Shown here piece by piece: positions 1 to 64,000 of a stretch of DNA of 64,000 nucleotides; within the stretch, counting starts at the first letter, position 1; the number at the start of each line of letters is the position of its first letter. Position numbers and translations under genes: made by a program. This DNA comes from an uncultured Eubacteriales bacterium (GTDB taxonomy: Bacteria; Bacillota; Clostridia; Lachnospirales; Lachnospiraceae), in contig OMYS01000001.1 in assembly GCA_900315305.1 (NCBI GenBank), forward strand, positions 1-64,000, written 5' to 3'. The notes below the pieces were generated by a model. It worked only from the letters and a program-made list of their open reading frames with translations, ran no database searches and was not told where the DNA came from.

Positions 1-104
1 AGGAAAAAATTAAAAGTCCCACAGTATCTGAAATGTATTGAACCACAGTACAAAAGGAAAGGAAAATGTTGATTTCGCTTCTGTAATCATCATACAAGGA
101 AAAT

Positions 105-1316
105 ATGGCAACTTCCGAAACAATCAAAAAGACCAGACCGGTCGCACCGCTTAAAATTGCTTACATCGAAGGCTCAAGGCCGCTGGCCCGTCAGGTCAAC
201 TCGTCTCTCGTGAAGATGCGCAAGTCAATCGCAGAGAAGGATCCTTCCGCTCTGCAGCTCCAGGGATACATTGAACCATCCTACCTGCTCGATACGAAAT
301 TAACCCGCTACGGGACAGGCGAAGGCCGCGCGGTCATCAACGAAAGTGTCCGCGGAGCGGATCTCTATATCGTCGCAGATGTGATGAACTACAGCATCAC
401 CTACAAGGTCTGCGGACGAATCAACCACATGTCACCGGACAATCATTTTCAGGATCTGAAGCGGATCATCTCCGCGGCGAACGGAAAGGCACACCGGATC
501 AGCGTCGTCATGCCGTTCCTCTATGAGAGCCGCCAGCACAAGAGAACAGGACGCGAGTCCCTCGATGCGGCCATGGCACTCCGGGAGCTGCAAAGCTGCG
601 GCGTCTCCGAGATCATTACATTTGACGCGCACGATCCCCGCGTTAGAAATGCAACGCCGTTCTGCGGGTTCGACAACTTCATGCCAACCTACCAGTTCCT
701 GAGAGCGCTGCTCAAGTCCGCGCCGGACCTTCAGTTCGACAGTGACCACTTCATGGTCATCTCCCCGGATGAGGGAGCGATGAACCGCGCCGTCTACTTC
801 GCAAACATTCTCGGAGCTGATATCGGCATGTTCTACAAGCGCCGCGACTACTCGAAGGTCGTCAATGGCAAGAACCCGATCGTCGCTCACGAGTTCCTCG
901 GCGACTCCGTTGTCGGAAAGGACTGCGTCATCATCGACGATATGATTTCCTCCGGCGGCTCAATGCTCGACTGCTGCGCGCAGATGAAGAAGCGCGGCGC
1001 GAACCGTGTATTTATCTGCACGACGTTCGGTCTCTTCACGGACGGCTTTGAGAAGTTCGACGAGTACTATGAGAAGGGCATGTTCACTAAGCTCATCACG
1101 ACAAATGTCTGCTACCGTCAGCCGGAGCTTCTGAAGAAGCCCTACTATGAGACCGCGAATATGTACAAATATCTCGCCAGCATCATCAACACGCTGAATC
1201 ACGACGAGTCGATCGAGAAGGTCAAGAGCACGACGAAGAAGATCACGAAGATGCTCGGCAAGGTACAGGACCACGGCCCGGTCGTCATTGACACGGACCA
1301 GGTGGACCGCCAGTAA
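105..1316 (+). CDS. prs: Ribose-phosphate pyrophosphokinase (PRPP synthetase)
   Basis: Transfers the ATP pyrophosphate to ribose 5-phosphate, giving PRPP for purine, pyrimidine, histidine and tryptophan synthesis; cytoplasmic. The 403-residue product carries the PRPP-binding loop VIIDDMISSGGSM at 275-287 and the catalytic-region FDAHDP at 173-178. It is longer than the classical form of about 315 residues, with extra N- and C-terminal segments, as in a long clostridial subgroup. The ATG follows AAGGA at 96-100. It is a single gene closed by a strong intrinsic terminator. Positions 1-104 hold only its A-rich leader; no clear promoter was found there. Family assignment is firm. Confidence 0.95.
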   Translation: MATSETIKKTRPVAPLKIAYIEGSRPLARQVNSSLVKMRKSIAEKDPSALQLQGYIEPSYLLDTKLTRYGTGEGRAVINESVRGADLYIVADVMNYSITYKVCGRINHMSPDNHFQDLKRIISAANGKAHRISVVMPFLYESRQHKRTGRESLDAAMALRELQSCGVSEIITFDAHDPRVRNATPFCGFDNFMPTYQFLRALLKSAPDLQFDSDHFMVISPDEGAMNRAVYFANILGADIGMFYKRRDYSKVVNGKNPIVAHEFLGDSVVGKDCVIIDDMISSGGSMLDCCAQMKKRGANRVFICTTFGLFTDGFEKFDEYYEKGMFTKLITTNVCYRQPELLKKPYYETANMYKYLASIINTLNHDESIEKVKSTTKKITKMLGKVQDHGPVVIDTDQVDRQ

Positions 1317-1381
1317 GCTGTAAGGCCCTCTGCCCGTCTTGCAGAAAAAATCGCAGAATAGTGAAAAGCAAATAAAAAGGA

Positions 1382-1424
1382 GACAGCCGGGAATTGATCA
1401 GATTTCCGGCTGTCTTCTTTTTTT
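1382..1424 (+). terminator. Intrinsic terminator after prs, probably bidirectional
   Basis: A perfect 9-bp stem, GACAGCCGG (1382-1390) with CCGGCTGTC (1406-1414), is followed by a T-rich run to 1424. The opposite strand also runs into a T-rich tract, so it may also stop transcripts of the convergent EF-G-like gene. Confidence 0.9.
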
Positions 1425-1437
1425 ATGCCCGTTTTTT

Positions 1438-1497
1438 GTAATTATTCATCAACCCCTTGGAAAACGGATGAACCGTTCCGAGTCTGGGGCTGAATTA
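1438..1497 (-). repeat. Repeat A, copy 1 (deleted short form)
   Basis: Read on the minus strand it starts TTCAGCCCCAGACTCGGAAC and ends GATGAATAATTAC, matching both ends of the long copies at 55099 and 58708 with the middle missing. Its right end adjoins the T-rich stretch after the prs terminator, and its left end abuts the TAA stop (1495-1497) of the EF-G-like gene. Confidence 0.7.
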
Positions 1498-3585
1498 GTC
1501 CTCGTCTCTCCCGACCTTGTCGGCGCGGGCCTCGATCTGCTTCTTCTGGACGTCAGCCGGGGCCTGCTCATAGCGTGCGAACTCATAGGAGAAGTCTCCC
1601 GATCCGCCTGTCATGGAGCGAAGGACCGTGCCGTATCCGTAGATCTCTGTCTGCGGAACGTCCGCCTCGATGACAGTCGTGCCGTTCTTGTCCGGGTTCA
1701 TTCCGAGGACGCGGCCGCGTCTCTTGTTGAGGTCTCCCATGACATCGCCCGTGTACTGGTCCTTCACCTTCACGCGAAGGGTGACAATCGGCTCAAGGAG
1801 AACCGGGTCCGCCTTCATGAAACCGTCCTTGAAGGCCATGTGCGTCGCCGTCTTGAACGCCTGCTCAGAGGAGTCGACCGGATGATAGGAGCCGTCGTAC
1901 AATGTCGCCTTGACGCCGACGACCGGATAGCCTGCGAGCGGTCCCGCGTCCATGCACTCCGCAAGTCCCTTCTCGACGGCCGGATAATAGTTCTTCGGGA
2001 CAGCGCCTCCGACGACCTCGATTGCAAATTCATACGGCTCATCCATGTTGCCGCTCGGCTCAAACCGCATCTTGACGTCACCATACTGTCCGTGGCCGCC
2101 TGTCTGCTTCTTGTATTTGCCCTCGACATCAGACTTCTTGCGGATCGTCTCGCGGAACGCCACCTTCGGCTCGCTGAGCTCGATCTTTACCTTATATCTG
2201 TCCTCGAGCTTGCTCTTTATAACCTCGATCTGCTGATCGCCGATTCCGTAGAGAAGACTCTGGTGGTTCGCGGAATCGATGACATTGCGGAATGTCCGGT
2301 CCTCGATGGCCAGCTTTGCGAGCGCCTGCGCGATCTTGTCGTCATCGCCCTTGTTGACGGCCTTGTAGCGCTTTGCCGTGTACGGGACGGAAAGAAGCGT
2401 CTTCGGATACGAAACCAGCGTCTGCTTCGTCGCGAGTGAGTCGCCTGTCGATACATCACCGAGCTTTGCAAGGGCTCCGATGTCGCCCGCAAACAGCTCG
2501 GACACCTCTGTCGGCTTGTTTCCGCGGAGCACATAGAGCTTGCCGAGGCGCTCCTCATTTCCCTTGTCGACGTCAAAGAGGGTGTCGTCGCTCTTTAAGG
2601 TACCGGAGCAGACCTTGATCAGGCTGTATTTTCCGATGAACGGGTCCGAAATTGTCTTCCAGACATAGGCACTCTTGGCCTTCTGGAAGTCGTAATTGGC
2701 CTCAAACATCTCATTTGTCTTCGTGTTGATGCCGGTGCACGGGCGCTTCGACGGGTCCGGGAAGTACTCGCAGATATCATCGAGCAGGTTCGAGACGCCC
2801 TGCAGGTTGACCGGAGAGCCCATGCAGACAGGAACGATCGCGCACTCATCGATATTGGTTGCGAGCGCTGCGGAGATCTCAGCGACCGAGAACTCATCAC
2901 CGCTGAAATAGCGGTCCATATATTCATCGGATGTCTCCGCGACCGACTCGAGAAGTGTCTCTCTGTACTTGTCCAGATATTCCTTCAGGTAATCCGGAAC
3001 CGGGCACTCCTCCTTCCTGCCCTTTGCGATGTAGCGTCTGCCGGCCTTCTTCACGATGTTGACATAGCCGACGAACTTGCCGTTCTCACGGATCGGCATG
3101 TGGAGCGGCGCGATCTTCTTTCCGAAGAGCTCCTGCAGCTTCTCGACGACCTCGCGGTAGCTCACGTCGTCATTGTCCATCTCCGTGACGAAAATCATTC
3201 TCGGCAGGTTGTGCTCTTCGCAGAAGTCCCATGCCTTTTCTGTTCCGACCTGAACGCCGTCCTTGCCGGAGACAACGATGATTGCCGCATCGGCGACGCC
3301 GACAGCCTCTTCCACTTCACCGACGAAATCAAAATATCCAGGTGTATCGAGGACGTTAATCTTGTTCTTGTCCCACTCAACCGGAATCACCGATGTGGAG
3401 ATCGAAAACTTCCTTCTGATCTCTTCCTTGTCATAATCGCTGAGCGTATTGCCGTCAGCGACGGATCCCATTCGGTTCGTTACTCCGGAGAGATACGCCA
3501 TGGCTTCCGCCAGTGTCGTCTTGCCGGCGCCGCCATGACCGAGTAACACTACATTTCTGACCCTGTCTGTTCTGTAAACATCCAT
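1495..3585 (-). CDS. Elongation factor G-like GTPase (EF-G paralogue)
   Basis: A translational GTPase of 696 residues with the EF-G order: G domain, domain II, then domains III-V. The P-loop is GHGGAGKT (16-23), not the AHVDHGKT of canonical EF-G; the switch II motif DTPGYFDF is present; the NKMD position reads TEMD. The switch I region SISTSVIPVEW also departs from the usual GITI. This places it in the EF-G-like paralogue group of Clostridia rather than in main FusA; the true role (translocation, recycling or ribosome rescue) is not settled by sequence. The start at 3585 was chosen because GGAGGT lies 7 nt upstream; an in-frame upstream Met at 3636 has no such site. Confidence 0.85.
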   Translation of the reverse strand: MDVYRTDRVRNVVLLGHGGAGKTTLAEAMAYLSGVTNRMGSVADGNTLSDYDKEEIRRKFSISTSVIPVEWDKNKINVLDTPGYFDFVGEVEEAVGVADAAIIVVSGKDGVQVGTEKAWDFCEEHNLPRMIFVTEMDNDDVSYREVVEKLQELFGKKIAPLHMPIRENGKFVGYVNIVKKAGRRYIAKGRKEECPVPDYLKEYLDKYRETLLESVAETSDEYMDRYFSGDEFSVAEISAALATNIDECAIVPVCMGSPVNLQGVSNLLDDICEYFPDPSKRPCTGINTKTNEMFEANYDFQKAKSAYVWKTISDPFIGKYSLIKVCSGTLKSDDTLFDVDKGNEERLGKLYVLRGNKPTEVSELFAGDIGALAKLGDVSTGDSLATKQTLVSYPKTLLSVPYTAKRYKAVNKGDDDKIAQALAKLAIEDRTFRNVIDSANHQSLLYGIGDQQIEVIKSKLEDRYKVKIELSEPKVAFRETIRKKSDVEGKYKKQTGGHGQYGDVKMRFEPSGNMDEPYEFAIEVVGGAVPKNYYPAVEKGLAECMDAGPLAGYPVVGVKATLYDGSYHPVDSSEQAFKTATHMAFKDGFMKADPVLLEPIVTLRVKVKDQYTGDVMGDLNKRRGRVLGMNPDKNGTTVIEADVPQTEIYGYGTVLRSMTGGSGDFSYEFARYEQAPADVQKKQIEARADKVGRDED

Positions 3586-3617
3586 ACACGCTACCTCCGA
3601 AATAAAATATTCTGATT

Positions 3618-3629
3618 CGGCATATGCCG
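3618..3629. promoter_or_regulatory. Perfect palindrome in the EF-G-like leader
   Basis: CGGCATATGCCG is a 12-bp perfect palindrome between the -10 box and the ribosome site of the EF-G-like gene. It could be an operator or an mRNA hairpin; nothing else in the window shares it. Confidence 0.3.
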
Positions 3630-3645
3630 CATTCATTATGGGAAT

Positions 3646-3674
3646 ATTGTACTAAATCGCATGACTTTAATCAA
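3646..3674 (-). promoter_or_regulatory. Sigma-A promoter of the EF-G-like gene
   Basis: On the minus strand TTGATT (3669-3674) and TACAAT (3646-3651) are separated by 17 nt, a near-consensus vegetative promoter about 60 nt upstream of the start codon. Confidence 0.75.
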
Positions 3675-3762
3675 GTATTATGTGCGTTTTGGACAATGCT
3701 TGTGGGGCAAGAAGTGCATATTCCCCTGTGTTTTACACAATTTAAGTCGTCCACACCGCATC

Positions 3763-3792
3763 TTGTGTGAATGGCGGAGTCAGGCATAATGT
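3763..3792 (+). promoter_or_regulatory. Possible promoter of the YkgJ-family gene
   Basis: TTGTGT (3763-3768) and TAATGT (3787-3792) are 18 nt apart, 41 nt upstream of the ATG. The match is moderate. Confidence 0.4.
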
Positions 3793-3832
3793 GATAAGAT
3801 AAATGAAATATTAAGAATTTGAGAGATAACCT

Positions 3833-4453
3833 ATGGCTGATCAGATCAGGAGATATTTTACTTCAAGAGATATGGCGCGTGTATCGAGCCGCGCCTGCGA
3901 GGGCTGCGGCAAGTGCTGCCGCGGCATGGGTGACACGGTGCATGTCGACCCGTATGACTGCTTTATGCTGACGAATAAGCTCGGGCGTCCGTTCTCCGCC
4001 CTTCTTGACCGCGAGATCGCCCTTCATTTTGAGGGAGGGCTCATGGTTCCGGCACTCAGGATGGACCCGGACTGTGTCTTTCTCGGCGCGGACGGCCGCT
4101 GCCGTATTCACGAGGCGAGGCCCGGCATCTGCCGGCTGTTTCCGCTGGGGCGCGATTACAATGAGGGAAAGGTTCGCTATTTTCTTCTTGAGGATGCCTG
4201 TCCGGAGAAGTCCCGCACGAAGGTGCGGATCGACCGCTGGCTCGGCATTCCCGACATTTCCGTCTACGAGGAGTTTAAGCTCGACTGGCACAAGTTTCAG
4301 GTAAGCCTTGCCGGGTATCTGGATCAGGCATCCGACCGCGAGCTGGTGCGCCGCTTAAACCTGCTTGTCCTCGAGACGTTTTATCTCACGCCGTACACTG
4401 ATTTCTATCCGGATTTCTACGGAAGGCTCGCTCACATCAAACAATCACTCTGA
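3833..4453 (+). CDS. YkgJ-family cysteine-cluster (Zn/Fe-binding) protein
   Basis: A 206-residue soluble protein of the YkgJ family (CxxCxxCC-type metal-binding fold). Cysteines are arranged as CEGCGKCCRG near residues 23-32, then CVFL, CRIHEARPGICRLFP and a late CPEK, the usual pattern for binding a metal ion. The biochemical role of the family is unresolved; metal or sulfur handling is a common guess. It stands alone between a divergent EF-G-like gene and a lipase, and a repeat A copy follows directly on its stop codon. Start supported by family length and N-terminus only; there is no strong ribosome site. Confidence 0.8.
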   Translation: MADQIRRYFTSRDMARVSSRACEGCGKCCRGMGDTVHVDPYDCFMLTNKLGRPFSALLDREIALHFEGGLMVPALRMDPDCVFLGADGRCRIHEARPGICRLFPLGRDYNEGKVRYFLLEDACPEKSRTKVRIDRWLGIPDISVYEEFKLDWHKFQVSLAGYLDQASDRELVRRLNLLVLETFYLTPYTDFYPDFYGRLAHIKQSL

Positions 4454-4513
4454 CTATTCAACATTCCTCAGAATCGGAACGCTTCGCGTTCTTCGCTGGT
4501 GCTGAATACTTAC
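4453..4513 (+). repeat. Repeat A, copy 2 (short form)
   Basis: ACTATTCAACATTCCTCAGA opens it, a GGAACGCTTCGCGTTC hairpin follows, and GGTGCTGAATACTTAC closes it; the two ends are imperfect inverted repeats. It begins at the stop of the YkgJ-family gene. Confidence 0.75.
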
Positions 4514-4533
4514 ACAGCTGAGGAGGAACTTAC

Positions 4534-5451
4534 ATAGAAAACACGCAGAACGTATACAGCGGAATCGACCGGATTCCGAAGGGAAATGCTCCCGATACAA
4601 TCACAGAGGGGTGCCTTGTGCTCGAGGGAGGTGCCTGGAGAGGCATTTACACGCAGGGCGCGCTCGACGCCCTGATGGAGGCCGGCATTAATTTTCGGAC
4701 GACGATCGGCGTCTCGGCAGGTGCCCTCTCCGCCATCGGCTATCTGTCAGGACAGATCGGCTGGGCACCGCGCATCAATCTCACCTACCGCCACGACCCG
4801 GAATACACCGGGCTTGGCGCGCTGAAAAATGATCACGGCGTGACAGGCTTCTCTTATCTCTTTGGAACGCTGATGCAACAGGACCCGCTCAACAAGAAGC
4901 GCTTCTTTGATCCCTCGAGGCGTCTCGTAGTTGTGGCGACCAACATTGCAACCGGCCGGCCGGAATATTTCGAAAAAGGAAAGTGCCGCATTTTCCGCGC
5001 AATCCGCGCGTCTGCCACCGTTCCCTATGTCTCCCGGCCCGTCACCATCGACGGACAGGCCTATCTCGACGGCGGCTGCTCCGACAAGATCCCCTACGGC
5101 TGGGCTCTCCGGAACTGCCCCGGAAAAATCATGGTCATCCGCACGCAGGCTCTCTCCTACCGCAAGACTGAGAAGAAGGAAAATGCTGCCGACCGGCTCC
5201 TCTACCGGAAATATCCGGAGCTGGTCCGTGCCATGGACCGCGCATCGGTCGAGTACAATGAGATCATCGACTTAATTGAAAGGGACACAAAAACCGGCAG
5301 GACCTTCTGCCAGGCCCCGGAGGAGCCTGTAGAGATCAGCCGGTTTGAAGGAGACGTCGAGAAGCTCGGCGCACTCTATGAGAGAGGATACACGGAAATG
5401 AAGAAGCGTATTCCAGAGCTTAAGGCGTATCTTGCTGCACCCACAGTGTGA
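4534..5451 (+). CDS. Patatin-like phospholipase, apparently with an ATA start
   Basis: A serine hydrolase of the patatin family, about 305 residues, expected to cleave acyl chains from lipids. Visible are the oxyanion loop GGAWRG, the nucleophile elbow GVSAG and the aspartate motif DGG (YLDGGCSDKIP). The only canonical in-frame start, GTG at 4618, lies inside the first beta strand (CLVLEGG) and would remove part of the fold. Upstream, AGGAGG at 4521-4526 sits 7 nt before an ATA codon at 4534, followed by a family-like N-terminus (ENTQNVYSGIDRIPKGN). The ATA is therefore the likely start, either a true AUA start or a mutated ATG. The 3' end overlaps the convergent oppF end by 32 nt. Confidence 0.75.
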   Translation: MENTQNVYSGIDRIPKGNAPDTITEGCLVLEGGAWRGIYTQGALDALMEAGINFRTTIGVSAGALSAIGYLSGQIGWAPRINLTYRHDPEYTGLGALKNDHGVTGFSYLFGTLMQQDPLNKKRFFDPSRRLVVVATNIATGRPEYFEKGKCRIFRAIRASATVPYVSRPVTIDGQAYLDGGCSDKIPYGWALRNCPGKIMVIRTQALSYRKTEKKENAADRLLYRKYPELVRAMDRASVEYNEIIDLIERDTKTGRTFCQAPEEPVEISRFEGDVEKLGALYERGYTEMKKRIPELKAYLAAPTV

Positions 5452-6367
5452 ATTCCTCATCCGTGCAGAGGACGTAGTGGGTCCCGTTCACCAGGTGCCG
5501 TGTTCCTTTATTGTAGTCGATGCCTGATGTTTTGTAGTCGTAGCTGACAGCAGCTCTCCGCTTCTCGACGACCGGGTTTGGGGAAGGAATCGCGGACAGA
5601 AGGCTCCTCGTGTACGGATGGACCGGATGGCTGAAAATTTCCTCCGTCGTTCCTGTCTCGAGCAGGTGCCCGAGATGAAGGACGCCAATGCGGTCCGAAA
5701 TGTATTTGACCATCGAGAGGTCATGGGCGATGAACAGGTACGCGGTTCCCGTCTCCTGCTGAATGTCCTTCATCAGGTTGACGACCTGCGCCTGGATCGA
5801 GACGTCCAGTGCGGAAATGCACTCATCGGCGATAACCAGCTTCGGGTTCATAATAAGGGCCCGGGCTATTCCCACGCGCTGGCGCTGCCCTCCTGAAAAC
5901 TGATGCGGGTAGCGGTCCGCGTGCTCCTCGGCAAGTCCGACCTTCCGCAGCATGCTGCGGATTTTCGCGCTCCGCTCTTCCTTTGTCTTGTACGCATGGT
6001 GGATGTCGAGTCCCTCTCCGATAATGTCCGCAATCTTCTTGCGCGGATTGAGAGATGCCATCGGGTCCTGGAAAATCATCTGCATCTCAACGCGCAGCTT
6101 CTCCTCTGCGGCCTTGTCCAGCTTCCCACTGATATTCATCCCGTCAAAAAGGATGCTGCCAGCCGTCGGATCATAGAGACGGATGACGGACCGGCCGATT
6201 GTCGATTTTCCGGAGCCTGATTCTCCGACGAGGCCATAGGTCTCTCCCGGATAAATCTGAAAGCTCACGTCGTCGACCGCCTTGACTGTATATGTCCGGC
6301 TGACCGGAAAATACTGTTTCAGCCCCTCCACCTGAAGAAGAGGCTTTTTATGGTAATCCGCCGGCAT
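5420..6367 (-). CDS. oppF: Oligopeptide ABC transporter ATP-binding protein OppF
   Basis: One of the two ATPase subunits powering peptide uptake; 315 residues, at the cytoplasmic face of the membrane. Walker A GESGSGKST, signature FSGGQRQRVG, Walker B LVIADE (with C after E, ADECISALD, rather than the usual P) and the switch histidine in IAHDLSMV are present, followed by the HPYTRSLLSAIP segment typical of the Opp/Dpp C-terminal extension. It is the last gene of oppABCDF, 4 nt after oppD, and ends 32 nt inside the convergent patatin gene. Substrate class (oligopeptide or dipeptide) is inferred from gene order. Confidence 0.92.
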   Translation of the reverse strand: MPADYHKKPLLQVEGLKQYFPVSRTYTVKAVDDVSFQIYPGETYGLVGESGSGKSTIGRSVIRLYDPTAGSILFDGMNISGKLDKAAEEKLRVEMQMIFQDPMASLNPRKKIADIIGEGLDIHHAYKTKEERSAKIRSMLRKVGLAEEHADRYPHQFSGGQRQRVGIARALIMNPKLVIADECISALDVSIQAQVVNLMKDIQQETGTAYLFIAHDLSMVKYISDRIGVLHLGHLLETGTTEEIFSHPVHPYTRSLLSAIPSPNPVVEKRRAAVSYDYKTSGIDYNKGTRHLVNGTHYVLCTDEEFTLWVQQDTP

Positions 6368-6371
6368 TGGC

Positions 6372-7664
6372 TCATCTCCCTTCCTGATCCTCTTGTTTCT
6401 CTCCGCTTTCGCTGTCTGTGCCTTCTTTTAAGCAGGCTGCAGCCTTTTTCTTTTTTGCCTCAAGCTCCGCGTCGATCGACTCTCCTGTCAGCTTCTCCGC
6501 GTCCGCCTTCATCCGCGCGATGCGCGCCTTCAGCTCTTCCGGCATGTCCACCTTAGGAGCTCTCGGATCGAGGAGCCACGTAGCTGCGTAGTGCGTATCA
6601 GACACCCGGAACATCGGCGGTTCCAGCTTGTCGTCGATATAGAGCGCATACTTGTTTCTGGGTGCGAACGCGTCTCCCTTTTTCTCGTGAAGAAGGTTCG
6701 GCGGTGATCCCGGAATCGTGTAGAGGCGCGGATCACTCGTATCAAGGTCCGGCATCGCCGAGAGAAGGCCCCATGTGTACGGGTGCTTCGGGTCATAGAA
6801 AATCTCATCGATCGTTCCCGTCTCGACAATTTTCCCCGCATACATGACATTGACGAAGTCCGCGACCTTTGCCACGACGCCGAGATCATGGGTAATATAA
6901 ATGACCGATATTCCTCGTTCCTTCTGAATCTTTCTGATGAGCTCGAGTATCTTCGCCTGAATATTGACATCGAGGGCCGTGGTCGGCTCATCACAGATCA
7001 GAAGGTCCGGATTCGACGAGAGCGCGATCGCAATAACGACACGCTGCCTCATGCCTCCGGAGAGCTGGTGCGGATATTCCTTCATGAGCTTCTCCGGATT
7101 TGTGATGCCGACCTCGCGAAGCAGCTGCACGGAGCGGTTCCACGCGTCCTCCTTTGCGATGTGGTAGTGCCAGATCATGCCCTCCATGATCTGCTTTCCG
7201 ATATTCATCGTCGGATCAAGAGAGGTCATCGGGTCCTGAAAGACCATAGCCATGCGGCGGCCGTTGATGTGCGAGCGAATCCACTTCTTGTCCTGCTTCA
7301 GAATGTCAACCGACTTCCACTCTGCCCCGTTGTCTTCATCCGGGTTGTAATCGATGCCGCCCTTGTTGTCGCGATAGTTATATAAAATCTCTCCGCTGTT
7401 CACAACCGCATTTTTCGCCAGAATTCCCATCGCGGCCCGCATGGTAACAGACTTACCGGAACCAGACTCACCGACGATTGCGACAGTCTGTCCCTGATAG
7501 AGATCGATGTTAATGCCGCGGATCGCGTGGACAGGCCCCGCCGTTGTGCGGAACGTGATGTCCAGATTCCGAATATCGAGGATCTTGCGCCTTCCGTCCT
7601 TCAGGACCTCCGGGGCAAGCGGCCTGCTCCCGCACGGAACCGGGTTCATAGTTTTATCTTCCAT
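6372..7664 (-). CDS. oppD: Oligopeptide ABC transporter ATP-binding protein OppD
   Basis: Second ATPase of the peptide importer, 430 residues. Walker A GESGSGKSV, Q-loop FQDPMTSLDPT, signature LSGGMRQRVV, Walker B LLICDEPTTALD and ITHDLGVV are intact. It is longer than usual (about 330-350) because of an insertion near residues 95-125 (YNPDEDNGAEWKS region) and a charged Lys/Glu-rich tail of some 60 residues. The tail has no recognised domain. It lies 9 nt downstream of oppC. Start at MEDKTMNP; an alternative Met is 5 codons further in. Confidence 0.92.
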   Translation of the reverse strand: MEDKTMNPVPCGSRPLAPEVLKDGRRKILDIRNLDITFRTTAGPVHAIRGINIDLYQGQTVAIVGESGSGKSVTMRAAMGILAKNAVVNSGEILYNYRDNKGGIDYNPDEDNGAEWKSVDILKQDKKWIRSHINGRRMAMVFQDPMTSLDPTMNIGKQIMEGMIWHYHIAKEDAWNRSVQLLREVGITNPEKLMKEYPHQLSGGMRQRVVIAIALSSNPDLLICDEPTTALDVNIQAKILELIRKIQKERGISVIYITHDLGVVAKVADFVNVMYAGKIVETGTIDEIFYDPKHPYTWGLLSAMPDLDTSDPRLYTIPGSPPNLLHEKKGDAFAPRNKYALYIDDKLEPPMFRVSDTHYAATWLLDPRAPKVDMPEELKARIARMKADAEKLTGESIDAELEAKKKKAAACLKEGTDSESGEKQEDQEGR

Positions 7665-7673
7665 AAGAACGCC

Positions 7674-8738
7674 TCACATTTCCTTGAGCTTCGGATCAAG
7701 CGCCTCGCGGAGTCCGTCGCCGACAAGGTTGAAGCTCAGCATCAGGAGCGCCATGACAATAATCGGCGCCACAATCTGGTACGGATGGGTCGTGAAGGAA
7801 TTATAGCCTTCTGAGATCAGAGATCCGAGCGAGCACTGCGGGACCGGGATGCCAAGTCCGACAAATGAGAGGAACGCCTCCGTGAAGATCGCGGTCGGAA
7901 TCGAGAACATGACCTGCGTGATGATCGGGCCGATGATGTTCGGGAGAATTTCCTTGAAAATGATGAAGAAATTTCCGGCTCCGAGCGTCCTCGAGGCGAG
8001 AACGAATTCCTGCTCCTTCAGCTTCAGCATCTCCGCCCGCGCGATGCGGCTCATACCGATCCACTCGGTCAGCATCAGTGCGAAGATGATCGTCACCATG
8101 CCCGGTTTCAGAACAAGAAGAAGGAGAGTCACGATCACGAGCCGCGGGATGCCGTTGCAGACCTCGAGGATCCGCTGCATGACCATATCGACGCGTCCGC
8201 CGAAATACCCGGAAATCAGTCCGTAGCTCATACCGATCACCATGTCGATGACCGCTGCCGCGACCGCAATAATCAGGGACACGCGTGTGCCCATCCAGGT
8301 CCGCGTGAAAATGTCGCGCCCGTAATTATCAGATCCGAACCAGTAGTAGACATTAGTCAGCTTTTTGTCAAAATAGCCATTCGTCTTCTTTGAACCGGTC
8401 GTCGTGCTGATCGTCTCGCTTCCGTCAAACACACCCGTGTTTTCGATGACCGGTATGCGCGGCGCGAGGTTTTTCTGCGAAAGATTCTGTGCAGAGTATG
8501 TATAACCGCTGATCATCGGCCCAACGACCGCAAGAAGAGTGATCAGCAGAATGAGTATGAGGCCGACAGCCGCGCTCTTCTTTCGGAAGAACCGCACGAT
8601 GACCTCTTTCCAGTACGCCTGGCCGGCAAAGTTTGTGTCCCTTCCAAGTTCCTCCCCGCTGTTTTTCAGCCGGAAGTCCTCATCCTTCGGGATATAGGCT
8701 GCCGCCTGCGCAGTGAGAACTGCATTTGCATTGCTCAT
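7674..8738 (-). CDS. oppC: Oligopeptide ABC transporter permease OppC
   Basis: Inner-membrane permease of 354 residues with an N-terminal cytoplasmic stretch, a first helix (VGLILILLITLLAVVG), a long extracytoplasmic loop of about 70 residues and five further helices. The EAA loop that docks the ATPases is seen as ILPNIIGPI after GAGNFFIIFKE. Its ATG overlaps the oppB stop codon by 4 nt (ATGA), so the two subunits are probably translationally coupled. Confidence 0.92.
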   Translation of the reverse strand: MSNANAVLTAQAAAYIPKDEDFRLKNSGEELGRDTNFAGQAYWKEVIVRFFRKKSAAVGLILILLITLLAVVGPMISGYTYSAQNLSQKNLAPRIPVIENTGVFDGSETISTTTGSKKTNGYFDKKLTNVYYWFGSDNYGRDIFTRTWMGTRVSLIIAVAAAVIDMVIGMSYGLISGYFGGRVDMVMQRILEVCNGIPRLVIVTLLLLVLKPGMVTIIFALMLTEWIGMSRIARAEMLKLKEQEFVLASRTLGAGNFFIIFKEILPNIIGPIITQVMFSIPTAIFTEAFLSFVGLGIPVPQCSLGSLISEGYNSFTTHPYQIVAPIIVMALLMLSFNLVGDGLREALDPKLKEM

Positions 8739-9721
8739 GCCCCTGCCCCCTTTCTCGCAAGTCTCAGTTTCTTACGTCCTCCGCCTTCACCGTCGCTCTT
8801 ACCGAGCCGGATGCGCGGATCTATGATACCGTAGAGGATATCAACCAGAAGCATGATTCCTATGTACATCGCCGAATAAATAAAGGACAGCGCGATGACA
8901 ACGTTATAATCATTGGACTGAATTGCATTGACGAGAAGTGATCCGACTCCGGGGATCGCAAAGATCTTTTCAACGACGAGCGACCCCGTCATCAGATCGA
9001 CGATCAGCGGGGCCAGAACCGTGATGATCGGAATCAGCGCATTCCGCAGTGCATGCCGGAAAATGAGAGCCGGTCCGGAGATGCCCTTCGATTCAGCGAG
9101 CAGCATGTAATCGGAATCCAAAACCTCAAGCATCTCACTTCGTGTGAATCTCGCGATATTCGCCATCGTGAACATCGAGAGTGAGATACTCGGAAGCACG
9201 GATGACTTCACAAGCTGAGCCCTTGAAAAGAGCATCGGGAAAATCTTCCAGTGGTAGCCGAACGTATAGGACAGGGCCAGCGCGAACACGTAGGACGGGA
9301 CGGACACACCGATGACAGAAATAATCGTCGCGATTGTATCCCAGATCGTGTCGTGCTTAAACGCTGCCAGGAGCCCCAGCAAAAGGCCGATCAGTGCCCC
9401 GAACGCGACAGCTGCGAAGCCGATGCTGACCGAGATCGGAAGTCTCGTTGCGATCAGCTGCGAGATCGGCGTGTTCTTAGAAATGTTGTAGCTGACACCG
9501 AAGTCCCCGTGGAGCAGATTTCCGACATACCTCAGAAACTGGATGATCACCGGCTGGTCGAGCCCGTACTTCGCGTACAGGGCCGCCCGCTGGTCATTGT
9601 TAAGCTTCTCATCATTGAAAGGGGAGCCCGGCATGAGCTTCATCAGTATAAACAGTATGAGAATGATGACAAGCAGCGTAAAGACCGCCGTCACGACTCG
9701 TTTCAGGATGTATTTTTTCAT
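8735..9721 (-). CDS. oppB: Oligopeptide ABC transporter permease OppB
   Basis: Partner permease of OppC, 328 residues, six predicted membrane helices; begins MKKYILKRVVTAVFTLLVII with the usual positive N-terminus. The EAA-type loop is FRHALRNALIPIIT. The Lys/Arg-rich C-terminus (GEGGGRKKLRLARKG) extends a little beyond typical family members. Second gene of the operon, 51 nt after oppA. Confidence 0.92.
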   Translation of the reverse strand: MKKYILKRVVTAVFTLLVIILILFILMKLMPGSPFNDEKLNNDQRAALYAKYGLDQPVIIQFLRYVGNLLHGDFGVSYNISKNTPISQLIATRLPISVSIGFAAVAFGALIGLLLGLLAAFKHDTIWDTIATIISVIGVSVPSYVFALALSYTFGYHWKIFPMLFSRAQLVKSSVLPSISLSMFTMANIARFTRSEMLEVLDSDYMLLAESKGISGPALIFRHALRNALIPIITVLAPLIVDLMTGSLVVEKIFAIPGVGSLLVNAIQSNDYNVVIALSFIYSAMYIGIMLLVDILYGIIDPRIRLGKSDGEGGGRKKLRLARKGAGA

Positions 9722-9772
9722 GTAGTTTCCTGCCTCCCTGTATGATCATCTGCCGGGCTTTTGCTTACCGTC

Positions 9773-11488
9773 TTATGAAGCGCCCTTGACACAGTCCTTG
9801 TAAACTCTGTTCAGCGCGACCGGATGGTACTCAATGCCCTTTACGTTCGACTTGACCATCATCGCGTTGCACTGCGTGTAGAGCGGGAAGATCACAGCCT
9901 GGTCCATAACAATCTTCTCTGCATCATACATGGCATCCCAGCGTCCCTGCGTGTCAGAGACAAGATCGCCGGTCGTGCATTTGTCGATAATCGCATCGTA
10001 ATCCTTATCACTCCAGAGACCGTAGTTGTTGGAGTTGTTCGTGACCCACATGCCGAGATATGTCATCGGGTCATCATAGTCCGGACCCCATCTGGTGAGA
10101 CCGAGCTGGAAGTTGCCGTCCTGCATATCCTGGACTCTCTGCTTCTTCGGCTCGACTGTAATATTAATTGTAAGACCCGGAAGTGCATTCTGAAGCTGCT
10201 CCTGAAGAACCTGTGCGACCTTCTGCGGCGCATCATCCGCGTCAACAAGCATATTGATCGTCATCGAGCTCTCACCGAGCTCCTCGAGACCCTTCTTCCA
10301 GTACTCCGCCGCCTTGTCCGCGTCGTAGCTGCAGACATCCTTGAATTTTGTCTGGTCCTCTGAGAAATACTTTCCGTCAGGGCCTGTTGCGAAATCAAGC
10401 GGAACCGCCGTATATGTCGCCTCAGAGCCGTCCTTCAGGACATCATTGACGATTGAATCCCTGTCGATCGCCATCGTCATCGCGAGACGGATATTCTGGT
10501 TTGCAAGCTCCGGGACCGCGCTGATATTCGGTGACAGGTACCAGAGATAGCCCGCGCCGACAGCCTTGAATTCCGGGTCGTCCTTGACGGAGTCAACCTG
10601 ATCGCCATTGACCATCGTCGTGTCAAGCTCTCCGTTCTGATAAGACATCAGGGCCTGCTGAGAATCCTGAATGACCTGGTACTGAATACCTGCCAGCTTG
10701 ATCCGGCCCGCATCATAGTAATCAGGATTCTTCTTCAGATGGAACGAGGTCGCCGCCGGCTCGTAGTCATCGAGAATGAACGCACCATCAGAGAGCGTCG
10801 TCTCCGGACTCGTCCCGAACGTGTCCTTGCAGCTCTCAAAGAACTTCTCGTTGACCGGATAAAATGTCGGGAAATACATAAGACTTAAGAAATACGGAAC
10901 AGGCACATTCAGCTCGACCTTCATTGTCTTGTCGTCGACAGCCGTCACACCGAGCTCGCTCTTATCCTTTGTCCCGGCGATGATATCTGCCGCGTTCTTC
11001 ACCTGCCCGATGTCACTGAGCATGTATGCGTACTCAGACGCAACGGACGGATCAACCGCTCTCTGCCACGCGAACACAAAGTCCTGGGCCGTGACCGGGT
11101 CGCCGTTGCTCCAGTTCGCGTCATCCCGGATCTTGAATGTGTACGTAAGACCGTCGTCTGACACGTCGTAGGATTCTGCCAGTGCCTTCACAGGCTCACC
11201 GTTCTCATCCATCTGCATCAGACCGTCTGTATAATCGGCGATCACTTCAAATGAAGTGCCGTCTGTCGCCTGCTGCGGGTCGAGAGATTCAACCGGCGTC
11301 TCCATCATGACATTGAGGTCCTCATCGGACGCGACAACAGAAGAATCCGTGCCTGACGAAGTCCCCGTGCCGGTGACGACCGAGCCGGACGACTCCGTCC
11401 CGGTTCCATTGACCGCGGAACTGCCACAGCCGAAAAGACCAAGCGTCATGGCTCCCGCCAGAACGCATGCTATCCATCTTCTTTTCAT
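9773..11488 (-). CDS. oppA: Oligopeptide-binding lipoprotein OppA
   Basis: Extracellular substrate-binding protein of the importer, 571 residues, SBP family 5. The signal peptide ends in the lipobox LFGC with Cys21 as the lipidation site, then a Ser/Thr/Gly-rich linker of about 30 residues before the folded domain. Family 5 features include the segment LAESYDVSDDGLTYTFKIRD and the RWGPDYDDPMTYL region near the peptide pocket. First gene of oppABCDF. Its ATG follows a GGAGG site. No convincing -35/-10 pair was found in the AT-rich stretch at 11580-11640 upstream. Confidence 0.93.
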   Translation of the reverse strand: MKRRWIACVLAGAMTLGLFGCGSSAVNGTGTESSGSVVTGTGTSSGTDSSVVASDEDLNVMMETPVESLDPQQATDGTSFEVIADYTDGLMQMDENGEPVKALAESYDVSDDGLTYTFKIRDDANWSNGDPVTAQDFVFAWQRAVDPSVASEYAYMLSDIGQVKNAADIIAGTKDKSELGVTAVDDKTMKVELNVPVPYFLSLMYFPTFYPVNEKFFESCKDTFGTSPETTLSDGAFILDDYEPAATSFHLKKNPDYYDAGRIKLAGIQYQVIQDSQQALMSYQNGELDTTMVNGDQVDSVKDDPEFKAVGAGYLWYLSPNISAVPELANQNIRLAMTMAIDRDSIVNDVLKDGSEATYTAVPLDFATGPDGKYFSEDQTKFKDVCSYDADKAAEYWKKGLEELGESSMTINMLVDADDAPQKVAQVLQEQLQNALPGLTINITVEPKKQRVQDMQDGNFQLGLTRWGPDYDDPMTYLGMWVTNNSNNYGLWSDKDYDAIIDKCTTGDLVSDTQGRWDAMYDAEKIVMDQAVIFPLYTQCNAMMVKSNVKGIEYHPVALNRVYKDCVKGAS

Positions 11489-11724
11489 ACAATGCCCTCC
11501 TTTTCCTCCGGACGCAGATCCTTAGCTGCCCCGGGATCTATGCCGGCATGGTATCACCGGCCGCTGCGGCAGTCAAACAAGCAGGCATATTGTATGGTTT
11601 TCAAAACAATAATTTTGTCTTTGTATATATATCTGCCATATTTCCTGTCTGTTGCCCGTCCGCTTTTTATGCTGAGTACACAAATGCACGATTGCTATAT
11701 ATACGCTATCGAACCCCGAAGTTC

Positions 11725-11748
11725 GTTACAGTTCACACGCCACCAGAC
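11725..11748 (-). repeat. Repeat B, copy 1 (points toward oppA)
   Basis: The minus strand reads GTCTGGTGGCGTGTGAACTG then TAAC, followed by CGAACTTCG. It shares the GGCGTGTGAAC core with the other B copies and forms an inverted pair with copy 2. Confidence 0.6.
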
Positions 11749-11889
11749 CTCGGTGAGCGGTCAGCGATATCAGGAGCGGTGAGGGCGTTATACATTGTTC
11801 TCAGATCTCCTCTGCATTGAAGACACGGAGGAGTCCGAAGATCACCCTGAGCCGTGCCCGATACCGCCCTGATATTCGCGACCGCCTGC

Positions 11890-11916
11890 GACTTTGGATG
11901 GCGTGTGAACAGTAAC
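11890..11916 (+). repeat. Repeat B, copy 2 (points toward the ABC-F gene)
   Basis: The plus strand reads GACTTTGGATGGCGTGTGAA then CAGTAAC. It is preceded by GCGACCGCCTGC and followed by CGAAGTTCGG, the same downstream palindrome as in copy 1. Confidence 0.65.
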
Positions 11917-12033
11917 CGAAGTTCGGCCGCATAGCTCCGCTCCGGGCGCAGTCCGGTTGCCTTGCCGCGAAAGCGCGTATATACTTGTAGAAGCCGCGCA
12001 TCACATGCGGCAATCCGAAAAGGGGGACATAGA

Positions 12034-13881
12034 TTGAATCTTCTCAATTTTGAACATATAGCAAAAACCTTTGTCTCAAGGCCAGTCTTAAAGGACGTGA
12101 CCTTCGGGATCGACGACACAGACAAAATCGGAGTCGTCGGCATCAACGGGACCGGAAAATCCACGCTGCTCGCGATCGCTGCCGGGGCACTCGCGCCGGA
12201 CAGCGGCCAGGTCGTAAAGGGCAGAGATGTCCGCATTTCCTACCTCCCGCAGAGCCCCGTCTTCGACGGCTCCATATCAGTTCTCGACAATGTCGAGAAG
12301 GAAATTCACGGAAAGGCGGACCACTGGGACACGACCGGTGAGGCCCGGGCGCGGCTCATCGACTTCGGCATTCCGGACCCGGACGCGTCGCCCGACACGC
12401 TCTCCGGCGGACAGAAGAAGCGGGCCGCGCTCGTCGCAGCCCTCCTCACGCCGTGCGACCTTCTCATTCTCGATGAGCCGACGAACCACCTGGACAGCCG
12501 CATGATCGAGTGGCTGGAAAATTACCTCACAGGGATGCGCGCCGCCCTCCTCATGGTCACGCACGACCGGTATTTTCTCGACCGGGTGACGGACCAGACC
12601 GTCGAGCTCGACAGAGGCTGCGCATACCGCTACAAGGGCGGATTTTCCGTCTATCTGGACATGAAGGCCCAGCGCCTCGATTACGCGAAGGCCGCCGAGC
12701 GAAAGATGGCCGCGCTCTACCGCCAGGACCTCAAATGGATGATGCGCGGCGCGCAGGCCCGCCGGACGAAGCAGAAGGCGCATATCCAGCGGTTTGAGGA
12801 CCTGAAGAACAGAAACAAAATCGTCGAGGAGCGCCAGATGGAGCTGAACTCTCTCCAGTCCCGCCTCGGAAACAAGACGATCGAGCTTGAGCATATCAGC
12901 AAGTCCTACGGCGGAAGGCTCCTCTTCCGTGATTTCACCTACCGGTTCTTAAAGACCGACCGCATCGGCATCATCGGCCCGAACGGCTGCGGAAAATCGA
13001 CGCTCCTTAAATGCATCATCGGTCTCGTAAAGCCCGACACCGGCACCGTCGAGATCGGACAGACCGTAAAAATCGGGTACTTCGGTCAGGAAAATGAGGC
13101 CCTCGACGAGGGCACGCGCGTCATCGACTTCATCCGCGACACGGCGGAGTACATCCGCACGGAGGACGGGCTGACGTCGGCCTCCGTCATGTGCGAGCGC
13201 TTTCTCTTCGACCCGGAAATGCAGTACTCTCTCATCGGGAAGCTCTCCGGCGGGGAGAAGCGCCGGCTCAGCCTTCTCAAGGTCCTGATGAGCGCCCCGA
13301 ATGTCCTGATCCTCGATGAGCCGACGAACGATCTCGATATCCAGGCTCTCCAGGTGCTCGAGGACTATCTCGACCACTTCGCCGGCATCGTCATCGTCGT
13401 CTCCCACGACCGGTACTTCCTCGACCGCGTCGTGACGAGAATCTTCGCCTTCCAGCAGGACGGGACCCTCTGGCAGAGCGAGGGCGGGTACGCGGAGTAC
13501 CGCGAGCACTGCCTGCAAAACGGAAAGGACCTGCTCTTCGGCTCCTCCCTCCCGGGCGAAAAAAATGCGGTCTCCGAAAAGAGCGCCGCAGCAAATGCCC
13601 CTGCCCCGGAGGCATCCGCTTCCGCAGGCGGCCGCGGGCAGCACCGCCGGAAGCTCTCCTACAAGGAGCAGCGGGAATATGACACCATCGAGGATGAGAT
13701 CAATCAGCTGACAGCGCGCTCCGAGGAGCTGGCAAATGAGATGCTCTCGTGCGCCACCGATTACGGAAAGCTGACTGAGCTCACAAAAGAAAAAGAAGAG
13801 ACGGACGCAAGGCTTGATGAGCGCATGGAGCGGTATCTCGAGCTCGAGGACCTGGTCGAGAAGCTGGCAGCCGAAAGCTGA
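12034..13881 (+). CDS. ABC-F family ATPase (Uup/ribosome-associated type)
   Basis: A soluble twin-ATPase of 615 residues, without membrane helices. Two cassettes carry Walker A GINGTGKST and GPNGCGKST, signatures LSGGQKKR and LSGGEKRR, and Walker B LLILDEPTNHLD and VLILDEPTNDLD. The linker between them is Lys/Arg-rich, as in ABC-F proteins that enter the ribosomal E site; a C-terminal Uup-like coiled coil covers about residues 540-615. The TTG start at 12034 has AGGGGG 7 nt upstream and gives the expected N-terminus NLLNFEHIAKTF. Whether it gives antibiotic protection or acts in general translation cannot be told from sequence. Confidence 0.88.
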   Translation: MNLLNFEHIAKTFVSRPVLKDVTFGIDDTDKIGVVGINGTGKSTLLAIAAGALAPDSGQVVKGRDVRISYLPQSPVFDGSISVLDNVEKEIHGKADHWDTTGEARARLIDFGIPDPDASPDTLSGGQKKRAALVAALLTPCDLLILDEPTNHLDSRMIEWLENYLTGMRAALLMVTHDRYFLDRVTDQTVELDRGCAYRYKGGFSVYLDMKAQRLDYAKAAERKMAALYRQDLKWMMRGAQARRTKQKAHIQRFEDLKNRNKIVEERQMELNSLQSRLGNKTIELEHISKSYGGRLLFRDFTYRFLKTDRIGIIGPNGCGKSTLLKCIIGLVKPDTGTVEIGQTVKIGYFGQENEALDEGTRVIDFIRDTAEYIRTEDGLTSASVMCERFLFDPEMQYSLIGKLSGGEKRRLSLLKVLMSAPNVLILDEPTNDLDIQALQVLEDYLDHFAGIVIVVSHDRYFLDRVVTRIFAFQQDGTLWQSEGGYAEYREHCLQNGKDLLFGSSLPGEKNAVSEKSAAANAPAPEASASAGGRGQHRRKLSYKEQREYDTIEDEINQLTARSEELANEMLSCATDYGKLTELTKEKEETDARLDERMERYLELEDLVEKLAAES

Positions 13882-13906
13882 GACAAGGGCCGCAGCAAAG
13901 TAACAT

Positions 13907-13944
13907 AAAGAGGAGGTCTCCGCACATGCGGGAACCTCCTCTTT
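13907..13944 (+). terminator. Strong hairpin after the ABC-F gene, probable terminator
   Basis: AAAGAGGAGGT (13907-13917) pairs perfectly with ACCTCCTCTTT (13934-13944), and CCGC/GCGG extends the stem inside. No real T-run follows on either strand, so termination is inferred from stem strength and position between convergent genes. Confidence 0.55.
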
Positions 13945-13970
13945 GCTACGCATCTATATAGGCGTCAAGA

Positions 13971-14009
13971 GTGATTGCGCGCTGGCTCAGACCTTTGACA
14001 CTGTAATCA
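13971..14009. repeat. Repeat C, copy 1 (GTGATTGC ... TGTAATCA)
   Basis: Imperfect inverted ends similar to the clearer copy at 33099-33143. The right end contains the TGA stop (14007-14009) of the flavodiiron gene. Two copies make a weak case for a family. Confidence 0.35.
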
Positions 14010-15797
14010 TTTGATCGGCTCGAAATCGACCGCACCGTGCTTGCAGAGCGGGCAAACGAAATCCTCCGGGAGCGTCTCGCCCTCGTAGACGTAGCCGCAC
14101 ACCTTGCAGACCCAGCCCTTCTTGCCCTTTGTCTCCGGCTTCGGCTTCACGTTCTTCTGGTAGTACGTGTATGTCATGGTGTCCTTGTCGGACATGACGC
14201 GCGCCTCTGTGACGGAGCAGATGAACATGCCATGTGTCCCGAGGTCCAGATACTGCTCAACCTTGAGGGACATGAACGCGTTGATGTAATGTGTAAGGAA
14301 CGGAAGCCCGTTGTCCGAGTGCAGGCACTCGAAGTCAGCGAACTTGTCGACATTCTTTCCGCTCTGGAACCCAAAGTGCTGGAAAATGGAGAACGGAGCG
14401 TCGACGGACAGGCAGTTGACGTTCAGGATGCCGGTCTTCTTGATCACATCGTGCGAGTAATTCTGCTTGTTGATGCCGACCGCGATGCGGTTCGGGCTGC
14501 TCGTGAGCTGCGTGACCGTATTCACGATGAGGCCGTTGTCCTTTCTGCCATCGTTGCAGGTGACGACATAGAGGCCGTAGCCGATCTTGAAAAGGGCCTT
14601 GAGGTCATTCTTGTCTGCCTTCTCGTTGGAGCGGGCAATATAATCCTGGCAGAGCTCATTCGCGAGGGCCTCGAGCTTCTCGGAGGAATCCTCCTTGAGC
14701 GCAGAGCGGATCGTCACCTCATTTTCCGCAAAATCAATGTCGCGGCTCTTCGCGAACATTTCCTTAATGATCTTGATGACCTGCGGCGCCCATGTGCCGT
14801 TCTCAATGATGCCGACCGTTCTCTTCTGGAAGCCTCTCTCCGTCAGGCGGTCGATGAAGTCGCGCATAAACGGATAAATATCGGCGTTGTAGGTCGTCGT
14901 CGCAAGAACAAGCTTGCTGTACCGGAACGCGTCCGCAACCGCCTGTGACATGTCATCGCGCGCAAGGTCATAAACCGCGACGTTCGGGCAGCCCTTGTCG
15001 TGCAGACTCTTTACGAATTTCTCAACCGCAGCTTTCGTGTGCCCGTATACAGATGTATAGGCGACACAGATGCCGTCTGTCTCCGGCGTGTAGGAGGACC
15101 AGGTATCGTAAAGATCAATGTAATGACCCAGGTTCTCGACGAGGACGGGGCCGTGAAGGGAACAGATCGTCTGAATGTCCAAAGTTTTTGCGATCTTCAA
15201 AAGCCGCTGAACCTGCGCGCCGTATTTTCCGACGATGCCGATGTAATAGCGTCTCGCCTCGTCATCCCACGGCTCCTGGACATCGTTCGCACCGAATTTT
15301 CCAAATGCGTCCGCCGAGAACAGGACCTTGTCCGTGCTGTCGTAGGTGACCATGACCTCCGGCCAGTGGACCATCGGCGCGAAGACAAATGTAAGGACGT
15401 GCTTTCCGAGGGAAAGTGTCTCGTTGTTCTTGACTTCCTTTCTCTTAAGGGCCGGATCCAGATCGAAGAACTGGTCCATCATCGCGAAGGTCTTTGCATT
15501 TCCGACAATCGTCGCGTCCGGATATTTCTCCGTGAAGACCTTGATGTTCGCGGAATGGTCTGGCTCCATGTGCTGGACAATCAGGTAGTCCGGCTTCCTT
15601 GTGCCGAGGACCTTCTCGAGATTGGCGAGCCATTCCGTTGTGAAATGCTGATCAACTGTATCAAAAACCGCGATTTTCTCATCGAGGACCACATACGAGT
15701 TATAGGCCATGCCGTTTGGAACTCTGTACTGCCCCTCAAACAGATCGATCTGATGATCGTTGACGCCGACATACTTGATGTCATCTGTAATTCTCAT
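14007..15797 (-). CDS. Multidomain flavodiiron protein (diiron core, flavodoxin, flavin reductase, rubredoxin)
   Basis: Cytoplasmic O2 and/or NO reductase of anaerobes, 596 residues. Domains in order: metallo-beta-lactamase-like diiron domain (1-240) with all ligands (H76, E78, D80, H81, H144, D163, H215); flavodoxin (about 245-385, FMN loop TSVYGHT); flavin-reductase-like domain (about 405-550); C-terminal rubredoxin with CKVC (564-567) and CPLC (582-585) only 14 residues apart, a short-spaced rubredoxin. The chain may thus take electrons from NAD(P)H directly without a separate rubredoxin. Start at 15797 has AAGGAGG 8 nt upstream; an open frame continues 114 codons further but is not protein-like. 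Promoter at 15838-15866. Confidence 0.9.
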   Translation of the reverse strand: MRITDDIKYVGVNDHQIDLFEGQYRVPNGMAYNSYVVLDEKIAVFDTVDQHFTTEWLANLEKVLGTRKPDYLIVQHMEPDHSANIKVFTEKYPDATIVGNAKTFAMMDQFFDLDPALKRKEVKNNETLSLGKHVLTFVFAPMVHWPEVMVTYDSTDKVLFSADAFGKFGANDVQEPWDDEARRYYIGIVGKYGAQVQRLLKIAKTLDIQTICSLHGPVLVENLGHYIDLYDTWSSYTPETDGICVAYTSVYGHTKAAVEKFVKSLHDKGCPNVAVYDLARDDMSQAVADAFRYSKLVLATTTYNADIYPFMRDFIDRLTERGFQKRTVGIIENGTWAPQVIKIIKEMFAKSRDIDFAENEVTIRSALKEDSSEKLEALANELCQDYIARSNEKADKNDLKALFKIGYGLYVVTCNDGRKDNGLIVNTVTQLTSSPNRIAVGINKQNYSHDVIKKTGILNVNCLSVDAPFSIFQHFGFQSGKNVDKFADFECLHSDNGLPFLTHYINAFMSLKVEQYLDLGTHGMFICSVTEARVMSDKDTMTYTYYQKNVKPKPETKGKKGWVCKVCGYVYEGETLPEDFVCPLCKHGAVDFEPIK

Positions 15798-15837
15798 TCG
15801 TTTAGCCTCCTTAAGCAAGTGCCGTTTCACTGCGCTC

Positions 15838-15866
15838 AGTATATCATAGCGGGCATACTTTCGCAA
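15838..15866 (-). promoter_or_regulatory. Promoter of the flavodiiron gene
   Basis: Minus strand: TTGCGA (15861-15866), 17-nt spacer, TATACT (15838-15843) with an extended TG one base upstream of the -10. Confidence 0.75.
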
Positions 15867-15917
15867 AGATGGATCCTGTGCTATTATATATAGACAAACG
15901 CTTAAAGGAGCATACTT

Positions 15918-17006
15918 ATGGTCATCGGTTTTATCGGTCTCGGACTGATCGGAGGGTCCATCGCAAAGACGGCCCGCCGGACACATCCGGACATCACTAT
16001 TATCGCCTACAACCGCACAAAATCCGTGCTTGACGCAGCGCTCGCGGACGGCACCATTGACCTGGCTGTCCCGGAAATCGGCGAGCCGTTCCGGAGATGT
16101 GATTACATTTTCGTGTGCGTTCCCGTCGTCACAATGCACGGAATTCTGGAGAAGCTGAAGCCCTGGATCAGCGAGACGACGATCCTGACGGACGTCGGAT
16201 CAACGAAGTGCGACATTCACGAGGTCGTCCGGAGCATGGGCCTCGAAAAGCAGTTCATCGGGGGCCACCCGATGGCCGGCTCCGAAAAGACCGGCTACGC
16301 CAATGCGACAGACCGCATGATCGAGAACGCGTACTATATTCTGACGCCGGGGGCGGACATGCCGATCCGCCAGGTAAGTGCCTTCTCCGCATTCATCAGC
16401 TCTCTCGGCGCTCTTCCGCTCGTGCTCTCCGCTGAGGACCACGACTTTATCACCGCAGCGATCAGCCACGTGCCGCATGTCATCTCCGCCTCTCTCGTCA
16501 ATATGGTTCACGACCTCGACGGGCCGGAGGAGTATATGAAGCAGATCGCGGCCGGTGGCTTCAAGGACATCACGCGTATCTCCTCGTCCTCACCGCAGAT
16601 GTGGCAGGAGATCTGCCTTGCAAATGGTGAAAATATCTGTGTCGTGCTCGACCGCTTCATCCGCAAGCTGACGGATTTCCGGTTTGCGATCAAGAACGGT
16701 GACGGCGACAAGCTCCTCGAATATTTCACGGCGTGCAAGGAGTACCGGGACAGCTTCAGCGACGAGTCCGCCGGCCCGATCAAGAAGAGCTTCCGGATCT
16801 ATCTCGATGTCGCCGACGAGGCGGGCGCGATCGCCGAGGTCGCGACACTTCTCGCGGAAAAGAACATTTCCATCCGGAATATCGGGATTGTTCACAACCG
16901 CGATTTCGAGCAGGGCGCGCTGGATGTTGAATTCTACAATGAAAATGCGCAGAAGGCTGCCGTCGGCGTCCTCACGGAAAAGAAATACCACATCTACGAG
17001 ACTTGA
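15918..17006 (+). CDS. tyrA: Prephenate dehydrogenase with ACT domain
   Basis: Oxidative decarboxylation of prephenate to 4-hydroxyphenylpyruvate, the tyrosine branch. 362 residues: Rossmann NAD(P)-binding domain starting GFIGLGLIGGSIA (GxGxxG), catalytic region with GGHPMAGSEKTG, an all-helical domain, and a C-terminal ACT domain (about 290-362, IYLDVADEAGAIAEVATLL), which usually senses tyrosine. ATG after AAAGGAG. It leads a two-gene operon with aroA 20 nt downstream. A weak TATTAT box lies at 15882-15887. Confidence 0.93.
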   Translation: MVIGFIGLGLIGGSIAKTARRTHPDITIIAYNRTKSVLDAALADGTIDLAVPEIGEPFRRCDYIFVCVPVVTMHGILEKLKPWISETTILTDVGSTKCDIHEVVRSMGLEKQFIGGHPMAGSEKTGYANATDRMIENAYYILTPGADMPIRQVSAFSAFISSLGALPLVLSAEDHDFITAAISHVPHVISASLVNMVHDLDGPEEYMKQIAAGGFKDITRISSSSPQMWQEICLANGENICVVLDRFIRKLTDFRFAIKNGDGDKLLEYFTACKEYRDSFSDESAGPIKKSFRIYLDVADEAGAIAEVATLLAEKNISIRNIGIVHNRDFEQGALDVEFYNENAQKAAVGVLTEKKYHIYET

Positions 17007-17026
17007 TCAGAAAGGGATTTTCTGCT

Positions 17027-18355
17027 ATGCATATCAGCAATGTATCCGCTCTCCACGGAACGATCACGGTTCCGGGAGATAAATCCATCTCTCACAGGAG
17101 CGTCATGCTCGGCGCGATCTCCGAGGGCAGCACCTATGTCCGCGGATTTCTAAAGAGCGCCGACTGTCTGGCGACCATCGACTGCTTCCGCCGTCTCGGA
17201 GTGGACATCCGCGAAATCGAAAACGGCTCTCATTTTCAGGATGCGGATCCCGGAGAGCCCGTCCTTGTCATTCACGGAGCCGGCCTTCACGGTCTGAAGG
17301 ACGCAGGCTCCGCTCCGCTTGACGCGAAGAACAGCGGCACGACGGTCCGGCTTATGTCCGGCATTCTCGCCGGCCAGCCGTTCATAAGCCACCTGACGGG
17401 CGACAGCTCTCTTCAGAAGCGCCCGATGGCGCGCATCATCCGTCCCCTTGGGGAAATGGGAATTTCCGTCGTCTCCGACAGGGGCAATAACTGTGTCCCT
17501 CTGACGATCAATGGCGGAAAGCCGAAGGGCATCCACTATGAAAGCCCCATCGCGTCCGCACAGGTCAAGTCCTGCGTGCTTCTCGCGGGCCTCTACGCGG
17601 ATGATCCGACCTTCTTCACGGAGCCGTTTCTCTCCCGGAACCACACGGAGCTGATGCTGCAGAGCTTCGGCGGAAATCTGAAGGCCAGAAAGAGGTCAGG
17701 CTCCGACGCTGTGACGACAATCCTCTATCCGAATACAATCCTCCGCGGACAGGACGTCCGCGTCCCGGGCGATATTTCCTCTGCCGCCTATTTTCTTGCC
17801 GCGGCGCTTCTTGTGCCGGGCTCCGAGGTGACGCTCAGAAATGTCGGCATCAATACGACGCGCGACGGAATTCTCCGCGTCATCCGCGCGATGGGCGGAG
17901 ACATGGAGCTCGGAAATGTCCGAATGGAGGGCCGCGAGCCGGTCGCGGACATCACGGTCCGCTTCTCGCAGCTTCACGGCACCGAGATCGGCGGCGCGCT
18001 GATTCCGACACTGATCGATGAGATTCCGGTCATCGCGGTCATGGCTGCCGCGGCGGACGGCGTCACGACAATCCGCGACGCGGCGGAGCTCAAGGTCAAG
18101 GAATCGGACAGACTCCACGAGATCGTCACCGACCTCCGTCTCATGGGCATAACAGTCGAGGAGACGGACGACGGCATGATTATCACGGGAGGCAGGCTCC
18201 GCTCGGCGAAGATCGATCCGAAGGGCGACCACCGGCTCGCGATGGCCTTCGCGGTGGCAGGTCTCATCGCCCGCGACGGCGTCGACATCGAGAACAGTGA
18301 GTGCGTGAGCGTCTCCTATCCGGAGTTCTTCCATGACCTGTACAGCCTGAGCTGA
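17027..18355 (+). CDS. aroA: 3-phosphoshikimate 1-carboxyvinyltransferase (EPSP synthase)
   Basis: Sixth step of the shikimate pathway, joining PEP to shikimate 3-phosphate. 442 residues, two inside-out alpha/beta domains. Signatures seen: PGDKSISHR near the start, LDAKNSGTTVRLMSG and KVKESDRLHEI (catalytic Glu). The ATG at 17027 was preferred over TTG at 17003, which overlaps the tyrA stop; AAAGGG lies 10 nt before the ATG and the protein then begins MHISNVSALHG as in relatives. Glyphosate sensitivity was not assessed. Confidence 0.93.
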   Translation: MHISNVSALHGTITVPGDKSISHRSVMLGAISEGSTYVRGFLKSADCLATIDCFRRLGVDIREIENGSHFQDADPGEPVLVIHGAGLHGLKDAGSAPLDAKNSGTTVRLMSGILAGQPFISHLTGDSSLQKRPMARIIRPLGEMGISVVSDRGNNCVPLTINGGKPKGIHYESPIASAQVKSCVLLAGLYADDPTFFTEPFLSRNHTELMLQSFGGNLKARKRSGSDAVTTILYPNTILRGQDVRVPGDISSAAYFLAAALLVPGSEVTLRNVGINTTRDGILRVIRAMGGDMELGNVRMEGREPVADITVRFSQLHGTEIGGALIPTLIDEIPVIAVMAAAADGVTTIRDAAELKVKESDRLHEIVTDLRLMGITVEETDDGMIITGGRLRSAKIDPKGDHRLAMAFAVAGLIARDGVDIENSECVSVSYPEFFHDLYSLS

Positions 18356-18438
18356 CGGTTCGTGATTTCATGCAGGCAGGGCTCTAAAGGCAAGCCTGCC
18401 TCTGCTGTTCACAACTTCACGCAGATCCCGAAATACGC

Positions 18439-18468
18439 AAAAAGAGCACCGGCCTGGTGCTCTTTTTT
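18439..18468 (+). terminator. Bidirectional intrinsic terminator between aroA and queA
   Basis: AAAAAGAGCACC (18439-18450) pairs with GGTGCTCTTTTT (18456-18467) around a 5-nt loop, with T-runs on both strands. A weaker AGGCAGG/CCTGCCT inverted repeat lies upstream at about 18375-18405. Confidence 0.9.
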
Positions 18469-18520
18469 GTGTCTCTATATTCTCTTTTCCTGTCCTCACC
18501 GGAGCAGGAAACGCGCCTCT

Positions 18521-19567
18521 TCAGATCAGAATCATCGCATCTCCGAAGGAGAAGAATCTGTAGCGCTCCTCGACCGCGTGCTTATACGCGTTCAGGATGT
18601 GCTCGCGTCCCGCAAATGCGGATACAAGCATGACGAGCGTCGATTCCGGCAGATGGAAGTTCGTGATCAGACCGTCCATCATTTTGAAATGATATCCCGG
18701 ATAAATGAAGATGCTCGTCCAGGATGATCCCGCGTGGATCACGCCGTTCTCATCCGTCGCGGACTCGACCGTTCTGCAGGAGGTCGTCCCGACGCAGATG
18801 ACCTTGTGGCCGGACGCCTTTGTGTCATTGAGAAGCTTTGCTGTCTCCTCACTCACGATATAGAACTCCGAGTGCATATGGTGGTCCTCGATGTTCTCTG
18901 TCTTGACCGGTCGAAACGTTCCGAGGCCGACATGCAGCGTCACATGCGCGATATTGACGCCCTTGTCCTTGATCTCCTCAAGCAGCTCCTTCGTAAAATG
19001 AAGTCCCGCCGTCGGAGCAGCCGCGGACCCGTTGTACTTCGCGTAGACCGTGTTGTAGCGGTCCTTGTCCTTCAGCTGGTGATGAATATACGGCGGAAGC
19101 GGCATCTCGCCGAGCTGTGAAAGGACCTCCTCAAAAACGCCGTCAAATGAAAAGCGCACCTTCCGGTTGCCCTCGTCGAGAATGTCCTCGACATACGCGG
19201 TGAGCGGGTACTTGCCGGTCGACGGGTTCTTTTCTCCGAAGACGACGACCGTGCCGGGCTTCATTTTCTTGCCCGGACGGACAAGAGTCTCCCACTCCGT
19301 GTCCGTGAGGCGGCGGAGCAGAAGGATCTCGACGTGCGCACCGGTCTCAGCCTTGACGCCGAGGAGACGCGCCGGGATCACCTTGGTGTCATTGATAACG
19401 AGCGTGTCACCCGGGTTCATCCAGTTGATGACGTCGCGGAACGTGTGGTCCTCGTATCTTCCGGTTCTGCGGTCCATGTAGAGAAGGCGCGAGGCATCGC
19501 GCTGCTCAAGCGGGTCCTGCGCGATCAGCTCCTTCGGCAGATCATAATAAAAATCACTTTTTTCCAT
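18521..19567 (-). CDS. queA: S-adenosylmethionine:tRNA ribosyltransferase-isomerase (queuosine)
   Basis: Transfers and isomerises the ribosyl of SAM onto preQ1 in tRNA to make epoxyqueuosine. 348 residues with family landmarks [59 protein letters not shown] and [12 protein letters not shown]. Met at 19567 gives the usual family start; an ATG 4 codons upstream is only 1-2 nt from the AAAGGA site, which is 12 nt from the chosen start. Downstream partner of the histidine phosphatase. Confidence 0.92.
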
Positions 19568-19592
19568 TGAAAATCTCATTTCCTTTCATAAT

Positions 19593-20273
19593 TCAGCCAT
19601 AAAAATCAAGGACCTTCTCCTTGTAGAGAACGACGTCCTGCTTCACATCCTTCACTGCCCCGGTCTCATCATCAATCGACACGATGCAGATCGAGCAGTT
19701 CGGCGGCACGCAGCCGTGCCAGAAATCTCCTCCCCACACAGAGTGCATGAGCGCGCGGCCCGCTCCTCCGTGAGTTGAGACAAGGATCCGCTTTCCCTTG
19801 TTCTTCGGATCGTGGATCACGTCCTCATAGAACTCGTGGGTCCTCCCGAGCAAGTGCTCCATGCTCTCGCCGTTCTTCGGCGCCTCGTAATGATCAATAT
19901 CAAATGAGAGCGCCTCCAGCACGCGGGGATCCGTCTCCGGATTGTTCTTCGAGCAGTTCATGCCCTCGTAATCCCCGAAGCACATCTCCTCGATTCTGGG
20001 ATCCGTCTCAATCGGAACGGCCGCGCTCCCCGCATTTGCTGCACTCTCTCCGGACAGCGTCTTCTTGCCGAGCGCAAATTCGGCTGTCTCGTAGGCGCGC
20101 TTTAAGGGCGAGGAATAACACCGGTCAAACGTGATGCGGCGGCGCTCAAGCTCCTCGCCGACCTCTGCCGCAAGACGCCTTCCTCCCTCATCGAGAGGAA
20201 TGTCGCTCCTGCCCTGAAGCAGATGCTTCTCGTTCCACTCCGTTGTTCCGTGTCTTAAAATATACAGTTCCAT
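19593..20273 (-). CDS. Histidine phosphatase family protein (phosphoglycerate mutase-like)
   Basis: A 226-residue member of the branch-1 histidine phosphatases, with the phospho-acceptor histidine in LYILRHGTTEWN (residues 3-14), the partner Glu region RIEEMCFGDYEG, and the second catalytic His in STHGGAGRALM. The substrate is unknown: relatives include cofactor-dependent mutases, alpha-ribazole phosphatase and broad sugar phosphatases. Start at 20273 has GAAAGG 6 nt upstream. It lies between the pheT terminator and queA, 25 nt upstream of queA, and probably forms a small operon with it. Confidence 0.82.
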   Translation of the reverse strand: MELYILRHGTTEWNEKHLLQGRSDIPLDEGGRRLAAEVGEELERRRITFDRCYSSPLKRAYETAEFALGKKTLSGESAANAGSAAVPIETDPRIEEMCFGDYEGMNCSKNNPETDPRVLEALSFDIDHYEAPKNGESMEHLLGRTHEFYEDVIHDPKNKGKRILVSTHGGAGRALMHSVWGGDFWHGCVPPNCSICIVSIDDETGAVKDVKQDVVLYKEKVLDFYG

Positions 20274-20287
20274 GACAGGCCTTTCCG

Positions 20288-20316
20288 TAAAAAAGGGCCA
20301 TCCATAAGATGGCCCT
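20288..20316 (-). terminator. Intrinsic terminator of pheST
   Basis: Minus strand: AGGGCCATC, a short loop, GATGGCCCT and then a run of six T. It lies within the leader of the next gene, so that gene needs its own start of transcription or read-through. Confidence 0.85.
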
Positions 20317-20329
20317 GACAAGCTTTGCA

Positions 20330-22753
20330 TTACTTTCTCAGTTCGATTCCGAGTCCCTGAAGACCATTCAGGATCTTCTTCATCGCGCTCTGGATCTCCT
20401 GATCCTCGAGCGTCTTGTCCTTGTGGCGGAATACCAGGCTGTAGGCCATCGACTTATATCCGTCTGCGATGCCGGTTCCCTCGTAGATATCGAAGAGCCG
20501 ATAGCTCTCGAGGATCTTTCCTCCGCGCTGCGAGAGGATATGCTCGATCTCAGCGGCTGTGACCGTCTTCGGAACGAGCATCGAGATGTCACGCGTGACG
20601 GCCGGATACTTTGCGATGCCGACATACTTTCTGTCATAGGTAGCGAACGGAAGAATATTCTTCAGATCAAGAATCGCGATGTAGGTCCGCTCTCCGATGC
20701 CGTAGTTCTTCATGACCTTCGGATGAACCTCACCGAGCTCGCCGACAGACTGACCGTCGTACAGAATCTCTGCCTGGCGTCCCGGATGGAAATAGCACCT
20801 TCCGAGGTCCGCGCGGTACTCCGGCTTCTTTGTCATGCCGATCTTCTCGAAGAACAGCTCGACGACGCCCTTCAGGTCGAAGAAATCCCCGTCGCCGTAC
20901 ATGCCGAGCGTGATCTTCATGCGCTCATCCGGAAGCTCCGTGAGCGGAAGGCTCTTGGCGAGATAGACATTGCCTGTCTCATAGAGTCTGACGGCCTTGT
21001 TGCGGCGGTTGTAGTTTGTCGCCAGCGATGTGAGCATGCCGTTCAGCGGTGTCGTCCGCATGATCGAGAAATCCGGTCCGAGCGGGTTGCGGATCGCGAT
21101 CGCGCGTCTCTCCGGCGCATCCTCCGGGAAGAGAAGCTTGTCAAATGCCTTCGGCGACTCGAAGCTGTAGCAGTAGCCCTGTGAAAATCCGCAGTCCTCG
21201 GCAATGTCGCGGGCCGTCTCAAGCACTCTCATGTCAAATGTAATGCCCCCGGCCGTCGCCGCGCCGTGCGGCAGCGTCGTGCCGATATTTGCGTAGCCGT
21301 AGAATCTCGCCACTTCCTCCGCGAGGTCGCACGTTCTGTGAATGTCCTGGCGGAACGTCGGCGCTATGACGACATTTCTCTCCTTATCATAGACCAGCTC
21401 CTCCTTCTCGAAGTAGCGGATCATCTGCTCCGGGGAAATATCCGTGCCGAGCATCGCGTTGATCTTGTCCGGCTCAAAGACAACCTCAGAGGGCTTGCGG
21501 ACCTCCGGATAGACATCGACGCATCCTCCGACGACCTCGCCGGCGCCGAACTCCTCCATGAGCTGGCACGCGCGGTCGATCGCCTCGCGGGCTGTATTCG
21601 GATCAAGTCCCTTGTCAAACTTCTGGGACGCGTCCGTCTGCAGACCGATCCGCTTTGATGTGAGGCGGATGTTGGTTCCGTCAAAGGTCGCGGCCTCGAA
21701 AAGGACTGTGTGGACATTGTCCGTGATCATCGAGTCCTCGCCGCCCATGATGCCGGCAAGTCCGACGTAGCGCTCCTTATCCGCGATCATCAGGACCTGA
21801 TCGTCGAGATCACGCACCTGGCCGTCAAGCGTCGTAAATTTCTCGCCGTTCTTCGCGCGCTTCACGATGATCTCGTGACCCCTGATCGTATCATAATCAT
21901 AGGAGTGCATCGGCTGACCGTACTCCTCCATGATGAAGTTCGTGATATCAACGACATTGTTGATCGGACGGATGCCGTTCGACGCGAGGCATCTCTGCAT
22001 CCACTTCGGGGACGGACCGAGCTTTACATTTTTAACAACTCTCGCCGTGTAGCGCGGGCAGAGCTTCGGATCCTCGACTCTGACGCTGATATAGTCGTGC
22101 ACGTCCTCGCTGTTACCTGTCTCCTTGACGACGGGCGGTCTGAAGTCCTTGTGGAAGGTCGCCGCTGCCTCTCTCGCGATGCCGATCACGCTGTAGCAGT
22201 CGACGCGGTTTGATGTGATCTCGTACTCAATCACGGCGTCATGAAGACCGAGCTCTCCGATGGCATCCGCTCCCACCGGTGTTCCCTCCGGGAAGACATA
22301 GATTCCGTTCGGATCTGCCTCCGGATAAAATTCATGGGAAGAGCCGAGCTCCTCGATCGAGCAGATCATGCCGTCGGACTCGACGCCGCGAAGCTTTCCC
22401 TTCTTGATCGCCACACCGCCCTCGACGGCGCCTCCGCCTGCGTGCGTTCCTGCGACATGGCCGCCGTCCAGGACGACCGGGACCAGCTGTCCCGCCGCGA
22501 CATTCGGTGCTCCGCAGACAATCTGCAGCGGCTCTCCGCTTCCGACATCCACCTTGCACACATGCAGATGATCGGCGTCCGGATGCGGCTCGCAGGTGAG
22601 CACCCTTCCGACAACGATCTTGTCAAGATCCTTGTCGAGATAGGTGCAGGTCTCGACCTTTGTTCCGGAAAGCGTCATGGCGTCGCAGTACTCCTTCGGC
22701 GTCACATCGAGATCCGGTACGTATCTCTTAATCCATGACATTGATGTATTCAT
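20330..22753 (-). CDS. pheT: Phenylalanyl-tRNA synthetase beta subunit
   Basis: Forms the alpha2-beta2 enzyme charging tRNA-Phe. 807 residues in the full bacterial order: B1, an EMAP/tRNA-binding domain near residues 40-150 (KIVVGRVLTCEPHPDADHLHVCKVDVG), the B3/4 editing domain, the B5 domain (RKPSEVVFEPDKINAMLGTDI), the inactive synthetase-like core and the C-terminal anticodon-binding ferredoxin fold. Start at MNTSMSWIKRYV; AGGAG lies 12 nt upstream. A repeat A remnant separates it from pheS. Confidence 0.95.
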   Translation of the reverse strand: MNTSMSWIKRYVPDLDVTPKEYCDAMTLSGTKVETCTYLDKDLDKIVVGRVLTCEPHPDADHLHVCKVDVGSGEPLQIVCGAPNVAAGQLVPVVLDGGHVAGTHAGGGAVEGGVAIKKGKLRGVESDGMICSIEELGSSHEFYPEADPNGIYVFPEGTPVGADAIGELGLHDAVIEYEITSNRVDCYSVIGIAREAAATFHKDFRPPVVKETGNSEDVHDYISVRVEDPKLCPRYTARVVKNVKLGPSPKWMQRCLASNGIRPINNVVDITNFIMEEYGQPMHSYDYDTIRGHEIIVKRAKNGEKFTTLDGQVRDLDDQVLMIADKERYVGLAGIMGGEDSMITDNVHTVLFEAATFDGTNIRLTSKRIGLQTDASQKFDKGLDPNTAREAIDRACQLMEEFGAGEVVGGCVDVYPEVRKPSEVVFEPDKINAMLGTDISPEQMIRYFEKEELVYDKERNVVIAPTFRQDIHRTCDLAEEVARFYGYANIGTTLPHGAATAGGITFDMRVLETARDIAEDCGFSQGYCYSFESPKAFDKLLFPEDAPERRAIAIRNPLGPDFSIMRTTPLNGMLTSLATNYNRRNKAVRLYETGNVYLAKSLPLTELPDERMKITLGMYGDGDFFDLKGVVELFFEKIGMTKKPEYRADLGRCYFHPGRQAEILYDGQSVGELGEVHPKVMKNYGIGERTYIAILDLKNILPFATYDRKYVGIAKYPAVTRDISMLVPKTVTAAEIEHILSQRGGKILESYRLFDIYEGTGIADGYKSMAYSLVFRHKDKTLEDQEIQSAMKKILNGLQGLGIELRK

Positions 22754-22774
22754 TGAATTTGCTCACTCCTAAAC

Positions 22775-22830
22775 TGTGTAATACTCGAAACGCGAAGCGG
22801 TTCGAGTCTGGGATGCTGATAAGTGTAACG
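22775..22830 (-). repeat. Repeat A, copy 3 (partial, between pheS and pheT)
   Basis: The minus strand reads ATCAGCATCCCAGACTCGAA then CCGCTTCGCGTTTCGAG, matching the left half of the short form. The closing GGGTGCTGAAT end is missing and replaced by TATTACAC. Confidence 0.65.
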
Positions 22831-22832
22831 AC

Positions 22833-23861
22833 TCAGAACTGCTCGAGGAACCGGATGTCATTGTCATACAGAAGCCGCATGTCGTCGATCTCATACTTCA
22901 GAAGCGCAATGCGCTCGAGACCTACGCCGAAGGCAAATCCGCCGTACTCCTCCGGGTCCAGCCCGCACATCTCAAGCACATGAGGATGAACCATGCCGCA
23001 GCCGAGGATCTCGATCCAGCCCTCGCCCTTGCAGAACCGGCAGCCCTTTCCGCCGCACTTGAAGCAGGAGACATCCATCTCTGCGGACGGCTCCGTGAAC
23101 GGGAAATGATGCGGACGGAACTTTGTCTTCGTCTCTTCTCCGAACATCTTCTTCGCAAATACATCGAGCGTTCCCTTCAGGTCGGCAAATGTAATGCCCT
23201 TGTCGATCACAAGTCCCTCGATCTGATGGAAGGACGGGGAGTGTGTCGCATCAACCTCATCTGAGCGGAATACGCGGCCAGGAGCGATCATACGGATCGG
23301 GAGCTTCCCCTGCTCCATGATGCGTGCCTGAACCGGAGATGTCTGGGTGCGGAGAAGAATGTCGTCCGTGATATAGAACGTATCCTGCTCATCCTTTGCC
23401 GGATGGTTCGGCGGAATATTCAGCTTCGTGAAGTTGTACTCATCGTATTCGATTTCCGGTCCCTCGACGACCTCGTAGCCCATGCCGATAAAGATACGCT
23501 CGACCTCCTCCAGTGCGATTGTGTTCGGATGGCGGTGGCCCATTCTCTGCTTCTTTGCCGGCAGCGTGACGTCGATCTTCTCAGACTCAAGCCTTCTGGT
23601 AAGCATTTCCTCCTCGAACCTCGCACGCCTCTCCGCAAGCGCGCTCTCGATGGACTGGCGGGCGTCATTGACCCACTTGCCGACCTTCGGGCGCTCTTCG
23701 GCGGGAACGTTCTTCATTCCCTTGAGAACGGATGTCAGTAATCCCTTTTTGCCGAGAAACGAGACCTTGATCTCATTCAGTCTGTCAACCGTGTCCGCAC
23801 TGCGGATCGCATCGGCAGCGCCGGCCTCAATCTCCTTTACTTTCTTCTCAATTTCACTCAT
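22833..23861 (-). CDS. pheS: Phenylalanyl-tRNA synthetase alpha subunit
   Basis: Catalytic subunit, 342 residues: N-terminal coiled coil, then the class II core with motif 2 (GRVFRSDEVDATHSPSFHQIEGL) and motif 3 (FAFGVGLERIALL). It also keeps the C-rich segment CFKCGGKGCRFCKG seen in many bacterial PheS. Start at 23861 follows GGAGG by 5 nt; an open frame extends 22 codons upstream without a ribosome site. The 90 nt upstream contain no T-box leader, unlike many Firmicute pheST operons. Confidence 0.95.
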   Translation of the reverse strand: MSEIEKKVKEIEAGAADAIRSADTVDRLNEIKVSFLGKKGLLTSVLKGMKNVPAEERPKVGKWVNDARQSIESALAERRARFEEEMLTRRLESEKIDVTLPAKKQRMGHRHPNTIALEEVERIFIGMGYEVVEGPEIEYDEYNFTKLNIPPNHPAKDEQDTFYITDDILLRTQTSPVQARIMEQGKLPIRMIAPGRVFRSDEVDATHSPSFHQIEGLVIDKGITFADLKGTLDVFAKKMFGEETKTKFRPHHFPFTEPSAEMDVSCFKCGGKGCRFCKGEGWIEILGCGMVHPHVLEMCGLDPEEYGGFAFGVGLERIALLKYEIDDMRLLYDNDIRFLEQF

Positions 23862-23951
23862 GTGAACCTCCGGTGATACGTAGTATATATGTTTCACCTT
23901 CAGAGACCTTAAAGAATGAGCCTCCAAAGGGCGAACTCCTGTAAATATAAC

Positions 23952-25016
23952 TCAATTTTTGTCGGGGCCTGTCTCCCCCGCAGAAGCGGTTCCTTTGCTC
24001 CCGTCAGTCTCTTCCTTACTGCCTGTGCCCGCTTCCTCCTGTTCCCAGGGGATATCAATGTCCTCCGGCTGTCGGTCCTCCGTCTCCACATCGTCGTCGC
24101 GCAGCGGCCTCCAGATCGAATGCTCATCCAGGTTGCTCTCGATCTCCTGGCGCTTCTTTACATTTGCGTCGCGCATGACATCGACCGCCTCGACCATGAA
24201 GTTCTGGTCCGGGTCCTCATAGAGCACGCGGTTTAATTCCGCGCCGAGGAGCACAAACCACATGCAGAAGTACAGCCAGATCATCGCGAGTACAACACCG
24301 GTCAGACTGCCGTAAATATTGCTGAAGTTCCGGTTGTGCTCATAATACAGCGACATGAGGTACGAGAAAAAGACCCACACTGTCGATGTGATCAGAGCTC
24401 CGGGCAGCTGCGAGCGGAATGTATAATGGCAGTTCGGCAGAAATTTGTAAATGAACAGAAAGACAAAGATCAGACCGACATAGGCAAACAGGACGCGGAA
24501 CGAATACAGAAAGCTGATCAGATCATCGAACCACGGCGTCGTCATCGCGATTTCCTGGATTCTCTTGCTCTTGAAGGAAATAAACAGAGCGATCGCGACA
24601 AACGCAAAGAAAATGCACACATACATCATCGATCTGAGTCGCAGATACAGCCATCCACGGGTCTCCGGCGTCTTGCTGATGACATTGAGCCCGTTTGTCA
24701 GCGCATGAAATACCTTCGCCGCCGACCAGATCAGAATGATCAGAGAAATCGGGACGTACGCGTATGATCTCGACTGGACCTCCCTGATAATTGTCATGAC
24801 ATATTCCTTGAGACCTGACGGAATAATCGCGATGATGCCGTCTGTCAGCGCCGTGATATCGACGCTCGCCCTCTGGCTGAACGCAATGAAGATCATGAAG
24901 AAGGGGACAAATGAAATCATAAGAAAATAGGCGCATGTGGTTGCATATGCGCCTAAGTGATCTTCTGTTGTCCGGCGGCCGAAGCTGCCGAATACCTTCA
25001 TTATATCCTTCAGCAT
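23952..25016 (-). CDS. YihY/BrkB-family inner-membrane protein
   Basis: A polytopic membrane protein of 354 residues with about six helices (residues 25-280) and a long acidic tail (about 70 residues, Asp/Glu/Gly-rich). The family motif region GAYATTCAYFLMISFVPF at the first helix and NIYGSLTGVVLAMIWLYF in the last pair are clear. Family function is not established; older RNase BN claims for YihY were withdrawn. It may be cotranscribed with pheST downstream. Met at 25016 has no good ribosome site; ATG at 25001 has AAGGA 4 nt upstream and is a fair alternative. Confidence 0.85.
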   Translation of the reverse strand: MLKDIMKVFGSFGRRTTEDHLGAYATTCAYFLMISFVPFFMIFIAFSQRASVDITALTDGIIAIIPSGLKEYVMTIIREVQSRSYAYVPISLIILIWSAAKVFHALTNGLNVISKTPETRGWLYLRLRSMMYVCIFFAFVAIALFISFKSKRIQEIAMTTPWFDDLISFLYSFRVLFAYVGLIFVFLFIYKFLPNCHYTFRSQLPGALITSTVWVFFSYLMSLYYEHNRNFSNIYGSLTGVVLAMIWLYFCMWFVLLGAELNRVLYEDPDQNFMVEAVDVMRDANVKKRQEIESNLDEHSIWRPLRDDDVETEDRQPEDIDIPWEQEEAGTGSKEETDGSKGTASAGETGPDKN

Positions 25017-25102
25017 GAACTGTTCAAATCATTCCTGTTCTTAAGTCTCACTTCTTCCCGCCTCATGCCGCGAAGCGGCATCTCCTGCGGACCACCCGGA
25101 AC

Positions 25103-26152
25103 TTACTTTCTTGTTCCGAAGGTGTAGCACGTCGTCGTGCTGTATTTACTGCCGGCGGCAATGACCGGGCTCGCAAAGGCCGGCGTATTGACGCTGTTCG
25201 GGAAGTGCTGGGTCTCCATCGCGAACCCGTCGCGCGGCTTGTACTCATGGCCGTGCTTTCCGGCCGGTCCCGAGATGTAATTGCCTGCATAGAACTGCAT
25301 GCCCGGCTGATCGGTCATGACCGTCATGACAATCCCGCTGCGGTCTCCGACAGCCTCCGCGACATTGCGGAGTCCCTCTCCGTTCAGCGCAAAATTGTGG
25401 TCGAAACCTCCCGCCAGAGCAAGCTGCTCATTTCCGTTGGCAGCGATGTCGCGGCCGATTTTCTTCATCTCACGGAAGTCAAACGGCGTGCCCGCAACCG
25501 GCGCCACGCTTCCGACCGGAATCAGCCCCTCACCGACCGGTGTGTAGCCGTCCGCATGGATTAAAACGCTGTGGTCCAGGATGCTCCCGGATCCCTCTCC
25601 GTTCAGATTGAAATAAGAGTGGTTCGTCATATTAGCGACTGTGTCCGCGTCCGAGATTCCCTCGTAATGAATCTTGAACTTGTTCTGCTCTGTGAGCATA
25701 TAGGTCACCGTCACCTTGAAATTTCCCGGGAAGCCCTGATCACCGTCCGGACTGACAAGGGAAAATGAGACGCATCCGTTCCGCTCCTGCGGGACAGCCT
25801 TCCAGATGCGCTTCTCGAAGCCGTCCGGACCGCTGTGCAGGTTGTTGTGGCCTTCATTTTCTGTCAGGTGATATTCTCTGCCGTCAATCGTAAAGGTCGA
25901 ATTTGCGATGCGGTTGCCGCTCCGGCCGATACACGCCCCGAAGAAATTCGGGTTCGTCTCGTATTTGTCAAGCGTGTCGTATCCGAGGACAACATCCGTG
26001 ATGTGCCCGTCTTTGTCCGGGACTGCGATGTCCTTTACGATAGCGCCGTAATTTAAAACCGTGACGTAGGCACCGTGCGAATTCGTGATCCTGTATGCCT
26101 CGACAGCGCTGCCATCCTTTGTGTGTCCGAATTCAGTTACTTCAATCTTCAT
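25103..26152 (-). CDS. galM: Aldose 1-epimerase (mutarotase)
   Basis: Interconverts alpha and beta anomers of glucose or galactose. 349 residues, beta-sandwich galactose mutarotase family. Visible are the substrate-binding Arg in GRSGNRIANSTF, the general acid His in NMTNHSYFNLNG and the base Glu of FAMETQHFPNS. N-terminal MKIEVTEFGHTKDG fits the family; the upstream open frame to 26209 is unlike a protein. No galactose operon genes adjoin. A structured leader with a terminator-like end precedes it (26201-26352). Confidence 0.9.
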   Translation of the reverse strand: MKIEVTEFGHTKDGSAVEAYRITNSHGAYVTVLNYGAIVKDIAVPDKDGHITDVVLGYDTLDKYETNPNFFGACIGRSGNRIANSTFTIDGREYHLTENEGHNNLHSGPDGFEKRIWKAVPQERNGCVSFSLVSPDGDQGFPGNFKVTVTYMLTEQNKFKIHYEGISDADTVANMTNHSYFNLNGEGSGSILDHSVLIHADGYTPVGEGLIPVGSVAPVAGTPFDFREMKKIGRDIAANGNEQLALAGGFDHNFALNGEGLRNVAEAVGDRSGIVMTVMTDQPGMQFYAGNYISGPAGKHGHEYKPRDGFAMETQHFPNSVNTPAFASPVIAAGSKYSTTTCYTFGTRK

Positions 26153-26175
26153 AGCCTTCCCCGCCTTGCGTCCTC

Positions 26176-26195
26176 CCCAAAGAGGACGATTTCTG
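26176..26195 (-). promoter_or_regulatory. Hairpin just upstream of the galM ribosome site
   Basis: Minus strand CGTCCTC, six-nt loop, GAGGACG: a 7-bp stem about 25-45 nt before the galM start. It could limit access to the ribosome site. Confidence 0.4.
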
Positions 26196-26200
26196 CCATT

Positions 26201-26352
26201 AAAAAACACCCGGAATGCCGTTCCTTTTCACTGACACCTAGCGAAAGCCAGGTGGGTTTCCGCAGCCTGTCCGCTGCCTTCCCCTGTACGAAGATGGGGC
26301 CTGACATTGGTACCGGTCATGTAAGAATCCCTTTAGTGAATTGTAGGATCAG
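26201..26352 (-). ncRNA. Candidate structured leader RNA / riboswitch upstream of galM
   Basis: On the minus strand, TTCACT (26335-26340) and AGTGAA (26228-26233) close a multibranch structure. Inside are a CCCC/GGGG hairpin with a UUCG-containing loop, a GCAGC/GCTGC hairpin and ACCTGGC/GCTAGGT. CACCTGG of the last hairpin can instead pair with CCGGGTG (26207-26213), which is followed directly by six T (26201-26206), so an alternative terminator is possible. That switch-like layout is seen in the sequence. I could not match it to TPP, FMN, cobalamin, SAM, T-box, 6S, SRP or RNase P consensus from memory, so the ligand, if any, is unknown. Confidence 0.5.
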
Positions 26353-26398
26353 AAAAATAAGGGGATCGCACATCCCAGGTGGATGTAATGATTATAAA

Positions 26399-27838
26399 CT
26401 AAACATCGAATCCTTTCAACTCCATATACAGATTCCTTGCATAAGAATCTGTCATGCCGCTGACAGAATCGGTCGCCATGAGGACCCGGAGGTACATCTG
26501 GTCCGCCTCTGCGGCGTGCTCTGCGCATCGCAGATACACCTGTCTGTAATTTTCCGGTATGAGAGACAGATATTTTTCCTCGAGCAGGGCGCCGCGGCCT
26601 GCTCCCGGCGTCCGCGGCGCGCCGTATGTCCATTTTTCATCACCCCGGTAGCGGACTGCGGCAGGCACAAGGATTCCGAGAAGGTACGAGATAATTGTAT
26701 TTGCCGCAATTTCCGTCCGGTAAATGGAGGGGGACGTGAACGCAAAATCCCACGCAATTCCCTTCAGCGCCTCGAGGACAGCCCTGCTCCTTTTATCCGC
26801 GATCAGCTCTCTGCCCCAGGTCCCGCTCATAATCACCCTGTAGTGCTTTACGAAGCCGTCCGTCGCGGCATAAATCAGCAGGTCCTGTACGTCTCTCAGC
26901 CAGCTCCTGATCGCGTATCCGCCCGGATCGACTGTTCCCTCGAGTCTTGCCATGTCGTAGTGGTCGCCGAGAATCTTCAGGTACGATTTGCCGACGCCCC
27001 GCGACCTCAGCTCCTCCTCAAAGGTCTGATAGCTGAAGAACCCCTTCTTATAGGCATCCTCGATGTCTGCCGTCGCGTAGGCAATATCATCGGCGGCCTC
27101 AAGAATAAAGGCGACCGGATTTCTCCTGCCATCCGTCCCGGTCACGCGCTGCACCGTATCGAAGAGGTCCTGCTCTGACGCCATGTACCCGTTCTTTTTC
27201 AGCTGTACGTCGGAAGAGGCCGGATTCATGCCGAGTGAGGAGACCGGGTACTTGATCACCGCAGACAGAAGGCCGTACGTGAGGTTGAGTCCGCCGCCGC
27301 GGATCGGGTGCTCAAGCTTCGAGACGACCCGAAGGCCCTGCGCGTTGCCCTCAAAATGCAGAAAATCCATGGCCTGCTGCGGACTTAGTGCCTTCTCAAG
27401 AGGCACGCTGCCCCCTCCGGCCGGGACCATGAGGACCGGGAGGTGTTCCGCAAACCAGGCGCGGATCGCCTCTTCCCCGAAATGACCGAAGGGAGGATTG
27501 CCGATGTCATGAATCAGTCCCGCGCAGGCCGTGAGCTCGCAGACATCCGCCTTTACATTCTCGTCAAAGGAATGATCGAGGCTGCTCTCGATCACCGACT
27601 CGCCAATGTTATTGGCAAGTGACCGGCCGATGGAGGACACCTCGAGAGAATGTGTGAGTCTCGTCCGGATAAAGTCGCTCCTGTCGAGAGGAAAGACCTG
27701 CGTCTTGTCCTGCAGGCGCCGGAATGCGGCGCTCTCGATAATTCTGTGGTAATCCTTCTCAAATTCAGACCGCAGATCGCGCCCGCCTCTCATTTCCTGC
27801 CGTGCGCGCTCTGTACAAAGAAGCCGCTGCCACTCCAT
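26399..27838 (-). CDS. dgt: dGTP triphosphohydrolase-like HD-domain protein
   Basis: Probable dNTP triphosphohydrolase, releasing triphosphate and helping balance dNTP pools. 479 residues. HD-domain metal ligands are visible: RLTHSLEVS, LIHDIGNPPFGHFGE and ILEAADDIAYATADIEDA; the N-terminal AAFRRLQDKTQVFPLD matches the Dgt family. Start at 27838 has GGAGGAGG 7 nt upstream. It stands alone, between the thrC terminator and galM; the galM leader begins 46 nt after its stop. Exact nucleotide preference is not evident. Confidence 0.88.
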   Translation of the reverse strand: MEWQRLLCTERARQEMRGGRDLRSEFEKDYHRIIESAAFRRLQDKTQVFPLDRSDFIRTRLTHSLEVSSIGRSLANNIGESVIESSLDHSFDENVKADVCELTACAGLIHDIGNPPFGHFGEEAIRAWFAEHLPVLMVPAGGGSVPLEKALSPQQAMDFLHFEGNAQGLRVVSKLEHPIRGGGLNLTYGLLSAVIKYPVSSLGMNPASSDVQLKKNGYMASEQDLFDTVQRVTGTDGRRNPVAFILEAADDIAYATADIEDAYKKGFFSYQTFEEELRSRGVGKSYLKILGDHYDMARLEGTVDPGGYAIRSWLRDVQDLLIYAATDGFVKHYRVIMSGTWGRELIADKRSRAVLEALKGIAWDFAFTSPSIYRTEIAANTIISYLLGILVPAAVRYRGDEKWTYGAPRTPGAGRGALLEEKYLSLIPENYRQVYLRCAEHAAEADQMYLRVLMATDSVSGMTDSYARNLYMELKGFDV

Positions 27839-27885
27839 ATGTCCGCCTCCTCCCGATGTCCCCGTCATCTGCATAAGTCCTGCCT

Positions 27886-27920
27886 AAAAAAAGGCGCCCG
27901 CCCTCGCGGCAGACGCCCTT
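27886..27920 (-). terminator. Intrinsic terminator of thrC
   Basis: Minus strand: AAGG(G)CGTCTGCC pairs with GGGCGGGCGCCTT around GCGA, followed by seven T (27886-27892). A repeat A copy lies between the thrC stop and this hairpin. Confidence 0.8.
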
Positions 27921-27935
27921 CTTCTTCATTTCATC

Positions 27936-27997
27936 GTAACTACTCAGCATCCCAGACTCGGAACACTTCGCGTTCCTCGTTGTGGGTGCTGAATAAA
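27936..27997 (+). repeat. Repeat A, copy 4 (short form, well preserved)
   Basis: GTAACTACTCAGCATCCC at the left, an inner GGAACACTTCGCGTTCC hairpin and GGGTGCTGAATAAAGG at the right. It sits inside the thrC 3' untranslated region, before the terminator. Confidence 0.8.
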
Positions 27998-28008
27998 GGC
28001 ATTTCCTC

Positions 28009-29499
28009 TTACTGCACGCCGAGGATCTTCCGGACTGTATCCGGCATCTCATCGACAGCGCAGACCGTGTTATGACGCACAGGTGCCGTACGGATATCTG
28101 TGATCGCCGGCGGCTCTGCGACGCCCGAGATCCTGTGAAGCTCATCGATCAGCTCGAAATCGCTCTTTCCTGCGACCTTATCGGGTGCGATGGCCCCGAT
28201 GACAGCTGCCGCGAACTTGTAGGGGCTCGCCGTAGACGCGATGACCGTCTTTGTCTTGTCCCCTGTCTTCTTAGCGTATGCGCGGTAAACGGCATTTGCG
28301 ACGCCCGTGTGCGTATCGATCACATAGCCTGTCTTCTCGTAGAGCGCCTTGATGCCCGCGAAATTCTCCTTCTCTGTCGCGAAGCCGCCGCGGAAGTCAT
28401 CGAGTCTTTCCTTCATTTCCGGCGTGATCCGATAGACGCCCTTTGCTGCAAGGCTCTCCATCAGCTTCCGGCACTCAGCCGCGTTGTCGCCGCAAATCCG
28501 GTAAATCAGACGCTCGAGGTTGCTGGAAATGAGAATATCCATCGACGGAGACGATGTGAGAATGAACTCACGGTTCTTATTGTATTCCCCGGTTGCGAAG
28601 AAGTCGGTCAGAACCTTGTTCTCATTGGACGCACAGATCAGCTTTCCGACCGGAAGGCCCATCTGCTTTGCGTAATAAGCCGCAAGGATATTTCCGAAAT
28701 TGCCTGTCGGAACCGTGATGTTGATCTTCTCGCCTGCCTTGATCTCACCGCTCTTCACGAGCTGCGCATAGGCATACACATAGTAGACGATCTGCGGGAC
28801 GAGACGCCCGATATTGATGGAGTTGGCAGATGAGAACTGATATCCGGCCGCATGGACCTCCTCGTTCAGCGCAGGATCATTGAACATGCGCTTCACGGCG
28901 GACTGAGCGTCATCAAAGTTGCCCTTGATCGCGACGACATGCGTGTTGGCGCCGCGCTGCGTCACCATCTGTCTCTCCTGAATGTGGGAGACGCCGTCCT
29001 TCGGATAAAAGACGATAATCTCCGTTCCCGGAACATCGGCAAATCCCGCCATGGCGGCCTTGCCTGTATCGCCGGACGTCGCGGTCAGGATCACGATCTT
29101 TCCCTTCACGTTGTTCTTTTTCGCCGCCGTGGTCATGAGGTGCGGCAGAATGGACAGGGCCATATCCTTGAAGGCGATCGTTGCGCCGTGGAACAGCTCC
29201 AGGTAATAGACGCCGTCCTTCTTTACGAGCGGTGCGATGGCCGGCGTATCGAACTTCGAATCGTAGGCTCCCGCGATGCAGGCCTTCAGCTCCTCCTCCG
29301 TATAATCTGACAGGAACTTGCTCATGACAACATAGGCGAGCTCCTGATAGCTCATGTCCGCGAGCTCCTCCATCGGCTCCGTGAGGGCCGGAATCGCTGT
29401 CGGAACGAACAGGCCGCCGTCCCTGGAGAGTCCCTGCAGAACTGCCTGGGATGCAGATACTTCAATGTCGCTTCTGGTCGATTTGTACCGTACTTCCAT
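28009..29499 (-). CDS. thrC: Threonine synthase
   Basis: PLP enzyme converting O-phosphohomoserine to threonine. 496 residues, the long bacterial form that starts with MEVRYKSTRSDIEVSASQAVLQGLSRDGGLF-like N-terminus (here split by residue limits). PLP lysine lies in TIAFKDMALSILP, and TATSGDTGKAAMAGF and TGNFGNILAAYYAKQMG form the phosphate-binding loops. ATG follows AGGAG by 7 nt. The leuA terminator separates it from leuA upstream. No homoserine kinase or homoserine dehydrogenase is in the window. Confidence 0.95.
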   Translation of the reverse strand: MEVRYKSTRSDIEVSASQAVLQGLSRDGGLFVPTAIPALTEPMEELADMSYQELAYVVMSKFLSDYTEEELKACIAGAYDSKFDTPAIAPLVKKDGVYYLELFHGATIAFKDMALSILPHLMTTAAKKNNVKGKIVILTATSGDTGKAAMAGFADVPGTEIIVFYPKDGVSHIQERQMVTQRGANTHVVAIKGNFDDAQSAVKRMFNDPALNEEVHAAGYQFSSANSINIGRLVPQIVYYVYAYAQLVKSGEIKAGEKINITVPTGNFGNILAAYYAKQMGLPVGKLICASNENKVLTDFFATGEYNKNREFILTSSPSMDILISSNLERLIYRICGDNAAECRKLMESLAAKGVYRITPEMKERLDDFRGGFATEKENFAGIKALYEKTGYVIDTHTGVANAVYRAYAKKTGDKTKTVIASTASPYKFAAAVIGAIAPDKVAGKSDFELIDELHRISGVAEPPAITDIRTAPVRHNTVCAVDEMPDTVRKILGVQ

Positions 29500-29530
29500 G
29501 TGTGTTCTCCTATCGATGAGATAATATAGA

Positions 29531-29562
29531 AAATAAAGTCTGCCGGCATGTGCTGCCGGCAG
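29531..29562 (-). terminator. Intrinsic terminator of leuA
   Basis: Minus strand: CTGCCGGCA, 5-nt loop, TGCCGGCAG (9-bp perfect stem), then the T-rich tract ACTTTATTTTC. Confidence 0.8.
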
Positions 29563-29568
29563 ATGGTG

Positions 29569-31233
29569 TTACCGGTTGTTGACAGCTGTGACAAGAGCGT
29601 CGATGGACGCCTTGATGATATCGGGGTCGAGTCCGGCTCCCCATGTCATCTTTCCGTCCGGCCACTTCAGACCGACATACGCGATCGCTCTCGAGGAAGA
29701 GCTCTTCTCCAGCGCGTGCTCAGTATATGTGTCCAGCGTGTAATCGAGATTGTAGGCCTTCTTCAGCGCGTTGCTGACGGCGTCGAGACGGCCGTTGCCC
29801 GTCGCGTCTGTGACCGTCGGAGTCTCATCGTTGTAGGAGGATGTGACATGTGCCGTGATGCCGTCGATCTGCTCAAAATGAACCTCTGTGATGTCGATCG
29901 GATCCGACAGACCCTCGAACTCGCTCTTGAAGATCTCGAAGATCTCATCCGGCTGCAGTTCCTCGTGCTTTCTGTCGGAGACAGCCTTGCACGCGTAGCC
30001 CATGGCCTCCTTCATCTTCTTCGGAAGCGTCAGGCCGAACTTCGTCTCGAGAATATAGCCGACACCGCCCTTTCCGGACTGGCTGTTGATGCGGATGACA
30101 TCCGCGTCGTAGCTTCTTCCGACGTCCTTCGGATCGATCGGCAGATACGGAACGGTCCACTTGTCCGGATGGCGCTCGTTTCTCCACTTCATGCCCTTCG
30201 CGATCGCATCCTGGTGAGAGCCCGAGAATGCAGCGAAGACAAGCTGGCCGGCGTACGGTGTGCGCTCATAGACCTTCATGCCCGTGCACTCCTCATAGGT
30301 CTCCGTGATCTCCGGCATATCGGAGAAGTCAAGCTTCGGGTCAACGCCCTGGGAATAGAGATCCATCGCGAGCGTCACGACATCGACATTTCCCGTGCGC
30401 TCACCATTGCCGAACAGGGTGCCCTCGATGCGGTCCGCGCCGGCAAGAAGACCAAGCATGGAGTCGGCAGCGCCCTCACCGCGGTCATTGTGCGGATGCA
30501 GGGACAGCACGACGTGGTCGCGGTACTTTAAATTCTTGCTCATGTACTCAACCTGCTGCGCGAAGACATGCGGCTCAGAGAGCTCAACCGTGACCGGCAG
30601 GTTGATGATCGGCTTGTGGTTATCATCGAGCGTGTCCGGATGCCAGATGTCGAGCACGGCGTTGCACACCTCGAGTGCGTACTCCGGCTCCGTTCCCGTG
30701 AAGGACTCCGGCGAGTACTCGAAGCGCAGGTCCTGGCCGGATTCCCTGCCGAGGTCCTCGAGGAGCTGTGCGCCGTCCGTCGCCAGCTTCTTGATGTCTT
30801 CCTTTGATTTTCTGAAAACCTGCTGCCGCTGCGCCACGGATGTTGAATTATAGACATGGACGATCGCGTGCGGAGCTCCCTTGATCGCCTCGAAGGTCTT
30901 GCGGATGATGTGCTCTCTCGCCTGTGTCAGGACCTGGATCGTGACATCGTCCGGAATCATGTGCCGCTCGATCAGTGTGCGGCAGAGCACATACTCCGTC
31001 TCGGAGGCAGCAGGGAAGCCGATCTCAATCTCCTTGAAGCCGAGCTTGATCAGAAGCTCATAAAACCTCAGCTTCTGCTCGAGGCTCATCGGAATGACAA
31101 GGCTCTGGTTGCCGTCCCGGAGGTCAACGCTGCACCAGATCGGTGCCTTCTCGACGTGGTCCTTCTTAACCCAGTCCAGGCACTCCACCGGCGGCATGTA
31201 ATACTGACGCTTGTATTTTCTGTAATCAAACAT
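29569..31233 (-). CDS. leuA: 2-isopropylmalate synthase
   Basis: First committed step of leucine synthesis: acetyl-CoA plus 2-oxoisovalerate. 554 residues. The HMGL-like TIM barrel carries APIWCSVDLRDGNQSL (metal/substrate motif) and LSLHPHNDRGEGAAD (metal His pair), and the C-terminal LeuA allosteric domain (about 420-554) ends with IDALVTAVNNR. It belongs to the LeuA type 2 subgroup represented by the Corynebacterium/Mycobacterium enzyme rather than the shorter E. coli-type. AAGGAG lies 8 nt before the ATG. Other leu genes are not in this window. Promoter at 31302-31330; no T-box or leader peptide rich in Leu was seen. Confidence 0.93.
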   Translation of the reverse strand: MFDYRKYKRQYYMPPVECLDWVKKDHVEKAPIWCSVDLRDGNQSLVIPMSLEQKLRFYELLIKLGFKEIEIGFPAASETEYVLCRTLIERHMIPDDVTIQVLTQAREHIIRKTFEAIKGAPHAIVHVYNSTSVAQRQQVFRKSKEDIKKLATDGAQLLEDLGRESGQDLRFEYSPESFTGTEPEYALEVCNAVLDIWHPDTLDDNHKPIINLPVTVELSEPHVFAQQVEYMSKNLKYRDHVVLSLHPHNDRGEGAADSMLGLLAGADRIEGTLFGNGERTGNVDVVTLAMDLYSQGVDPKLDFSDMPEITETYEECTGMKVYERTPYAGQLVFAAFSGSHQDAIAKGMKWRNERHPDKWTVPYLPIDPKDVGRSYDADVIRINSQSGKGGVGYILETKFGLTLPKKMKEAMGYACKAVSDRKHEELQPDEIFEIFKSEFEGLSDPIDITEVHFEQIDGITAHVTSSYNDETPTVTDATGNGRLDAVSNALKKAYNLDYTLDTYTEHALEKSSSSRAIAYVGLKWPDGKMTWGAGLDPDIIKASIDALVTAVNNR

Positions 31234-31301
31234 AATCTAAACTCCTTTGCTCCTCCAGCCGGAAAATGAAAACTGTTCCGCTGAATGGTCACTCTATGTC
31301 A

Positions 31302-31330
31302 AAAGTAACATGTACACCATCCAAAGTCAA
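31302..31330 (-). promoter_or_regulatory. Promoter of leuA
   Basis: Minus strand: TTGACT (31325-31330), 17-nt spacer, TACTTT (31302-31307). The -35 box and most of the spacer fall within repeat B copy 3. Confidence 0.65.
31305..31328 (-). repeat. Repeat B, copy 3 (points toward leuA)
   Basis: Minus strand GACTTTGGATGGTGTACATG then TTAC; first half identical to copies 2 and 5 (GACTTTGGATGG), second half diverged. Preceded by GCATGCGATTT, as copy 5 is by GCATGC. Confidence 0.55.
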
Positions 31331-31400
31331 ATCGCATGCCCGTCTCACGGGGCATAAGCGCTCCTTGCCTTCTTCAGGCGTCCCCTTCGCAGCAGCTTCT

Positions 31401-32579
31401 TCAGTCAAGCCAGCCGTGCGATTCGAGGAATCTTCGAATTCTTTCCATGGCTTTTGTCAGATGATCGACACTGTAGGCATAGCTGATTCGCGCATAGCCC
31501 TCGCCGCAGCCCCCGAACGCGCTGCCCGGCACAATGGCCACATGCTGCTCGCTCAGAAGTCCGGTACAGAAAGCCTCGCTCGAAAGTCCGCTTCTGCCTA
31601 TATATGGAAAGACGTAAAATGCGCCCTCGGGATTAAAACAGGTGAGCCCCATGTCATTGAGCTTCTTCACGACGTACCGGCGTCTCGCGTTGTATTCTGC
31701 CCGCATCGCCGCAACCTCATCGTCACAGCTCTGGAGCGCCGTGATCGCCGCGTACTGGCTCGTCGTCGGAGCCGACATGATGCAGCTCTGATGGATCTTC
31801 GTCATGACCTTGATGACCGGCCGCGGGCCGACCGCGTATCCGAGTCTCCATCCGGTCATCGCGTAGGTCTTCGAAAATCCGTTGACGACAATTGTCCGCT
31901 CGGCCATATCCGGCAGAGAGGCGATCGAGACATGCCGCTCGGCGCCGTATGTCAGCTCGGAGTAGATCTCATCGGACAGCACCATGATATTGGTTCCGCG
32001 GAGCACGTCCGCGATCTTCTCCAGGTCCTCCCTCGTCATGATCGATCCGGTCGGATTATTCGGGTAAGGCATTATGAGGAGCTTTGTCCTCGGCGAAATC
32101 GCCTTCTTCAGCTCCTCGGCCGTCAGCCGGAACTGGTCCTCCGCTCTCGTCGCGACGTGCACGGGGACGCCTCCCGTCAGAGACGTGATCGGCTCGTAGC
32201 AGACAAAGCAGGGCTCCGGGATAATCACCTCGTCTCCCGGCTCGACAAGCGCGCGGATCGCAAGATCGATTGCCTCGCTTCCGCCGACCGTCACGACGAC
32301 ATTGTCCTCACTGTAGGTCAGTGCGAACCTTCGCTTCAGGTACCGGCAGATCTCCTCGCGGAGCTCCTTCAGCCCTGCATTTGCCGTATACCTCGTTCTG
32401 CCCTGCTCGAGCGTCCGGATCGCCGTGTCCCGGATGCTCCACGGAGTTTTGAAATCCGGCTCGCCGACGCCGAGTGAAATGCAGTCCGGCATGTCCGCCG
32501 CGAGATCAAAAAATTTCCGGATCCCGGAGGGCCTCATCTCTCTGGCACCTGCCGAGAGAAGAGCTTCATAGTCCATCAT
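31401..32579 (-). CDS. Class I/II PLP aminotransferase (AlaT-like)
   Basis: Fold-type I aminotransferase, 392 residues. The PLP lysine is in VNGFSKTYAMTGWRLGY; the PLP-binding Asp/Tyr region is VLSDEIYSELTYG; PYPNNPTGS and the terminal Arg region YARISYAYS complete the family pattern. Its ATG overlaps the stop of the upstream Lrp-type regulator by 4 nt (ATGA), giving translational coupling. The regulator-aminotransferase pair matches the order of alaR-alaT in Bacillus subtilis, so alanine or a similar small amino acid is a reasonable but unproven substrate. Confidence 0.85.
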   Translation of the reverse strand: MMDYEALLSAGAREMRPSGIRKFFDLAADMPDCISLGVGEPDFKTPWSIRDTAIRTLEQGRTRYTANAGLKELREEICRYLKRRFALTYSEDNVVVTVGGSEAIDLAIRALVEPGDEVIIPEPCFVCYEPITSLTGGVPVHVATRAEDQFRLTAEELKKAISPRTKLLIMPYPNNPTGSIMTREDLEKIADVLRGTNIMVLSDEIYSELTYGAERHVSIASLPDMAERTIVVNGFSKTYAMTGWRLGYAVGPRPVIKVMTKIHQSCIMSAPTTSQYAAITALQSCDDEVAAMRAEYNARRRYVVKKLNDMGLTCFNPEGAFYVFPYIGRSGLSSEAFCTGLLSEQHVAIVPGSAFGGCGEGYARISYAYSVDHLTKAMERIRRFLESHGWLD

Positions 32580-33055
32580 AAAACGGTACACTCTCTTTCA
32601 TCAATTTCCTGTGCCTGATACAGTCTCCCGCCTCGCTTATAGGTCCGGAGAAGAAAGCTCGTCGATGTCGAAAGCACATCATCGAGAGGTGCCAGCCGCT
32701 TCGCGACGAAAAGAGCGATGTCCTGAAAGCTCTTTCCGTTCAGCATGACCATCAGGTCATAGGTCCCGCTCATCAGGAATACGCTGTCGACCTCCGGAAA
32801 TGCCGCGATGTCATCGGCAATCTCGTCAAAGCCGCACGATTTCCGGGGCGTCACATGAAGCTCGATAAAGGCGGTGACCCGGTTGATCCCGGCCTCCTCC
32901 CAGTCCACGAGCGTCTCATAGCCGCGGATATATCCCTTCTGTTCGGCCTCGTCGAGGAGCTTTGCCGTCTCCTCCGGAGTCTGGTCAAGCATCGCCGCCA
33001 GGTCCTCAAGCGGAAGCTTCGGATTTTTTTCGATGATTCTGAGCAATTCTTCCAT
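32576..33055 (-). CDS. Lrp/AsnC-family transcriptional regulator (AlaR-like)
   Basis: A 159-residue regulator: N-terminal winged HTH (about 1-60; LPLEDLAAMLDQTPEETAKLLDEAEQKGYI) and C-terminal RAM ligand-binding domain (about 68-145; INRVTAFIELHV, VDSVFLMSGTYDLMVML). It probably controls its own two-gene operon in response to an amino acid. Start at 33055 with GGAG 7 nt upstream was preferred to Met at 33076. The leader contains the hairpin repeat C. Confidence 0.85.
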   Translation of the reverse strand: MEELLRIIEKNPKLPLEDLAAMLDQTPEETAKLLDEAEQKGYIRGYETLVDWEEAGINRVTAFIELHVTPRKSCGFDEIADDIAAFPEVDSVFLMSGTYDLMVMLNGKSFQDIALFVAKRLAPLDDVLSTSTSFLLRTYKRGGRLYQAQEIDERECTVL

Positions 33056-33098
33056 TCCGGATCTCCTCTTCATCAAAGTGCTTTAAGTATTATCAAAA

Positions 33099-33143
33099 GT
33101 GATTACGCGCGGCTGCGCTGCTACGCAGCTCTCACCGTAATCA
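33099..33143 (-). repeat. Repeat C, copy 2: hairpin in the regulator leader
   Basis: TGATTACG and CGTAATCA form the outer stem, and GCTGCG/CGCAGC an inner one. It lies 3' of the -10 box of the regulator promoter, so it is transcribed as part of the 5' untranslated region. Confidence 0.5.
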
Positions 33144-33145
33144 TC

Positions 33146-33174
33146 ATTATAAGCCGCCGGTACCCGATTTGAAA
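33146..33174 (-). promoter_or_regulatory. Promoter of the Lrp-type regulator/aminotransferase operon
   Basis: Minus strand: TTTCAA (33169-33174), 17-nt spacer, perfect TATAAT (33146-33151). Confidence 0.65.
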
Positions 33175-33259
33175 GCCGAATGTCAGCGTATTCCAACTAT
33201 ACCGCATAACATCTGCAAATGCAATGCACCCCAAGACTATGGATTTCACAGAGTGAATA

Positions 33260-33268
33260 TGCTAGAAT
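33260..33268 (+). promoter_or_regulatory. Extended -10 promoter of purC
   Basis: TGCTAGAAT (extended -10) lies 56 nt before the purC ATG; the -35 region 17 nt upstream (TGGATT) is weak. No purine riboswitch was recognised. Confidence 0.5.
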
Positions 33269-33323
33269 CAAGGCGTTGGCCGGTCAAGGGCCACAACAAT
33301 ATACAGAAAGGAACAAACAGAGA

Positions 33324-34196
33324 ATGAAAGAGTATTCACCGATCAAGGAAGGCAAGGTCCGTGAAATCTACGACGCAGGCGACAGCCTGATCATGGTCGC
33401 TACAGACAGGATCTCCGCATTTGACGTCATCCTGAAGAACAAGGTCACGAAGAAGGGCACCGTCCTCACACAGATGTCCCGCTTCTGGTTCAACTACACG
33501 AAGGACATCATTCCGAACCACATGATCAGCACGGATGTGAACGACATGCCGGAGTTCTTCCGGAAGCCGGAATTCGACGGAAACAGCATGAAATGCAAGA
33601 AGCTCACCATGCTTCCGATCGAGTGCATTGTCCGCGGCTATATCACAGGCTCAGGCTGGAAGAGCTACAAGGAGAACGGCACAGTCTGCGGCATCCGCCT
33701 TCCGGAAGGTCTGAAGGAGTGCGACAAGCTCCCTGAGCCGATTTACACTCCGTCCACGAAGGCTGAGATCGGTGACCACGATGAAAATATCAATTTCGAG
33801 AAGTCCATCGAAGTGCTCGAGAAGAAGTTCCCGGGACACGGCGAGGAGTATGCGAAGACGATCCGTGACTGCACAATCGCGCTCTACAAGAAGTGTGCCG
33901 ATTACGCGCTCACAAGAGGCATCATCATCGCCGACACGAAATTCGAATTCGGTCTCGATGAGAACGGCAAGGTCGTTCTCGGCGACGAGATGCTGACTCC
34001 GGACTCCAGCCGCTTCTGGCCGGTGGAAGGATACGAGGCAGGTCATGACCAGCCGTCCTTCGACAAGCAGTTCGTCCGCAACTGGCTGAAGGCTCATCCG
34101 GACAGCGACTACAACCTTCCGCAGGACGTCATCGACAAGACGATCGCCAAGTACAAGGAAGCCTACAAGATGCTGACAGGCGAAGAGATCCGCTGA
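33324..34196 (+). CDS. purC: Phosphoribosylaminoimidazole-succinocarboxamide synthase
   Basis: SAICAR synthetase of purine synthesis, joining aspartate to CAIR with ATP. 290 residues, the longer form. Landmarks: IKEGKVREIY, ATDRISAFDVIL, PIECIVRGYITGSGWKSY, IIIADTKFEFG and LTPDSSRFWP. ATG at 33324 has AAAGGA 11 nt upstream. It is alone here, away from other pur genes, and ends in its own terminator. Confidence 0.95.
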   Translation: MKEYSPIKEGKVREIYDAGDSLIMVATDRISAFDVILKNKVTKKGTVLTQMSRFWFNYTKDIIPNHMISTDVNDMPEFFRKPEFDGNSMKCKKLTMLPIECIVRGYITGSGWKSYKENGTVCGIRLPEGLKECDKLPEPIYTPSTKAEIGDHDENINFEKSIEVLEKKFPGHGEEYAKTIRDCTIALYKKCADYALTRGIIIADTKFEFGLDENGKVVLGDEMLTPDSSRFWPVEGYEAGHDQPSFDKQFVRNWLKAHPDSDYNLPQDVIDKTIAKYKEAYKMLTGEEIR

Positions 34197-34220
34197 TCAG
34201 TCTCTTGACTGAACCGATAG

Positions 34221-34267
34221 AAAAGGCCCCCGGCCGCATCTGATGATGTGCGGCCGAGGGCCTTTTG
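34221..34267 (+). terminator. Bidirectional terminator after purC
   Basis: AAAAGGCCCCCGGCCGCA pairs with TGTGCGGCCGAGGGCCTTTT (two mismatches). Both strands end in T-rich tracts, so it can also serve the convergent deacetylase gene. Confidence 0.85.
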
Positions 34268-34322
34268 ATAATTCAGCACCCGGACTCAAAGCGCCTTATG
34301 TTTCTCGCCGCGGGTGCTGAAC
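34266..34322 (+). repeat. Repeat A, copy 5 (short, degenerate centre)
   Basis: ATAATTCAGCACCC and GGGTGCTGAA are intact inverted ends; the central hairpin has decayed (CAAAGCGCCTTATGTTTC). It starts directly at the purC terminator. Confidence 0.75.
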
Positions 34323-34331
34323 CGCTAAAAA

Positions 34332-35798
34332 TTACTCGCTCTCGATCGGCGTGATTCTGTTCTGGTCAAAGAACGACGAGATATCATTTACGCCGAGGAC
34401 CTGATAATCATGGGCGTAGGTGTCGTGCGATTTCTCGCCCTCCGTCATCGCCTGGTACATCGTGTATCCGTCCATGGCGACGCGTCCTGTCCGGAGATAG
34501 GTGTCGCCGAACTGCGTCCAGCCGATATTTCCGTCGACATTGCAGTAAATGACGTAGCCCTGGCTCTGGAAATAAGCAAATTTCGGGTTGTCCGTCGTGT
34601 ACGGAGTCGCATCCTGAATATCTCCGCCGAACGCGAAAATAATCTTGTCAATATCGCCGACGATGTTGTGGTTGACCGTCATCCATCTCTCATTGTCAGC
34701 CTTCAGCTCGTCCGCCGTCTTTTCCGACGCGTTCCAGTGTGCGTAGGTATGGCTTGCGAAGGTCCAGCCCTCCGCCTTCAGCGCATTGGCGATCTTTGTC
34801 GCATTTGCGACATCCTCGTCCCAGTTAAAGTCCGGATGCTCCTTCAGCCAGTCGACCTGGTCCTTGTCGAGGTGCGGATTATTGATGTCCTTGTAGTAGT
34901 CGTTCGTGCGGTAGCCGAAGACACCGTCATAGCCGGTCAGCGCGATCGTTCCCCGCGCTCCGTGGTAGCTGAAATCCGGATGCTTTTCAATAAATGTATT
35001 GAGCCGCGGCGCGACGTCGTAGTCCCCGATCTTCGTGTCGCCGTTCTCATCGGTGTACTCGCACTTGACATTTCCCTTCTTGTCGAGGACCATCTTCGTC
35101 GCATACCCCTGGGTGCCCTCACCGTATGTGTGGTAGTAGCTCAGGTCATCCTCGGACAGAACGAACGCCTTCTTGCCCTCCGGCAGAAGAAGCGACGTAT
35201 TCTTCGTGACCGTTGTCGTCCCGTCGGCATTCGGCGTCTTGACGCACAGGTCGTCGAGCGAGACAAGCACATAGCCATTATCGTACATATCCTGAATGAT
35301 GTGATCGAACTCGTCGGCCGTAACCATCGCCGTCCCGTTGCGCTTCGCGCGGTCCTCCCCGACCACGCTGGCCTCAAGACCCCTGTCGTCGTTGATCAGC
35401 GAGTGGAAGAAAATATGCGGAACCGTCGTTACATCGACGGCGACGCAGGATGCCTTCTCATCCGTGTAGGTCTGAATCGCGGCAAGAAGGTCCTGATTCT
35501 GATCATAGCCCGGGAAGCTCTCGATGACAGAGATCGCCTTGTCATAGTCGTACTGCTCCTCGTACTTCTTTGACATGGCCAGGGCCTCGTCAGCTGTTGA
35601 CGGAACCTCTGATGTCGACATCGAAGCCGCCGTGCTTTCCACCGCGCTCTCCGCCGTTGATACCGTATCTCCTGCCGGAGATGAAGAGGAATCCCCCGTG
35701 CCTCCTGTTGTCATGCGCTGGTGAACAATGAGTATGCCGACCAGCAGAACGAGCAGTGCTGCAAGCAGTATGGTCTTGGCAATCAGTCTCTTTCTCAT
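34332..35798 (-). CDS. Membrane-anchored polysaccharide deacetylase family protein
   Basis: Probable extracytoplasmic carbohydrate esterase of the NodB family, 488 residues. An N-terminal helix (about 8-26, ILLAALLVLLVGILIVH) anchors it; a Ser/Thr-rich linker runs to about residue 70. The catalytic region has FVLSEDDLSYY at the place of the TFDDG motif and FASHTYAHWN at the HSxxH motif, both somewhat altered, with a long insertion between. Substrate (cell-wall glycan or exopolysaccharide) is unknown. It lies 21 nt downstream of the phosphohexomutase gene, suggesting one operon for envelope sugar work. Confidence 0.75.
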   Translation of the reverse strand: MRKRLIAKTILLAALLVLLVGILIVHQRMTTGGTGDSSSSPAGDTVSTAESAVESTAASMSTSEVPSTADEALAMSKKYEEQYDYDKAISVIESFPGYDQNQDLLAAIQTYTDEKASCVAVDVTTVPHIFFHSLINDDRGLEASVVGEDRAKRNGTAMVTADEFDHIIQDMYDNGYVLVSLDDLCVKTPNADGTTTVTKNTSLLLPEGKKAFVLSEDDLSYYHTYGEGTQGYATKMVLDKKGNVKCEYTDENGDTKIGDYDVAPRLNTFIEKHPDFSYHGARGTIALTGYDGVFGYRTNDYYKDINNPHLDKDQVDWLKEHPDFNWDEDVANATKIANALKAEGWTFASHTYAHWNASEKTADELKADNERWMTVNHNIVGDIDKIIFAFGGDIQDATPYTTDNPKFAYFQSQGYVIYCNVDGNIGWTQFGDTYLRTGRVAMDGYTMYQAMTEGEKSHDTYAHDYQVLGVNDISSFFDQNRITPIESE

Positions 35799-35819
35799 AA
35801 TATATTCCTTCCTGACAGA

Positions 35820-37364
35820 TCAGCGTGTGAGCCTCGGAAATCTTCCAAAGAAAGGCTCCATTCGTTTCCAGATAATGTCCGTGCCGCCCTTTGCCTCAGC
35901 CTCGAGGTTCATCGGCATCTGCGGATCATGAAGCGACATGCGGAGAAGCGCCCAGCCCTTTACCTCGCTGTCATGAAATGAAACCCGCACGCCCTCATAG
36001 TTCGGCTCCACGATATGGAAGAGCGGCTGTTCCTTGGCAAAGGTCCGGAACTCCTTGAGGACATTCTCACCATAGGCCCTGTAGTCATCGCCCTCGATTG
36101 AGAAACGAATCTCACGCGCCTCCGCCGGCTGGCCAAGGTCGGCAATCAGAGACTCGATCCGCTTTCCCTCTTTCTTCAGCTGTGCCATCTTGCAGATGAT
36201 CTTTACGGAAATGTAGGCGCCGTCATCTGAGAAATAGTTTTCCTTGAACGCGCCGTGTCCCGACGTCTCGATGGCAAGCTCACAGTCCTCGCCCTCACGG
36301 TTCAGCTCGATTCCCTTGTCGATCACGTTCTTATATCCGCGCATGTAGCGGTAATGCTTCAGGCCGTGTTTTTTGAGGAACTCCGCAAGCTCGTCGGATG
36401 TGACAGAATCCGTGACGATCGTGGAGTGCGGGTGCTGCTCGGACACAATGACCGCAAGAAGAGCAATCAGCGTATTCCGGTTGACCTCCGTTCCGTCCGC
36501 GAATACGACGGCGCCGCGGTCTCCGTCACAGTCAAAGATCACACCGAGGTCCGCGTGGTTCTCAACCGTCGCGCGTCTCGCCGCGTCCATCGCCTGCTTG
36601 TTCTCCGGGTTCGGGATGTGGTTCGGAAATGTCCCGTCCGGATCAAGGAAGACGCTTCCCGTCGTGTCCGCGCCGAGCGGCTCCAGAATGTCCTTCGCAA
36701 AGAAGCCTGCCGCTCCGTTTCCCGCGTCCTCGACGATATGAAGGCCCTTAAGCGGATGCTCGTAGTCGTCTGCGCGCACGGAATCCTTGATGATCTCTCT
36801 CATGTGCTCGCTGTAGAGAGAGACGAGATCGAAGGTCTGCGGCTTCGCATCTCCGGCAGCCGGATACTCTCCTGTGATCGCCGTATCGTCAACTGAGGCT
36901 CCTGCCTGCTTTGCGATGGCCACCGCGCTCTTAAGGACAGCCGTCAGCTCATCATGCTCGAGTCCTCCGTCCTTCGTGAAGAACTTGAGGCCGTTCCGGT
37001 TGAATGGCAGATGGCTCGCCGTGATCATGACCGAGCCGTCGAAATTGCTGCCATCAAGCACCGTGGACTGGAACATGGCCGGTGTCGACACGAGCCCGCA
37101 GTCAAAGACCTGCGCGCGGCTCATTCCCTTAATCACACCCGCTTTCAGGGCTTCCGCTGTCAGGCGGCTGTCATGGCCGACGCCGACTCTGAGCTCTCCC
37201 GGCTCTTTCCCGAGCCTTGCGGCCAGAAATCCTATGAAGGCCTCGGAAATGAACTGCGCCGCCGCAGGCGTCAGGTTCAGCTTTTCCTTGTCCGTCGCGA
37301 TCGCTGCGCCGCGCACATCATTGCCGTTCTGCAGTCCCATCAGGATGCTCTCTATATCTGCCAT
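35820..37364 (-). CDS. Phosphomannomutase/phosphoglucomutase family enzyme
   Basis: Interconverts hexose 1- and 6-phosphates, feeding nucleotide sugars. 514 residues with the four-domain alpha-D-phosphohexomutase pattern: phosphoserine loop TASHLP (usually TASHNP; the Asn is Leu here), metal loop DCDGDRG and sugar-binding ETSGHGA. A Thr/Asp-rich N-terminus LQNGNDVRG is typical. Glucose or mannose preference cannot be set by eye. First gene of a two-gene unit with the deacetylase; promoter at 37422-37430. Confidence 0.88.
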   Translation of the reverse strand: MADIESILMGLQNGNDVRGAAIATDKEKLNLTPAAAQFISEAFIGFLAARLGKEPGELRVGVGHDSRLTAEALKAGVIKGMSRAQVFDCGLVSTPAMFQSTVLDGSNFDGSVMITASHLPFNRNGLKFFTKDGGLEHDELTAVLKSAVAIAKQAGASVDDTAITGEYPAAGDAKPQTFDLVSLYSEHMREIIKDSVRADDYEHPLKGLHIVEDAGNGAAGFFAKDILEPLGADTTGSVFLDPDGTFPNHIPNPENKQAMDAARRATVENHADLGVIFDCDGDRGAVVFADGTEVNRNTLIALLAVIVSEQHPHSTIVTDSVTSDELAEFLKKHGLKHYRYMRGYKNVIDKGIELNREGEDCELAIETSGHGAFKENYFSDDGAYISVKIICKMAQLKKEGKRIESLIADLGQPAEAREIRFSIEGDDYRAYGENVLKEFRTFAKEQPLFHIVEPNYEGVRVSFHDSEVKGWALLRMSLHDPQMPMNLEAEAKGGTDIIWKRMEPFFGRFPRLTR

Positions 37365-37421
37365 ATCTGTCCCCTTTCAGATTCTTTTCCGGCATCACTT
37401 GCCGATACACATTTGAATTTA

Positions 37422-37430
37422 AGTATAGCA
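37422..37430 (-). promoter_or_regulatory. Extended -10 promoter of the phosphohexomutase gene
   Basis: Minus strand TGCTATACT; no good -35 at the usual distance. Confidence 0.5.
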
Positions 37431-37452
37431 CATCTCCTCTTCGTTTTACAGT

Positions 37453-37475
37453 GTCTGGTGGCGCGTGAACAGCAA
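37453..37475 (+). repeat. Repeat B, copy 4 (points toward the 37554 gene)
   Basis: GTCTGGTGGCGCGTGAACAG then CAAC. It ends 8 nt before the -35 box of the next promoter. Confidence 0.6.
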
Positions 37476-37483
37476 CGAATCAT

Positions 37484-37512
37484 CTGACAAGTCCGATTCT
37501 TTCGTGTATACT
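37484..37512 (+). promoter_or_regulatory. Promoter of the 37554 gene
   Basis: CTGACA (37484-37489), 17-nt spacer, TATACT (37507-37512), about 40 nt before the start codon. Confidence 0.75.
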
Positions 37513-37553
37513 GAAAGAAACATAAAACCCCGCATAACTAAGGAGGATGCGCC

Positions 37554-38048
37554 ATGGACATTCAGGACGCACTGGAGAAATGGCTCTACGCCAACGTCGG
37601 AGCGGCTGCTCTCGTCAGTGAGCACATGAAGAAGACGGTTGACACGCTGGTCGCAAAGGGCCAGGACACGGTGAAGAACAATCAGGACACATTTGACAGT
37701 ATCCGGCTGACAGTGGACGGCACGGTGGAGGACGTCAAGGAGCAGGCGGACAAGGTCCGGAACAGCGAGCTCGTAAAGGAGCTGACGAAGCTCACACAGG
37801 AGCAGCGCGACTCACTCCGGAGCATGATCGATGAGGCCGATCTCACAGCAAAATCAAAGGATTTTGCGGACAAGGTAGGCCAGGGCATCAGGGATATGGC
37901 AGATCTCGCACAGGAAAGGGCCCGCAGGAAATCAGACGGATTCCCGGGCGAAGACCCCGAAGGAGCCCCGTCCCACGGCGCGGAACACGAGCCAGGCAAA
38001 GAGACGGATGACAAAGCAGAGGCGGATGACAAAAACAGGCAGGCATAA
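37554..38048 (+). CDS. Small helical hypothetical protein (coiled-coil, acidic tail)
   Basis: I do not recognise a named family. The 164 residues are almost all predicted helix up to about 125 (heptad-like runs VDTLVAKGQDTVKNNQDTF, VEDVKEQADKVRNSELVKEL), followed by a hydrophilic Glu/Asp/Gly tail with no structure. There is no signal peptide or membrane helix. The look is that of phasin-like or DUF-type helical bundle proteins, but this is only resemblance. A strong AAGGAGG ribosome site, a good promoter and a terminator show it is expressed as its own unit. Confidence 0.75.
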   Translation: MDIQDALEKWLYANVGAAALVSEHMKKTVDTLVAKGQDTVKNNQDTFDSIRLTVDGTVEDVKEQADKVRNSELVKELTKLTQEQRDSLRSMIDEADLTAKSKDFADKVGQGIRDMADLAQERARRKSDGFPGEDPEGAPSHGAEHEPGKETDDKAEADDKNRQA

Positions 38049-38093
38049 AAAAGAAGCACCGCGGAATTTCCGGGGTGCTTCTTTTTTATTTAA
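38047..38093 (+). terminator. Bidirectional terminator between the 37554 gene and the LtaS-like gene
   Basis: AAAAAAGAAGCACC pairs with GGTGCTTCTTTTTT (14 bp), with GCGG/CCG inside; T-runs on both strands. Confidence 0.9.
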
Positions 38094-38101
38094 GCCACAT
38101 T

Positions 38102-40237
38102 TCATTTACTTTCAGTCCGGCTTTCTGAGGAAGCCGCTGCGCTCGCAGCTGTCGATTTCGAGGCGCTCTCCGCCTTCTTCTCAGCCGCCTTTTTGGCGTT
38201 CTTTTTGTCAATCGCATCCTCCAGCGTCTCCGGCGTCTGCTTCTTGGCCTTGAAATAGTCCGTAAGCTGGCTCTCCAGGATGTTTTCCTCCGTATCTGTC
38301 AGCTGCTCCACATCGCCCTCGCTCGTCGACAGGAGCCAATCCGAATCATAATAGACCGTATCGTAGGAGTTGTTGTTCGCGGCATCTGCAAACAGCGTGC
38401 ACCCGAGGAAATAGTTCGGCTTGCTGATGTCGAGATAATCGAGAATCGTCGGCGCAAGGTCGAGGGAATTCCGCCCGACCGCGTCAATCGTCGATTTCTC
38501 AATTCCCTTATAATAAATGAAGAGCGGTATGCGGTCGACGCTCCCGAACGTTCTTGAATAATCCGGGAAGGTATCGAGGTACTGCTGGTCCGCGTACGCG
38601 CAGTGGTCTCCCGTGAAGACAACAATCGTATTGTCGCCGAGCGGGCCGGAATACAGCTTGTCCATAAATTTTCCGAACTGGACGTCGTCATTGTAGAACT
38701 TATTGAGGAGCGTGTTGCTCCCGTCCCCGTACTTCTCATCCGGCGAGTCGAGTGACAGATGCGTCCCGTACGTGTAGATGCAGGTAAAGAACGGCTTCCC
38801 CGCCGTGCTCTGGTCAGAAATCGTCTCATAGAGCAGAGAGTACGCGTCCTTGTCCGACATCGACTGGTTCGGTCCGTCGAGATTCTTCTTGTCCGCGACG
38901 ACCGTGTCAAAATTCATGCTGTCAAGATACGATGAAAAATGAAGATTCAGCGGCTCCGTGTTGATGAATGACGTCTGATATCCTTCCTCCTTAAAGATAT
39001 CCTCAATCGACACCAGCGTGCTTGTGTCGTAATTCTCCAGCTGATATCCGGAGTAGAGCTGTCCGATCAGTCCGCGGTATGTAGCAAAGGTGTGGTTGTA
39101 GTAATTTGTAAAATTGACCGACTTATTCTCATATGCTTTCACGTTCGGCATGATGTTGCGGTCGTCCTCGACAATGTTCTGCGAGATTCCCTCCGTAAAA
39201 ATGAGCACCACATTCGGCTTCTCACTGAGGTTCTGCGGCTTCGTGATATTGCTCTGGACCTCGCCCTGATAAAACTCAGATGTCACATTGTCGCCGGACG
39301 CGGCGCTCGACGCGAGCTTCGCCTGCTTCTCTCCCGCCTCGTAGAGTGAATACAGACCGTAAAAGGCCGAGTACTGATTGCCGATCGCCATCGTTGCGGC
39401 AAGCTCAACAGCAAGCGCTGCAGACAGAAAGCCCGTGCTGGGGAGGCCTCTCATGCGCACATGGCGGATCGGAAGGCACGAGCACACGATCATCAGGACA
39501 AGCGTGAAGCCGTACAATACCGTTCTTCCCGACAGGCCGTTCAGCGAGTCCGTGTTTGTGACCATAACAAGCGTCAGATAGGACCCCGAAAAATACAGGA
39601 ACATATACTGCAGGTTGTAGGCCAGCATCAGCGCGTAATTGACAATATACGCGGCCACTCTGTTCCTTCCGACAATCGCATTTGACAGCATAAAGATCGC
39701 CGCAAGCTCAAGGAAGCCGATCCACGCGTAGGACGCGTCCCCGGCCACTATCGCGCCTCTGATAGTCATCACGACGGCATAGACATACTTGATAATTTCC
39801 GGAAGGAACCAGAGGAGTGTCTCGAGCGGTGACCGCTGCTTGTTCTGAAGTGCCAGGTACTCTCTCCTCTTCCCGGCACGGCGGATCTTTGCCTCCGCCC
39901 GCCTCTTCGCGGCCTCCCGTCTGTACGCGGGGTCATTTCGCCTTGTGACAGCCTCTTCCGCTTCCGCAAGCAGACCCTTCAGCGCCGGCCCTCTCCCGGA
40001 TTTTTTTTCTTTTTCCTTATTTTTATTTTCCTCGGATCCAGAGGAAGCCTTCGCCGCACCGAATTTAGCAGCTCTTTCTTCCGCGCCGCCTGCTGCCTGT
40101 GCTCCGGCTTCTCCGGTGCTCTCCGGCTCCTCATCGTCCGTCAGCTCGATGATGATATCCTCTTCATCGCCTGCCGGAGTATCCCTTTTCCATTTATTCT
40201 TATTTGTAAAGCCATCAGGGTGAAACGCCATGGACAT
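38102..40237 (-). CDS. LTA synthase-type membrane sulfatase-fold protein
   Basis: Probable phosphoglycerol transferase of the LtaS family, making lipoteichoic-acid-like polymer outside the membrane; 711 residues. Five membrane helices (about 145-320) precede the extracellular sulfatase domain with LIFTEGISQN (metal Glu), THR nucleophile region TFATYRGLIGQLYSGY and VFTGDHCAY (metal Asp/His). Unusual: a highly charged cytoplasmic N-terminus of about 130 residues (Glu/Lys/Ala-rich) and an Ala/Ser/Lys C-terminal tail. Start at 40237 was preferred to GTG at 40282, because that GTG is only a few nt after the predicted transcription start. Confidence 0.85.
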   Translation of the reverse strand: MSMAFHPDGFTNKNKWKRDTPAGDEEDIIIELTDDEEPESTGEAGAQAAGGAEERAAKFGAAKASSGSEENKNKEKEKKSGRGPALKGLLAEAEEAVTRRNDPAYRREAAKRRAEAKIRRAGKRREYLALQNKQRSPLETLLWFLPEIIKYVYAVVMTIRGAIVAGDASYAWIGFLELAAIFMLSNAIVGRNRVAAYIVNYALMLAYNLQYMFLYFSGSYLTLVMVTNTDSLNGLSGRTVLYGFTLVLMIVCSCLPIRHVRMRGLPSTGFLSAALAVELAATMAIGNQYSAFYGLYSLYEAGEKQAKLASSAASGDNVTSEFYQGEVQSNITKPQNLSEKPNVVLIFTEGISQNIVEDDRNIMPNVKAYENKSVNFTNYYNHTFATYRGLIGQLYSGYQLENYDTSTLVSIEDIFKEEGYQTSFINTEPLNLHFSSYLDSMNFDTVVADKKNLDGPNQSMSDKDAYSLLYETISDQSTAGKPFFTCIYTYGTHLSLDSPDEKYGDGSNTLLNKFYNDDVQFGKFMDKLYSGPLGDNTIVVFTGDHCAYADQQYLDTFPDYSRTFGSVDRIPLFIYYKGIEKSTIDAVGRNSLDLAPTILDYLDISKPNYFLGCTLFADAANNNSYDTVYYDSDWLLSTSEGDVEQLTDTEENILESQLTDYFKAKKQTPETLEDAIDKKNAKKAAEKKAESASKSTAASAAASSESRTESK

Positions 40238-40293
40238 AACCTTGCCTTCTATGCCAATCTTTTTGTAAAAATCCCGTAACACAAATTACTCAT

Positions 40294-40322
40294 ATTTTAA
40301 CAATGAAATAATATCCGGTCAA
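40294..40322 (-). promoter_or_regulatory. Promoter of the LtaS-like gene
   Basis: Minus strand: TTGACC (40317-40322), 17-nt spacer, TAAAAT (40294-40299). Confidence 0.8.
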
Positions 40323-40481
40323 CAGATGATCGCGCAATTCACCGCATCTCCGGCACTCCGCGACCCTCCTGACTCAAGGCCGGATGGGGCGGCTTTAAGG
40401 CCATGTATTGTTTTTCATACTGTGCATAATTGTAAAATTGTATTCTATTGAGAACAATATTAATGAATCCCCTGCCTCAAA

Positions 40482-40510
40482 TTGACTTTTCTGCCCGGAC
40501 AAACTATATT
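40482..40510 (+). promoter_or_regulatory. Promoter of glutamine synthetase III
   Basis: TTGACT (40482-40487), 17-nt spacer, TATATT (40505-40510), 60 nt before the ATG. The AT-rich stretch upstream (40400-40460) may hold activator sites; none was identified. Confidence 0.75.
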
Positions 40511-40570
40511 GCTCTCAAACGCTACGGCGTGATCGTGCTTCGACGCGCGAATCTGATAGGAGGGCGATTT

Positions 40571-42676
40571 ATGGAAACAAAATCAATTCCTGAAATTTAC
40601 GGGAGTCTCGTGTTCAATGACACAGTCATGCGCGAGCGCCTCCCGAAGGACGTCTACAAGGCTGTTCACAAGACCATTCAGAATGGCACACACCTTGAGC
40701 TCGACGTCGCGAATTCTGTTGCCGCTGTCATGAAGGAATGGGCCATCGAGCATGGCGCTACTCATTTCACACACTGGTTCCAGCCGATGACAGGTCTCAC
40801 GGCCGAGAAGCACGACAGCTTCATTTCCCCGGAACCGGACGGAACGGTCATCATGGAATTCTCCGGCAAGGAGCTTGTCAAGGGCGAGCCTGATGCGTCC
40901 AGCTTCCCGTCCGGCGGTCTCCGCGCTACATTCGAGGCGAGAGGTTATACGGCATGGGATCCGTCTTCACCGGCATTCATCAAGGACGGTTCTCTCTACA
41001 TCCCGACAGCCTTCTGCTCCTACGGCGGTGAGGCACTCGACAAGAAGACTCCTCTTCTTCGTTCCATGAACGCTCTGAGCGATGAGGCCGTCAAGGTCCT
41101 TCATCTTCTCGGACACAGCGAAGTCAAGCATGTCTCCACAACGGTCGGCTCCGAGCAGGAATATTTCCTGATCGACAAGGACATGTACATGAAGAGAAAG
41201 GACCTCGTCTTCACAGGCCGCACGCTGATCGGTGCGCCTGCTGCGAAGGGTCAGGAAATGGAGGACCATTACTTTGGCGTCCTGAAGCCGAAGGTATCCT
41301 CATTCATGCATGACCTCGACGAGGAGCTCTGGAAGCTCGGCGTTCCGGCCAAGACAAAGCACAACGAGGTTGCTCCGTCTCAGCACGAGCTGGCCCCGGT
41401 CTTTGAGACTGCAAATGTCGCTGTCGATCACAACCAGCTGACAATGGAGATCATGAAGAAGGTCGCCGACAAGCACCATCTCGCATGCCTGCTCCATGAG
41501 AAGCCGTTCGAGGGAATCAACGGTTCCGGAAAGCACAACAACTGGTCCATCGTGACAGATACAGGCCTGAACCTTCTTGATCCGGGCAAGGACCCGTCCA
41601 AGAATACAAGCTTCATCGCGTTCCTGACGGCAATCATCTCCGCTGTTGATGAGTACGCTGATCTGCTCCGCTGCTCCGTCGCTACGGCCGGAAATGACCA
41701 TCGTCTCGGCGCCAACGAGGCACCGCCAGCCATCATCTCCATCTTCGTCGGAGATGAGCTCGACGCAGTCCTCAAGTCCATCGAGTCCGGCACGTCATTT
41801 ACAGAGCCGGGCAAGGTCAAAATGGCGATGGGTGCTCCGGTTCTTCCGCACATCACGAAGGACAACACAGACCGCAACAGAACATCACCGTTCGCCTTCA
41901 CAGGCAACAAGTTTGAGTTCCGTATGCCGGGTTCCGCTGTCTCCGTCGCAAATGCGAACATCGTTCTCAACACAGCTGTCGCTGAGACGCTCTCCAAGAT
42001 CGCTGATATCCTGAAGGATGTTCCGGCTGAGGAGCGCGACGCGAAGGTTCTTGAGATCGCGAAGGACGCCCTGAAGAACCACAAGAGAATCCTCTTCAAC
42101 GGCAACGGCTACACAGACGAGTGGGTCGCAGAGGCGGAAAGACGCGGTCTCGACAACCTGAAGTCCCTTCCGGAGGCAATGCCGCGTCTCATTTCCAAAA
42201 AGAGCATCGATCTCTTCAAGAAGCACGGCGTCTTCACCGAGGAGGAGCTCAGATCCCGCTATGAGATCAACCTTGAGAACTACGTCAAGACGGTCCACAT
42301 CGAGTCTCTCGCTATGCAGGAGATGGTCCGTAAGGACTTCACGGCCGGCCTTGTCGCTTACACGAAGGACCTCACGGCTGAGGCTTCCCAGAAGAAGGCC
42401 CTGATGCCGTCCAGCGCATGCACACTCGAGGAGTCGACACTGACAAAGCTCGATACGGCTGCCGCTTCTATGATGACAGCTCTCGACAAGCTTGCAGCTG
42501 ACACAGATGCGGCTGAGGCAAAGGACGATCTGCTTGAGAAGGCAAATGACTACCACGCATCCGTCCTCGCTGATATGGACGCGCTCCGCGCGATCGTCGA
42601 TGGCGCTGAGAAGCTCATCCCGGATCAGTATCTCCCGTATCCGACATACGGCGCAATGCTCTTCTCCCTGAGATAA
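40571..42676 (+). CDS. glnN: Glutamine synthetase type III
   Basis: ATP-dependent synthesis of glutamine from glutamate and ammonia. 701 residues, the long GSIII form, starting METKSIPEIYGSLVFND. Active-site segments include STTVGSEQEYFLID (metal Glu), TKHNEVAPSQHELAPVFE, GSGKHNNWS and NRTSPFAFTGNKFEFR. GSIII is common in Bacteroides, cyanobacteria and clostridia. AGGAGGG lies 6 nt before the ATG. It has its own promoter and terminator. Codons use many more GCT/CCG and few rare codons, consistent with high expression. Confidence 0.94.
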   Translation: METKSIPEIYGSLVFNDTVMRERLPKDVYKAVHKTIQNGTHLELDVANSVAAVMKEWAIEHGATHFTHWFQPMTGLTAEKHDSFISPEPDGTVIMEFSGKELVKGEPDASSFPSGGLRATFEARGYTAWDPSSPAFIKDGSLYIPTAFCSYGGEALDKKTPLLRSMNALSDEAVKVLHLLGHSEVKHVSTTVGSEQEYFLIDKDMYMKRKDLVFTGRTLIGAPAAKGQEMEDHYFGVLKPKVSSFMHDLDEELWKLGVPAKTKHNEVAPSQHELAPVFETANVAVDHNQLTMEIMKKVADKHHLACLLHEKPFEGINGSGKHNNWSIVTDTGLNLLDPGKDPSKNTSFIAFLTAIISAVDEYADLLRCSVATAGNDHRLGANEAPPAIISIFVGDELDAVLKSIESGTSFTEPGKVKMAMGAPVLPHITKDNTDRNRTSPFAFTGNKFEFRMPGSAVSVANANIVLNTAVAETLSKIADILKDVPAEERDAKVLEIAKDALKNHKRILFNGNGYTDEWVAEAERRGLDNLKSLPEAMPRLISKKSIDLFKKHGVFTEEELRSRYEINLENYVKTVHIESLAMQEMVRKDFTAGLVAYTKDLTAEASQKKALMPSSACTLEESTLTKLDTAAASMMTALDKLAADTDAAEAKDDLLEKANDYHASVLADMDALRAIVDGAEKLIPDQYLPYPTYGAMLFSLR

Positions 42677-42705
42677 GAGAAGCCGGAAAATAGAATACAA
42701 AATTC

Positions 42706-42743
42706 AAAGGCGCTCCCTGCATTCTGCAGGAAGCGCCTTTTTT
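42706..42743 (+). terminator. Intrinsic terminator of glnN
   Basis: AAAGGCGCT(C)CCTGCA pairs with TGCAGG(A)AGCGCCTTT with one internal mismatch, followed by a T-run. Confidence 0.9.
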
Positions 42744-42887
42744 CGAGCGTTCATATGGCGTTGTTATCGTCATTCCTGCGCCCTACCGTTCGCATTCTCC
42801 AAGCCCACCGCATGCGGTCACAAATATTCGTGCTCTGCCACCAGGTCTGGCCGTGTGCAGTCCTGTCTCATGGAGAGTACTGCACGC

Positions 42888-42920
42888 AAAAAGGGGACTG
42901 CCTTCCGGCAGTCCCCTTTT
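42888..42920 (-). terminator. Intrinsic terminator of tsf
   Basis: AAAAAGGGGACTGCC and GGCAGTCCCCTTTT form a near-perfect stem around TTCC; the minus strand ends in a T-run. The 42744-42887 stretch before it holds only a decayed flank of repeat B (GCATGCGGTCACAAATA, 42811-42827). Confidence 0.9.
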
Positions 42921-42941
42921 GATCTTTACAGTGAGCTTCGA

Positions 42942-43874
42942 TCAGCCCTTCATCTGAGCTGCGACTTCTTCTGCAAAGTTCTCCTTCTTCTTCTCGATGC
43001 CTTCGCCTGTCTCGAAGCGGATGAAGCCCTTCACCTTGGCCTTTGCGCCATTTGCCTTTGCGACCTGTGCGACATACTTCGCGACAGACTGCTTTCCGTC
43101 CTCAGCCTTGACATAGACCTGGTCCTGAAGGCAGATCTCTGCCATTTCCTTGTTCAGACGGCCCATAACCATGCCGTTAAGGATCTTCTCATTTGCGTTC
43201 GGCTTCTCGTTCTTAGCCGCTGCAAGAAGGATCTCCTTCTCCTTAGCGATGTAGTCCTGGTCGACCTCGTCGCGTGTATTGTACTTCGGGCGCATAGCTG
43301 CAGCCTGCATAGCGACGTTCTTTGCCATTTCCTTCATCTCGTCGTTGACAACATCAGACTCGACGTCGACAAGAACGACGATCTTTCCGCCTGCATGTGT
43401 GTAGGATGTGATGAAACCGTTCGGCTCGTCCATCGTTGCGAAGCGGCGGATCTTCAGGTTCTCGCTGATGACAGCGATCTCCTCGACCAGAGCTTCCTTG
43501 ACAGTCTTGGACGGATCAGCAAGCCATGCCTCCTCCATGAATGCGTCAAGGTCAGAAGCCTTTGTAGCGAGCGCCTGCTTTGCGACCTCGTTGACATAGG
43601 CCTGGAACTTCTCATTTCTTGCGACGAAGTCTGTCTCGGAGTTGACCTCAACGACTGCCGCATGCTTTCCATCCTCGCTCACGAGACCCTCGCAGAGACC
43701 CTCAGCAGCGATTCTGTCAGCCTTCTTCGCTGCCTTCATCTGGCCGTTCTCGCGAAGATAATCGATTGCCTTGTCCATATCGCCATCTGTCGCTACAAGC
43801 GCCTTCTTGCAGTCCATCATGCCGGCGCCGGACTTCTCACGAAGCTCTTTTACCATCTTGGCTGTGATTGCCAT
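42942..43874 (-). CDS. tsf: Translation elongation factor Ts
   Basis: Nucleotide exchange factor for EF-Tu, 310 residues. N-terminal UBA-like domain MAITAKMVKELREKSGAGMMDCKKAL, then the TDFVARNEKF core motif and the dimerisation domain. Start at 43874 with GGAGG 8 nt upstream. It follows rpsB as in most bacteria, with a possible attenuator between them. Confidence 0.97.
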   Translation of the reverse strand: MAITAKMVKELREKSGAGMMDCKKALVATDGDMDKAIDYLRENGQMKAAKKADRIAAEGLCEGLVSEDGKHAAVVEVNSETDFVARNEKFQAYVNEVAKQALATKASDLDAFMEEAWLADPSKTVKEALVEEIAVISENLKIRRFATMDEPNGFITSYTHAGGKIVVLVDVESDVVNDEMKEMAKNVAMQAAAMRPKYNTRDEVDQDYIAKEKEILLAAAKNEKPNANEKILNGMVMGRLNKEMAEICLQDQVYVKAEDGKQSVAKYVAQVAKANGAKAKVKGFIRFETGEGIEKKKENFAEEVAAQMKG

Positions 43875-43912
43875 CTTGTTTTCCTCCATGTTAGAAAAAT
43901 TTAAGAAGCTGA

Positions 43913-43951
43913 AAAATTAAAAAAGACGCGCGGCAGGTTTCCCCGCCGCGC
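43913..43951 (-). terminator. Hairpin with T-run between rpsB and tsf (attenuator or terminator)
   Basis: Minus strand: GCGCGGC, ten-nt loop, GCCGCGC, then TCTTTTTTAATTTTT. It should reduce tsf expression relative to rpsB unless a second promoter exists. Confidence 0.75.
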
Positions 43952-44010
43952 ATGAGCGGTTCCTTTACAGGTTTCTGTCTGCCCCGGACCCTAAGCCGGA
44001 AGCATTTTCA

Positions 44011-44778
44011 TCACTGCTGCTCAGCCGCTGCCTTCTCGGACTCCTCATCCGGATAAGCTGTGTAGCCTTCTGCCGGAACATCCTCAGCATCCGTAGCGCC
44101 CTGATTTGCCTCGATGACAGCGTCTGCCATCTTGCCGACAATGAGCTTGACAGCGCGGATTGCGTCGTCGTTGCCCGGGATGACGTATGTGAGCTCTTCC
44201 GGATCGCAGTTCGTATCGCAGATACCGATGAGCGGGATGTTCAGAGCGTGAGCTTCCTGTACGCAGATTCTCTCCTTCTTCGGATCGACGACGAAGATTG
44301 CGTCCGGGAGCTTCTTCATCTCGCGGATACCGCCGAGGTTCTTCTCGAGCTTCTCATGCTCCTTCTTCAGGTTGATGACTTCCTTCTTCGGAAGAACATC
44401 AAATGTGCCATCCTCAGCCATCTGCTCGATGTCCTTCATGCGCTTGATACGAGTCTGGATCGTGCGGAAGTTTGTGAGCTCGCCGCCGAGCCATCTCTCG
44501 TTGACATAGTACATGCCGCATCTCTCAGCCTCTGTCTTGATGGCGTCCTGAGCCTGCTTCTTCGTACCGACGAAGAGGATCTTGCCGCCGTTCGCGACGA
44601 TATCGCCGACAGCGTTGTAAGCGTCGTCGATCATGCCGACTGTCTTCTGAAGATCGATGATGTAGATGCCGTTGCGCTCTGTGTAGATGTACGGCTTCAT
44701 CTTCGGGTTCCAGCGCTTTGTCTGATGACCGAAATGGACGCCTGCTTCGAGCAGCTGTTTCATGGAAATAACACTCAT
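44011..44778 (-). CDS. rpsB: 30S ribosomal protein S2
   Basis: Small-subunit protein, 255 residues. Typical N-terminus [31 protein letters not shown], and the conserved [12 protein letters not shown] and [11 protein letters not shown] segments. Start at 44778 has AAAGGAG 7 nt upstream. Slightly acidic C-terminal tail beyond the E. coli protein. Confidence 0.97.
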
Positions 44779-44821
44779 TTTGTTTCTCCTTTGAAAAATG
44801 GTTAATGTCTGCCATATGTTT

Positions 44822-44842
44822 CCCTCCGGCCAACCCGAAGGC
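44822..44842 (-). promoter_or_regulatory. Hairpin in the rpsB leader
   Basis: Minus strand: CCTTCGG, loop GTTGGC, CCGGAGG (7 bp). S2 operons are often autoregulated through their leader; whether this hairpin takes part is inference. Confidence 0.35.
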
Positions 44843-44906
44843 ACCACGACCGGAATCCGCATATGTGATTACTGTTCTATGCGCAGATATGCCCACGCAC
44901 TTGTTC

Positions 44907-44936
44907 AGTTTATCACGGAAAATGTCCGCCCGTCAA
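44907..44936 (-). promoter_or_regulatory. Promoter of rpsB-tsf
   Basis: Minus strand: TTGACG (44931-44936), 18-nt spacer, TAAACT (44907-44912), giving a leader of about 120 nt. Confidence 0.75.
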
Positions 44937-44982
44937 GACTGATCCGTACATTCCGCACATTTTATGCGGCGGCCGTCAGTGC

Positions 44983-46542
44983 TCAGACTACGTTCACCCG
45001 GTCCTCTCTCCGGAAGATGCGGGCGCAGACGAGCGCGCCGAGCGTCAGAAGCAGCAGCTCCCAAGCGGCGGCCATGTACTCATTGTGACTGATGAACGGA
45101 ATGTACGACGCGACGCAGGCATAGACATTATTCGTGATGTGAGCCGTGATATTGGCCTTCATGGAGCCGTAGTGCTCATAGATCAGCGCGAGCACGATGC
45201 CAAAGAGCGCCGTGAACACACCCTGCGTCAGATTTCCATGCGAAATTCCGAAGAGCACGCCGCTTAAGACTGCAGCCCAGTACACGCCGAGGTAATCCCG
45301 GATTCTCCGGTAAATGAGCCCCCGGTAAATAAGCTCCTCGCAGATCGGGCCGATGATACCGACCACAACGATCTGGACAGCGAGGTTCGGCGCCGCAAGC
45401 GCCTCATCGACCGTCTCGTAGGCGCTGTCCTCAAACGGAATGAGAACGCTCGTCAGCATGTTAAGCAGCGTCGCCGTGCCGAGCGTGAAGACAATGACCA
45501 TCGCAATTTCCTTCGCGCCGTATCTGCGCTTTGCCGGAATCCGGATATCCGGAATGTATGCGCGCCTCGTCCGCTCATCCGCTTTAAAAAAGAGATACGC
45601 AACCGGGATGAGCGCCGCATCGGCAACCCCCGTCATAATGACGGTCATGCTGTCCGAATTAAGGAAATTGGCAACCGCCGCCGAGCCTGTCACGCGCCAG
45701 ATGACCTCAAGAATCAGCATAAAGAGAAGGCCGATCCCGTTGAGGCCCACAACCGCGAGCAGAAGCGGGTAGACGGCCCTCCAGACGCGAAACAGGGCGG
45801 AGCCGTCCTGCGGAATGGAATAGCCAGTCTTCCGCAGGTCGCGCATTTTCCTGCTGCTCTCCTCACGGCGCGCCCTGCTCTCCGCGAGCGCCTGTCCGAC
45901 AAGGACATTCCTCAGCTCAAGCGGGGAGTCGACGACGCACTCCGGCCACGCCTCCTCGAGCTCTCTCCGGCTCCCGTAGCCATATGTCACGCCGATCGAG
46001 GCGATCCCGTTCTTTTTTGCCCCCTCGATGTCATAGTACCGGTCACCGATCATCACAACCTCGGAGCGCAGGTCCTGCATGCCGAGGACAGAGAGCGCCG
46101 CTCCGATGACCTCGGACTTCTCCGTGCGCTCGCCGTTCATTTCCGCGCCGACGACCGCCGTGAAATACTGATCGATCCCGAAATACTGAAGAATCCGGCG
46201 GCAGTAGACGGTCGGCTTTGAGGACGCGAGCGCCAGCGTGAAATGGCGCCTGTCGAGCTCCTCAAGAAGCTCACGAATCCCGCCATAGAGGCTGTTCTCA
46301 TAGATACCCGTCACCTCATAGCGCTCGCGGTAGAGCGCGACAGCCCGGTCGGCCTCCGCGTCCGTAAGCCCCTCAAAGCGCATGAATGACTCCTTGAGCG
46401 GAGGTCCGACAAAGCAGGTGAGATCGCTCAGGGCGATGTCACGGTCCCAGCCCTTCTTCATCGCGTACTGCACGCATTTCGTGATCCCCTCCCCGGAGGC
46501 CGTCAGTGTTCCGTCGAGATCAAATAAGACTGTATTCCACAT
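44983..46542 (-). CDS. Fusion: HAD phosphatase plus CPBP intramembrane protease
   Basis: 519 residues in one uninterrupted frame. Residues 1-215 form a phosphoglycolate-phosphatase-like HAD domain: nucleophile DLDGT (Asp8, Asp10), ALASSKP, and MIGDRYYDIEGAKKNGI. Residues 250-510 form a membrane domain of the CPBP (CAAX protease, Abi) family, with the metal motifs EELIYR (402-407), FGISH (431-435) and HITNN (468-472) all intact. The HAD part faces the cytoplasm. A link of about 30 charged residues joins them. I know of no fixed function for such a pair. Starts at MWNTVLFDLDG; 25 nt downstream of argS. Confidence 0.88.
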   Translation of the reverse strand: MWNTVLFDLDGTLTASGEGITKCVQYAMKKGWDRDIALSDLTCFVGPPLKESFMRFEGLTDAEADRAVALYRERYEVTGIYENSLYGGIRELLEELDRRHFTLALASSKPTVYCRRILQYFGIDQYFTAVVGAEMNGERTEKSEVIGAALSVLGMQDLRSEVVMIGDRYYDIEGAKKNGIASIGVTYGYGSRRELEEAWPECVVDSPLELRNVLVGQALAESRARREESSRKMRDLRKTGYSIPQDGSALFRVWRAVYPLLLAVVGLNGIGLLFMLILEVIWRVTGSAAVANFLNSDSMTVIMTGVADAALIPVAYLFFKADERTRRAYIPDIRIPAKRRYGAKEIAMVIVFTLGTATLLNMLTSVLIPFEDSAYETVDEALAAPNLAVQIVVVGIIGPICEELIYRGLIYRRIRDYLGVYWAAVLSGVLFGISHGNLTQGVFTALFGIVLALIYEHYGSMKANITAHITNNVYACVASYIPFISHNEYMAAAWELLLLTLGALVCARIFRREDRVNVV

Positions 46543-46567
46543 TCCGATACGCGTTCCTCCTTACATG

Positions 46568-48337
46568 TCACATATGGTCCGGCGCGGAGAATCCGAGAAG
46601 ATTGATGCTGGTCTCAAGCACTCTCTCCGTGAGGCGGAGCAGAGACAAATAGCTTCTGCGCTTTTCGTCATTTTCCTCCGCGAGGATCTTCGTCTCATGG
46701 TAGGCGCGGTTAAAGTCATTCGAGAGCTGGTAAATGTACGCACAGATCTTGTGCGGTGCGAGCTCCCGTCTCGCATCCCCGATCGCAGCGCCAAAGCCGG
46801 AAATATCGAGCATCAGGGCCTTGCCGGCCTCTCCGTCAGCAGGCAGAAGGGCACAGCCCTCCGCGGCCGCGCGGTCCTCCTCCGACGCCTTCGCGAGGAT
46901 CGACTTGATGCGGACGATCGTATAGAGAATGTACGGACCCGTATTTCCCTCGAAGGACGTGAATTTATCGACATCGAACACGTAGTCCTTGGACGCCTGG
47001 TTCGAGAGGTCGCCGTACTTGACAGCCGCCAGCGAGACGATCTTCGCCGTCTCATCCGCGTCCTCGCTGCGGACGTTCCGGTTGTCCGCGATTTTCTTCT
47101 TCATCTCGGCCTCGATGTCATCGAGAAGGATCTCAAGGCGCATGACGCCGCCCTCTCTCGTCTTGAACGGCTTGCCGTCCTTTCCGTTCATCGTGCCGAA
47201 GCCGATATAGTCGAGCTCGGTGTCCTTATCGACATAGCCGGCGATTCTCGATACGCGGAAGAACTGCGTGTAGTGGAGCGCCTGCCGCTTGTCTGCAAGG
47301 TAAATCATCGCGTCCGGATGGTAATTCCGCATCCGGTCGACAACGGTCGCGAGGTCCGTCGTCGCGTAGAGCGAGGAGCCGTCCGACTTCTGGATGAGGC
47401 ACGGCGGCACCTCCTTCTTGTCCGTCGGCTCCGTGACATCGACGATGAGGGCACCCTGGTCCTCGTGCGCGATGCCGCGCTTCTTCAGGTCATCGATCAT
47501 CCACGGAATGATCGGCTGTGCGTCCGACTCCGCCTTCCAGAGATCAAAATGAACGTCGAGCCGCTCATAGTTGCGCTTCAGGTCCGCAACTGAGATCTTC
47601 ATGATCTGTCTCCAGAGGGCCATGTAGCCCTTCCGGCCGAGCTGCAGCTCCTTCGTCGCCTCGAGCGCCTCAGCCCGGTACGCCTCGTCCTCCTTAGATT
47701 TTGCTGATGCGGTCGGATAGATCTTCTCGAGCTCGGAGATTGTGAACGGTGCCTCCTCCGGAAAGCTCTCCGCATTCTCGTCAAAATACGGAAGGTCCGG
47801 CTGCTCGTGTCTCAGCTCTGTGATGATGAGGCCCATCTGAAGGCCCCAGTCGCCGAGATGGACGTCGCCAAGCACCTCATTTCCTGTCGCCCGGCAGATC
47901 CTCTTGATGCTCTCGCCGATGACCGCACTGCGCAGGTGGCCGACGTGGAGAGGCTTTGCGACATTCGGTCCGCCGTAGTCGACGATGATCTTCTTCGGCT
48001 TCTCCTCCTGCGGAATCGACAGATGCGGATCAGCTGCGACCATTTTCAGATAGTCCGCGAGAAAGTCATTTTTCACACGGAGATTGATAAAGCCAGGCTT
48101 CATGACAGCGGCCGTGAACACGAACTCGCTGTGCTTCTCACAGACTGCCGCGACATCACCCGCGATCAGAAACGGTGCCTTGTGGTAGAGCTTTGCGCCG
48201 GCCATCGCGCCGTTGCACTGATACTCGGCGAGGTCCGGTCTGTCTGACGTGCGGACTCTGCCGAGATCCTTGTCATAGCCTGCCTCGGCAAATGCGGAGC
48301 CCAGCTGCTCCGACATAATTTCAATAGTTGTCTTCAT
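46568..48337 (-). CDS. argS: Arginyl-tRNA synthetase
   Basis: Class Ia synthetase, 589 residues. N-terminal Add-1 domain, HIGH motif as HVGH (NVAKPLHVGHLRSAVIG), Rossmann core and the DALR anticodon-binding domain with family ending SINLLGFSAPDHM. Start at 48337 with GAGGT 7 nt upstream; a longer frame reaches 48466 over the neighbouring gene and is not used. Lies 5 nt downstream of the Card1-like gene, so the two are almost certainly one transcript. Confidence 0.95.
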   Translation of the reverse strand: MKTTIEIMSEQLGSAFAEAGYDKDLGRVRTSDRPDLAEYQCNGAMAGAKLYHKAPFLIAGDVAAVCEKHSEFVFTAAVMKPGFINLRVKNDFLADYLKMVAADPHLSIPQEEKPKKIIVDYGGPNVAKPLHVGHLRSAVIGESIKRICRATGNEVLGDVHLGDWGLQMGLIITELRHEQPDLPYFDENAESFPEEAPFTISELEKIYPTASAKSKEDEAYRAEALEATKELQLGRKGYMALWRQIMKISVADLKRNYERLDVHFDLWKAESDAQPIIPWMIDDLKKRGIAHEDQGALIVDVTEPTDKKEVPPCLIQKSDGSSLYATTDLATVVDRMRNYHPDAMIYLADKRQALHYTQFFRVSRIAGYVDKDTELDYIGFGTMNGKDGKPFKTREGGVMRLEILLDDIEAEMKKKIADNRNVRSEDADETAKIVSLAAVKYGDLSNQASKDYVFDVDKFTSFEGNTGPYILYTIVRIKSILAKASEEDRAAAEGCALLPADGEAGKALMLDISGFGAAIGDARRELAPHKICAYIYQLSNDFNRAYHETKILAEENDEKRRSYLSLLRLTERVLETSINLLGFSAPDHM

Positions 48338-48342
48338 AGCAA

Positions 48343-49512
48343 TTACCTCAGTTCTAGTTGATCGGAGAGCTCCGCGAGCGGATACGTCTCCATATTCAGC
48401 ATGTTTGCTGCGCGCGCGGCGCCCTCCGGTATCTTTCCGCCCGAGAAGGCCGCAATCCGGCGGCACGGATCCGGGAAGATGTCCCGCATGTCCTCATACG
48501 CCGAGAAGATGTCGGCGTCGTCCGCGCCCCCGCCGAAGCAGGAGACGATGACCGGAAGGCAGCCGGCGATCCCCGCCGCGTATCTCCCGTCCATCAGCAT
48601 CAGATCATGATAGGCGGCCGTGCGGCGCGCATTTCTAATGTATGCCATCGCAAGGAAGGCGACATAGGTGCCGATCTTCCGGATATCGAGAAGCAGACGG
48701 ATGACGGACGGCGAGGCAAATGTCACGCTCACGACCCCGTTTTTCTTCGATAGCGCCGTGATCAAGCCGCTCTGGTTCAGGTCCTCGAGCGCGTCGCCCG
48801 GGATGGCGAATTCCTTCTCATCAAACACATAGGAGATCTTTTCCGACCGCAGCGCAGTCTCTCCGTTTCTGCCCGATTCAGAGGCAAACATGAGCCGCAT
48901 CCGGTCGGATACCTCGGCCCAGAAATCAGGTCTCCCTCCGAAAAATGAATACAGCGTCCGGATCGCCCGGACGGTCGGCCGCGTCAGGTCCTTCCGGCTC
49001 CAGACCCTTCTTTCCTCCTCCGGCGGAACCTGAAAATCCGTCCCGAAGTTCAGGAACCGGATTTCCGAATATGTCAGAGACGGAAATGGCAGGTGCCGGA
49101 GGCGGTCCGCATTTTTCTGATGCAGGAAGCGCCTCTTTTCGATGCTGAAATCCATGAGCGGAATGCCTGCGAACAGCTTGTTGCTCATCACCGCGCTGAG
49201 CGCAAACGCCTCCGTGTGATCCGCGTCCGTGATGTCGATCACGGGCTTAAGGACGATGTGTCGGTCCAGCAGCGTCATGAGCGTCTTTTCCATGGCCGGC
49301 TCATCGCCGGGCGTCAGTTCGACCGCCTCCGCGACGGCCGTCACGAGGTTCCGCCTGCTGAAGAACCGGTTGTACTGCATTCTCTGCTTGTCCGTAAGAA
49401 AATGTCCGTAGCCGACAAAGATCAGAAGCTCCGGGGCCATGGCGATGCCTCCGATGACATTGCTGACCGGAGAGCTGCCTATGAATTTAATCAGTACCGA
49501 TGAAACCGGCAT
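48343..49512 (-). CDS. Card1-like (DUF1887) protein: CARF-type sensor with degenerate nuclease
   Basis: 389 residues. Residues 1-135 resemble the CARF domain of DUF1887 proteins: hydrophobic start VLIKFIGSSPVSNVIGGIAM, PELLIFVGYG, then VIDITDADHT where relatives have FDITGG. A helical/winged region follows (about 170-270). The C-terminus aligns with the PD-(D/E)xK nuclease: GTYVAFLAMAY, YHD (301-303) and VIVSCFGGG (322-329). Active members have an acidic residue before the Asp and SCK/ECK; here Phe326 replaces the Lys and Ala285 the helical Glu, so cleavage is unlikely. There is no CRISPR array or cas gene in the window. Start ATG 49512 follows GAGGAGG. Assigned by pattern, not search. Confidence 0.6.
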   Translation of the reverse strand: MPVSSVLIKFIGSSPVSNVIGGIAMAPELLIFVGYGHFLTDKQRMQYNRFFSRRNLVTAVAEAVELTPGDEPAMEKTLMTLLDRHIVLKPVIDITDADHTEAFALSAVMSNKLFAGIPLMDFSIEKRRFLHQKNADRLRHLPFPSLTYSEIRFLNFGTDFQVPPEEERRVWSRKDLTRPTVRAIRTLYSFFGGRPDFWAEVSDRMRLMFASESGRNGETALRSEKISYVFDEKEFAIPGDALEDLNQSGLITALSKKNGVVSVTFASPSVIRLLLDIRKIGTYVAFLAMAYIRNARRTAAYHDLMLMDGRYAAGIAGCLPVIVSCFGGGADDADIFSAYEDMRDIFPDPCRRIAAFSGGKIPEGAARAANMLNMETYPLAELSDQLELR

Positions 49513-49553
49513 GCTGCCTCCTCTCACTTGTGTGCTTCATTCTGAATGTTCGT

Positions 49554-49583
49554 GACCGGTATATATCCGGAAGCTCATCTCGT
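49554..49583 (-). repeat. metA 3'-end repeat, copy 3
   Basis: 24 of 30 bases equal the metA end at 49686-49715. In frame on the minus strand it reads DELPDIYRS, against DELPDTYRS at the end of MetA. Confidence 0.65.
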
Positions 49584-49624
49584 CCCTCGCAAGCGTCCAT
49601 CCGGATGTTTGCGGCTATTCATGG

Positions 49625-49653
49625 TCTGTTCGTAGCCGGAATTTCATCCTCCC
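49625..49653 (-). repeat. metA 3'-end repeat, copy 2 (diverged)
   Basis: The minus strand reads GRLWEDEIPATNRP and a stop, a weaker likeness of the MetA tail PWGDELPDTYRS. It lies between metA and copy 3. Confidence 0.45.
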
Positions 49654-49681
49654 ATAAACGGCCGAAAGCTCTCGGGATCAT

Positions 49682-50632
49682 TTATGACCGGTATGTGTCC
49701 GGGAGCTCGTCTCCCCACGGCGTTCCGTCGAGATTAAAGGGCGTCGACTGGTAGACATAGTAGTTCAGCCAGTTCGTGTAGAGATTGTTCGCGACCGATC
49801 TCCAGGTGAGAATCGGCCGTTTTCCCGGGTCATCATCCGGGAAATAGTGCTTCGGGAGCGCCGTGTCGAGTCCTTTGCGCCTGTCACGCTCATACTCGCG
49901 CCGAAGCTGCATGCGGTCGTATTCCGGGTGACCCATCACAAAAATCTTTCTTCCGTTCTCCGCCATGCACAGCGCGACGCCCGCCTCGTCCGACTGGGCG
50001 AGAATCGTGATGTCGTCGCAGCGGATGATATCGCGCGCCGCGACCTCCGTGTAGCGCGAGTGCGGCATATAGAAGACATCGTCAAAGCCGCGGAGAAGCG
50101 GGACCTTCCGGTTGTAGACCTTGTGGTAGAAAATGCCGAAGAGCTTCTCCTTCAGCAGATGCTTCTCGAAGCCATAGTAATGGTACATCGCCGCCTGTGC
50201 TCCCCAGCAGAGGAACAGCGTCGACGTCACATGCGTGTTGCACCACGAGAAGACGCCCTCGAGCTCGTTCCAGTAGTCGACCTGCTCAAAGGGGAGCAGC
50301 TCGACGGGCGCGCCGGTGACGATCATGCCGTCAAAATAGCGGCCGCGAATGTCATCAAACGGCTCATAGAACGTGTCGAGATGGCTCTTTGACGTGTGCT
50401 TCGACTTGTGCGTCGACATGCGCATGAAGGTCACATCGATCTGCAGCGGCGTGTTGGACAGCTCGCGCAGGATCTGCAGCTCCGTGTCCTCCTTGAGCGG
50501 CATCAGATTGAGAATGCAGATCTGGATCGGCCGGATGTCCTGGTGCACGGCCCGGCTCTCGTCCATGACAAAGATATTCTCTCTCTCGAGAATTTCCTTG
50601 ACCGGAATATTGTCTGGTATCTTTACAGGCAT
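49682..50632 (-). CDS. metA: Homoserine O-acyltransferase (MetA family, acetyl-type by residue 111)
   Basis: Activates homoserine for methionine synthesis; 316 residues, class I glutamine-amidotransferase-like fold. Nucleophile Cys142 is in LFLCWGAQAA, with HPE (GHPEYD) supplying the His/Glu. Residue 111 is Glu (VTGAPVELLPFE); in this family Glu111 marks acetyl-CoA users such as the Bacillus cereus enzyme, and Gly marks succinyl-CoA users such as E. coli. So O-acetylhomoserine is the expected product. AGGAG is 6 nt before the ATG. 12 nt downstream of ligA. Two partial copies of its 3' end follow it. Confidence 0.93.
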   Translation of the reverse strand: MPVKIPDNIPVKEILERENIFVMDESRAVHQDIRPIQICILNLMPLKEDTELQILRELSNTPLQIDVTFMRMSTHKSKHTSKSHLDTFYEPFDDIRGRYFDGMIVTGAPVELLPFEQVDYWNELEGVFSWCNTHVTSTLFLCWGAQAAMYHYYGFEKHLLKEKLFGIFYHKVYNRKVPLLRGFDDVFYMPHSRYTEVAARDIIRCDDITILAQSDEAGVALCMAENGRKIFVMGHPEYDRMQLRREYERDRRKGLDTALPKHYFPDDDPGKRPILTWRSVANNLYTNWLNYYVYQSTPFNLDGTPWGDELPDTYRS

Positions 50633-50644
50633 AATGTTCTCCTA

Positions 50645-52672
50645 TCAGCGCGCGGTCCTCGTCCCGTCCTCAAGTGATGCAAGGAATTCCTCCTCACTGA
50701 TGATCGGGATCCCGAGCTCCTTTGCCTTCCGGTTCTTTCCGGAAACCGACGCGATGTCGTTGTTGATCAGTGCTGTCGTCTTCTTCGACACGCTCCCCGT
50801 GACCTTTCCTCCGCGGCTCTCGATGAACGTCTTCAGCTCATTTCTGTTCTTAAAATGAGAGACGTCCCCGGTGACCACGTAGGTCTTTCCGGCAAGCTCA
50901 TCGGAGGCTTCTTCTGTGCTCTCCTCCATGCGAAGGCCGGCCTGTTTCAGACGCTCAAGAAGCTCCCGGTTTGCGTCCTCGCGGAAGTAGTCGTAAATGG
51001 CCCGCGCCGTGACCTCGCCGATGTCCGGCACCTCTGTGAGCGCCTCGATGCCTGCATTTTCCAGCGCGTCCATCGAGCCGAAGTGGTCGAGCAGTGTCTT
51101 CGCGGACGTCCGCCCTACATTCGGGACTGCAAGGCCCGTGAGCAGGCGGTACGGCTCATTCTGCTTCGACGCCTCGATCGCGGCGAGCAGCTTGTCCGTG
51201 TTCTTATCCTTGCCCGTGAGGCGCTTATCGATCAGCTCCTCACGGACGTCCTTCAGCGAGTAAATATCGCCTACATTCTTAATATAGCCGTTGTCCGTGA
51301 GCTTCTTTGCGATCTCCTCGCCGAAGCCCTTGATGTCCATGGCGTCCCGCCCGACAAAATTGATCACGTGGCGCACGAGCTGGGCCGGACATGACGGATT
51401 GACGCAGCGCATGTCGGCCGCGCCCTCCTCCCGGACAATCGGCGCCCCGCAGACCGGACAGCGGTCCGGCAGACGGAAGTTCTGCACGCCAGCCGGTCTC
51501 TTTTCGCGGACGGCGCACTTGATTTTCGGAATGATCTCGCCGGATTTATAGACAACGACCGTGTCCCCGATGCCGATGCCGAGCTCATCGATGAAATCCT
51601 GATTGTGAAGCGTCGCGCGGCTCACCGTCGTCCCGCAGAGCCGGATCGGGTCAAAGACAGCCGTCGGATTGACGCGGCCCGTCATGCCGATCGACACCTC
51701 GATGTCGCGGATGACCGTCTCCTTCTCCTCCGGCGGGTACTTGTACGCGATATGACCCGCACTGTACTTTGAGCCGGCCGGGAAGTCATTCCGGTAGGCG
51801 ATCTGGTCGATCTTGACGACCGCGCCGTCGATGTCATACCCGAGATTTCCCCGCGACTCGCCGATCGCGTCGATCGCGCTCACGATCTCATCGTCCGTCC
51901 GGCACAGCGTGCCGGGGACCGTCTTCATGCCTTCCTTTGCAAGGAGAGCAAGCCCCCTGTCCTGCGACAGGATATAGTCCGGGTTCTCCGACCGCTGCAC
52001 ATTGAAAATGAACATCGACAGGCCGCGCTTCTTTGTCTCCGCCGGATCAAGCTGCCGGAGCGTTCCCGCCGCACAGTTTCTCGGATTCGCAAATGTCTTC
52101 TTTCCGTTTAATTCCTGCTCCTCATTGACCCGCTCGAAGTCAGCGAGCTTCATATAGACCTCGCCTCTCACCTCGATCGGAAATGAGATGCCGCTGAGCT
52201 TCTGCACGACATCCGGGATCACCCGCGCGTTGACCGTGACGTCCTCGCCGATGTAGCCGTCCCCTCGCGTCTCAGCAAGGACCATCTCCCCGTTCTCGTA
52301 GCGGATGCTCATCGAGAGGCCGTCAATCTTGTGCTCAACGCGGAAGAGCGCGTCGGGATGAAGCTCCCGCACGCCGTGGACCCACTCGAGAACCTCCTCC
52401 TTCGTGAAGACATCCTGAATCGAGAGCATCGGCACGTCGTGCTCAACCGTGACGCCGTTTTCCCGCCTTATGGGAGCACCCGCCCTCTGCGTCGGCGAAT
52501 CGGGCATCCTCCATTCGGGGTGCGCCTTCTCAGCCGCCTTGAGGCGGAGCATCAGCTGGTCGTACTCGTAGTCGGTGATCTCCGGGACCGCCGCCTCATA
52601 TGCCTCGTTGTAATGTTTTACTTCTGCGACGAGCGCCTTGTATTCATTTTCTGATGTTACTTCTGCCGCCAT
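50645..52672 (-). CDS. ligA: NAD-dependent DNA ligase
   Basis: Seals nicks in replication and repair. 675 residues: Ia domain with the NAD pocket (YDQLMLRLKAAEKAHPEW), adenylation domain with KIDG (Lys115), OB fold, four-Cys zinc finger (CPVCGAPI ... CVNPSCPAQ), HhH domains and a C-terminal BRCT domain. ATG at 52672 lies 28 bp inside the upstream gene; AGAGG is about 8 nt before it. The open frame continues 137 codons upstream but only as a shadow of the RluF-like tail. Confidence 0.95.
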   Translation of the reverse strand: MAAEVTSENEYKALVAEVKHYNEAYEAAVPEITDYEYDQLMLRLKAAEKAHPEWRMPDSPTQRAGAPIRRENGVTVEHDVPMLSIQDVFTKEEVLEWVHGVRELHPDALFRVEHKIDGLSMSIRYENGEMVLAETRGDGYIGEDVTVNARVIPDVVQKLSGISFPIEVRGEVYMKLADFERVNEEQELNGKKTFANPRNCAAGTLRQLDPAETKKRGLSMFIFNVQRSENPDYILSQDRGLALLAKEGMKTVPGTLCRTDDEIVSAIDAIGESRGNLGYDIDGAVVKIDQIAYRNDFPAGSKYSAGHIAYKYPPEEKETVIRDIEVSIGMTGRVNPTAVFDPIRLCGTTVSRATLHNQDFIDELGIGIGDTVVVYKSGEIIPKIKCAVREKRPAGVQNFRLPDRCPVCGAPIVREEGAADMRCVNPSCPAQLVRHVINFVGRDAMDIKGFGEEIAKKLTDNGYIKNVGDIYSLKDVREELIDKRLTGKDKNTDKLLAAIEASKQNEPYRLLTGLAVPNVGRTSAKTLLDHFGSMDALENAGIEALTEVPDIGEVTARAIYDYFREDANRELLERLKQAGLRMEESTEEASDELAGKTYVVTGDVSHFKNRNELKTFIESRGGKVTGSVSKKTTALINNDIASVSGKNRKAKELGIPIISEEEFLASLEDGTRTAR

Positions 52673-53870
52673 TGGAACCGCCTCTCCGTTCGCCGCCGTT
52701 TCTCTTTCTTCCCTCTTCCAGGCGCTTCCGGCTCCCGAAGGAGGATTTCTTCTTTTCGGAATAAGCTCCCGCGCTCTTTCCCCAGCCGTGAGACGCGCTG
52801 CTCTTTCCGCGAGGCTCAAAGCTGCCGCCGCGGCGCCTGCTGTCGTCTGACGCATGCGTGTGCTTCTGACGCGAGTCGTAACTGCCTCCCTGGCGCTTAT
52901 CGTCCGTATGCTGACGCTTCGGGCGATCCTCATGGGTGCCGCCGCGCCGCCTGTCCCCGGACGTGTGCGGCCGGCCGCTGTGTCCGCCGCGGCCTTCCTC
53001 AGACGTGTGAAGCTTTTCACCGCGGCCTCCGAGATACATTCCCGTCCGCGTGCTCTTCTCCGGCCTCTCGAGGTCGTGCTCAAGCTCCGCGACCTCCGTC
53101 CGCGTGAGGAACCGGTACTCGCCCTGCTTCAGGTCTCCGAGCGTAAGGTTCATGATCCGGACGCGCCGGATCGCGTTCACGCCGTAGCCGAGCGCGCGGC
53201 ACATGCGGCGGATCTGCCGGTTGTACCCCTGCGTGAGCACAATGGAGAACTTTTTTTCTCCGAGCTGGCGCACGTAGCAGGGACGAGTCGTGACAAACAG
53301 CCCCTTCGTCTCTTTTCCGCCGCTCTTCTTCTCCGCCTCGCGGATGGACGCGTCGTCGTCGAGCAGAATCTTCACGCCGCCGGCCATCTTCTCCAGAAAG
53401 TCCTGCGTGACCAGCTTGTTGACGCTCACGACATATTCCTTCTCGTGGCGGTTGCCCGCGCGCATCACGCGGTCAATCAGATCGCCGTCATTTGTGAGGA
53501 TCAGAAGGCCCTCTGAGTCCTTGTCGAGGCGGCCCGCGTATGTCACACGCTTATCAAAGCCGATCGCGTCGATAACATTGTCCTCGACAGACGGATCCGC
53601 CGTGCAGATGACGCCCGCCGGCTTGTTGTACATGAGATAGACGCGCTCCGCCTCCTTGTGCGGGAGAGGCTCTCCGTTCACATAAACGGTGTCGTTCGGG
53701 AAGACGCGGTCCCCGAGAGACGCGCGCCTCGGCTCATTTTCTGCCTCGCCCTTTCTTGCCTTCCGTCTGATCTGTACTCTTCCCTCTTCAATCAGACGGT
53801 CCGCCTCACGCCTTGAGCATACGCCCGCATCCGCGATGAATTTGTTGAGACGCTTGCCTTCATTTTCCAT
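52644..53870 (-). CDS. RluF-like 23S rRNA pseudouridine synthase with a long basic tail
   Basis: 408 residues. S4 domain (about 1-65, RLNKFIADAGVCSRREADRLIEEG), then the RsuA-type catalytic domain with Asp in YAGRLDKDSEGLLILTNDGDLI and the RNA-binding QGYNRQIRRMC. The AGNRHEKEY stretch resembles RluF, which modifies U2604. The last 140 or so residues are Arg/Gly/His/Ser-rich and low complexity (RRGGSFEPRG, RKRNGGERRGG), longer than the basic tail of E. coli RluF. Start at 53870 with GAGGA 7-8 nt upstream. Its 3' end overlaps ligA by 29 bp. Confidence 0.85.
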   Translation of the reverse strand: MENEGKRLNKFIADAGVCSRREADRLIEEGRVQIRRKARKGEAENEPRRASLGDRVFPNDTVYVNGEPLPHKEAERVYLMYNKPAGVICTADPSVEDNVIDAIGFDKRVTYAGRLDKDSEGLLILTNDGDLIDRVMRAGNRHEKEYVVSVNKLVTQDFLEKMAGGVKILLDDDASIREAEKKSGGKETKGLFVTTRPCYVRQLGEKKFSIVLTQGYNRQIRRMCRALGYGVNAIRRVRIMNLTLGDLKQGEYRFLTRTEVAELEHDLERPEKSTRTGMYLGGRGEKLHTSEEGRGGHSGRPHTSGDRRRGGTHEDRPKRQHTDDKRQGGSYDSRQKHTHASDDSRRRGGSFEPRGKSSASHGWGKSAGAYSEKKKSSFGSRKRLEEGRKRNGGERRGGSNGGRSNIRK

Positions 53871-53920
53871 GACTTTCCTCTTTCTGCCGTCAGCCGGCAT
53901 GAAGCCGGCCGCAGGGCTTA

Positions 53921-55051
53921 TTATGAAACGAAGCTCTTGCCGCAGTATCCGGAGTAGGACGGCGTCCAGATATGGTACCAGCCGTTCTGTACATCGCCGA
54001 TGACATAGACGCTGTCACCCGCGTGAAGCGTCGTGATGACTGTGCCGTTCGGCTGTGCGCGAAGGAAGCAGTCGCTCACGATCGTCGCCTGCCGTGTCGC
54101 CTGGCCGCCTGCTGCCGCCGCGAGAGCCGCCTGCTCCTGGGCTGCCTGCTCTGCCGCTGCCTGCGCCGCTGATTCCGCTGCTGCCTGCGCCGCCGCTGAC
54201 TCTGCCGCCGCCTGGGCTGCCGCCGATTCCGCCGCTGCCTGGGCTGCCTGCGATTCTGCTGCTGCCTGGGCTGCCGCTGACTCTGCTGCCGCCTGGGCCG
54301 CTGATTCTGCCGCCGCCTGTGACTCTGCCGCTGCCTCAGACTCCGCTGCCGCCTGATCGGAAGAAGCCGTCGCGGCGCTCAGATTCGTCTGATATGTCGC
54401 GTAGAGAGCCTGTACATCGCTCGTCTGTGTGATCTGGTCGACATAGGCCTGCGTCTTTGCGTCGAGGGCCGAGAGCACAATCTCAAGAGAGCCGCTCTTT
54501 GCCTTCTTGACATAGAGCTGATCGAGGCCCGGGAGGACCGAGGTCATGCCCTGCTTCTGCCAGGAATATGTCGCGTACACAACATAGGAATTCTTCGTGA
54601 GACCTGTCTTCGAATAGACGGTCACATAGCTGTAGCCTATGCCTTCATTGTTAATATCCTGCTTCTTCTCGTCTGTCAGCACATCGACAAGGTCCGCGAG
54701 CTTGTCAAAATCGCGCGCATTCAGTGCCGCGTAGTACGAATTGATGAGATTCGACACATCATCGGCGTCATTTTCCGTGAGCGCACCCCCGTCGGACGAA
54801 GCCGCACTCTCCGCGGATGAAACAACGGAAACAACCGAAGACGATGCTGACTCAGCTGATGTGACAACAGATCCCGTCACCGATGAGCTGACGGTCTTGT
54901 TCTTCGAATCTGTCAGGGATGATAATCTTCCCCCGAATTTTCCTGCGATGGCCCGGATTCCGAAGAACATCGCGACAAGCGCCGCCAGAATTCCCAGGAT
55001 CAGTCCGATATACCGGAGATTATCCGAGAGCCACTCTCTGAACTTATTCAA
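53921..55051 (-). CDS. Membrane-anchored SH3-domain protein with Ala-rich repeats
   Basis: 376 residues, TTG start at 55051 with GGAGG 7 nt upstream; no better start exists. One helix (about 15-35, YIGLILGILAALVAMFFGI) anchors it; the rest is probably outside. A Ser/Val linker leads to an NTF2-like or lumenal domain (about 95-215; LINSYYAALNARDFDKLADLVDV), then an Ala/Glu/Ser/Gln repeat of about 90 residues (unit close to AAAESAAAQ), then a bacterial SH3 domain (about 325-376; FLRAQPNGTVITTLHAGDSVYVIG), which commonly binds cell wall. Role unknown; cell-envelope attachment is likely. Confidence 0.8.
   Translation of the reverse strand: MNKFREWLSDNLRYIGLILGILAALVAMFFGIRAIAGKFGGRLSSLTDSKNKTVSSSVTGSVVTSAESASSSVVSVVSSAESAASSDGGALTENDADDVSNLINSYYAALNARDFDKLADLVDVLTDEKKQDINNEGIGYSYVTVYSKTGLTKNSYVVYATYSWQKQGMTSVLPGLDQLYVKKAKSGSLEIVLSALDAKTQAYVDQITQTSDVQALYATYQTNLSAATASSDQAAAESEAAAESQAAAESAAQAAAESAAAQAAAESQAAQAAAESAAAQAAAESAAAQAAAESAAQAAAEQAAQEQAALAAAAGGQATRQATIVSDCFLRAQPNGTVITTLHAGDSVYVIGDVQNGWYHIWTPSYSGYCGKSFVS
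54095..54355 (-). repeat. Coding repeat: Ala/Glu/Ser/Gln units
   Basis: Tandem degenerate units of 18-30 nt encoding AAAESAAAQ-like steps inside the SH3-domain protein. A likely site of length variation between strains. Confidence 0.8.
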
Positions 55052-55098
55052 ACCTTTTCCTCCATGCCGGGCCTTGCGCCCCGGATCGTTATACTCTG

Positions 55099-55261
55099 GT
55101 AACTCTTCAGCACCCCAGACTCGGAACGCTTCGCGTTCCTCGTTGTGGGCGGGCAGAGCGGCTTCGCCGCTTGTCCGCCCCTTGGCAAAATGATGAAATC
55201 GCCCGGCGAGCAAGCTCTCCGTTCGGATTTCATCATTTTGCCAAGGGTGCTGAATAGATAC
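55099..55261 (+). repeat. Repeat A, copy 6 (long form)
   Basis: Ends GTAACTCTTCAGCACCC and GGGTGCTGAATAGATAC are inverted. Inside are three arms: GGAACGCTTCGCGTTCC; GGGCGGGCA / TGTCCGCCC with GCGGCTTCGCCGC at its tip; and a third arm whose 21-bp stem from CCTTGGCAAAATG... to ...CATTTTGCCAAGG is perfect. It lies between the tRNA-Arg terminator and the SH3 gene. Confidence 0.85.
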
Positions 55262-55296
55262 ACATTTTCATATTCTAACATCAAATGAAAGCAATG

Positions 55297-55334
55297 AAAA
55301 GACCTCGCGGAAGCTGATTTGCTCCGCGAGGTCT
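55297..55334 (-). terminator. Terminator of the tRNA-Arg gene
   Basis: Minus strand: AGACCTCGCGG, 13-nt loop, CCGCGAGGTCT, then TTTTC, just after the tRNA 3' end. Confidence 0.85.
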
Positions 55335-55339
55335 CGCTA

Positions 55340-55411
55340 CGCGTCTGACAGGAGTCGAACCCGCGCACCCGGAACCGGAATCCGGTGCTCTATCCACTGA
55401 GCTACAGACGC
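55340..55411 (-). tRNA. tRNA-Arg, anticodon CCG
   Basis: A full cloverleaf: acceptor GCGTCTG/CAGACGC, D arm GCTC/GAGC, anticodon stem CCGGA/TCCGG with loop TTCCGGT (anticodon CCG, reading CGG), T arm GCGGG/CCTGT with TTCGACT. No CCA is encoded. A promoter and terminator flank it. Confidence 0.95.
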
Positions 55412-55423
55412 ACATTATATATC

Positions 55424-55446
55424 AGGAACAGAAGACTTCTGTTCCT
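55424..55446. promoter_or_regulatory. 11-bp inverted repeat in the tRNA-Arg leader
   Basis: AGGAACAGAAG and CTTCTGTTCCT flank one base. It is transcribed just before the mature tRNA and may be a processing or folding signal. Confidence 0.4.
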
Positions 55447-55457
55447 GAACTTTAGCT

Positions 55458-55486
55458 ATTATAGCAGATTAATTCCCGATGAGCAA
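55458..55486 (-). promoter_or_regulatory. Promoter of tRNA-Arg
   Basis: Minus strand: TTGCTC (55481-55486), 17-nt spacer, TATAAT (55458-55463), about 47 nt before the tRNA. Confidence 0.75.
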
Positions 55487-55525
55487 TGCCAAGTTGCATG
55501 AATTATCCGGAAATTGGATCAGGAT

Positions 55526-55552
55526 GTTACTGTTCTCACGCCATCCAAAGTC
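55526..55552 (-). repeat. Repeat B, copy 5 (points toward tRNA-Arg)
   Basis: Minus strand GACTTTGGATGGCGTGAGAA then CAGTAAC, 25 of 27 bases or more the same as copy 2, preceded by GCGACCGCATGC as copy 2 is by GCGACCGCCTGC. Confidence 0.65.
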
Positions 55553-55569
55553 GCATGCGGTCGCAAACA

Positions 55570-57150
55570 TCAGGAATTTCTCTTCTGCCCTCTTACATAT
55601 GCCAGCAGCCCGATCAGGCCTCCCGCACCGACCATAAGAAGCACGAGAGACAGAATATTCTCTCGGTCCCCTGTGTCCGCCGGCTTTGTCGTGACTGTCT
55701 GCGCCTTCGTCTTCTTCGGCTCCGGCTCCCGGACGATTTCAGTCGGCGTGACCGTTGGCGTCACGGTCGGTGTGACAGTCGGAGACGGCGTCACCGTCGG
55801 TGTCGTCGTTGGCGTGACCGTCGGCGTTACAGTCGGCGTCACCGTCGGTGTCGGAGTAAGGGTCGGCGTCACCGTCGGAGGCGGTAAGAGTGGTTCGACC
55901 GACGTCACGGTAAGCGGATGCTCCTTGGTATTCTGGTCCGTGATCAGGATGTCGCTGTACTCATTTTCATCAAGGCTATACCCTTCAGGAGCGCTGATCT
56001 CCTTCAGACTGTACACGCCCTCGCGGAGCGCAAGAACCTCCGATATGCCCTGCTCGTCCGTCGTCAGTGTCCCGACGGTCTCTCCCGTCAGCTGGTCGCG
56101 CACCTCATAGACAGCTCCTTTCAGGGAAGCTGCGCTGACAACATGTACCGGCGCCGGCCGCTCCGGGACCTTGGCGACACGAAGATTTCCGGAGGGTACG
56201 GTCAGCTCCACGGAGGCTGAGAGAGCTTCCGGTATGACATTTGTGTAGTACATAAGGGTCTGAACCTTCTCCTCCGGAGGGATCAGCTGCCGCACACGCC
56301 ACTGTCCGAATTCCGCCCTGATACGACAGGTGATGTTCTGCCCTGCCTGAAGCCCCGCCGAGGCCGGCACGCGCACCAGGATTTTTGCGTGGCATGCATC
56401 GTCGTCCTTCTCCGTCAGAATGCACTCCGTTCCTGCCGGCGCATTCTCAGGCTGACAGATAATATCCGACGAGCTGATCCCTTCACCGGACCACGTCACA
56501 TCGATGCTTTTTTCAAATGCTGTGCGGTCCGCATTCAGATGAAGTGAGCTATCCCCGCCTGTGGGCGCTGCCCCAAGATCGAGAAGATATGCATAGCCGT
56601 CCGGATGCTCAGCTGCATAAGCGATCGCATCTGTATAGAGGTCGGAGATATGCTGCCACACATCCTCATACCCTTTTTCCGGTGTCAGGTCCGCCGGCGT
56701 TCCGATCGACTTCGGCCCATAGCCGGCATAGTAGGTGTGCAGGCACCAGATGGCCAGCTGTGTGATATAGTAATCCTTGCGGAAATCACCCGTCGTGTAC
56801 GCCGCACTTGAAAATGAAGTGCCATCATATCGTTTCGGCCCGTTCATCATGCAGTAAACCATAGCAGTCGTCATCGGATCATTCCCGAGCTCTGCGATGC
56901 CGTTATACAAAGTCCGCTTCCACTGCTTGTCCGGGTTCATGCAGTACATGGTCTCAAGTGTCCCCTCAAGCACCATGGATCGGCATGCCATACTCGTCCC
57001 GTTGCTGTTTCTGCGAAGATAATAATGCCAGTCCATCGTATCCGACGGCATCAGGATCTGTTCTCCATCCGCCCGCACCGGTTCCACACCCGCTGCCGTG
57101 ATTGCCAGTGCAAGAATCATAACAACTGCCAGCTTCAAAAATTTTTTCAT
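55570..57150 (-). CDS. Cell-surface thioester-domain adhesin with Cna-B domain and sortase-like tail
   Basis: 526 residues. Signal peptide (1-27, ending VRA). Thioester domain about 40-200: Cys70 (MYC) and Gln131 in the hallmark TQLAIW (130-135), which would form the internal Cys-Gln bond used to bind host or fibre amines covalently. A middle beta region, then a Cna-B/SpaA-type domain (about 345-420; LKGAVYEVRDQLTGETVGTL), a Pro/Thr stalk and a C-terminal sorting-type signal: PADTGD, hydrophobic helix, RGQKRNS. The motif is not a clean LPXTG. Start at 57150 (MKKFLKLAVV). No sortase gene is in the window. Confidence 0.82.
   Translation of the reverse strand: MKKFLKLAVVMILALAITAAGVEPVRADGEQILMPSDTMDWHYYLRRNSNGTSMACRSMVLEGTLETMYCMNPDKQWKRTLYNGIAELGNDPMTTAMVYCMMNGPKRYDGTSFSSAAYTTGDFRKDYYITQLAIWCLHTYYAGYGPKSIGTPADLTPEKGYEDVWQHISDLYTDAIAYAAEHPDGYAYLLDLGAAPTGGDSSLHLNADRTAFEKSIDVTWSGEGISSSDIICQPENAPAGTECILTEKDDDACHAKILVRVPASAGLQAGQNITCRIRAEFGQWRVRQLIPPEEKVQTLMYYTNVIPEALSASVELTVPSGNLRVAKVPERPAPVHVVSAASLKGAVYEVRDQLTGETVGTLTTDEQGISEVLALREGVYSLKEISAPEGYSLDENEYSDILITDQNTKEHPLTVTSVEPLLPPPTVTPTLTPTPTVTPTVTPTVTPTTTPTVTPSPTVTPTVTPTVTPTEIVREPEPKKTKAQTVTTKPADTGDRENILSLVLLMVGAGGLIGLLAYVRGQKRNS
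55738..55905 (-). repeat. Coding repeat: Thr-Val-Thr-Pro stalk
   Basis: Tandem degenerate 12-nt units coding TVTP in the adhesin stalk. Not a CRISPR: units are contiguous without spacers and keep the frame. Confidence 0.85.
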
Positions 57151-57284
57151 TGGCACCTTCCTTCCGGCCGGTCTTATTCCTGCCATCTGTGACCGGCGCT
57201 GATTTTAATAGCTCCGGACTCATGGTAGCATTTGAAAACCGGGCGGATCTACTGACAATGTGTGCCAATGTGTGCCACTCAAGC

Positions 57285-57319
57285 GATTCAGCACCCTTGG
57301 AAAAATGATGAATAATTAC
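57285..57319 (+). repeat. Repeat A, copy 7 (collapsed remnant)
   Basis: ATTCAGCACCCTTGG joined to AATGATGAATAATTAC: the two ends of the element with the centre removed. It directly adjoins the T-run of the tRNA-Ala terminator. Confidence 0.65.
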
Positions 57320-57355
57320 AAAAAAAGACCCAGACCAAATCATGATCTGAGTCTT
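57319..57355 (-). terminator. Terminator of the tRNA-Ala gene
   Basis: Minus strand: AAGACTCAGA, 11-nt loop, TCTGGGTCTT (10 bp with one U-G), then a T-run. Confidence 0.9.
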
Positions 57356-57360
57356 TGCGA

Positions 57361-57432
57361 TGGAGATGAAGGGATTTGAACCCTCGACCTTTCGGATGCG
57401 AACCGAACGCTCTCCCACTGAGCCACATCCCC
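57361..57432 (-). tRNA. tRNA-Ala, anticodon CGC
   Basis: Cloverleaf with acceptor GGGGATG/CATCTCC, including the G3-U70 identity pair of alanine tRNAs, anticodon stem TTCGG/CCGAA with loop TTCGCAT (anticodon CGC, reading GCG), T arm GAGGG/CCCTT with TTCAAAT. Discriminator A73; CCA not encoded. Confidence 0.95.
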
Positions 57433-57443
57433 GAACAAGTGAT

Positions 57444-57472
57444 ATGATACATCAGTTTCCGGGGATGCGCAA
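57444..57472 (-). promoter_or_regulatory. Promoter of tRNA-Ala
   Basis: Minus strand: TTGCGC (57467-57472), 17-nt spacer, TATCAT (57444-57449), 12 nt before the tRNA 5' end. Confidence 0.75.
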
Positions 57473-57518
57473 GGGCTATTTTCTAATTTTTCGGATTTGT
57501 CGCTACGATTGTTACAGT

Positions 57519-58409
57519 TTACAGCAGCGTCAGCGCCCGCTCGCCGCGCCGGTACGAGTAGACATGATCGGACAGGACTTCTGTTCGTTTCACCTGGGTC
57601 ACGTTGATCTGCCGCACCATCAGCTCAAGCTCCTCCCGGCTTAGCGTCCCGTTATTGGGCATCGCGAGCACCTCGTGGATGCTGCTCGGAAGAATGAAAA
57701 GATCCGCTCCGATAAAAGCTGCTGTCTCCGCGAGCACCTTCGGATAGAACATGCAGGCCGAGCCAAAGGTGCGCCGGTCATTGGTAATAATCCAGAGCGG
57801 CACATCGCCGGGTTCGTCCCAGATCTCTTCCTCAAGGCCGAGTTCAACGAGCAGCTTTGTCAGGGGACACACGCACGGCGGGTCCGCGACAGGCGTTGCG
57901 CTCTCCGCAAGACTGAAGAGGTCCTCCTCTGAGACACCCCATCTCCGAACGGTGTCGCAGCGCACAAAGATGGTCGCCGTTTCGCTGAGCCGCAGATCAA
58001 CCGTATAGTAGAGAACGACTGCCAGATCAAGCACGCGGCGAAACGGAATATCCTGAAGGAACTCTTTGTTCATTTCGTAATTGATCACGCGGTAGCGGAT
58101 CCGGTCCCTGACCTCGGAAAATGCAGTCAGTGTCTCCACCGGAACCGGCAGGACGCGGTGGCTCTCGCGCTCCTTCATAACAAGGCCCGCGACCGTATCA
58201 AGAGACATGCCCGCCCGATACATCTCATAATAAGGCTCCAGATAGATCGCGGGAGAAACAGACTCTCCCTCGCCGAGAATCGTCAGTCCGTAGTACGAGA
58301 CACCGTTTAATTTCGGCACGCGCCGGACAGAAACATTTTTCTTTTCTCCGGGAATAGACCGGATCGAGTCGGCAAGATCACTTCTAAACTGTTCATAGGT
58401 CTGCTGCAT
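57519..58409 (-). CDS. DUF5688-family protein
   Basis: 296 residues, soluble by prediction (no signal peptide or membrane helix). It resembles the DUF5688 proteins common in Lachnospiraceae: LNGVSYYGLTILGEGESVSPAIYLEPYYEMYRAG near the start, a middle helical part (RYRVINYEMN), the FILPSSIHEVL(A)MP segment and a C-terminus with LMVRQINVTQV. Function unknown. GAGGTG 4-5 nt before the ATG at 58409. It stands alone between tRNA-Ala and efp; no partner suggests a role. Confidence 0.75.
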   Translation of the reverse strand: MQQTYEQFRSDLADSIRSIPGEKKNVSVRRVPKLNGVSYYGLTILGEGESVSPAIYLEPYYEMYRAGMSLDTVAGLVMKERESHRVLPVPVETLTAFSEVRDRIRYRVINYEMNKEFLQDIPFRRVLDLAVVLYYTVDLRLSETATIFVRCDTVRRWGVSEEDLFSLAESATPVADPPCVCPLTKLLVELGLEEEIWDEPGDVPLWIITNDRRTFGSACMFYPKVLAETAAFIGADLFILPSSIHEVLAMPNNGTLSREELELMVRQINVTQVKRTEVLSDHVYSYRRGERALTLL

Positions 58410-58707
58410 GGTCACCTCATTTCTCAAGTCTGACGGGCGGCCGGAACCGATCCGGCAGACTCTGCTGTGGATAGTATATGGGTATAAGCCTTTATTCCCG
58501 CAGAAATCCGGGGACAGGTCGGATCAAACTGCGGCTCAAGAACTTGCCGCAAGTTCTGCAAAGGAAAGGTCAGTGAACTGCCCGGTCATTGAATGGAATG
58601 GCCGGAAATTCCTTACTGAATAACATGTGATGTCTGCCGGACACGGCATATGGACAGGAATGATTGATATGATGAGAAAGAGAAAGCTGCTGAAGAAGAA
58701 AAACTGT

Positions 58708-58869
58708 GTAACTATTCAGCACCCCACTCGGAACGCTGCGCGTTCCTCGTTGTGGGCGGACAGAGCGGCTTCGCCGCTTGTCCGCCCATCAGAAAACTTC
58801 TGAAACCGTCCGGCGAGCGTGCTCCCCGTCCGGATTTCATCAGTTTTCTGATGGGTGCTGAATAATTAC
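58708..58869 (+). repeat. Repeat A, copy 8 (long form)
   Basis: GTAACTATTCAGCACCC at the left and its near-perfect complement GGGTGCTGAATAATTAC at the right. Arms: GGAACGCTGCGCGTTCC; GGGCGGACA / TGTCCGCCC with GCGGCTTCGCCGC at its tip; CATCAGAAAACT / AGTTTTCTGATG. The third-arm stem differs in sequence from copy 6 but still pairs. Confidence 0.85.
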
Positions 58870-58871
58870 AA

Positions 58872-58912
58872 AATTGCAAAATATTACGGGCCATCCGTAT
58901 GGATGGCCCGTC
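58872..58912 (-). terminator. Intrinsic terminator of efp
   Basis: Minus strand: ACGGGCCATCC, 4-nt loop, GGATGGCCCGT (11 bp), then AATATTTTGCAATTTT. Confidence 0.85.
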
Positions 58913-58918
58913 TCGTGT

Positions 58919-59476
58919 TTATACTCTGGAAAGGTATTCGCCTGTTCTCGTATCGATCTTGACTTTGTCGCCGATGTTGACAAACAGCGGAACCTGGATC
59001 TGAGCACCTGTCTCGACAGTCGCCGGCTTTGTAGCACCCTGTGCTGTGTTGCCTGCGAAGCCCGGCTCAGTCTCGGAAATCTCAAGCTCAACGAAGAGCG
59101 GCGGCTCGACAGTGAAGACCTCGCCGTTGTAGGAATCAAGCTTGACTTCCTCGTTCTCCTTGACGAACTTCATCGAATCGCCGATCGTGTCCTTGTTGAC
59201 CATCGTCTGCTCGAAGCTCTCCGGATCCATGAAGTAGTAAAGATCGCCATCGTTGTAGAGATACTGATATGTCTTGCGATCAATACGTGCAGCCGGGAAT
59301 TTCTCGGTCGGACGGAAGGTCTTCTCAACCACACCGCCGTTGATGACGTTCTTTAATTTAGTACGAACGAAGGCTGCGCCCTTGCCCGGTTTTACGTGCT
59401 GGAACTCAAGGACCTGCATAACCTGTCCATCGATTTCAAGAGTTAAGCCATTTTTAAAATCGCCTGCAGAAACCAT
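58919..59476 (-). CDS. efp: Translation elongation factor P
   Basis: Relieves ribosome stalling at polyproline. 185 residues, three beta-barrel domains; KOW-like N-domain [19 protein letters not shown]. The modification loop at residues 29-35 reads KPGKGAA, with Lys32 at the usual site for post-translational modification. C-terminal signature region [19 protein letters not shown]. Strong promoter at 59509-59537 and AAGGAGG before the ATG. Confidence 0.96.
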
Positions 59477-59508
59477 AAAACACTTTCCTCCTTGTAAATG
59501 TACACTTC

Positions 59509-59537
59509 ATTGTATAATAAAAAGCGAAGTCACGCAA
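59509..59537 (-). promoter_or_regulatory. Promoter of efp
   Basis: Minus strand: TTGCGT (59532-59537), 17-nt spacer, TACAAT (59509-59514). Confidence 0.75.
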
Positions 59538-59545
59538 CAGAATTT

Positions 59546-60814
59546 TTATCGGGAGCATCGCGCGAGGATCTCCCCGCAGATCTCATCGACGGATTTTCCG
59601 TCAGTCGCAACCACGATTTCACCCGCAGCCTCATAGGCGGAGCGCCTCTTCTCCATGAGCGTTCGGATTCCCTCCTCCGTCATCCGATTCTTCAGGTTCG
59701 GTCTCCCGGCAGCCTGGCCGGAAAGTCTTGCGAGGATGGTTTTCGGCTCCGCCGTGAGAAGGACAGTCCTCCCGAGGCAGCGCATCAGCGCCCGGTTCCC
59801 CTCGCGCAGCGCAAGTCCGCCTCCGCAGGAGACGATGCCACGGCCTTCCTCGTAGAGGCGAATGAGCTCCCGTGTCTCAAGATCGCGGAAATATTCCTCT
59901 CCGTCCTTTTCAAAGATCTCCGGGATCGTCCGTCCGTCTCTTGCGGCAATCCGCGCGTCCATCTCGCAGAGCGGCAGACTTGTCTTCTCCGAGAGAGCCT
60001 CCCCAATCGTCGATTTTCCCGTTCCCATGAATCCGATCAGGAAAATGAACGGTCCCTGCTCCCGAAGCCTGTGGACTTCTTCAAGCTTTTGTCTCAGCCT
60101 CCCGACAGGGATCTGCCCCGGTGCGCTCTCCTCACCGTCAAGACAGCCGAACGTAAACGCGGAGCCGAAGATCTCTCCCGCAAGTCTCGTCACAATTCCT
60201 TTTTCTCCCATCGAGATCGTGACCGTCGGGATCTTCATTTGAAGGCGCGCGCGTGCCGCCGCAAGGCACATGCGTGTGACGTCCCTGTCTTCTTCCGGCA
60301 TGCACGCGAGCTTTGCGATGTCGCCTCCCATATGCTCCATGGTGAGGAGCCGGTGAAGAATTTCATCCTCAGACGGCGTCGCGTGAAAATCGTGACCGGA
60401 CAGAACCGTCTTCACATGAGAGGCACGGGCCGCCTCGATCAGCGCCGGCGCCGCCGCTCTCCGGTACTCAATATCGACGAGGTCGACAGTCCCGCTTATT
60501 ATCGCAGTCTTCACCGCCAGGAGATACGCCTCATCGTCAAGCTCCGCCTGACCTCCCTCCGGCCTCGTCCGGATTGTAAAGAGAAGCTTCGCAGATCCCG
60601 CAGCCTTTTTCGCAGCTGTCAGCATGCGCCCGATACATGCCCCCTCCTGAAGCTGCGGCCAGGCATCCGCCCTGATCTCAATGATGTCTGCGCCCGCTGC
60701 GCGGGCCTCTTCCACCCGCCGCACGAGGCCCTCTTCGCTGCCTGCGCTGACAGGCACTGCTATGCGCGGCGTTCCCGCCCCGTAAGCTTCATTTTCTGCT
60801 GTCTGTATTTCCAT
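59546..60814 (-). CDS. Fusion: 3-dehydroquinate dehydratase (type I) plus shikimate kinase
   Basis: A two-step shikimate enzyme in one chain, 422 residues. Residues 15-245: type I DHQ dehydratase (AroD) with His144 in GHDFH and Schiff-base Lys168 in GGDIAKLA. Residues 255-422: shikimate kinase (AroK) with P-loop GFMGTGKS (261-268), FRDLETRE and the CGGG shikimate loop, all intact. The two steps are not adjacent in the pathway: shikimate dehydrogenase lies between and is encoded divergently next door. Start MEIQTAENEAYGAG. Both sites look active. Confidence 0.93.
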   Translation of the reverse strand: MEIQTAENEAYGAGTPRIAVPVSAGSEEGLVRRVEEARAAGADIIEIRADAWPQLQEGACIGRMLTAAKKAAGSAKLLFTIRTRPEGGQAELDDEAYLLAVKTAIISGTVDLVDIEYRRAAAPALIEAARASHVKTVLSGHDFHATPSEDEILHRLLTMEHMGGDIAKLACMPEEDRDVTRMCLAAARARLQMKIPTVTISMGEKGIVTRLAGEIFGSAFTFGCLDGEESAPGQIPVGRLRQKLEEVHRLREQGPFIFLIGFMGTGKSTIGEALSEKTSLPLCEMDARIAARDGRTIPEIFEKDGEEYFRDLETRELIRLYEEGRGIVSCGGGLALREGNRALMRCLGRTVLLTAEPKTILARLSGQAAGRPNLKNRMTEEGIRTLMEKRRSAYEAAGEIVVATDGKSVDEICGEILARCSR

Positions 60815-60872
60815 ACTAATTCTCCATGTGTTAAAATGTCCTGTATCTATTCAGATGATATGGAGGTAAACA

Positions 60873-61718
60873 ATGCAAACATACTGTCTGCTCGGCGACC
60901 CGATCGCTCACAGCCTGTCGCCGGCCATGATGAATCTTTCCTTTCAGGCGCTCGGCATGGACTGCCGCTACGACCTCCGGGTAACAAATGAAAATTCCAT
61001 CGAGGACCGCGTCCGCGAGCTCCGCGAGGAAGGTGCCGCGGGATGGAACTGCACGATGCCATGCAAGCACGCGATGGTTCCTCTCTGCGACAGACTCTCG
61101 ACAGCAGCCCGAATCGGAGGCGCCGTCAATACCGTAAAGAACGAAAATGGCATATTGACCGGACACACGACCGACGGCACCGGCTTCATGAACGCGATGG
61201 CCGATGCAGGCCTGCCTCTTCCTGGAAAGAAAATGACTCTTCTCGGAACGGGCGGTGCGGCATCGGCGATCCTGATTCAGGCCGCGCTCGACGGCGTATC
61301 CGAAATTGCCGTCTTCGCAAACCGCCCCGCATCGCGAAAGCACGCAGAGGACATTGCGGCAAAGCTCGCGCCCCACTCGGAGACAAGCATCACGCTTCAC
61401 GGCTACACCGATCCGGAAGAGCTCCGCGAGGAAATCCGCACATCCGCCGTGCTCGTCAATGCAACCCCGGTCGGCATGGACGGCGGAAAGGGCAGCGGCC
61501 ATTGCCTCATTCCGGATGCATCCTTCCTGCGGCCGGACCTCTTCGTCTACGATATCATCTATCACCCGAAGAAAACGCCTCTCCTTGCACTTGCCGAATC
61601 GGCAGGCTGCCGGACATCAAACGGTGAGTCCATGCTCCTCATGCAGGGAGCCGCCGCGTTCCATATCTGGACCGGCAGAGACATGCCCGTTGAGCTGGTG
61701 CGCGAAAAGGTCTTCTGA
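60873..61718 (+). CDS. aroE: Shikimate dehydrogenase
   Basis: NADPH reduction of 3-dehydroshikimate, 281 residues. Substrate domain with SLSPAMMN and catalytic Lys65 in NCTMPCKHAM, Asp of HTTDGTGF, and the dinucleotide loop LLGTGGAASA. GGAGG lies 6 nt before the ATG. It diverges from the aroDK fusion over 58 bp and converges on the kinase-like gene with only 5 bp between stops. Confidence 0.94.
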   Translation: MQTYCLLGDPIAHSLSPAMMNLSFQALGMDCRYDLRVTNENSIEDRVRELREEGAAGWNCTMPCKHAMVPLCDRLSTAARIGGAVNTVKNENGILTGHTTDGTGFMNAMADAGLPLPGKKMTLLGTGGAASAILIQAALDGVSEIAVFANRPASRKHAEDIAAKLAPHSETSITLHGYTDPEELREEIRTSAVLVNATPVGMDGGKGSGHCLIPDASFLRPDLFVYDIIYHPKKTPLLALAESAGCRTSNGESMLLMQGAAAFHIWTGRDMPVELVREKVF

Positions 61719-61723
61719 TCCTC

Positions 61724-62266
61724 TTACTTTTTCTCCGGAATCGGGGTCTGCCCCGTCTCGTAGCTTTTAATGAGGAGCGCAATCTCCTCTGACCTCAGAC
61801 CGTCGGCGTCGATCACGACATCGGCGGTCTTCATATAGGCAGGTCCCCGCTCCTTAAAGATTGCTTCCACCTGCTCATCCCACGAGTCGTCGTTGATCCA
61901 TCGGTGTGCCTTTCTTCTCTCGCGCAGTCTTTTTCTCAGCGTCTCCTTTGTGAGCCGCAGATAGTAGACATGGCCGAGCTCCTTCAGGTACTTCCCGTTC
62001 TGCGGCATCATGGCGACACCGCTTCCGAGGACAATCACGCGTCTCTTCGCCTTCTTGTCCTCAGCCATCTCCTTCAGGATCAGCGTCTCCATCGCGCGGA
62101 AATACACTTCTCCGAACTTCTCATATATATCCGCGACCGACATTTTGAGGCGGTCAGAAACCCTCCTGTCGAGGTCCACAACCTCAAGGTTCATGGCCTT
62201 TCCGACGGCGCGGCCTGCAGCGCCCTTTCCTGATCCGATGAATCCCTCGATGATAATATTATCCAT
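61724..62266 (-). CDS. Shikimate kinase-like protein with altered P-loop
   Basis: 180 residues with the AroK fold plan: P-loop GFIGSGKG (8-15), shikimate-binding DLD (31-33), FRAMET (56-61) and the lid region RLRERRKAHRW. But the P-loop ends in Gly instead of Ser/Thr, so the Mg-binding hydroxyl is missing, and the GGG loop reads GSG (81-83). Kinase activity is doubtful; it may be a pseudoenzyme or phosphorylate something else. A fully conserved AroK exists in the neighbouring fusion. Start MDNIIIEGFIG. Confidence 0.75.
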   Translation of the reverse strand: MDNIIIEGFIGSGKGAAGRAVGKAMNLEVVDLDRRVSDRLKMSVADIYEKFGEVYFRAMETLILKEMAEDKKAKRRVIVLGSGVAMMPQNGKYLKELGHVYYLRLTKETLRKRLRERRKAHRWINDDSWDEQVEAIFKERGPAYMKTADVVIDADGLRSEEIALLIKSYETGQTPIPEKK

Positions 62267-62411
62267 CTCTTCACCGCCTTTCCCGCTGCCCTTGCGCGCT
62301 GCCTGTCAACCAATGGAATCAGCGTGCGGAAGCAGCGGACAACCCATTCAGCACACCTCATAGAACATTTCTCTTTGTTTAGTATAGCATCAGGGCCGGC
62401 GGATTGACAAC

Positions 62412-62819
62412 TCAGACCTCGCTGGCGTGACGCATAATCGCAAGGACCGCGGCGCTCCGCCTTCTCCAGAACGTCCGCTTCGAGATTCCGAGACTCCCGG
62501 ACACAGACTCGACCGTCTCTCCTCTCACATAGTAGAGCTCAAGGACACGCTGCAGAGAAGGCGTCAGCCGGTAATAGGCATCCCAGATCAGCCGGTTTCT
62601 CCTCGCCTCAAGGGCCACATCGTCCATTTCTCTTCGGAACTCTTCCTCGGCAGAATGCATGTCTCCGCCTGCCAGCGCAAGAAAGGAGTCACGGCTCTCG
62701 CGCACATGTGCTTGCCGGCGGGCCAGACGCGCGGCGCCGGCATCGCCGCTTCTTAAGATCTCCGCCACATAGCGCTCCGTAAGTTCATTTTCCTTCTCTT
62801 CGGCTTCTTCAAACAGCAT
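62412..62819 (-). CDS. Small sigma region-4-like helix-turn-helix protein
   Basis: 135 residues. The C-terminal half (about 80-130; LTPSLQRVLELYYVRGETVESVSGSLGISKRTFWRRRSAAV) resembles sigma-70 region 4 or ArpU-type HTH. The N-terminal half is charged helix without region 2, so it is not a complete sigma factor. Possible transcription regulator; target unknown. GGGAGG lies 9 nt before the ATG. Upstream (62840-62865) is the partly palindromic TGTAAAATGAATGTACA, a candidate operator. Confidence 0.7.
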   Translation of the reverse strand: MLFEEAEEKENELTERYVAEILRSGDAGAARLARRQAHVRESRDSFLALAGGDMHSAEEEFRREMDDVALEARRNRLIWDAYYRLTPSLQRVLELYYVRGETVESVSGSLGISKRTFWRRRSAAVLAIMRHASEV

Positions 62820-62844
62820 AAAAATGCGCCTCCCCGGATAAAAT

Positions 62845-62861
62845 GTACATTCATTTTACAT
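62845..62861. promoter_or_regulatory. Partly palindromic site upstream of the sigma-like gene
   Basis: TGTACATTCATTTTACA: inverted TGTA/TACA arms. Position just before the ribosome site suggests autoregulation; unproven. Confidence 0.3.
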
Positions 62862-62920
62862 AGTATCCGAAGAAGCGCAATGGCTCTCTTGATATTCCGA
62901 TGGATCGTGCAAAAAGTCCG

Positions 62921-63862
62921 TCAGATTCTGCTATTTTTCGGCGCGTTGACCACCGCGATTCCCGCGCACACGAGCGCGAGTGCGGCGACCGACCGGCCAT
63001 TTAGAAAGCTCCCCTCTCCGAGAAGGGCCGCCGACAGGAGCGCCCCGAACACCGGATTTGCGAACCCGAAGATCGTGACCTTCGAGACCGGATTGTACTT
63101 AAGAAGGATGCCCCAGATCGTATAGGCAGCCGCTGAGAGAAAGGCCAGATACAGGAGAAGGAGTGTCCCCTGTCCCGTAAACGCGCCTGTCCGTCCGCCC
63201 GCTGCCATTCCCGAGAGCGCAAGCGCAAGGCCTCCCGCGAGAAACTGCCAGCCCGAAAGGAGCACCGGATCCTCATTTTTCGAGAAGAGCTTGATCATCG
63301 CGGATGACAGGGCGTACATCACAGTCGAGATGAGAATAAAGCCCTCCCCGTTAAATGAAAAGCCCGCTGAGGCCGCGCCTCCCGCGAGGCTGATGATCAC
63401 GACGCCCGCAAAGCCAAGGAGGCACCCGATGATCTTGCGCCCCGTCAGCTTCTCCATCCGGAACACGCAGGCTGCGACAAGGATCGCGACAAATGAAGAC
63501 ACGCCCTCGAGGATCGACGCCCGGACTCCCGGCGCGTGCGCAAGACCGATATAAAAGAACAGGTACTGGCCGTATGTCTGAAATGCGGCGAGCAGAAGGA
63601 TCTTCGGGATCGTCTTCCGTTTCGGAATGAGAAGCTTCCGCTCGCTCACGCTCCCCGCGAGGATGACCAGGATGCCCGCCAGTGTAAAGCGGAGTCCCGC
63701 ATAAAAAATCTGTGATGCCGTATCCTCCGAGGAAATCCGCATGAGCCGGTACCCGATCTTGATGCCCGGAAATGCACTGCCCCACAGGAAGCAGCAGAAA
63801 AGCGCAAGCAGACAGACGACCGGTGTCTTTGTGAGCATGTTACCGTGGTTTTTCTCTGTCAT
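62921..63862 (-). CDS. EamA/DMT-family membrane transporter
   Basis: 313 residues, ten predicted helices in two EamA repeats (FLWGSAFPGIKIGY in the first; YALSSAMIKLFSK and AAAYTIWGILLKYNPVSKVTIFGFANPVFGALLSAALLGE in the second). DMT members export metabolites or amino acids; the substrate cannot be told. GGGAAGG precedes the ATG. 12 nt after the upstream partial gene, likely cotranscribed. Confidence 0.88.
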   Translation of the reverse strand: MTEKNHGNMLTKTPVVCLLALFCCFLWGSAFPGIKIGYRLMRISSEDTASQIFYAGLRFTLAGILVILAGSVSERKLLIPKRKTIPKILLLAAFQTYGQYLFFYIGLAHAPGVRASILEGVSSFVAILVAACVFRMEKLTGRKIIGCLLGFAGVVIISLAGGAASAGFSFNGEGFILISTVMYALSSAMIKLFSKNEDPVLLSGWQFLAGGLALALSGMAAGGRTGAFTGQGTLLLLYLAFLSAAAYTIWGILLKYNPVSKVTIFGFANPVFGALLSAALLGEGSFLNGRSVAALALVCAGIAVVNAPKNSRI

Positions 63863-63874
63863 AGCCCTTCCCCT

Positions 63875-64000
63875 TCACCGGCCGAAATAATTCGTTACGC
63901 CCTGCACAATGCCGTCCGCAATCGTGCTCTGTGCATTTTCCGAGTGGTCCGATGCGCGGTCGCCGACCTCGAGGTCGATGGACGGGACGGTTGAGTAGGA
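63875..64000 (-). CDS. C-terminal end of a probable N-acetylmuramoyl-L-alanine amidase (cut by the window edge)
   Basis: 41 residues before the TGA: VPSIDLEVGDRASDHSEN, then STIADGIVQGVTNYFG. The order (I/V-P-x-I-x-L-E-V-G, catalytic-type Glu, then the closing helix ending in YF) is that of Amidase_3 enzymes, which cut peptidoglycan stem peptides. The 5' part lies beyond position 64000, so the call is provisional. Confidence 0.5.
   Translation of the reverse strand, partial: SYSTVPSIDLEVGDRASDHSENAQSTIADGIVQGVTNYFGR

Follow-up and report, generated by a model that had tools for sequence, protein, structure and literature searches.

Orphan CARF-domain proteins are known outside CRISPR systems, and to our knowledge their function is unexplained. 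The best structural match to the protein described here is VC1899 of Vibrio cholerae (PDB 1XMX, DUF1887/PF09002), which likewise combines a CARF domain with a PD-(D/E)xK domain. VC1899 is also an orphan, unlinked to type III CRISPR; it lacks the residues by which Can2 holds cA4 (S19, T42, K99 and Y118), its cA4 pocket is not kept and cA4 does not activate it (PMC7969007). The nuclease residues that have been mutated in this family are E291/D293 in VC1899, E276/D278 in SthCan2 and E302/K304 in TsuCan2 (PMC7969007). The N-terminal half of Can1 consists of a CARF domain and a nuclease-like domain without active-site residues (PMC7969007).

Here we describe an orphan CARF-PD-(D/E)xK protein that lacks the catalytic residues and is fixed in one clade. 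VC1899 retains E291/D293 as well as the lysine and is a weak RNase, whereas the orthologous group studied here lacks both the Asp and the Lys. The type III CRISPR effectors Card1, Can2 and Cdn1 share its fold over the full length, but the group has neither their catalytic residues nor a conserved phosphate-holding lysine, and most carriers have no type III locus. In Can1 the dead half is joined to a second, active half; the protein described here is encoded by a separate gene, in a genome without an intact PF09002 partner. VC1899 and the dead half of Can1 are partial precedents. Since the cutting residues are lost in all copies and most of the genomes lack such a CRISPR system, the protein has probably been repurposed for sensing or binding.

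The window (the whole stretch of 64,000 nucleotides that was analysed) belongs to a genome that is 98.8% complete (G000). The open reading frame runs from an ATG at 49512 to a TAA stop at 48345-48343 (Table 1). An alternative GTG start five codons upstream would give 394 amino acids; most orthologues have a start equivalent to the ATG. The genes ligA, metA, the ORF, argS, a HAD/CAAX protein gene and rpsB follow one another on one strand. The Shine-Dalgarno-like site of argS within the last codons of the ORF suggests that the two genes may be translationally coupled, and a similar GAGG-type site is present in about half of the carriers. Two further features of this stretch were seen. One is an imperfect direct repeat (86%; 49553-49581 and 49685-49713), by which part of the metA 3′ end recurs in the 169-bp spacer that separates this gene from the CARF gene; a third, weaker copy lies at 49622-49650. 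Downstream of argS, a single ORF (44983-46542 (-)) fuses a HAD-like phosphatase to a CAAX-protease (Rce1-like) domain (Pfam); in several relatives, each of these parts matches a segment of its own.

Table 1. Features of the CARF gene and its surroundings, by position in the window.
Feature	Position	Strand	Basis
CDS, CARF-wHTH-pseudonuclease protein, 389 aa	48343..49512	-	ORF, model, Foldseek, orthologues
CARF (Rossmann-like) sensor domain, residues 1-132	49117..49512	-	model and orthologue conservation
Linker and helical/winged-helix-like middle region, residues 133-275	48688..49116	-	model secondary structure; winged helix is a putative reading
PD-(D/E)xK fold without catalytic residues, residues 276-389	48346..48687	-	model, Foldseek, alignment columns
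G309-R310-Y311 replacing catalytic E-x-D (E291/D293 of VC1899, E276/D278 of SthCan2)	48580..48588	-	hhalign and column states
Phe326 replacing catalytic lysine of (E/S)xK	48535..48537	-	hhalign and column states
Ala288 replacing the helical Glu	48649..48651	-	column states
GAGG, Shine-Dalgarno-like site of argS, within the last codons of the ORF	48346..48349	-
argS (arginyl-tRNA synthetase), 5 bp downstream of the ORF	46568..48337	-	Pfam
metA/HTS (homoserine O-succinyltransferase), 169 bp upstream of the ORF	49682..50632	-	Pfam

Searches of Pfam, NCBIfam and PDB sequences with the window protein returned nothing useful, and neither it nor five other orthologues reach the gathering cut-off of PF09002 (Card1_endonuc); the protein diverges so fast that it is invisible to the family databases searched here. 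PADLOC CARF_PDDEXK models match some orthologues. An AlphaFold2 model, for which the 15 orthologues served as the input alignment, has a pLDDT of 89.4 and a pTM of 0.85, and shows an N-terminal CARF domain and a C-terminal PD-(D/E)xK fold in one chain. In a Foldseek comparison with the PDB, VC1899, Can2, Cdn1, Card1 and Can1 fill ranks 1-13 (probability 1.00, E-values from 1.6e-13 to 1e-4), with alignments that cover about the whole protein. Most of these matches have TM-scores of approximately 0.55-0.64 at an rmsd of 6-8 Å, values which suggest that the domains are conserved and that their relative orientation in the model differs. Full-length homology to PF09002 proteins is also found at the profile level: the orthologues align with a group of intact PF09002 paralogues from the same genus (L016-L019 and L021; both members that were scanned score over the PF09002 cut-off) across 351 columns, at E = 1.3e-18 (hhalign). 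The model, the Foldseek ranks and the paralogue profile match together make homology to the DUF1887/Card1 family well supported. A Card1/DUF1887-like CARF-nuclease fold had been proposed in an earlier, sequence-only reading, and the structural comparison, with both Card1 and Can2 among the 13 best PDB matches, confirms that proposal.

The same reading had placed Phe326 at the lysine of the SCK motif and considered the helical Glu lost. Both statements hold, and the orthologues extend them. In the profile alignment, the intact paralogues have NEIDVMAVRGIQPVFISCK opposite DGRYAAGIAGCLPVIVSCF of the window protein, so that paralogue residues E301, D303, S316 and K318 correspond to G309, Y311, S324 and F326. 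When helix 277-290 is read against VLELQVYR, the helical Glu falls on Ala288. The catalytic Asp (position 311) is absent in 15/15 orthologues, the column holding Y (12), F, C or Q, and the catalytic Lys (position 326) is likewise absent in all 15, with F, V, Y, L, P or a gap in its place; the Glu at 288 is gone in all orthologues except the most divergent one (14/15; kept in L015). The catalytic core (residues 308-389) contains no invariant position among 82, compared with 27 of 307 elsewhere (Fisher p = 0.002). Residues 305-389 contain no conserved set of Asp, Glu and Lys, and a shift of intact catalytic residues to other positions was rejected on this basis.

A protein of this kind could still be an enzyme, if a new active site had arisen in the PD-(D/E)xK fold or if the CARF domain were itself ring-nuclease-like, as some CARF domains are (PMC7969007). 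The nearly invariant D303 and the invariant R293 of the nuclease part and the conserved polar residues of the CARF domain could be taken in this sense. However, D303 and R293 have counterparts (D279 and R269) in the intact paralogues and therefore look structural, and no Lys or Glu is conserved in residues 305-389. We consider continued enzymatic activity quite improbable.

The 15 orthologues all belong to a single genus of uncultured rumen Lachnospiraceae. They are monophyletic (SH-aLRT 99) and occupy one locus, and the observation thus exceeds chance. On the argS tree, the gene is present in 14/16 genomes of one clade (SH-aLRT 98), a distribution that takes three changes to explain, such as a single gain with two losses. 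This pattern fits vertical inheritance of a dispensable yet selected gene. Spread beyond the genus was rejected, since in a family-wide sample of 299 genomes (298 genera) all CARF/PF09002-type matches were weak, and the four matches that were read all retain the motif NE-[ILV]-D...SCK. A viral, phage or plasmid origin was also rejected, as no relatives were found there. The literature searched, which did not include the 2020 CARF classification paper, contained no account of this orthologous group.

The evolutionary pattern bears on whether the gene is simply decaying. It could be a degenerating remnant, that is, an orphan DUF1887 nuclease ‘cast adrift’ and on the way to losing its function, which the operon and the coupling to argS keep in place. 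VC1899 has been read in this way (PMC7969007), and it also favours this reading that the final codons of the ORF carry the Shine-Dalgarno-like site of argS. The protein moreover evolves fast, with 32-40% identity between orthologues where argS has 66-70%, and the gene is missing from two genomes of the clade (G019 and G008) that keep metA and argS; its role is therefore dispensable. However, comparison with a 90%-identical orthologue gives a dN/dS of 0.12, similar to that of the HAD/CAAX neighbour (0.10) and higher than those of argS and metA (0.03), with each domain staying below 0.17 (0.16 at most). Furthermore, all 15 copies are open, with no stop or frameshift and with their length kept, although most are only 25-40% identical to the window protein; these open frames and the dN/dS led us to reject a pseudogene. 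The CARF domain is the most conserved part, with a mean pairwise identity of 50% and 14 of the 27 invariant positions, among them N18, E28, G36, R44, N48, R54, D93 and D98. We therefore regard a remnant as unlikely, if still worth reckoning with. What sets the locus apart is a whole orthologous group in which the catalytic loss is fixed and the sensor half is under purifying selection at one locus.

The earlier claim that the protein is independent of CRISPR, with no cas gene in the window, stands for the genome as a whole: searches of G000 found no Cas1, no Csm1 over cut-off and no Cas10 palm domain. Among the carriers, 13 of 15 have no Cas10 over cut-off, and Csm1/Cas10 is present in the other two (G027 and G012). 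A ligand from CBASS synthases was rejected as well, with no SMODS synthase in G000 or in any carrier. As to the ligand pocket, the position of the phosphate-holding Lys99 of Can2, after strand 4, is occupied by H, E, S, A, P or V in the orthologues, and because this lysine is not conserved, the window protein is unlikely to sense cA4. CARF families without this positive residue have been proposed to perhaps bind distinct ligands (PMC4012209). Conservation is 0.58 in the pocket-side loops and 0.48 in the rest of the CARF domain, a difference that is not significant (p = 0.08). Nucleotide binding is plausible, given the CARF fold.

These data also address the idea that the protein serves type III CRISPR from outside the locus, as a non-catalytic effector or by acting as a decoy or sponge for cyclic oligoadenylates. 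Its fold does match cA4-bound Can2, Card1 and Cdn1, and two carriers possess Csm1/Cas10. But the remaining carriers, G000 included, have no Cas10 over cut-off, the Lys99 position is variable, and in the complete genome G027 the gene lies approximately 1.1 Mb from csm1. The chance that this idea is correct seems to us very small.

The gene has a fixed address. The tight linkage to argS and the upstream metA that had been noted from the sequence are real: metA adjoins the gene in 15/15 carriers, and argS is directly downstream in 12/13 carriers that have both genes on one contig, at distances of 3-52 bp where measured. These associations could suggest a specific regulator of arginyl-tRNA synthetase or of methionine synthesis, and the sequence-only reading had placed the gene in a translation/amino-acid operon. 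A functional tie to translation or amino-acid metabolism is not supported. In G040 degV intervenes between the gene and argS, in G019 metA adjoins argS with nothing between, and G008 too lacks the gene and keeps both metA and argS. Moreover, ligA, rpsB and rluB are kept around the locus equally well, and no T-box or other riboswitch is present at it. The metA and argS neighbours thus represent the ancestral order of a chromosomal stretch, and because degV can intervene and argS remains in genomes without the gene, the linkage is positional and does not show function. The data do not support a role specific to arginine charging or methionine synthesis, and we think one very unlikely. The degV gene was seen in the metA-argS interval twice, beside the CARF gene in G040 and without it in G008 (L069:2698-3594 (-) and L073:3284-4165 (-)).

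We give about an even chance to the reading that this is an orphan protein of the VC1899/Can2/Card1 fold which has lost its catalytic residues and acts by ligand-gated binding instead of cutting. By homology with Can2, the protein would form a homodimer in which the CARF domains may take up a small, probably nucleotide-like ligand that is not cA4. This would shift the winged-helix-like and pseudonuclease regions, so that they could attach to nucleic acid or to a protein partner and leave it uncut. The protein would in this case resemble the CARF-wHTH regulator Csa3 in acting as a ligand-gated binder or regulator, and its gene would probably be expressed from a metA-argS transcript and be coupled to argS translation. 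The likeness to Csa3 lies in a CARF sensor with a winged-helix output. In the window protein, the winged helix is a reading of the model, in which residues 239-265 form a helix and a beta-hairpin (the Foldseek match to Csa3 is weak, E 2e-3), and Csa3 differs in having no pseudonuclease domain and in being CRISPR-linked. Against a strictly conserved DNA target stands the lower conservation of the middle region (mean identity 37%) relative to the CARF domain. More tentatively, and with a probability that we put well below even, the protein may be a CARF sensor that has left antiviral defence, been stripped of its nuclease and become fixed in the core genome of a bacterial lineage as a non-catalytic, ligand-gated regulator, sensing a cellular nucleotide and not a cyclic oligoadenylate. 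As sensing is here separated from cutting, the group offers a clean system for finding what a CARF domain senses without Cas10.

The intact paralogues of the genus are full-length homologues of similar length that keep NEID...SCK and lie elsewhere in the genome. A role as dominant-negative partner of such a paralogue was rejected, since only one of the 15 carriers (G014) has both genes and G000 has no PF09002 match over cut-off and no intact DUF1887. The model of an intact paralogue was poor (pLDDT 68) and was left out of the analysis. At the two loci that were read, no CRISPR genes were seen beside the intact copies; judging from the ORFs, they are surrounded by cobalamin/aspartokinase or malic-enzyme/alcohol-dehydrogenase genes (L040:4506-5729 (-) or L038:5345-6505 (+)). 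A third relative in the genus is a protein of 626 amino acids from G030 (L047:1291-3171 (-)), which combines a CARF-like motif (VLDITGIDEAEAF) with an intact NEID...SCK; it adjoins a ccdA/TlpA-like sequence, and a related match is found in G039 (L048).
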